Virus record (IMG/VR): IMGVR_UViG_3300006641_000245
Span: 1-20,264 of that record
Strand: one strand, 5' to 3'
Source of the DNA: a virus
DNA: 20,264 bases
Shown: piece by piece, positions 1-20,264 of the stretch
Layout: every line of letters begins with the position of its first letter
Position numbering within the stretch: position 1 is the first letter of the stretch
The notes under the pieces: generated by a model
What the model saw: only the letters and a program-made list of their open reading frames with translations
The model's database searches: none
What the model was told of the DNA's origin: nothing
Position numbers and translations under genes: made by a program

Positions 1-1
1 C

Positions 2-163
2 AAAGTGGCTTCGCTGGATAACATCGGTTCGGTTGATGTGCCCGTGACTGGAACCTTTACCGCCACTACTGGCAACCCGACTTCTGGACAGATCGCCATC
101 ACGGTTATCTATCAGCAGCGTGCTGACAACGGTGCTCAGGTTCCTGCCGCCACCCAGAACTGA
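2..163 (+). CDS. C-terminal end of a probable virion structural protein (partial)
   Basis: An open frame enters from the left edge and stops at TGA 161-163, giving the last 53 residues of a protein whose start is outside the window. The visible part is Thr/Ala/Val-rich, of beta-strand type (for example VDVPVTGTFTATTG and IAITVIYQQR), and ends in PAATQN. It lies directly upstream of, and on the same strand as, small phage structural-type genes. That suggests a head decoration or minor virion protein, but no family can be assigned from this fragment. The reading frame is continuous and the next start follows after 12 nt. Confidence 0.7.
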   Translation, partial: KVASLDNIGSVDVPVTGTFTATTGNPTSGQIAITVIYQQRADNGAQVPAATQN

Positions 164-175
164 TAAGGGGGTAGC

Positions 176-517
176 ATGCGCCCAGTTCGTGTAGCGCTAT
201 CGAACGCGGTGGGGGTTACGCCCCCTATCCCGCTTGATATCAATCAGTCGCCGTTTGCTGTAAGTATCGCGGTGTCGTTGAGCGCCGGTGCTAGTTTGAC
301 GTATACGGTGGAACACACCTATGACGACATCTACGCGCAGGGGTTTGACCCGTCCACGGCGGTATGGTTCTCGCAAACTTCGCTAACAACTAAAGCGGTG
401 GCGGCGGAAGGTAATTACACCTATCCCGTCCGCGCTGTGCGGTTGAGCTTGGTTGCTCCCTCTACCAGCGGCACTGCCACAATGACAGTCATTCAAGCCG
501 GTATGCCGGGGAGGTAA
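176..517 (+). CDS. Small beta-rich phage virion protein
   Basis: The product is 113 residues, rich in Ser, Thr, Val and Ala, with no membrane segment and alternating hydrophobic stretches (SPFAVSIAVSLSAGASLTYTV, then YPVRAVRLSLVAPS and TMTVIQAG). Proteins of this size and texture are common in tailed-phage structural blocks and are usually annotated as hypothetical virion proteins; that placement is inference from texture and context. The ATG at 176 follows a GGGGGT stretch at 167-172. Its stop TAA (515-517) shares a base with the possible ATG at 517, so it is probably translationally coupled to the coiled-coil gene. No catalytic motif is visible. Confidence 0.7.
   Translation: MRPVRVALSNAVGVTPPIPLDINQSPFAVSIAVSLSAGASLTYTVEHTYDDIYAQGFDPSTAVWFSQTSLTTKAVAAEGNYTYPVRAVRLSLVAPSTSGTATMTVIQAGMPGR
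508..514 (+). promoter_or_regulatory. Shine-Dalgarno GGGGAGG upstream of the coiled-coil gene
   Basis: GGGGAGG at 508-514 lies 5 nt before the ATG at 520 but only 2 nt before the alternative ATG at 517. The spacing favours 520 as the true start. The site lies inside the end of the preceding gene. Confidence 0.5.
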
Positions 518-519
518 TG

Positions 520-1038
520 ATGGCTATTGATATTGGAGCCCTCCGGAAGTTTGAAGAGTCTTGGAGGCCCGTCCTTGAATCCATTCCCGCTGTGATTGAT
601 ATGGCACAGCAGCGCAATGAGCTTGAAAAAGCTGTTGCTGCTAAACGGAAGGAGTTTGAGACGGTCCAGCAAGAGATCAAAGCGGCTTACGAAGAGGCGG
701 ACAAACGGCTTGTTGAGGTAAACGCCAAGCTAGAAGCGGCGATGGCGGGCACCAAGGCCGCTGAAGCTGAGACTGCTCGATTGGTTGCTGATCGTGAGCG
801 TGAGATCGCTGATGCCGGTGTTACCCGTAAGAAAACTCTTGCGGCCACTGAGAAGAAGCTATCTGAGGTGGAGGCTAAATTGACTGAAGTTGAGGCCGAA
901 ATTTCCGCCAAGCGGACGATTTTCGCTGCCGAGATTGAGGACAAGAAGGCTAAAGCTGAAACCGCTCTCGCTGAAATTGAAGCCAAACGTCAGGCTGCTG
1001 AGCAAGCTCTGGAGTCTATCCGGGCCAAACTGGGGTAA
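520..1038 (+). CDS. Long coiled-coil phage protein of unknown role
   Basis: The product is 172 residues, almost wholly helical and made of Ala, Glu, Lys, Arg and Leu. From about residue 35 to the C-terminus there are long runs of heptad-like hydrophobic spacing (for example EKKLSEVEAKLTEVEAEI and AETALAEIEAKRQAAEQAL). Only the first 30 residues (LRKFEESWRPVLESIPAVID) look less regular. No membrane segment, signal peptide or cysteine is present. It sits among structural genes, so a rod-like virion component, an assembly scaffold or an oligomerising partner are all possible, but none is shown. An ATG two codons' worth of sequence earlier in the same frame (517) is possible. The long antisense frames opposite this gene reflect its repetitive Ala/Glu/Lys codons. 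Confidence 0.8.
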   Translation: MAIDIGALRKFEESWRPVLESIPAVIDMAQQRNELEKAVAAKRKEFETVQQEIKAAYEEADKRLVEVNAKLEAAMAGTKAAEAETARLVADREREIADAGVTRKKTLAATEKKLSEVEAKLTEVEAEISAKRTIFAAEIEDKKAKAETALAEIEAKRQAAEQALESIRAKLG

Positions 1039-1041
1039 GCG

Positions 1042-1374
1042 GTGTCTGTTAGTGGCGTAAGTTACGTCCAAGGGCTGGATAGCGGTGAATATGACTTTAC
1101 CCATGTGGTAGCCACAGTCACCGCATCCGGCTCTACTACCATCTACACCCCGGCAGTGGGTAGGCGGCTGCGCCTTCGGTGGATTTACGCTCTGAACGAT
1201 CCCGGTTCCGGGGCTTCGCCGCTCATCAAAGTTTTTCTTGGTGCCGAAGAAAAGTTTCGGGTGTACGCTATCAGCAAACGGCAGTTCACGACTGGTCCAG
1301 TTAATGGATCGCTGATTATCAATCTCAGTGAGGCCGCCGAAGTGGCCGTAACCGCACTAATCGAAGAGTTCTAA
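1042..1374 (+). CDS. Small beta-rich phage virion protein (GTG start)
   Basis: The product is 110 residues starting with GTG at 1042, three nt after the previous stop; no ATG gives a comparable product. The sequence alternates polar and hydrophobic residues (YDFTHVVATVTASGSTTIYTP, then GRRLRLRWIYALNDP and VAVTALIEEF). This looks like a compact beta-sandwich of the kind used in phage decoration or tail-accessory proteins. There are no cysteines, membrane helices or enzyme motifs. Position in the structural run is the only further clue; I do not recognise a named family. Confidence 0.65.
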   Translation: MSVSGVSYVQGLDSGEYDFTHVVATVTASGSTTIYTPAVGRRLRLRWIYALNDPGSGASPLIKVFLGAEEKFRVYAISKRQFTTGPVNGSLIINLSEAAEVAVTALIEEF

Positions 1375-1375
1375 C

Positions 1376-1798
1376 ATGGCCGCATATAATAAGTTTGAAG
1401 ACTTTTCTGAGGAATTAGTTAAGGGTGTCCATAACTTTTCCTCTAACGTCTTTAAGGTCTACCTGAGTAACGACACCCCATCTGCATCTGCGGATGTGAA
1501 TAAGGCCGACCTCGCCGAGATTACTGGCGGTAACGGGTACACCGCTGGCGGCGAACCGACGACGATCTCGCTTAGTCGCACCGGATTGACTACTACAGTT
1601 TCCGGCACCCAAGTGCAGTGGAACGCTACTGGGTCTGTCGGGCCCTTCCGTTATGCCGTGCTGTACAACGATACCGCCACAAATGACCCGCTGATTGCTT
1701 GGTGGGATTACGGTAGCGCAGTCACGCTCGCTAACGGTGAATCGTTTACCGTGAAGTTTTCTGGTACGGACCCCGGCGCGATCTTTACTCTGGCCTAA
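1376..1798 (+). CDS. Phage virion protein with FNFSS/GYTAGGE module
   Basis: The product is 140 residues. It has an N-terminal VHNFSSNVFKVYLSN strand, a central EITGGNGYTAGGEPTTIS segment, and a C-terminal PLIAWWDYGSAVTLANGESFTVKFS segment. The same order occurs in the gene at 12463 (FNFSSDTFKIALYSS, EITGSGYTAGGE, VCVLDFGGDK). A looser version occurs at 4575 (GTVKVALIDTG, PLVAYMDTGI), so the window holds a dispersed paralogous family. The start ATG follows the preceding stop by 1 nt. Such proteins are repeatedly found in tailed-phage structural regions. A decoration or fibre-attachment role is plausible but not shown by any motif here. Confidence 0.75.
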   Translation: MAAYNKFEDFSEELVKGVHNFSSNVFKVYLSNDTPSASADVNKADLAEITGGNGYTAGGEPTTISLSRTGLTTTVSGTQVQWNATGSVGPFRYAVLYNDTATNDPLIAWWDYGSAVTLANGESFTVKFSGTDPGAIFTLA

Positions 1799-1799
1799 G

Positions 1800-2201
1800 A
1801 TGCAACTGACCAAACAGCAGTTTATTGACCGGTTCACCCACCCCGAGTTCACGAGCATCCTGCAAACAGGTAAGACGGATGTTGATATCGAGGGGTGGCT
1901 GTTCCGGTTTAATAACGCCGACAATCCGATTGACACCTACGATCCTCGGACGATTCAGGGTGTGGAGTCTTTCGTTCTCAAAGGATTGTTGACCGAGCAA
2001 CGCGCTCAGGAGATCCTCGGACTCTCGTGGAACGGTTGGCATGTCGGGGAGATGGTGCGAATCCTCCCGCCGTTCGACGTTTCGTTCCCGGATGTGTATC
2101 CGATTCAAGGTTTTGAGCCGGAGTTTTCTACGATTCTCGTAGCGGATACGGGGTTTAACGAGCAGTTTGTGGAGAAGGCCAATGGCAATAACAACGGTTG
2201 A
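1800..2201 (+). CDS. Phage hypothetical protein, structural block
   Basis: The product is 133 residues: an amphipathic N-terminal part (LTKQQFIDRFTHPEFTSIL), a middle stretch (IEGWLFRFNNADNPIDTYDPR), a helical segment (GLLTEQRAQEIL) and a Tyr/Phe/Pro-rich end (LPPFDVSFPDVYPIQGFEPEF). No Cys, no membrane segment, no recognised enzyme motif. It starts 1 nt after the previous stop. Its last 20 nt overlap the start of the next gene, which has its own ribosome site inside this frame. I do not recognise the family; neighbours suggest a virion or assembly role. Confidence 0.65.
   Translation: MQLTKQQFIDRFTHPEFTSILQTGKTDVDIEGWLFRFNNADNPIDTYDPRTIQGVESFVLKGLLTEQRAQEILGLSWNGWHVGEMVRILPPFDVSFPDVYPIQGFEPEFSTILVADTGFNEQFVEKANGNNNG
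2171..2174 (+). promoter_or_regulatory. Shine-Dalgarno GGAG deciding the start at 2182
   Basis: GGAG (within GGAGAAGG) sits 7 nt before ATG 2182. Initiation there yields an N-terminus beginning MAITT, matching the downstream paralogues MAITTY (2994) and MAITS (3803). This supports 2182 over any longer reading. Confidence 0.6.
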
Positions 2202-2991
2202 TGGGGTTATTGCCGGGTTTAAGCCGCCACAATTCATCTGGAAAGAGGCATCGGGCGCTCTTGTCGCCGGTCGCTCTTATACCCCGTTTTATGCCGCCGG
2301 TATTCCTTCAGCCGCCGTTGCTCCGACTCCGGGCATTTCTGGTGCGGCTCTGACTTCCTATGCCGGTCAGATCCCGTTCACAAACCCCAGCGCGGGCCAG
2401 AACACTTACCTTGCACGCTTTGTAGCGTTCCCTACGAACCAAGGCGGCTCAATCACCCTTGCTGATCGTTTGTGGCATAACAGCGGTATTACGATCACTT
2501 CGACCGCCGCTCAGACCGTCAATAGCGTGACTTTCCCGGCGCGGGATAATCTTGGCTCAACGAACGGCGAAGGCGTGTTTTTGGGCGTTGAGGTTTCAAC
2601 AGCGACGGGCGCTGGTACGCCGACGATCACGGTCAGCTACACAAATAGCGATAACACCTCTGGTCGCACCGCAACCAACATTTACGCCACCAGTGCAACA
2701 TCCGCAATCGGCACGTTTTATCCGCTGGGACTGCAATCTGGTGATAAAGGTGTTCGCTCAATTCAGTCGATTACGCTGAGCGCCACTTGGACTAGCGGGA
2801 CAATCCATTTGGTTGCTTACCGTCCTCTGGTAACGATTACTTCTACTGTGGCGGGAACCTGTAATGTTGTCGATGCACTCACCAGCGGGCTGGTGAGAAT
2901 GTACGACAATACGGTGCCATTTTTGATTTTGGTTCCGTCTGCGACTACTTCTACCCTAATAACAGGAACATTAACTGTTACTCAGGGGTAA
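2182..2991 (+). CDS. Tandem paralogous virion protein, copy 1
   Basis: The product is 269 residues, rich in Thr, Ser and Gly with no Lys-rich or membrane part. Landmarks shared in order with the two following genes are: N-terminal MAITT; IPFTNPSAGQNTYLARF; QTVNSVTFPARDNLGS; GEGVFLGVEVS; YTNSDNTSGR; GLQSGDKGVRSIQS; LVAYRPLVTI; MYDNTVPFLIL; and a terminal TVTQG. These define one large beta-rich protein family present three times side by side. This copy is GC-rich (a sampled line, 2341-2400, is about 65%), unlike copy 2. It overlaps the upstream gene by 20 nt. The role is unknown; a capsid decoration or appendage subunit is a reasonable inference from size, composition and context. Confidence 0.8.
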   Translation: MAITTVDGVIAGFKPPQFIWKEASGALVAGRSYTPFYAAGIPSAAVAPTPGISGAALTSYAGQIPFTNPSAGQNTYLARFVAFPTNQGGSITLADRLWHNSGITITSTAAQTVNSVTFPARDNLGSTNGEGVFLGVEVSTATGAGTPTITVSYTNSDNTSGRTATNIYATSATSAIGTFYPLGLQSGDKGVRSIQSITLSATWTSGTIHLVAYRPLVTITSTVAGTCNVVDALTSGLVRMYDNTVPFLILVPSATTSTLITGTLTVTQG

Positions 2992-2993
2992 CC

Positions 2994-3800
2994 GTGGCTA
3001 TTACCACCTATGCTGGGATTTATACAGGGGCTGTCCAGCAGCTGCAATTTTCAAAAATAGTTACCATTGGGTCATCCGCAAGTGATCCAACACTGACATT
3101 TTTCTGGAGCGGAATACCCAGTGCCGGAGGCGCTGGGGCGAGTCTATCTGGTAATACTCGCGATAACACATCATCTGGCGCGATACCGTTTAGAAATGCA
3201 AGTAGCGGCCAGAATAATTATCTATCTCGTTTTGACCACGCATCTTCAGCTCCAAGTACAGGAAAGTCGGTATTTATTGTCGATATTCTTTGGATAACTT
3301 CAGCAGTAAGCCAAGTAACAACAACGCAAACAATTAACTCTGTAACTTTTCCATCAAGGGATATTGACGGCTCTACCGCTGGGCGTGGTGTATATATCGC
3401 CATGTTTCATTCGACAGGCTATGCTTCTTCAAACGCATACACTGCCACAATAACCTATACAAACTCCGCTAATACGGGCAGCAGGGTAGGCACGGTGTCT
3501 CGCACGGGCGGTCTTGCTAATCGTTGGGTACCATTTGGCTTGGCAGAAGGTGATGAAGGCGTCCGGTCCGTACAAGACTTTACTTTTTCTGCCGTCCCCG
3601 GCACCTCGGGTGCAACAGTTTTGCTGGCCTATAGACCAATCGCGCTGCTTTCGTCAATACTTACCACGGGCGGTGTGCCGATTTCTGATACAGCCATGAC
3701 TCTCGCCCTGCCGCAATTGTATGACGGCACCTGTTTGACAATTATCAATATGGCTGGCGGCAATGAGTCATATGGTACGTATACGATAGCTCAGGGGTAG
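2994..3800 (+). CDS. Tandem paralogous virion protein, copy 2 (GTG start, low GC)
   Basis: The product is 268 residues from GTG 2994, two nt after the previous stop; the start gives MAITTYAG, matching the family N-terminus. Shared landmarks are IPFRNASSGQNNYLSRF, QTINSVTFPSRDIDGS, GRGVYIAMF, YTNSANTGSR, GLAEGDEGVRSVQD, LLAYRPIALL, LPQLYDGTCL and a terminal TIAQG. Conservation is strongest in the GQN-YL, RD-GS and GVRS-Q blocks, with diverged loops between. Sampled lines 3241-3360 have about 37-40% GC, far below copy 1, which points to separate acquisition or long independent evolution, not a fresh duplication. No catalytic motif is seen. Presumed virion component. Confidence 0.8.
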   Translation: MAITTYAGIYTGAVQQLQFSKIVTIGSSASDPTLTFFWSGIPSAGGAGASLSGNTRDNTSSGAIPFRNASSGQNNYLSRFDHASSAPSTGKSVFIVDILWITSAVSQVTTTQTINSVTFPSRDIDGSTAGRGVYIAMFHSTGYASSNAYTATITYTNSANTGSRVGTVSRTGGLANRWVPFGLAEGDEGVRSVQDFTFSAVPGTSGATVLLAYRPIALLSSILTTGGVPISDTAMTLALPQLYDGTCLTIINMAGGNESYGTYTIAQG

Positions 3801-3802
3801 TC

Positions 3803-4573
3803 ATGGCTATTACGAGTATAGTCGGCATACAAACAGCGGCGAAACAATCTTTTGTCATTACCGCTACTGGCAATGCAAGTGGCCTTGACAGTCCGCGCAA
3901 TAATTGGACTTCAAACAATCTTGTGCCAGCTAACGTAACTCGTTTCTCGCCGGATAACACGAATGGTTTGCAGTTTAAGAACCCTATTGCTGGGCAGAAC
4001 ACGTATTTATCTGATACCAATATCTATGGCGTCAGTACGTCTCCGTATTATACGCTTATAGTAGATGTTATCTGGGGTGTGGTTGTCACTAACACCACTA
4101 CGCTGCAAACTCTGTCGTCTCCGCTTATGGGTAACCGTGATATCAATGGCACAACCCGTGGAGACGGAGTGTATTTGATACTGGTTAACGGTACGGGTAA
4201 CTTAGGTGGCGGGACTTGTTTTTTGACGGTGACTTATACAAGTTCTGACGGCAACACTGGTCGTATTGGGTTGTCAGGTAATGCTGGCAACTTTCAAGGC
4301 GGCAGGACTACGTTTATCAGCCTTGCTAATGGCGATAAAGGAGTTCAGTCTGTACAGTCTGCCCAATGGTCAGCATTGCCCGGTGGCGGTCTGAATCTAT
4401 ATGCCTATAGGCCGATTGCGATTATTCCGGGGGGAATGGCACGAAGCGACGGGACCGCCGCTGGAGATGCGCTTAATCTGGCACTCCCTCAGATTTACGA
4501 CAACTCCTGCATCCAGTTTTTGTATGGCAACGGGGCGGGCACCCGTGGGCAAATAAGTTTGATTCAGGGTTAA
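3803..4573 (+). CDS. Tandem paralogous virion protein, copy 3
   Basis: The product is 256 residues starting MAITSIVGIQ, 2 nt after copy 2. It retains the family blocks LQFKNPIAGQNTYLSDT, QTLSSPLMGNRDINGT, GDGVYLILVN, YTSSDGNTGR, LANGDKGVQSVQS, LYAYRPIAII, LPQIYDNSCI and a terminal SLIQG. It is closest to copy 2 at the C-terminus (LPQ-YD). It differs in a shorter middle and a Gly/Asn-rich loop (LSGNAGNFQGGR). One sampled line (4081-4140) has about 52% GC, between copies 1 and 2. Probable beta-rich virion protein; receptor or glycan binding would be speculation. Confidence 0.8.
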   Translation: MAITSIVGIQTAAKQSFVITATGNASGLDSPRNNWTSNNLVPANVTRFSPDNTNGLQFKNPIAGQNTYLSDTNIYGVSTSPYYTLIVDVIWGVVVTNTTTLQTLSSPLMGNRDINGTTRGDGVYLILVNGTGNLGGGTCFLTVTYTSSDGNTGRIGLSGNAGNFQGGRTTFISLANGDKGVQSVQSAQWSALPGGGLNLYAYRPIAIIPGGMARSDGTAAGDALNLALPQIYDNSCIQFLYGNGAGTRGQISLIQG

Positions 4574-4574
4574 C

Positions 4575-4979
4575 ATGGCAAACGAACTCTACCCCAAGTG
4601 GAAGGAGCAACTGCTCCAGTTCACGGCCAATAACAACCTGTCAGCCGGTACGGTGAAGGTCGCCCTCATCGACACTGGGGCTTACCAGTACAACGCCTCT
4701 CACCAGTATTGGTCGTCTGCATCTGCTGGAGCGATTGGTACGCCTCAGACCCTGACCAGCAAGACGTTCACCGATGGGGTGTTTGATGCTGCTGACGTTA
4801 CGTTTTCGGCGGTGACAGGCGATACCATCGAGGCTATCATCATCTACATTGATACGGGTACAGCCAGTACCTCACCGCTGGTGGCCTACATGGACACCGG
4901 GATTACGGGTTTCCCACTGACACCCACGGGTGTGAGCGTAACGATTAACTGGAGCCCAAGCGGCATCTTCCAACTCTGA
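4575..4979 (+). CDS. Phage virion protein, MANELYPKWKE type
   Basis: The product is 134 residues with a short helical start (ELYPKWKEQLLQF), followed by beta-type segments: LSAGTVKVALIDTGAY, the TLTSKTFTDGVFDAADVTFS block, IEAIIIYIDTGTASTSP, LVAYMDTGI and TINWSPSGIFQL. This type of protein recurs in many tailed-phage genomes as an unnamed structural protein (recall of the general type, not a database result). It shares the strand order of the genes at 1376 and 12463 (VKVAL or FKVYL near the start, PLxAxxD near the end). It starts 1 nt after the preceding stop. No enzymatic or membrane signature is present. Confidence 0.75.
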   Translation: MANELYPKWKEQLLQFTANNNLSAGTVKVALIDTGAYQYNASHQYWSSASAGAIGTPQTLTSKTFTDGVFDAADVTFSAVTGDTIEAIIIYIDTGTASTSPLVAYMDTGITGFPLTPTGVSVTINWSPSGIFQL

Positions 4980-4989
4980 GGACATCTTC

Positions 4990-5508
4990 ATGGCTACTAC
5001 AACCGTCAACTACTCCAGTAACACCGTTATCACGATGGATCTGGCGAGCCTTGCCACAAGCACTCCAGCAAACTCTTTTCTTAGTGGCCGTGGATCAGCA
5101 CAGATTGACAACACCAGCAACAAGTACATTGACTGTACGGTGAGCGGTTTTGTGAGCGTGGGAACCACCCCCACTGCCAACACGACGATTGCCATCTATG
5201 TGTACGGCGCAGATACCTCGCTGGCAACAACCCCGCTAGACACTCAACTTGACGGTACTAATCGCGCTGTGGCGTTGACTAACGCAGGCATCCTCAACGC
5301 CCTGCGTCTCGGGGCTAGTATCGCGGTCCCCGCTAACACTAGCGATATTCGCTACCTCGTGCTGCCGTTCTCTGTTGCAACTCTGTTTGGCGGCGTGATG
5401 CCTAAGTACTGGGGCCTGTACGTAGCACACAACACCGGTGTGAACCTCCGGGCTACAAACAACACCGATCAGTTTGATTTCGTCGGCATCAAGTACGACG
5501 CGGCGTAA
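4990..5508 (+). CDS. Phage virion protein, Thr/Asn-rich beta protein
   Basis: The product is 172 residues, rich in Thr, Asn, Ala and Ser, with beta-type blocks (VNYSSNTVITMDLASLA, IDNTSNKYIDCTVSGFVSV, TTIAIYVYGAD, IRYLVLPFSVATLFGG, YWGLYVAHNTGVNL) and a terminal FDFVGIKYDAA. The pattern (a difference-adjusted-mean type opening, IDNTSNKY, then YWGLYV and a short xGxxY end) recurs in phage virion proteins of unknown role. It starts 10 nt after the prior stop with a weak GAGGA box (4977-4981). It ends 3 nt before the LamG-like gene. A head or fibre accessory role is inferred only from context. Confidence 0.75.
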   Translation: MATTTVNYSSNTVITMDLASLATSTPANSFLSGRGSAQIDNTSNKYIDCTVSGFVSVGTTPTANTTIAIYVYGADTSLATTPLDTQLDGTNRAVALTNAGILNALRLGASIAVPANTSDIRYLVLPFSVATLFGGVMPKYWGLYVAHNTGVNLRATNNTDQFDFVGIKYDAA

Positions 5509-5511
5509 GCG

Positions 5512-7086
5512 ATGGTCACCGCTGTCCTCCCGCGCTTCTTTGTAGACAAGCAAACTAGTCAACCGCAAGGAAGTCGGGTTATAGACTGGTCAAACCCGAT
5601 AACTTGTGGGTTAATTGGGGCGTTCTTGCCTGAATCGCCAATCAATTTTGTTGATGGCGAGCAAATGTATCAGGATTGGCTTCCGCCAACTCAAAGCGTA
5701 AAAGCGCAATCAGAAGGCAAAGTTCTTAAAAATGGTATCTACACATACCAACCTTCAAGCGTAACTTTCCCCTACGGATATAAGTTTGACCTGACTCAGG
5801 GCGCAGCCCTGCTCGTTGCTTCTCAATCGTCTGCCCAAAACTCAAACATAGGCATTGGTCGTGCCTCCGCATCTGGCACTCAATATTGGGGCATTGGCCT
5901 GCATGGTGGATCTTTCAATGGTGCGTATGGAATTTGGGGGACTTTTAACTTTACTCCCGGCTCTAGTGGAGTAAGCACGTTACAAAAACGAACCGTCATC
6001 ATTAACGCCGATGGATCGACGGCGACTTTGTATATGGACGGAGGGGTGGTAAGCAGCGGCGCTTACACCATGCCTGCTTATGATTCTAGCGTTAGAAATA
6101 GGTGTTTTGCTTTTGGTAGCACCGCTGCGGGCCAAACCTCTAACACCGCCACAATCGAACCCAGCCTCGGGCTTGTTTGGAATAGACCTTTAACCGAGAA
6201 TGAAGTTGCTCTGTTAACAGCAAATCCTTGGCAAGTCTTTCGTAGACCGCAGCGGGCATACACGCCATTATTCGACTCCACCCCCTCCCCCACATCCCGG
6301 ACCTTCTTCGTCCCGCGCAAAAAGGTAATGACCTCGCAGCCGCAGGGACCTGCGGCAGCAATTGATTGGGGAAACCCGATTACGCAAGGCCTCGCGTCTG
6401 CTTATATACCAACTGCGGCTCAGTACCGGTCATTCGACCTCGCTACAAACACACGAGACCTCACCACAAATGCAGATTTTTTGCCCCCGTATAGGCCGGG
6501 GGCCGCAGGGTTTGCGCTTGACTCTACGGATACTAACTACGTTTGGAGTATTCAGTTTGATCCTGTCGCCCTGCGTGGTTATCCAAAAACCGGCTACGCT
6601 GCGGTGACGGTTTTCTCGTTGTTTGAGAGCAGGACCACCAATCAGTTCGGTGTAATCTACGGCGGCGGTCAAGACGGAACTTATTATGGCCGCTTAGTTG
6701 TTAGTAGTGACGCAACGATTGCGTTTATTGCAGCATCTAACAACGCCACGCTCCATCCTAAGTCGCCCCTCGTCGCTGACACGCTTTACGCTGCTACAGG
6801 TATTCAAAGCTTTACCCGGAGTTATAGGGCGCTTTATGTAAACGGACATTTAGCCGAAACCAGAACGGAGAGTATTAACAATCTCAACACAGGTTTTATA
6901 GCTGGATCTATCTATAACGTCCAACTTCGCCGTATCAAACTTTATTGCGGGTACGTCTGGGTTCGTGAGTTGTCCGCAGCAGAAATCAAGTCGCTCTCCG
7001 ACAACCCGTGGCAAATCTTCAAGCAGGATGGGTTGTCTCTTCGGGTTGCTGAAGACGGCAAGGTGTACGCTCCGTTCATGTCATGA
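5512..7086 (+). CDS. Double LamG/concanavalin-like virion protein
   Basis: The product is 524 residues made of two homologous halves. Each half opens with FFV...TSQPQG...IDWxNPIT-GL (residues about 9-35 and 265-297). Each closes with a VW-R-L(T/S)-x-E segment followed by a NPWQ(V/I)F box (residues about 218-240 and 483-500). The middle of each half carries lectin-like beta-strand pairs such as TATLYMDGGVVSSG in half 1 and YRALYVNGHLAETR in half 2. This is the usual layout of LamG/concanavalin A-like jelly rolls in phage adhesins, where the NPWQ box ends the domain. Carbohydrate binding on the virion surface is therefore likely, though the ligand is unknown. Its stop overlaps the next start as ATGA. 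The first half is relatively AT-rich (5641-5700 is about 43% GC). Confidence 0.8.
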   Translation: MVTAVLPRFFVDKQTSQPQGSRVIDWSNPITCGLIGAFLPESPINFVDGEQMYQDWLPPTQSVKAQSEGKVLKNGIYTYQPSSVTFPYGYKFDLTQGAALLVASQSSAQNSNIGIGRASASGTQYWGIGLHGGSFNGAYGIWGTFNFTPGSSGVSTLQKRTVIINADGSTATLYMDGGVVSSGAYTMPAYDSSVRNRCFAFGSTAAGQTSNTATIEPSLGLVWNRPLTENEVALLTANPWQVFRRPQRAYTPLFDSTPSPTSRTFFVPRKKVMTSQPQGPAAAIDWGNPITQGLASAYIPTAAQYRSFDLATNTRDLTTNADFLPPYRPGAAGFALDSTDTNYVWSIQFDPVALRGYPKTGYAAVTVFSLFESRTTNQFGVIYGGGQDGTYYGRLVVSSDATIAFIAASNNATLHPKSPLVADTLYAATGIQSFTRSYRALYVNGHLAETRTESINNLNTGFIAGSIYNVQLRRIKLYCGYVWVRELSAAEIKSLSDNPWQIFKQDGLSLRVAEDGKVYAPFMS

Positions 7087-8114
7087 GCAACAGATTCTTC
7101 AATCCGGCGGTTGGCAAGGCCACAGGGCAAGGCTACGGCGCGTCCCCGCTGGATTCGATCTGGGTCAAACAGACCACAGACATCCTGTATCCGAAGATAC
7201 AGGCAGGAGACGAAGACACCGCTGAACAGACCGTATATACCACTTGGTATCTCGGGCCGCCCTCTGCTGGTGTAACCCTAACCGCTGATGCGGGTACGTT
7301 CTCGATTACTGGTCGGGCAGCGGATCTTCTTCGGTCTCGCCTCCTTTCCGCTGACGCCGGTTCGTATTCGATCAGCGGTCAAGCTGCTGACTTTGCCAAG
7401 ACCGTCGCGCTCTCGGCTGATGCTGGGACGTACACAATCAACGGTCAGGCGGCGGATCTCACCGCCGTTCGTATACTTAGCGCAGACGCTGGTTCGTACC
7501 TTATCTCCGGGCAGGCAGCCACTCTAGCTCGATCACTGTATCTAGACGCGAACTCTGGTTCGTATGCAATCACCGGTGAGGCAGCGACTCTCGATTATGA
7601 GCAGGCGCGTACCATTGATGCCAACGCCGGGGTGTATTCGATCGGCGGTCAAAACGCAGACCTGATCCGCACTCACGTATTCACCGCTGAAGTTGGCTCC
7701 TACAACCTCTCCGGTCAGAACGCTGATCTGGTTGTATCCAAGGTTCTTCTGGCCGATGCTGGTGCGTACAGCATCTCTGGTCAAGCTGCTGATTTGATCG
7801 TAGCCCGGTCGGTAGACGCGCAGTCCGGCACGTACAATATTGGGGGTCAGGCTGCTGACCTGATTGCCTCCAGAATACTGTCCGCAGATGCTGGTAGTTA
7901 TGGTATAAGCGGTCAGGACGCGGTTCTGGCTCACGGGCGCTATTTGCTCGGAGAGTCTGGTTCGTACCTGATCAACGGCCAGCCCGCTACGCTTACTAGC
8001 ATTGTGCTGTTCCCGAATCCTGCTGACGTTCGCGCAGGCGTTGTTTATGGGCCAGATGGGATTTATACTGGGACTCTGATAGTCAGTACGCCCATTTACC
8101 TTTTCGATGACTGA
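7083..8114 (+). CDS. 22-residue-repeat phage fibre-like protein
   Basis: The product is 343 residues in three parts. Residues 1-65 are a unique N-terminus (MSNRFFNPAVGKATGQGYG, then DSIWVKQTTDILYPKIQ), possibly the virion anchor. Residues 66-309 hold eleven near-perfect repeats of the form LSADAGSYSISGQAADL plus a variable pentad; all are 22 residues except the fifth (24). Residues 310-343 carry PADVRAGVVYGPDGIYTGTL, a short Gly-rich C-terminal module that recurs in many phage appendage proteins. Regular repeats with conserved Gly, Tyr and Gln at fixed spacing suggest a beta-solenoid or stacked beta-hairpin shaft. The start codon overlaps the previous stop (ATGA). Function is inferred as a fibre or decoration; no enzyme motif is present. 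Confidence 0.8.
   Translation: MSNRFFNPAVGKATGQGYGASPLDSIWVKQTTDILYPKIQAGDEDTAEQTVYTTWYLGPPSAGVTLTADAGTFSITGRAADLLRSRLLSADAGSYSISGQAADFAKTVALSADAGTYTINGQAADLTAVRILSADAGSYLISGQAATLARSLYLDANSGSYAITGEAATLDYEQARTIDANAGVYSIGGQNADLIRTHVFTAEVGSYNLSGQNADLVVSKVLLADAGAYSISGQAADLIVARSVDAQSGTYNIGGQAADLIASRILSADAGSYGISGQDAVLAHGRYLLGESGSYLINGQPATLTSIVLFPNPADVRAGVVYGPDGIYTGTLIVSTPIYLFDD
7278..8009 (+). repeat. Eleven tandem ~66-bp coding repeats
   Basis: Eleven coding units of 66 bp (the fifth is 72 bp) encode residues 66-309. Invariant or nearly invariant positions are a Gly after the D/E-A/S pair, then an aromatic (Tyr or Phe) two residues on, I or L two further, Gly-(Q/R/E) after that, and A-x-L. Codons differ between units, so the array is old or maintained by protein selection and was not freshly amplified. 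Confidence 0.9.
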
Positions 8115-8116
8115 CC

Positions 8117-8371
8117 ATGGCAAAGACCCCCGCATGGCAACGAGCCGAAGGCAAGAACCCTAAGGGCGGTCTGAACGCCAAGGGCAGGGCCTCCTACAAT
8201 GCCGCAAACCCCGGAAAGCCGGGGCTCAAACCACCACAACCGGAAGGCGGCTCGCGCCGTGACTCCTTTTGCGCCCGTATGAAAGGCATGAAGAAGAAGC
8301 TCACCAGCGCCAAGACAGCCAGCGATCCGAATAGCCGCATTAACAAAAGCCTGAGAGCGTGGAATTGTTGA
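8117..8371 (+). CDS. Small basic phage protein, KTPAWQR type (possibly DUF6321)
   Basis: The product is 84 residues, strongly basic, with the opening KTPAWQRAEGKNPKGGLNAK, then GRASYNAANPGKPGLKPP, and RRDSFCARMKGMKKKL before a Lys/Arg/Ser-rich end. The AWQR-EGKNP-GGLNAKGR and SFCARM blocks match a small phage family that I remember as DUF6321; this is recall and was not searched. No function is established to my knowledge. High charge and the neighbourhood of similar basic proteins suggest a nucleic-acid-contacting or virion-internal role. The start ATG is 2 nt after the prior stop. Confidence 0.75.
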   Translation: MAKTPAWQRAEGKNPKGGLNAKGRASYNAANPGKPGLKPPQPEGGSRRDSFCARMKGMKKKLTSAKTASDPNSRINKSLRAWNC

Positions 8372-8372
8372 G

Positions 8373-8618
8373 ATGGACCTCAGTATCTGGAACACCGTAC
8401 TGTCGGTGTTGCTTGGGTTGCTTTCGTGGATCTTGAAAGAGAAGTCCACGGAATTAAAGCGCATTGAGATTTTGCTCAACAAGACCCGGGAAGAAGTGGC
8501 TAAAGAGTATGTGACCAAGGTCGAGGTGCATACTGACATTAACCGGGTGCTTGATCGACTAGATCGACTTGAATCCAAACTGGACGCCGTGATTAAAGGT
8601 AGGCAAAATGCCCAGTAG
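8373..8618 (+). CDS. Small membrane-anchored coiled-coil protein
   Basis: The product is 81 residues. Residues 5-21 (IWNTVLSVLLGLLSWIL) form one hydrophobic membrane helix. A charged linker (KEKSTELKRIEILLNKTREE) and a coiled-coil (VLDRLDRLESKLDAVI) follow, with a YVTKVEVHTDINR link. This architecture is common in phage accessory lysis or membrane-regulating proteins (for example holin partners), but the true lysis cassette lies 10 kb downstream. It starts 1 nt after the preceding stop and overlaps the next gene by 11 nt. A role in lysis timing, or in virion or membrane anchoring, is possible; neither is shown. Confidence 0.7.
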   Translation: MDLSIWNTVLSVLLGLLSWILKEKSTELKRIEILLNKTREEVAKEYVTKVEVHTDINRVLDRLDRLESKLDAVIKGRQNAQ

Positions 8619-9048
8619 CAGCTTGCGTCAACATAACTTGATGGCAATGGTGGCTAATGACCCGGCCGCCGCCAAGCGAACCGGCATCCCTCAATCCGTT
8701 GGCGAAGACTTTGTAAAGGCCGACACGGGTCGAAAGTTTGGCAGCAAGTCTCGTCCTGATCTCCAGCGTATCAACAAGCCGAAGACCCTTCATGGCAAAT
8801 CGGCACTATTCAGTGAAGGTGGTTCCATGAAAGAGTCCAAGGCAATGATGAAGAAAGAGATTGGCTTCATGAAAGCCAAAGGCGCTCCCAAGTCCATGAT
8901 CAAGCATGAGATGAAGGAAGCCGGCATGAAGAAGGGTGGCGCTGCCAAGTATGCAGGCGGCGGCTTCGTTCGCTCTGCTGACGGCGTGGCCTCCAAAGGC
9001 AAGACCAAGGCTAAGCAGATCACCATGAAGCGCGGAGGCGCGTGCTGA
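8608..9048 (+). CDS. Basic phage protein with SRPDLQRINKPKT and ADG-GKTK motifs
   Basis: The product is 146 residues with high Lys and Met. It opens with a helix (SLRQHNLMAMVANDPAAAKR), then SRPDLQRINKPKTLHGK (48-64), and a Met/Lys-rich repeated helix segment (MKESKAMMKKEIGFMKAKG, then SMIKHEMKEAGMKKGG). It ends in KYAGGGFVRSADGVASKGKT (114-133) and a Lys-rich tail. The last block recurs in shortened form in the next gene (RADGCAQRGKTKGRMV). Such proteins are widespread in aquatic phage genomes but unnamed. A packaged, DNA-binding or assembly role is inferred from charge only. It overlaps the coiled-coil gene upstream and has its own AAGGTAGG ribosome site. Confidence 0.75.
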   Translation: MPSSSLRQHNLMAMVANDPAAAKRTGIPQSVGEDFVKADTGRKFGSKSRPDLQRINKPKTLHGKSALFSEGGSMKESKAMMKKEIGFMKAKGAPKSMIKHEMKEAGMKKGGAAKYAGGGFVRSADGVASKGKTKAKQITMKRGGAC

Positions 9049-9050
9049 TC

Positions 9051-9356
9051 ATGCCAAAAAATTATCGATCCCCGTCTATAGAAGAGACTCGCAAGCTGGA
9101 AGCATCACGCAAGCTGATGGCTGAAGGCATCGAGGGAGAGAAGGACATCTTTTCTCGCATGATGCCGACCATGGCGAAAGCGGCCCGAGACGACATGCGA
9201 CAGGCCAAGCGCATGCGCGAATCAGTGCCGGAGCGTGCTCGTGAAGGCGAGGCGTATAACGAAGCTGGCTATGCAAAAGGCGGCAAGGTTAGCTCCGCCT
9301 CATCCCGTGCTGATGGTTGCGCTCAGCGTGGCAAGACCAAAGGTCGGATGGTGTAA
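9051..9356 (+). CDS. Small basic phage protein with RADG-GKTK C-terminus
   Basis: The product is 101 residues from ATG 9051 (2 nt after the prior stop). A GTG at 9042 is in frame but gives an unusual VLI opening and lies inside the preceding gene. Residues 8-70 are helical and highly charged (IEETRKLEASRKLMAEGIEG, KAARDDMRQAKRMRESVPER). The C-terminal 30 residues contain YAKGGKVSS followed by RADGCAQRGKTKGRMV, matching the tail of the preceding gene. The two genes may share a terminal signal or partner. No enzyme motif is visible and the function is unknown. Confidence 0.75.
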   Translation: MPKNYRSPSIEETRKLEASRKLMAEGIEGEKDIFSRMMPTMAKAARDDMRQAKRMRESVPERAREGEAYNEAGYAKGGKVSSASSRADGCAQRGKTKGRMV

Positions 9357-9358
9357 TC

Positions 9359-9646
9359 ATGATGGCTTCACGCGGGATGGGGGCCATCAGCCCCTCCAAG
9401 ATGCCCAAGGCGACTCGCAAATCCCGGCGAGACGATACTGATTTCGATCAGTATGCCGAGGGCGGTGAGGTCAAGTCCCGCGTGAATGAGGCAGGCAACT
9501 ACACCAAGCCTGGGATGCGTAAAGCCTTGTTCAACAAGATCAAGGCAAGCGCTACTCAGGGCACCGCCGCGGGACAATGGTCGGCTCGCAAAGCGCAGTT
9601 GCTTGCCAAGCAGTACAAATCCAAGGGCGGTGGATATCGTGAGTAA
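9359..9646 (+). CDS. Basic phage protein with GQWSARKAQLLA domain
   Basis: The product is 95 residues (ATG 9359; the next ATG at 9362 is equally possible). It has an opening MASRGMGAISPSKMPK, a linker with QYAEGGEVKSR, and a compact domain from residue 41: VNEAGNYTKPGMRKALF, IKASATQGTA, GQWSARKAQLLAKQYK and a KGGGYRE end. The WSARKAQ-LAK-YK-GGGY block is found in many phages and some other viruses as an unnamed domain (recall, not a search). The shared YA-x-GG link ties it to the two preceding genes. A ribosome-like GGATGG (9346-9351) lies 7 nt before 9359. Role unknown; very basic. Confidence 0.75.
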   Translation: MMASRGMGAISPSKMPKATRKSRRDDTDFDQYAEGGEVKSRVNEAGNYTKPGMRKALFNKIKASATQGTAAGQWSARKAQLLAKQYKSKGGGYRE

Positions 9647-9800
9647 CATTGTTACTGGTCATGGGTCGGATTGCGCCGTATTGGAGTCTTTTGATGCTCC
9701 ATGTACATGCGGTCGAGATGAGTTCTTGGACGAACTTGAGCGCGATGAAATTTTGGCAGAGCTAGAGTGGGAAGAAGCTCTCGAGCACATGGATCAATGA
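9639..9800 (+). CDS. Tiny acidic protein with a His/Cys cluster (GTG start)
   Basis: The product is 53 residues from GTG 9639, overlapping the end of the preceding gene by 8 nt. A longer upstream extension of this frame lies over the preceding gene and is not supported. The N-terminal half holds H8-x3-C12-x9-C22-x-C24-G, a possible metal site (GHGSDCAVLESFDAPCTCG). The C-terminal half is an acidic helix (DEFLDELERDEILAELEWEE). I count 16 acidic against 2 Arg residues, in a row of strongly basic neighbours. Similar H-x3-C ... C-x-C-G mini-proteins occur in other phages as hypothetical proteins. Metal binding or neutralising a basic partner is inference. Confidence 0.65.
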   Translation: MSNIVTGHGSDCAVLESFDAPCTCGRDEFLDELERDEILAELEWEEALEHMDQ

Positions 9801-10036
9801 CAATGAAAGCCCCCCAGCAGTCACTTAAAAACTGGACTGCTCAGAAGTGGCGAACCAAGTCTGGTAAGCCATCAAGTCAGACTGGCGAGCGGTATCTGCC
9901 AGAGAATGCGATCAAGTCTCTATCTCCTTCGGAGTACGCTGCAACCACCCGCGCCAAGCGTGCAGGCAAGGCCAAAGGCAAGCAGTTCGTAGCCCAGCCC
10001 AAGACTATTGCCAAAAAGACTGCAAGGTTTAGATAA
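9797..10036 (+). CDS. Small basic phage protein, LKNWTAQKWRTKSGKPS type
   Basis: The product is 79 residues starting in an ATGA overlap (a second ATG at 9803 would give 77). Sequence blocks are QQSLKNWTAQKWRTKSGKPS, then GERYLPENAIKSLSPSEYAA, RAKRAGKAKGKQFVAQPKT and IAKKTARFR. This SL-x-W-T-x-Q-x-W ... GERYLP ... ATTRAKR-GK ... KKTA order is a recurrent phage and giant-virus small basic family, which I remember as near DUF5872 (not searched). It is very rich in Lys and Arg with no Cys. A DNA-binding or virion-internal protein is plausible. Its TAA stop shares one base with the next ATG. Confidence 0.75.
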   Translation: MTMKAPQQSLKNWTAQKWRTKSGKPSSQTGERYLPENAIKSLSPSEYAATTRAKRAGKAKGKQFVAQPKTIAKKTARFR

Positions 10037-10965
10037 TGACTACGACCGGCACCGCTACATTCAACCTCGACATCAACGACCTCATTGAAGAGGCGTTTGA
10101 GCGGTGCGGCCAAGAGCTTCGCACTGGTTATGACTTTCGCACGGCCCGCCGTAGTCTGAACCTGCTGACTATCGAGTGGGCCAATCGCGGCATCAATCTC
10201 TGGACAATTGAGCAGGGCCAGATCGCTCTGTACCCCAACCAGTCCATTTATCCGTTGCCAGTTGAGACGATTGACCTGCTGGATCAGGTGGTTCGCACGG
10301 GTACGGGCACGACGCAGATTGATATCAACATCAACCGCATCTCTGAGTCCACGTACTCTACGATCCCCAACAAGAACGCCTCTGGCCGACCCATTCAGGT
10401 CTGGATTAACCGCCAGTCCGGGGAATCGAACGCAACTGCCGCAACGGTAACCTCAACCGTTGGCGCGAATGACACCATCATCCCGGTGACGAACATTTCG
10501 GCGCTTCCGTCGGCGGGCTTCATCCAGATCGACAGCGAGATCATTGGTTACTCCGCGATCAACGGCAGTAGTCTGGTGTACTGCGCTCGGGGCCAACGCG
10601 GCACAACGGCTGCCTCTCACTCGGGTGGAGCAGCAATTACTCTGCACAATCTGCCCAACATCAACATCTGGCCGATGCCGGATCAAGGATCTTCTGGTAA
10701 CCCGTACTACACGTTTGTGTACTGGCGCATGCGCCGGATGCAAGACGCTGGCACGGGCACAAGAACTCAGGACATCCCATTCCGTTTCATCGAGTGCATG
10801 GTTGCGGGGCTGGCGTACAAGATGGCGATGAAGCTGCCTAACATGGACCCCGGACGAATGGCGGTTTTGAAGGCCGAGTACGACCAGCAGTGGGCACTTG
10901 CCGCCGAAGAAGATCGTGAGAAGGCCAGTGCTAGGTTTGTCCCCCGGTCACTGTACTACGCATAA
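10036..10965 (+). CDS. gp4-like head-tail connector with inserted domain
   Basis: The product is 309 residues. Residues 12-60 (LIEEAFERCGQELRTGYDF, then ARRSLNLLTIEWANRGINLW) are a helical bundle typical of podovirus gp4-like tail-accessory or head-completion proteins. The family continues at residues 62-130 and again at 205-300 (NLPNINIWPMPDQG, YYTFVYWRMRRMQDAG, ECMVAGLAYKMAMKLP, AEYDQQWALAAEEDREKA). Residues about 132-203 form an insertion with FIQIDSEIIGYSAING and RGQRGTTAASHSGGAAI, a small beta module seen in various phage tail proteins. It likely forms a ring below the portal. The exact role is by family resemblance, not shown. It starts in a TAATG overlap with AAGG 8 nt upstream. Confidence 0.75.
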   Translation: MTTTGTATFNLDINDLIEEAFERCGQELRTGYDFRTARRSLNLLTIEWANRGINLWTIEQGQIALYPNQSIYPLPVETIDLLDQVVRTGTGTTQIDININRISESTYSTIPNKNASGRPIQVWINRQSGESNATAATVTSTVGANDTIIPVTNISALPSAGFIQIDSEIIGYSAINGSSLVYCARGQRGTTAASHSGGAAITLHNLPNINIWPMPDQGSSGNPYYTFVYWRMRRMQDAGTGTRTQDIPFRFIECMVAGLAYKMAMKLPNMDPGRMAVLKAEYDQQWALAAEEDREKASARFVPRSLYYA

Positions 10966-10967
10966 CC

Positions 10968-11342
10968 ATGGCCGGGCCAAAGTACGCTTCCGCTAAGAAC
11001 TCTATCGCCGAGTGTGATCGGTGCGGGCAGCGCTATAAGCTCAGAGAACTTCGCAAACTGACCATCAAGACTAAGCTGGTCAGTATCAAAGTTTGTCCGG
11101 AGTGCTGGGAGCCCGACCAGCCTCAATTGCAGTTGGGCATGTATCCGGTTTATGACCCGCAAGCTGTACGGGAACCGAGGCCAGATACAAGCTACACGCA
11201 GACTAGCTATAACACCGGCAGTCGCGTGATTCAGTGGGGCTGGAATCCTGTTGGCGGGGCGCGAGGTTCAGACGCTGGGCTTACGCCAAATTACTTGGTG
11301 TTGGGCATTCAAACTGGTACAGTCACAATCGTTGCTGCGTAG
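10968..11342 (+). CDS. Zinc-ribbon phage protein
   Basis: The product is 124 residues with C16-D-R-C19 and C43-P-E-C46, a CxxC-x23-CxxC zinc ribbon (AECDRCGQRYKLRELRK, then SIKVCPECWEPDQPQ). A Pro/Tyr-rich middle (MYPVYDPQAVREPRPD) and a C-terminal beta tail (LTPNYLVLGIQTGTVTIVAA) follow. This type of protein is regularly encoded beside connector genes of podovirus-like phages. It starts 2 nt after the connector gene, so a partnership in neck assembly is a reasonable inference. It is not a transcription factor by any visible helix-turn-helix. It ends 8 nt before the next start. Confidence 0.75.
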   Translation: MAGPKYASAKNSIAECDRCGQRYKLRELRKLTIKTKLVSIKVCPECWEPDQPQLQLGMYPVYDPQAVREPRPDTSYTQTSYNTGSRVIQWGWNPVGGARGSDAGLTPNYLVLGIQTGTVTIVAA

Positions 11343-11350
11343 GAGCAGAT

Positions 11351-11503
11351 ATGGAATCCATGAAGAAAGTCGCCAAGGCGGAAGTCAAGGCTCACGAAAA
11401 GCGCATGCACGCCAAAGGCATGAAGAAAGGCGGCCCCACTTCTCTCGATATGAAGAAGTACGGTCGCAATATGGCCCGAGTGATGAACCAACGGAGCAAG
11501 TGA
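11351..11503 (+). CDS. 50-residue basic phage protein (KYGRNMARVMNQ)
   Basis: The product is 50 residues starting at ATG 11351, with AGGAG at 11341-11345 at good spacing. The longer upstream extension of this frame has no support. The sequence is an amphipathic basic helix (KKVAKAEVKAHEKRMHAKGM), then KKGGPTSLDMKKYGRNMARV and MNQRSK. The KKGG link resembles those in the basic proteins 8608 (MKKGGAAKYA) and 9051 (AKGGKV). Small KYGRN-type proteins are common unnamed products in aquatic phages. Function unknown; an internal or assembly-linked role would be inference. Its stop TGA overlaps the next ATG by 1 nt. Confidence 0.7.
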   Translation: MESMKKVAKAEVKAHEKRMHAKGMKKGGPTSLDMKKYGRNMARVMNQRSK

Positions 11504-11769
11504 TGGCTAAGTTCAGCATGAAGGTCAAGGGCAAGGAAATCGGCCCTGCGCCGGTTTATGCGCCTCCGCACAATATGCAGGGCGCTGCTGGTGTTGACAT
11601 CAAAAACTCTGGCTATGATGGCGGCAACCGCTATCGTGCAAATGATGTGAACATGAGCGTTGGCAGCATCAATCGCAACGACTACGCGCAGCCCAAGACT
11701 TCCGGGATCAAGACTCGGGGTAACGGCGCGGCCACCAAGGGCGTTACTGCTCGGGGACCGATGGCGTGA
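11503..11769 (+). CDS. Gly/Asn-rich phage protein with TRGNGAATKG tail
   Basis: The product is 88 residues from ATG 11503 in a TGATG overlap. It has a Lys-rich start (MAKFSMKVKGKEIGPAPVYA), then a Gly/Asn/Asp-rich low-complexity middle (NSGYDGGNRYRANDVN), and a C-terminus SGIKTRGNGAATKGVTARG-PMA. The KTRG-GAATKG-ARGPMA ending occurs at the C-terminus of small proteins in many phages and may be a binding tag. No secondary structure or enzyme motif is evident; much of it is likely disordered. It ends in a GTGA overlap with the adaptor gene, so it is probably coupled to that gene. Confidence 0.7.
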   Translation: MAKFSMKVKGKEIGPAPVYAPPHNMQGAAGVDIKNSGYDGGNRYRANDVNMSVGSINRNDYAQPKTSGIKTRGNGAATKGVTARGPMA

Positions 11770-12461
11770 ACTACAGCCAGCTTTCTGCTGCAATCCAAAG
11801 CTATACCGAGAATCAGTTCCCGGCGACTACGCTCGCCGATGGCTCTACGGTTTCAGCGGATACACAGATTGCTCGCTTCGTTCAGCAGGCCGAGCAACGC
11901 ATCTATAACGCGGTGCAGTTTCCGTCGCTGCGTAAGAATGTTACCGGCACCACGACCATCAACAACAAGTACTTATCTTGTCCGACCGATTTTCTGGCCG
12001 TGTACTCCATGGCCGTGATTGCGGCGGATGGTACTTATGAGTACCTGCTGAATAAAGATGTCAACTACATTCGGCAGGCATATCCGTCTCCTACGGACTA
12101 CGGCAAACCCCGGTTTTACGCTCTGTTTGGGCCGACGGTTACGGGCGCTACGATTACTAACGAGTTGTCGTTCCTGCTTGGCCCCACGCCTGATGTGGCG
12201 TATAGCGTAGAGTTGCATTACTACTATTACCCCGAGTCGATCACTACCGCCAATACGACTTGGCTCGGTGATAACTTTGATTCGGTGCTGCTGTATGGCT
12301 CGCTGGTCGAGGCGTATACTTTCATGAAGGGTGAAGCTGATTTGGTCGCCCTCTATGATGGCAAGTACAAAGAAGCCCTTGCTCTTGCCAAGCGCCTTGG
12401 AGACGGAATGGAGCGTCAGGATGCGTACCGTTCCGGGCAGTACCGTCAGCCGGTGACTTGA
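11766..12461 (+). CDS. SU10-type head-tail adaptor protein (GTG start)
   Basis: The product is 231 residues from GTG 11766. It has an N-terminal helical part (NYSQLSAAIQSYTENQFP, then IARFVQQAEQRIYNAVQFPS), a central beta section (CPTDFLAVYSMAVIAADG, NYIRQAYPSP, RFYALFGPTV, FLLGPTPDVAYSVELHYYY), and C-terminal helices (LLYGSLVEAYTFMKGE, YKEALALAKRLGDG). This is the layout of the adaptor family first defined in phage SU10, which sits between portal and nozzle. Assignment is by pattern, not a search. A role in joining the tail to the head is therefore likely. It follows the connector and zinc-ribbon genes, consistent with a neck cluster. Confidence 0.75.
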   Translation: MNYSQLSAAIQSYTENQFPATTLADGSTVSADTQIARFVQQAEQRIYNAVQFPSLRKNVTGTTTINNKYLSCPTDFLAVYSMAVIAADGTYEYLLNKDVNYIRQAYPSPTDYGKPRFYALFGPTVTGATITNELSFLLGPTPDVAYSVELHYYYYPESITTANTTWLGDNFDSVLLYGSLVEAYTFMKGEADLVALYDGKYKEALALAKRLGDGMERQDAYRSGQYRQPVT

Positions 12462-12462
12462 T

Positions 12463-12894
12463 ATGCCGATTCAGCAGGGCGCGACCAACACGTTCAAAAC
12501 GGGCCTGCCTTCAGGTACGTTTAACTTTTCGTCGGATACCTTCAAGATCGCTTTGTATAGCAGCACGGCGGATCTTGGTCCGACCACTTCCGCGTATACG
12601 ACATCTGGCGAGATTACTGGCTCCGGGTATACTGCCGGAGGCGAAACGCTTACAGTGTCTGTGACCCCGACGACTGGAAATGATCCGTTCAATACGGTGG
12701 CGTATCTGTCGTTTGCCAATGCAACGTGGAGTCCCGCGACGTTTACCGCTCGCGGCGCTCTGATTTACAAGTCCGGTGGGGGTGATCCCACAGTGTGTGT
12801 TCTGGATTTTGGTGGCGACAAGACATGCACTACCTCATTTGAGGTGCAGTTCCCCGCCGCTAACAGCACCAGCGCAATCATCAGGATTGCATAG
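12463..12894 (+). CDS. Phage virion protein, FNFSS/GYTAGGE module (paralogue)
   Basis: The product is 143 residues: NTFKTGLPSGTFNFSSDTFK, IALYSSTADLGP, SGEITGSGYTAGGETLTV, FTARGALIYKSGGGDP and TSFEVQFPAANSTSAIIRIA. Blocks and order match the gene at 1376 (VHNFSSNVFKVYL, EITGGNGYTAGGE, ESFTVKFSGTDPGAIF). The two genes are 11 kb apart in one operon-like block, so they probably derive from an old duplication and serve similar structural slots. It starts 1 nt after the adaptor gene's stop. A fibre or decoration role is an inference. Confidence 0.75.
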   Translation: MPIQQGATNTFKTGLPSGTFNFSSDTFKIALYSSTADLGPTTSAYTTSGEITGSGYTAGGETLTVSVTPTTGNDPFNTVAYLSFANATWSPATFTARGALIYKSGGGDPTVCVLDFGGDKTCTTSFEVQFPAANSTSAIIRIA

Positions 12895-12903
12895 GAGTAG
12901 ATC

Positions 12904-13488
12904 ATGGGCGTCGAAAGAGCCAAAACTTCAGACCTGATTGGCGGCGGACTGGTTGCCAACAGCATGCCGAGCGAATCGCTCAAAGCCACTGGCAAGTACA
13001 TCGTTGAGTGTTTTGATAAAGACGGCAATCCCAAGTGGACTGCCGAGACGCCCAACCTCGTTGTGAACGTCGGGCTTCAGTACATGGCTGGCTCGGCTCT
13101 TGTTGCTACCACTCAGATCACCACTTGGTATGTCGGGCTGTATGGTGCGGGCGCTTCTAACACGCCGGCCGCTACCGATACTATGGCGGCAGGGGGCCAT
13201 AACGGCTGGACTGAAAACACCAACTATTCGGAAGCTACGCGACCGGTCGCAAACTTCGCTGCCGCGACCGCTGCTAACCCGTCGGTTGTTACCAACACCT
13301 CTAATAAGGCGGTGTTTACCATGAATGCCACCACCACGATCGGCGGTGCGTTTTTGGTTAGCAACAACACCAAGGGTGGGACGACCGGTACGCTGTTTTC
13401 GGCTGCTGACTTCCAGTCTCCGGGTGACCGCGCCGTTGTGAACGGCGATATTCTGAACGTCACTTATCAGTTTAGCCTGTCCGCCTAA
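12904..13488 (+). CDS. Phage virion/tail-associated protein, KATGKYIVECFDKDG type
   Basis: The product is 194 residues. After a short N-terminal stretch it reads SLKATGKYIVECFDKDGNPK, then LVVNVGLQYMAGSALV, ITTWYVGLYGAG, ATDTMAAGGHNGWTENTNYS, KAVFTMNATTTIGGAFLVS and NTKGGTTGTLFSAADF. This ordered set is a recurrent tailed-phage protein (K-x-TGK-ECFD-DG, WY-GL, GWTE, GGAFL, KGGTTGTL), usually left as a hypothetical structural or tail protein. It is preceded by AGGAG and starts 9 nt after the previous gene. The WYVGL and GAFL strands loosely resemble those of the 4575 family. No enzyme motif is present. Confidence 0.75.
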   Translation: MGVERAKTSDLIGGGLVANSMPSESLKATGKYIVECFDKDGNPKWTAETPNLVVNVGLQYMAGSALVATTQITTWYVGLYGAGASNTPAATDTMAAGGHNGWTENTNYSEATRPVANFAAATAANPSVVTNTSNKAVFTMNATTTIGGAFLVSNNTKGGTTGTLFSAADFQSPGDRAVVNGDILNVTYQFSLSA

Positions 13489-13498
13489 GGATGGATAA

Positions 13499-16381
13499 GT
13501 GTCCAGTGGCTGGGGTTCCGGCACTTGGGGCCAATCTAACTGGGGTTACTCTGGGTATTCATCCTCAGTAACAGAGTCAGCCACTGGCTCTGATTCCATA
13601 ACGGGATCATCCCTTGCAGGTCTAATCACAGAAGCAGCTACAGGCGCGGAAACTGTAGCCGCTATACGGCAACTAAATCCGGTAGTTGCCGAGTCGGCAT
13701 CCATAGCCGACAGCAATCTTGGTGAGCGCAATTACTTTAGCACTGAGGCCGAGTCCGCCTCCGGTGCGGATTCTATTAGCGCACAGGCCAGATTCTTCGC
13801 TACTGAGGCCGAGACAGCAACCGCCTCGGACGAAATTAGCGTTCGACAGCAGTTCGATAGGTCGGACGTTGAGACCGCGACGATCGCAGACCTTCCGTTT
13901 GCCAGCCAGTCTGTGCAGAGCGCCACGGCTGAAACATCGTCAGTAACTGACACACCCACCAACATAGCGACCGTTTATTCCGCGCAAGCGGAAACGGCCA
14001 GCCTGTCCGACTCTATTTCTTCCGATCGTATTCTCACCGAAGGCGGTTGGGGGTCAGGAACGTGGGGTCAGGGCGCTTGGAGCGGAATTGTCTTTGCCCG
14101 GTCGATCGTAGAGGCGGCGACGGCGGCAGACCAAGTATCTGTCTCGGTTCCCGCAGTTAATGGGCAAGTAGATGAATCCGCCGTAGGCGCAGACTCGGTA
14201 ACTCCGAGACTCACAACTGTTAATGGTTCGGTTGTTGAATCGGCTTCCGTTGCCGACTCGAACGCATCCGTATTTGCGCCTCGCTCTAGTGTTGAAGAGT
14301 CTGCGTCGATTGCCGACTCTGTTTCCTCGGACCGCATTCTTACTGAGGGCGGCTGGGGGTCTGGAGAGTGGGGTCAAGGACCTTGGAACGGCATTGTTTT
14401 CTCCCGGAACATTGTTGAGGCCGCATCTGTTGTTGACGAATACTCGGCATCCATACCGAATGTAAACGGTACGGTTATTGAGGCGGCGTCTGTTGCGGAC
14501 GAGGTAACGCCCAAGCTCACCACTGTTAACGGATCTACAGAAGATTCCGCATTTGTTACTGACGCCAATTCTGCGATTGGCACGTTTAACCATTCCGTGG
14601 TCGAAGCGGCATTAGTTGCTGATTCGATTGATTCGTCTATTACCTACACAGAAGGCGGATGGGGTTCTGGTGCGTGGGGCCAAGGGCCTTGGAACGGAAT
14701 CGTATTTAACAGGAGTATCGCGGAATCTGGGTCGGTTGCTGATTCGATCTCCGCCGTTCTACCTCTGGTCAACGGGATCATTGAGGACGCGGCGGCCGCT
14801 TCTGATTCGGTCTCTGCCACGCTTCCGACGGTCAATGGGCTGATCGAGGAGGGCGCGACTGGCGCTGACGTTATATTCGCCGCTCGGGCAAACGACGCAG
14901 AAAGCCTGATCGCCGAAACCGCAACCGGGACTGATGAGCCGTCAGCCACCATTACGCTAACTGAGGGCGGATGGGGTTCCGGCGAGTGGGGTCAGGGTGC
15001 GTGGAGCGGGATTGTCTTTAGTAGGACTATCGCTGAAAGCGCGACTGCTACCGACGAAGTTATCCCCCGGCTGGCTTTGGTTAACGGGATTATTGAAGAG
15101 CCTGCGACGGCCACCGATGCCCCCAGTGCGACCCTGCCGCTGTCATTCAGTGTTGCTGATGAAGTTGCCACCGCGACGGACAGCGTTACCCCCGAACTGC
15201 CGGTCGTTAATGGGTTGGCCGATGAGCCGACTCAAGCCACAGACGAGCCCTCGGCAACTATCACTCTGACTGAGGGCGGATGGGGATCTGGGGAATGGGG
15301 TCAGGGTCCGTGGAATGGGATCGTTTTTGCCCGGTCGATTGGCGAAACAGCTACCGCTACGGACGAAGTTACTCCCAAGCTGGTGCTTGTTAACGGGATT
15401 ATTGAAGAACCCGCAACTGCAACGGACGAAGTTTCAGCGGCCCTGCCGGTGTCTTTCAATGTGGCCCCGGACTCGGCCATTGCGTCTGACTCAATTAGCA
15501 CTGAGTTCCCGGTTCAGAACGCTACCGCCCCTGAGCCAGCCCTTGCGGTAGATACTCCGTCGCTTCAGGTTATCTATACCGAGGGTGGCTGGGGATCGGG
15601 AACTTGGGGTCAAGGGCCATGGAACGGGGTGGTGTTTGCCCGCTCCATAGAAGAGGCCACCTCAGTTGCCGACGAAGCTATCGGTACGCCTGCATATCCT
15701 CGCTCGATCGAGGAGGCGCTTAATGCTTCGGAGATCGTGTCCGCTCAAGTTGTATTCGCGGTTCTTATCTCTGAAGGCGTTGCGATAGCCGACTCCGTAC
15801 TGGGGGCTCAGTATTACGAATCGGATGTTCACGAAGATGTTACTGGCGCGGACTTCGTTCTTGGTGGTCGTGCTTATTTCCGGGAAACTGAAAACGCTGT
15901 TTCTGTATCGGATCTGCTTGAGGGCGATGCGCGGCTTGTTCAGGTTATCCAAGAAGCTGCGACTGCATCTGATGCTGTATCTAGCATCGTTACGCAACTC
16001 TGGTACAACATTGAAGACGGTCAAGAGCCTGATTGGCAGACCACAAATAATGAACAAACGGGGTCTTGGGTAACAGTTGATGACAATCAGTCTGCACAGT
16101 GGCAGAATGCTGGTACGTCGCAAACCGCCGATTGGGTTGCGGTTGATGTTACTCAGGCTGTAAGCTGGCAAAATGTTGGCACATCACAAACGGCCACTTG
16201 GTCAGAAGTCAGTGACTCGCAGGCTGCGGGCTGGCAATCTATCCCGACTGAGCAGGCTGGAAGCTGGCCTACCATCGAAACCGCGCAAGATGTAAATTGG
16301 CAAGGAGTTGCTACCAATCAGTCACCAGACTGGGACGATATTGATAGCGCTCAAGATTTTGACGAACCAGTAATTGTCTAG
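13499..16381 (+). CDS. 960-residue repeat virion protein: GW boxes, AD-repeats, W-Q ladder
   Basis: The product is 960 residues from GTG 13499 (AAGGATGG upstream). Regions: a variant Gly-Trp box at residues 4-16 (GWGSGTWGQSNW); then a long array of degenerate E-S/T-A-x3-AD units; then five consecutive super-repeats of 102-104 residues, each led by a GGWGSGxWGQGxW(S/N)G box (14042, 14348, 14654, 14966, 15275), with a sixth box at 15584. Each super-repeat carries about four AD units with VNG links. The last ~110 residues hold ten strict 11-residue W-x6-Q units. It has no Cys, no membrane helix and is acidic (Glu/Asp-rich). Between virion and tail-fibre genes, it is probably a long fibre or tether. 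The family is unknown to me. Confidence 0.75.
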   Translation: MSSGWGSGTWGQSNWGYSGYSSSVTESATGSDSITGSSLAGLITEAATGAETVAAIRQLNPVVAESASIADSNLGERNYFSTEAESASGADSISAQARFFATEAETATASDEISVRQQFDRSDVETATIADLPFASQSVQSATAETSSVTDTPTNIATVYSAQAETASLSDSISSDRILTEGGWGSGTWGQGAWSGIVFARSIVEAATAADQVSVSVPAVNGQVDESAVGADSVTPRLTTVNGSVVESASVADSNASVFAPRSSVEESASIADSVSSDRILTEGGWGSGEWGQGPWNGIVFSRNIVEAASVVDEYSASIPNVNGTVIEAASVADEVTPKLTTVNGSTEDSAFVTDANSAIGTFNHSVVEAALVADSIDSSITYTEGGWGSGAWGQGPWNGIVFNRSIAESGSVADSISAVLPLVNGIIEDAAAASDSVSATLPTVNGLIEEGATGADVIFAARANDAESLIAETATGTDEPSATITLTEGGWGSGEWGQGAWSGIVFSRTIAESATATDEVIPRLALVNGIIEEPATATDAPSATLPLSFSVADEVATATDSVTPELPVVNGLADEPTQATDEPSATITLTEGGWGSGEWGQGPWNGIVFARSIGETATATDEVTPKLVLVNGIIEEPATATDEVSAALPVSFNVAPDSAIASDSISTEFPVQNATAPEPALAVDTPSLQVIYTEGGWGSGTWGQGPWNGVVFARSIEEATSVADEAIGTPAYPRSIEEALNASEIVSAQVVFAVLISEGVAIADSVLGAQYYESDVHEDVTGADFVLGGRAYFRETENAVSVSDLLEGDARLVQVIQEAATASDAVSSIVTQLWYNIEDGQEPDWQTTNNEQTGSWVTVDDNQSAQWQNAGTSQTADWVAVDVTQAVSWQNVGTSQTATWSEVSDSQAAGWQSIPTEQAGSWPTIETAQDVNWQGVATNQSPDWDDIDSAQDFDEPVIV
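13693..13711 (+). other. Small inverted repeat inside the AD-repeat coding region
   Basis: GTCGGC at 13693-13698 and GCCGAC at 13706-13711 pair over 6 bp with a 7-nt loop. Similar arms recur in this gene, for example 13751-13773 and 14296-14320. They come from the ESA...ADS protein motif, whose codons are partly complementary. Regulatory meaning is unproven. Confidence 0.4.
14042..15583 (+). repeat. Five ~103-residue super-repeats headed by Gly-Trp boxes
   Basis: Starts of the Gly-Trp boxes (14042, 14348, 14654, 14966, 15275, 15584) are 306, 306, 312, 309 and 309 nt apart. Each unit has the box, then about four E-x-A-x3-AD segments. Synonymous codons vary between units. The units are coding and stay in frame; no mobile-element features are present. 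Confidence 0.85.
16034..16363 (+). repeat. Ten-unit 11-residue W-x6-Q ladder
   Basis: Tryptophan codons lie every 33 nt from 16034 to 16331, ten in all. In every unit a Gln occupies W+7 with no exception. Most units read W-x5-(S/T/N/E/A)-Q-(S/T/A/D)-x-x. The spacing is exactly 11 residues throughout. Confidence 0.9.
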
Positions 16382-16390
16382 GAGCCGTTC

Positions 16391-18262
16391 ATGGCTGTTA
16401 CGTATACCTCTCTCCTTGGCCTTGCAAAACCCGTTACAGGTACGGAGGCGGGTACGTGGGGCGATGTGGTCAATGATTACTTGACCACCTATCTTGATGC
16501 AGCGGTTGCCGGTGCCCAGACAATCAGCGGCACTCAGACGGCGGTTACTTTGACGGTGGCAAACGGCACGGCGCTAGTTCAGGCCGCTGCTACATCCGCA
16601 GGTTCGTCGCAGTATCAGATCATCAACTGCACTGGAAGCCCGGCGTCTACTCTGGTAATCACTGCGCCTGCTTCCAGTAAGGTGTATCTGGTTATCAACG
16701 CCACCGCCACCAACCAGTCGGTTACGGTTCGGGGTGCAGGCCCAACAACCGGTATTACGATCCCCGCGCTTACCCGGTCGCTGGTTGCATGGAACGGCTC
16801 GGACTACATCCTGATCGCCTCCAACCGTATCACCGACCTGACGGGAACTTTGGCTACTGGTAACGGCGGTACGGGTCTGACGACTTTTACTGCGGCCAAC
16901 AACGCCATTTACTCCACCTCTTCTTCGGCGCTGACCGCCGGTACACTGCCTGTGGCAGCGGGGGGCACAGGAGCTACGACTCTGACCGGCGTGGTCAAGG
17001 CCAGCGGAACCTCGGCGTTCACCGCCAGCAACGTCAGCCTTTCCTCGGAAGTTACTGGAACCCTCCCGGTCGGCAACGGCGGCACGGGTGCCACGACTCT
17101 CACCGCCAACAACGTCATTCTCGGCAATGGCACTTCGGCTGTTCAGGTGGTTGCCCCCGGCACTTCGGGTAACGTGCTGACCAGTAACGGTACGACTTGG
17201 GTTAGCTCATCCGCAGCGCCCAGCCCGAATAAAATCATCAACGGGTCGATGCAGATAGCACAACGCGGAACTACGTTTACAAGCGTTGCTAATCTAGCGT
17301 ATACATTGGATAGATGGTTTTATGGGTCTGCCAGCACAACAGGCGTTCTGGACATCACAAGGAATACAGCAGATTACCCGAGCAATCAGGGATTTTTGAG
17401 CAGCTTACGCGCCACCGTTACGACCGCTGATTCAGCCGTTGCCGCTGGTGATGTGGCTAGAATTGTTCAGAGTATCGAGGGGGTCAGCATTACTGATCTA
17501 ATCAATAGAACCTTCACTCTGTCTTTCTGGGTACGATCTGCTAAAACTGGCACGCATTGCGTCAGTTTTACTGGCCTTAGTGCCGCAGCAGCATTTAATA
17601 GTTATGTTGCCGAGTATACGGTTTCCGCCGCCAACACTTGGGAGCAAAAGACCATTACGGTAACCGATGGCTTGCCTAGCTCTTTTGCTTGGCGCACTGA
17701 CATTGGTGTTGCCGGGATGTCCGTGAACTTTACTCTTATGGCCGGAAGCTCATCGCAAGCAACGGTCAATACGTGGACAACTGGGTCACCATCAAGGTAT
17801 GTCACTTCTGGCGGATCTGGAACGAACTTACTCGATACCGTTGGGAACATTTTCGCCATTACGGGCGTGCAGCTTTCCGTCGGCTCTACGGCATCGTTTG
17901 AGTTTTTACCTTTCGGCGAGATATTGTCGCAGTGCCAGCGGTATTACTCTAAGAGCTATAGCTATGATGTGAATCCTGCCACTGTAACCAGTGGCGGTCA
18001 GATGCGTATACCGGTCGCGTATTCACTCGGCTTTGGTGCTTTTAACATAGACCTCCCTGTGGAAAGGTGCTTTGTACCTAGCATTACAGTTTATTCTCCG
18101 GCAACCGGAGCCTCAGGCGTAGTGCGTAGCGTAGGTTCTGGTACAGATGTTGCAGTTAGTGGCACTAATACTGGCACTCGTATATTGAATATCTTTGTAT
18201 CCTCTGGGATGCAAAACGATGACTTTGCATTAGCCCATTATGTAGCTTCTTCGGAGATTTGA
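16391..18262 (+). CDS. Phage tail fibre protein
   Basis: The product is 623 residues. Residues 1-150 are a beta-rich N-terminal part (GLAKPVTGTEAGTWGDVVND, then YQIINCTGSPASTLVITAPA). About residues 152-235 carry three tail-fibre repeats (TGTLATGNGGTGLTTF, AGTLPVAAGGTGATTLTG, TGTLPVGNGGTGATTLTA). From residue ~281 a C-terminal adhesin half begins at NKIINGSMQIAQRGTTF and contains YTLDRWFYG, FTLSFWVRSAKTG and ITGVQLSVGSTASFEFLPFG before CQRYYSKSY; a terminal region of about 100 residues follows. This is a standard phage fibre ending and a probable host-receptor binder. GC falls from about 62-65% to 43-47% at the stem/head junction. GGAG at 16381-16384 precedes the ATG. Confidence 0.85.
   Translation: MAVTYTSLLGLAKPVTGTEAGTWGDVVNDYLTTYLDAAVAGAQTISGTQTAVTLTVANGTALVQAAATSAGSSQYQIINCTGSPASTLVITAPASSKVYLVINATATNQSVTVRGAGPTTGITIPALTRSLVAWNGSDYILIASNRITDLTGTLATGNGGTGLTTFTAANNAIYSTSSSALTAGTLPVAAGGTGATTLTGVVKASGTSAFTASNVSLSSEVTGTLPVGNGGTGATTLTANNVILGNGTSAVQVVAPGTSGNVLTSNGTTWVSSSAAPSPNKIINGSMQIAQRGTTFTSVANLAYTLDRWFYGSASTTGVLDITRNTADYPSNQGFLSSLRATVTTADSAVAAGDVARIVQSIEGVSITDLINRTFTLSFWVRSAKTGTHCVSFTGLSAAAAFNSYVAEYTVSAANTWEQKTITVTDGLPSSFAWRTDIGVAGMSVNFTLMAGSSSQATVNTWTTGSPSRYVTSGGSGTNLLDTVGNIFAITGVQLSVGSTASFEFLPFGEILSQCQRYYSKSYSYDVNPATVTSGGQMRIPVAYSLGFGAFNIDLPVERCFVPSITVYSPATGASGVVRSVGSGTDVAVSGTNTGTRILNIFVSSGMQNDDFALAHYVASSEI
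18253..18256 (+). promoter_or_regulatory. Shine-Dalgarno GGAG deciding the start at 18265
   Basis: GGAG lies 8 nt before GTG 18265 but only 2 nt before the alternative TTG 18259, which would overlap the tail fibre stop. Spacing and the family-like MYQLT opening favour 18265. Confidence 0.45.
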
Positions 18263-18264
18263 TT

Positions 18265-18600
18265 GTGTACCAGCTAACTCAGTCATCAACAGTAATCAGA
18301 TTGTCCGATAACGTCTTTATTCCGTCGGACCCCAAGAACAGGGATTGGCAGGCTTATCAAGACTGGCTGGCCGAGGGCAACACGCCAGACCCTGTTCCTG
18401 AGTCAGTTCTTGCGGGAGAAGTCCGATCGAAAAGAGATTCCCTGCTCATAGCATCTGACAATCGCGCCCTCGCAGATCGTTGGGCCGCCATGACAACTCA
18501 GCAGCAGCAAGACTGGGCAACGTATCGTCAGCAGTTGCGGGATGTGCCTGAGCAGCCCGGATTCCCTGAGAATGTGACTTGGCCGGTTGCGCCCTCGTGA
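18265..18600 (+). CDS. Probable tail-fibre assembly chaperone-like protein
   Basis: The product is 111 residues from GTG 18265 (TTG 18259 would add 2). The N-terminal part reads VIRLSDNVFIPSDPKNRDWQ and AYQDWLAEGNTPDP, as in proteins next to phage tail fibres. The C-terminal part reads RSKRDSLLIASDNRALAD, then WATYRQQLRDVPEQPGFPEN and VTWPVAPS, matching the phage tail assembly chaperone-like domain (the WATYRQ-LRD-PGFP-W-P pattern, Phage_tail_APC type as I recall). It follows the tail fibre directly, as expected for a folding or assembly helper. Whether it acts on this fibre is inferred. Confidence 0.75.
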   Translation: MYQLTQSSTVIRLSDNVFIPSDPKNRDWQAYQDWLAEGNTPDPVPESVLAGEVRSKRDSLLIASDNRALADRWAAMTTQQQQDWATYRQQLRDVPEQPGFPENVTWPVAPS

Positions 18601-18604
18601 TCAA

Positions 18605-19069
18605 ATGTTCCCCAAACTTACTCCGGTGGTGCAGTTTCTGACTGCGACCTTCGCCCTGTCAGTGGGCGGGTATACCGCTGGGGATAAGTTCGGGTGGTTT
18701 GATCGCAGCATCATTGAGTGGGCACCGGAGCATTTCAGCATCAAGGAAGCCAAACTTGGCGAACCGGTGCAGGTTACGGTAGCTCGAATCAAGAAGCGCG
18801 ACGATTGTTCGGTTGAAGGTTTTACCCCGACGGTGCGGGATGCCGTTGGGTTGGTTCACGAAGCCACGCCTAGTATGTCCAAGTTCACAGGCCCTGCTGG
18901 GCCGGAGATAGACACCTTCACGTATCTGCTGAAGATTTCGGACAAAGAGCTAGTCAATCCCGGTAAGGCAACTTTGTTGGCTACGATCAAGTACAAGTGC
19001 CCGGAGGGTGAGCGAACTGTGACCTACCCCAAGCACCCGAACTTGACGTTTAACATCCTGAAAGACTGA
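18605..19069 (+). CDS. Membrane-anchored protein in lysis cassette, two cysteines
   Basis: The product is 154 residues from ATG 18605; an in-frame TTG further upstream is not needed. Residues 7-25 (PVVQFLTATFALSVGGYTA) form one membrane helix or uncleaved signal. The rest is a beta-type soluble domain (PVQVTVARIKKRDDC, GLVHEATPSMSKFTGPAG, ATLLATIKYKCPEGERTVTY) with only two cysteines, C68 and C132, which could form a disulfide outside the cytoplasm. It lies directly before holin and endolysin, so a lysis-accessory role (envelope contact or spanin-like) is a hypothesis. There is no lipobox, and I do not recognise the family. Confidence 0.65.
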   Translation: MFPKLTPVVQFLTATFALSVGGYTAGDKFGWFDRSIIEWAPEHFSIKEAKLGEPVQVTVARIKKRDDCSVEGFTPTVRDAVGLVHEATPSMSKFTGPAGPEIDTFTYLLKISDKELVNPGKATLLATIKYKCPEGERTVTYPKHPNLTFNILKD

Positions 19070-19071
19070 CT

Positions 19072-19551
19072 ATGCTCCCCATCGTCGCATCTATTGTCTC
19101 GGGTCTGATCTCCAACGGCCTGCCCAAGATTGCCGATGCGGTGCTGGAAAAGGGCGTCGATTACGTCGAGAAGAAGCTCGGGGTGGAACTCAAGCCCGAG
19201 GAAGAGATGACTCCGGATCACGTTGCCAAACTCCGCGCCGAAGCGAACCGGCATGAGGAGTTCATGGTCGAGATGGAGGTCAAGGACAAGGCGAACGCTC
19301 GGGACATGGCGAAGCACGCTATGTCCTCCTCTGATTGGTTTGTACGGCGGTTCACCTACTTCTTTATCACCGCGTGGTCGCTGTTTGCGATGGTGTACAT
19401 CCCTTACATCACGTTTGGGTCTATCCCATCCGAGAACGTGCGGTTTGCCGACACCATCCTTGGGTTCATGCTGGGCACTGTGATGGCGTCGATGTTCTCC
19501 TTCTTGTTGGGTTCCAGCTTCGGTAGCCGGGTCAAGGATGAGAAGAAGTGA
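19072..19551 (+). CDS. Holin, GTA-type 3-helix family
   Basis: The product is 159 residues. It has an N-terminal hydrophobic stretch (PIVASIVSGLISNGLP), a charged soluble section (30-90: KPEEEMTPDHVAKLRAEANR), then two strong membrane helices (RRFTYFFITAWSLFAMVYIP, about 92-112; TILGFMLGTVMASMFSFLLG, about 128-147) and a basic end. The order DWFVRR ... ENVRFADTILGFMLGTV ... GSSFGSR matches holins of the gene-transfer-agent 3-helix type, including the characteristic RFADTxLGFxLGT block. It forms lesions in the inner membrane and lets the endolysin out. It is followed directly (GTGA overlap) by a GH19 endolysin, which supports the call. Confidence 0.8.
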   Translation: MLPIVASIVSGLISNGLPKIADAVLEKGVDYVEKKLGVELKPEEEMTPDHVAKLRAEANRHEEFMVEMEVKDKANARDMAKHAMSSSDWFVRRFTYFFITAWSLFAMVYIPYITFGSIPSENVRFADTILGFMLGTVMASMFSFLLGSSFGSRVKDEKK

Positions 19552-20159
19552 TCGAGACCAAACATCTGGTCGCTGTTGGGGTCAAGCCTGACACGGCAGT
19601 TGATTGGTTGCGCCCGATCCAGTCCGCTTGCGAGCGGTTTGAGATCAACACCCCGCTGCGTATCGCCGCCTTTCTGGCCCAGTGCGCTCATGAGTCAGGC
19701 GGATTTACCCGGCTGGTTGAGAATCTGAACTACAGCGCCGAGGCGTTGATGCGGGTCTGGCCCAAGCGGTTTCCCTCGATGGAGGTCGCCATGCGCTACC
19801 ATCGTAATCCGGAGAAGATCGCTAACAGCGTGTATGCCAGCCGGATGGGCAACGGCTCGGAAGAAAGCGGTGAGGGGTGGAAATATCGTGGTCGCGGTCT
19901 TAAACAACTCACGGGCAAGTCTAATTACACTGCATGTAGCCGGGGGCTGGGTGCCGATCTTGTTGCCAATCCTGACCTCCTTGTAAACCCCGAGTTTGCC
20001 GCGTTATCTGCTGGATGGTTCTGGAAGACAAATAACTGCTCACCGCTGGCCGATGCCCGGGAGTTTGAACTGTTGACCAAACGCATCAATGGTGGTCTGA
20101 TTGGGCTCACAGACCGTAAGGCCAGATACGCCAAAGCCCTTGCTTGTTTCCCCGAATAA
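19548..20159 (+). CDS. GH19-type endolysin (chitinase-like lysozyme)
   Basis: The product is 203 residues from GTG 19548, overlapping the holin stop. It carries AAFLAQCAHESGGF (40-53) with the likely catalytic E49 next to H48, NYSAEALMRVWPKRFP (61-76), EGWKYRGRGLKQLTGKSNY (109-127) with the YRGRG signature, and WFWKTNNCSPLADA. This is the standard glycoside-hydrolase family 19 layout in phage endolysins, which cleave peptidoglycan glycan chains. No signal peptide is evident, so release depends on the holin. No cell-wall-binding domain is attached, so it is a single-domain enzyme of the usual ~200-residue length. Assignment is confident by motif. Confidence 0.9.
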   Translation: MIETKHLVAVGVKPDTAVDWLRPIQSACERFEINTPLRIAAFLAQCAHESGGFTRLVENLNYSAEALMRVWPKRFPSMEVAMRYHRNPEKIANSVYASRMGNGSEESGEGWKYRGRGLKQLTGKSNYTACSRGLGADLVANPDLLVNPEFAALSAGWFWKTNNCSPLADAREFELLTKRINGGLIGLTDRKARYAKALACFPE

Positions 20160-20161
20160 TC

Positions 20162-20264
20162 ATGCCTCTTCAGAAGATCGTCTTCAAGCCCGGGGTCAAC
20201 AAAGAGAACACTCGATACACAACCGAGGGTGGTTGGTATGAGTGCGACAAGATCCGATTCCGTC
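20162..20264 (+). CDS. N-terminus of a probable virion protein (MPLQKIVFKPGVN type), partial
   Basis: ATG 20162 opens a frame that runs off the right edge after 34 codons: MPLQKIVFKPGVNKENTRYT, then TEGGWYECDKIRFR. An opening of the form MPLQK-FKPGVN ... EGGW-DKIRFR is typical of a large phage virion protein near the neck or tail hub (nozzle-like by position in related phages). That role is a guess from recall, as only the N-terminus is present. It follows the endolysin stop by 2 nt, showing that structural genes resume after the lysis cassette. Confidence 0.6.
   Translation, partial: MPLQKIVFKPGVNKENTRYTTEGGWYECDKIRFR

Follow-up and report, generated by a model that had tools for sequence, protein, structure and literature searches.

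Trp ladders at the C-terminus of a widespread phage tail-module protein are counted, with rare exceptions, in divisors of twelve

The closest described systems are found in phage SU10. The SU10 adaptor is a dodecamer in which neighbouring subunits take alternating conformations (PMC9509320), and the short-fibre dock loop of its nozzle protein gp17 carries Trp839, Trp847 and Trp857, which form a quasi-threefold star with one Trp for each fibre chain (PMC9509320). The dock loop resembles the Trp ladder described here in being a linear segment of spaced Trp residues; in the dock loop each of these packs against a single chain of an oligomer (PMC9509320). It differs in having three Trp at spacings of 8 and 10 inside a beta-propeller protein, whereas the ladder has 2 to 12 units at a spacing of 11, with 2 and 4 as the commonest counts, and is located outside any nozzle beta-propeller, at the very end of a distinct repeat protein that belongs to no Pfam family. 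The adaptor family (PF24175), which builds a twelve-subunit ring in SU10, is also encoded upstream in nearly all ladder loci, but the SU10 adaptor binds six trimeric fibres through dock loops of its own and the paper describes no ladder protein (PMC9509320). Choline-binding Trp repeats, RTX repeats and the solenoids of insect antifreeze proteins resemble the ladder in that one or two types of residue recur at regular intervals, but they have other periods and no Pfam match connects them to it.

The window, i.e. the whole stretch of 20,264 nucleotides that was analysed, is a virus record from IMG/VR (IMGVR_UViG_3300006641_000245). On its plus strand (13499-16381) it encodes a protein of 960 residues with a GTG start, belonging to no Pfam or PHROG family, whose end is formed by the ladder. 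Direct translation of positions 16001-16363 (plus strand) gives 11 consecutive units of 11 residues each (residues 835-955), with Trp at position 1 and Gln at position 8 without exception. An earlier note on this DNA had recognized the Trp/Gln pair, its invariance and the constant spacing, but it counted ten units, missing the first one that begins at 16001, and it overlooked both a third conserved position, Val or Ile at position 4 (9 of the 11 units), and the fact that units of two types, WQ.. and WV.., take turns: in the window ladder, units two steps apart are more alike (identity 0.40 at lag 2) than direct neighbours (0.28 at lag 1). The ladder is followed by the residues EPVIV (16364-16378, plus strand), a decayed twelfth slot where E956 has taken the place of Trp and Ile is kept at position 4, and the same remnant is retained by near relatives.

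When the residues of the protein tail were shuffled 20,000 times no ladder of more than 2 units arose, and a DNA pattern encoding (W-x2-[IV]-x3-Q-x3)x3 followed by W matched four times in the window, compared with no match in 100 dinucleotide shuffles. Neighbouring units have a mean identity of only 45% in DNA and 28% in protein, showing that they are not recent DNA repeats. The Gln codons differ among the units, and comparison of the ladder with that of relative L005 gave a dN of 0.174 and a dS of 0.714, which indicates that purifying selection acts on the ladder. Since Trp, Gln and the spacing also persist in diverged families, the earlier proposal that selection on the protein maintains a unit coded by varied codons is borne out.

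Upstream from the ladder the protein consists of beta-type repeats of approximately 20 residues with a super-period of 102 residues. Its N-terminus carries a Trp-Gly block, GWGSGTWGQSNWG (13505-13549, plus strand; read from the translation), with three Trp at a spacing of 5, and six further blocks of the form GGWGSGxWGQxxWxG lie on the same strand within 14042-15628 (starts at 14042, 14348, 14654, 14966, 15275 and 15584), so that 13505-15628 holds seven blocks in all with three Trp each. Near relatives with twelve units have 5-8 such blocks, and most short-ladder proteins have one or none. A 343-residue protein encoded at 7083-8114 has repeats of approximately 20 residues (LSADAGTYTINGQAADL) in a style like that of the N-terminal repeats of the ladder protein.

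A Pfam search with the window protein gave nothing above the cut-off and only sub-threshold matches, e.g. PF12815 at 20 bits against a required 25.4; matches to Pfam CTD (Spt5) were discounted as lying below the cut-off. PHROG profiles gave no match to the window protein at an E value of 0.1, and for eight relatives they gave partial or weak matches, two good ones falling outside the ladder. PDB searches found no sequence relative of the ladder, and a literature search of open-licence papers found no description of it. Two further matches were set aside: one to Zymomonas plasmid pZM36 is a lysine-rich helical repeat (WVKEKVRQALN) unrelated to the ladder, and one to Natrialba phage PhiCh1 covers low-complexity repeats outside the ladder.

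Relatives were collected by a protein search and by scanning IMG/VR with DNA patterns. The protein search gave seven, three of them in a near family at 74% identity and the rest at 35-39% or as a partial copy. The DNA pattern for three complete units and a further Trp matched at least 120 stretches in IMG/VR, and the pattern scans together produced at least about 300 distinct ladders. In nearly all of the matches listed, the ladder closes a beta-repeat protein at its very C-terminus, and the stop usually follows 5-8 residues after the last Trp. The N-terminus usually has either a Trp-Gly block or an F-rich start related to it, followed by repeats of 20 or 22 residues. Families that are about one-third identical at the free positions still keep Trp, Gln and the 11-residue spacing. 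In the wider family Q8 is dispensable: it is often replaced by TGSN-like letters, and Trp by Tyr or Phe, and the 11-residue step is mostly unchanged even in such members.

Cultured phages with a ladder were found in this analysis only in Pelagibacter phages HTVC027P and HTVC023P, whose gp68 proteins, annotated as hypothetical, have two and three units, respectively, with Gly or other letters in place of Q8, and whose gene order is the same as in the window. Phages of the HTVC023P type have been described as Podoviridae (PMC9599517). A ladder of four units is present in phage DSL-LC04, which is a metagenome-assembled phage (PMC10611076).

The main result of our analysis concerns the number of units per ladder, counted with the final short unit included. 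Four scans, which differed in their demands, gave 296 distinct ladders among the matches listed: 35 with 2 units (a sample picked by a particular ending), 56 with 3, 130 with 4, 45 with 6, 29 with 12 and a single one with 10, and none of these 296 sampled ladders had 5, 7, 8, 9 or 11 units. Leaving out one, twelve has no divisors other than 2, 3, 4, 6 and 12. Counts were hand-curated for four relatives: L127, counted as six, has a one-residue deletion within the ladder; L024 is interrupted by an insertion, with ten units before it and two after; and L236 and L246 share the decayed twelfth slot with the window family. The scan for at least 4 units listed 81 fours, 32 sixes and zero fives, where a smooth distribution predicts about 51 fives, and all 24 distinct ladders listed in the scan for at least 8 units have twelve. 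A scan for at least 5 W-units, run as a prospective check after the rule had been drawn, listed 65 new ladders, of which 63 were sixes (including L500, where an extra upstream Tyr was taken as chance), one was a twelve and one was an unrelated low-complexity protein (L542).

An independent sample came from a scan blind to the ladder, in which the downstream fibre was sought by its N-terminal motif. Hand reading of the 107 loci with readable upstream genes gave 2 units in 40, 3 in 17, 4 in 31, 6 in 6, 11 in one, 12 in one and no ladder in 11; spacings of 10, 12, 13 and 15 were accepted in a few members and chance upstream aromatics were dropped. This sample contains no five-unit ladder, though Tyr or Phe often stands for Trp. 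Close relatives differ by jumps between allowed counts (4/6, 2/4, 2/3 and 3/4), and L477 reaches four as two units, an insertion and two units. The exceptions are L181 with 10 units and L406 with 11, so that the quantisation of unit count to divisors of twelve is strong but not absolute. L181 carries near-identical 66-base repeats, and here an assembler may have collapsed copies.

The ladder gene sits in a conserved operon with the order SU10-type adaptor, phrog_644, ladder protein and tail fibre with a GTWG N-terminal domain. In the window, all on the plus strand, these are the adaptor at 11766-12461 (PF24175, E value 8.6e-24), which is our favoured dodecameric partner, a phrog_644-like protein at 12463-12894, a near-constant upstream companion of ladder genes, and the fibre at 16391-18262, whose N-terminal domain (approximately 16391-16840) has the motif TGTEAGTWGDVVN. 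A phrog_8123-like protein at 12904-13488, present in a minority of relatives, lies directly 5' of the ladder gene. Among loci with at least 2.5 kb upstream, an adaptor relative was found in 173 of 183 and phrog_644 in 174 of 183; among those with at least 1.5 kb downstream the fibre follows the ladder gene in 201 of 208. The PF24175 adaptor in the same operon as the ladder places it in a tail module of the short-tailed phage type. In Roseobacter phages CRP-901 and CRP-902 and Planktothrix phage Pag-Yong1 the fibre N-terminal domain comes right after phrog_644 or the adaptor, without a ladder protein, and since some phages thus have the fibre but lack the ladder protein, the latter looks like an optional layer between ring and fibre. 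PDB profile searches with the fibre and phrog_644 gave nothing convincing, the phrog_644 search reaching one chain labelled 'structural protein' at an E value of 0.028.

How could a divisor rule arise? A linear spacer would not forbid 5 or 8 units, and the simplest reading is therefore that units per chain multiplied by chains per virion equals twelve. We lean slightly towards the view that motifs per chain are limited to divisors of twelve because motifs and chains together must fill twelve positions on a ring. On this reading short-tailed phages would have an accessory tail protein that docks by its C-terminal ladder, each unit (aromatic-x-x-[IV]-x3-Q-x3) would act as a single short motif for binding, and a step of 11 residues would take the chain from one ring subunit to its neighbour, the ring most probably being the dodecameric adaptor encoded upstream. 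Twelve sites could be filled by 2 units on each of six chains, 3 on four, 4 on three, 6 on two, or 12 on one, and the beta-repeats at the N-terminus would stand out from the ring, with the GTWG fibre encoded next attaching nearby. What we infer here is that the units bind a partner, that this partner is an assembly of twelve subunits and specifically the adaptor, and that a virion has fewer chains the more units each chain carries. We give this docking model, in which every unit binds a single subunit of a twelve-membered tail ring, most probably that of the adaptor, about an even chance of being right, more than any of its rivals.

By simple arithmetic, 11 extended residues would reach approximately 36 Å at most, which equals the neighbour step in a twelve-fold ring of radius up to approximately 70 Å. 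The presence of the adaptor family in the same operon counts for docking, and the spaced Trp residues of the SU10 nozzle, each gripping one subunit of an oligomer, may serve as a precedent. Identity at lag 2 exceeds that at lags 1 and 3 in 27 of 37 six-unit families (p 1.6e-4) and in 10 of 13 twelve-unit families (p 0.005), and by analogy we count this two-type alternation, which seems to parallel the alternating conformations of the SU10 adaptor, in favour of docking; it could also stem from 22-residue duplications. Several points speak against docking on the ring. The four-chain arrangement needed for the common 3-unit form is unusual in a tail of 6- or 12-fold symmetry, strict alternation of two types cannot be continued around a ring of 3-unit chains, the co-occurrence with the adaptor may mirror operon order only, and L181, L406 and the 11 Trp of the window family itself are exceptions.

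The divisor rule would be predicted equally well if the twelve units formed a closed ring of their own, barrel- or propeller-like, from 1, 2, 3, 4 or 6 chains and without a twelve-fold partner, and packing is suggested by positions 1 and 4, with their strong aromatic and hydrophobic character. AlphaFold2, run as a single chain with a shallow alignment on the window ladder and 25 twelve-unit relatives, neither folded nor closed the ladder (mean pLDDT 34.8, pTM 0.14), which is weak evidence against closure, since a ladder of twelve units would be expected to close by itself. In a single-chain model of a full-length 4-unit relative the 22-residue repeats form regular beta structure of moderate quality (pLDDT approximately 55-68) while the ladder, the weak part of the model, has no strands and a pLDDT of 38-47, again at low confidence and from a shallow alignment; Foldseek with the model of L107 (mean pLDDT 53.6) gave no match at an E value of 0.001. 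The low pLDDT of the ladder is to be read as a failure of the models to predict it and is no proof of disorder. Insertions between units, as in L024 and L477, fit less easily into a closed ring, and we consider such a ring unlikely. The free-standing monomeric solenoid with a Trp face and a Gln ladder, put forward in the earlier note, was lowered for the same want of a confident ladder fold, and the note's other suggestion, a tandem binding tail, is the best match, given a unit count that is quantised and that insertions elsewhere leave unchanged.

Such a tail might grip the fibre instead of the ring, as a multi-site version of the SU10 dock loop where each unit holds one chain of a trimeric fibre and twelve units hold four fibres. 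The SU10 star on three fibre chains (PMC9509320) and the fibre with its conserved N-terminal domain adjoining the ladder gene argue for it, but counts of 2 and 4 cannot be divided by three and would leave a star shared between chains, which lowered the model of three units for each trimeric fibre, and CRP-901, CRP-902 and Pag-Yong1 have the fibre domain without a ladder protein; we regard this as quite improbable. It is less probable still that the counts reflect history only, through doubling and tripling of small ladders whose tail is a spacer or a generic sticky end. The allowed counts are indeed products of small duplications, and near-identical 22-residue repeats in L181 and L241 point to recent duplication. 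Doubling, however, predicts 8 (2-4-8), which is absent among the 24 listed ladders of at least 8 units, and gain of single units predicts 5 and 7, which are absent among the ladders listed; the purifying selection on the ladder and the constancy of counts despite insertions also speak against history alone.

If docking on a twelve-fold ring is true, the ladder would be a rare case where a gene spells out viral quaternary symmetry in its number of motifs, with a stoichiometry legible from the gene alone and hundreds of natural variants with 2, 3, 4, 6 and 12 units. It would also explain how differing oligomeric states fit one twelve-fold ring, a symmetry adaptation general to tailed phages. The analysis further puts a name to an unannotated tail component that is widespread in aquatic phages, cultured SAR11 phages included, and gives a means to find it.

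Other parts of the window deserve mention. A second, weaker SU10_adaptor-like protein (PF24175, E value 1.2e-6) is encoded on the plus strand at 10036-10965; it contains an inserted segment that matches tail fibre, baseplate and virion structural PHROGs, and the family of this protein was found in 187 ladder loci. The phrog_644-like protein is present in two copies (1376-1798 and 12463-12894) that lie at opposite ends of the module and can be aligned over their length. Three successive proteins of 256-274 residues at 2167-4573 resemble diverged paralogues, and the protein at 5512-7086 is built from two halves that resemble each other and both end in ..NPWQxF.., which probably represent a carbohydrate-binding-like domain in duplicate. 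Small proteins rich in Lys and Gly, with motifs like AKYAGGGFV, are encoded one after another at 8608-9646, between structural genes.

Follow-up and report, generated by a model that had tools for sequence, protein, structure and literature searches.

A tandemly boxed Gly-Trp protein of the phage tail module, a probable tail appendage that varies in length by whole units

What does a phage gain from a long, regularly repetitive protein encoded between its head-to-tail adaptor and its tail fibre? The question is raised by a stretch of 20,264 nucleotides (hereafter the window) of the IMG/VR virus record IMGVR_UViG_3300006641_000245, which carries a short-tail-type structural module with the gene order adaptor, repeat-protein gene, tail fibre, fibre assembly and endolysin (Table 1). 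A preliminary description of this DNA had pointed to Gly-Trp boxes heading a super-repeat of about 103 residues, and had suggested a modular rod with a Trp-rich joint every 100 residues that could change length by in-frame recombination. The repeat protein belongs to a family defined by an N-terminal box, modules of 20 or 22 residues and a C-terminal 11-residue Trp/Gln array. On balance it is probably a fibre-type tail appendage in which the boxes would act as contact elements and the modules as counted spacers, with an array whose length changes by whole units.

Table 1. Features of the repeat-protein gene and its neighbours in the window
Feature	Position	Strand	Basis
SU10-type adaptor (head-to-tail connector) gene	11766..12461	+	Pfam PF24175, E 8.6e-24
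Shine-Dalgarno-like AAGGA, seven bases 5' of GTG	13487..13491	+	Inferred from consensus
Repeat-protein ORF, 960 aa, GTG start	13499..16381	+	ORF list
N-terminal variant box GWGSGTWGQSNW, Trp 5, 10, 15	13508..13543	+	
N-terminal stretch, eight E-x-A-x3-D repeats of ~20 aa	13544..14041	+	Reading of sequence
Unit 1, 102 aa: box 14042-14080 and four short repeats	14042..14347	+	
Unit 2, 102 aa: box 14348-14386 and four short repeats	14348..14653	+	
Unit 3, 104 aa: box 14654-14692 and four short repeats	14654..14965	+	
Unit 4, 103 aa: box 14966-15004 and four short repeats	14966..15274	+	
Unit 5, 103 aa: box 15275-15313 and four short repeats	15275..15583	+	
Last box 15584-15622 and six short repeats, beyond the super-repeat as first described	15584..16000	+	
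C-terminal array, 11 Trp at exact 11-residue spacing, Q-x3-W-x2-[VI]-x3	16001..16333	+	Alignment
Tail fibre gene directly downstream of the repeat ORF, candidate partner	16391..18262	+	phrog_4492 tail fiber, E 3.8e-51
Tail fibre assembly gene	18259..18600	+	phrog_4912, E 1.5e-17

The boxes are where they had been described, six copies of GGWGSGxWGQGxW at intervals of 306, 306, 312, 309 and 309 nt and a seventh, variant copy at the N-terminus; the sixth begins one base past 15583, the end first given for the super-repeat. The strict motif occurs six times in the protein against none in 2000 residue shuffles, and a looser form seven times against a mean of 0.015. Each box had also been credited with about four E-x-A-x3-AD segments, which holds for units 1-5, where four repeats of the form E-x-A-x3-(A/T)D and about 20-21 residues each follow the box, and box six is followed by six; eight such segments precede the first of the six. 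The nesting of a small unit within a large one is borne out by matching the protein against itself, with peaks at lags of 102/103 (0.24/0.22 over a background of 0.087) and also of 20/21. Tandem-repeat detection on the DNA gave no DNA-level repeat, and the pattern is therefore maintained at the protein level only. The core is made up of whole modules of about 20 residues, as seen from the 20/21 lag and the fixed Asp positions, and units of 102-104 residues correspond to 5 x 20.4-20.8. The box is itself about one module long, since the distance from Asp to Asp across it is 40 residues, or 2 x 20. All 32 Trp of the protein lie either in the seven 5+5 triplets (7 x 3) or in the C-terminal run (11 Trp, aa 835-945). 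Relatives at loci L002 and L003 have the same start context and length. AlphaFold2 models of two neighbouring units and of the last box with the C-terminal tail had pLDDT values of 41 and 31, respectively, too low to be of use.

Is this arrangement peculiar to the window? In IMG/VR, the Gly-Trp box marks the N-terminus throughout a large family of environmental phage proteins, of which 58 and 71 distinct members were counted in two groups, a closer one with E-[TS]-A-x3-D modules and a marine one with VTGVxxTxxxGxV modules and a dominant 22-residue lag. Most members have a single box at the extreme N-terminus. The Trp spacing is 5+5 in all 129 N-terminal boxes; outside the box and the final 75 residues Trp is almost absent (0/430 and 1/373 in the 58- and 71-protein sets), and the tail Trp of the closer group are spaced by 11 in 198 of 198 cases. 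Core lengths in that group take only the values 117, 177, 217/218, 257, 297 and 317, that is 17+20n with n = 5, 8, 10, 12, 14 and 15, a pattern expected by chance at about 2e-4 even with a tolerance of +-1. The single-box homologues of uncultured phages (IMG/VR L144-L216, e.g., L175:1545-2324) share with the window protein the GGWGSGTWGQ box, the 20-residue E-[TS]-A-x3-D modules and the C-terminal Trp/Gln array, here in tails of about 29, 40 or 62 residues that change by about 11; they differ in having only the one N-terminal box, a length of 179-384 aa and no ~103-residue super-repeat. The window protein likewise has the N-terminal 5+5 triplet, the core of ~20-residue modules and the 11-residue array. 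Proteins of the marine group repeatedly show two to four boxes, at other spacings, and repeated boxes are therefore not unique to the window's clade; the regular super-repeat was seen only in that clade (nine contigs). The window protein is the regular, box-plus-four-repeat form within a widespread and uncharacterised family of presumed tail proteins.

Two named phages carry multi-box relatives, HTVC027P gp68 and DSL-LC04 WJZ48131.1, both annotated as hypothetical proteins. They resemble the window protein in having several Gly-Trp boxes, VTG-type or related modules and a gene shortly 3' of an SU10-type adaptor, and in DSL-LC04 the C-terminal Trp/Gln array is also present; they are unlike it in length (321-381 aa), in irregular box spacing, in short-repeat sequence and in lacking the regular super-repeat. 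In the window the adaptor gene lies upstream of the repeat gene and the fibre and fibre assembly genes downstream. Because the gene sits in the tail module here as in HTVC027P and DSL-LC04, the protein is read as a tail appendage and would be present in the virion, a placement that comes from gene neighbourhood only.

These named relatives were reached via neighbouring genes; tblastn against named phages gave no match to the protein, perhaps owing to the BLAST low-complexity filter. Sequence searches of Pfam, PHROGs and the PDB with the window protein gave no convincing match, a search of the genome collection returned no relative, and a literature search by motif letters found no match. Hits of relatives to Gpi16 and the Spt5 CTD were taken as artefacts of repeat composition, and the mainly designed helical repeats returned by a PDB search with alignment A4 as low-complexity matches. 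A curli-type repeat fibre, of the type seen in some pelagiphages, was set aside since the Pfam scan gave no curlin match.

How old is the array, and does its length change? In a tree of units from different phages, the units cluster mostly by position and not by phage, and comparison of units shows saturation at synonymous sites; the array therefore predates the divergence of these phages and has not been homogenised, and the tree rules out concerted evolution of the units. Selection has acted unevenly along the unit. pN is 0.067 in the box and 0.46 over the remainder of the unit, so that replacement changes in the box are about 7-fold rarer, at a pS of 0.75-0.78 in both, and the box is therefore under strong purifying selection. 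A box that the chain needs for its own fold would also show such selection. The array as a whole evolves faster than its neighbours, with 71-73% identity between the window and L002 against 81-82% in the adjoining DNA.

The number of units, which the preliminary description had proposed to compare, differs among relatives. Six internal boxes are found in the window, in L001 (99.98% identical to it), L002 and L003. L006 and L007, two assemblies with 99.7% identity, have four, and L005, which at its end overlaps L009 over 483 identical bases, has eight; joined across the two contigs, the L005/L009 protein would be one chain of about 1164 aa. With the N-terminal box included, the totals are 5, 7 or 9, and lengths differ by whole blocks. 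The number of internal boxes was always even (4, 6 or 8) in the window, L001, L002, L003, L005 and L006, which represent few lineages. The closest view of a change comes from L002 and L006, which are 97.9% identical to the left and 98.7% identical to the right of an exchanged core of about 997 nt in L002 and about 381 nt in L006. The difference of 615 nt, or 205 aa, is exactly two units. At its left the core sets in gradually, from shortly after box two, and at its right it ends sharply, at residue ~80 in both units, within the E-x-A repeats. This exchange between near-identical flanks supports recombination in register as the means by which array length changes, and with the relatives of 4, 6 and 8 internal boxes it lends support to the early proposal of in-frame recombination. 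No close donor for the 381-nt core of L006 was found among the fetched loci.

The box recurs in a second protein. An alignment of nozzle proteins (P22 gp10-like "stabilization", phrog_3287) from ten relatives places one GWGxxxWGxxxWG box with 5+5 Trp in invariant columns; a single tail therefore has the motif in two distinct proteins. The nozzle is a tail hub and not a repeat protein, and only the box is common to both. This box falls in a stretch that the nozzle homologues in the PDB do not cover, and the only PDB matches to a nozzle box peptide were chance ones to antibodies. In L003 (11807-13909) and nine relatives, the nozzle box also lies close to a stretch weakly resembling an endosialidase beta barrel. 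The nozzle of phage SU10 has a loop whose three Trp hold a trimeric fibre in place with quasi-threefold symmetry (PMC9509320), and this short-tail-fibre dock is a proposed analogue in that one chain of a tail protein offers three Trp. The SU10 loop, GPIWSDFQEITWDDPSIKELVW, is not alike in sequence, having Trp spacings of 8 and 10 and no Gly-Trp box, and resembles the C-terminal 11-spaced array more than the box; no test applied here indicated homology between loop and box.

By analogy with SU10, each box might be a single-chain dock of pseudo-threefold character for a trimeric tail fibre, with one Trp per fibre chain. This would make the window protein a scaffold of seven docks, more being supplied by the C-terminal array, and box number would set fibre number. 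This sharper form of the tail-appendage reading is encouraged by the invariant nozzle box of the ten relatives and by the tail fibre gene directly downstream, which in relatives encodes a conserved GTWG-x2-VN near the N-terminus; the SU10 loop differs from the box as just described, and the nozzle box lies outside the region covered by PDB homologues, so that we regard the dock as unlikely in this specific form. Its fullest version, a linear scaffold with one trimeric fibre per box, in which gain or loss of units alters fibre number or spacing and the nozzle shares the motif, is quite unlikely.

Might the boxes instead be Gly-rich flexible joints between stiff four-module segments, close to the rod first suggested? 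Their regular spacing, Gly content and length of about one module would suit a hinge, which needs Gly, however, and has no need of the three Trp that 129 of 129 homologues carry at fixed intervals. Nor does a hinge sit well with a pN 7-fold below that of the rest of the unit, or with the fact that most homologues have their only box at the extreme N-terminus, where there is little to join; it is a doubtful reading. From sequence, a specific contact element is more likely than a plain hinge because every homologue retains the Trp triplet with its fixed spacing. It is very improbable that slippage or recombination produced the repeats as a neutral by-product, with box and copy number functionless. 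Copy number does differ among relatives, as this would predict, but the DNA holds no tandem repeats, lengths come in whole modules only, synonymous sites are saturated while box residues are conserved, and units keep their position across phages.

The preferred reading is thus that of a tail appendage with three parts, an N-terminal Trp-Gly box, modules of 20-22 residues with the look of beta structure and the C-terminal 11-residue Trp/Gln array. The six internal boxes would have arisen by duplication, long ago in the window's clade, of a box with four modules. Each box may bind a tail partner as a specific, conserved contact element, and the intervening modules may be beta spacers of counted length. 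Recombination in register would add whole units to the array or remove them.

Proteins of this family are common among environmental phages but match no entry in the family libraries that were searched. They are easily recognised by strict spacing rules (Trp 5+5, Trp 11, modules of 20 or 22), which suggest a counted-length design, and relatives with 4, 6 and 8 units provide a natural length series. The Trp box shared with the nozzle offers a testable guess on how abundant aquatic phages attach tail appendages.

Other features of the window deserve mention. Three tandem paralogous genes at 2167-4573 encode proteins of 256-274 aa that are 37-39% identical (blastp), and one of them, when searched, matched no Pfam or PHROGs family. 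The phrog_644 family, of unknown function, has three members within the 20-kb window (1376-1798, 4575-4979 and 12463-12894). A repeat protein encoded at 7083-8114, (L)SADAGSYxISGQAADL..., has a 22-residue lag, the period of the marine box family, and has no box. The gene at 5512-7086 encodes a concanavalin A-like lectin domain (PF13385) and is likely another adhesin gene.
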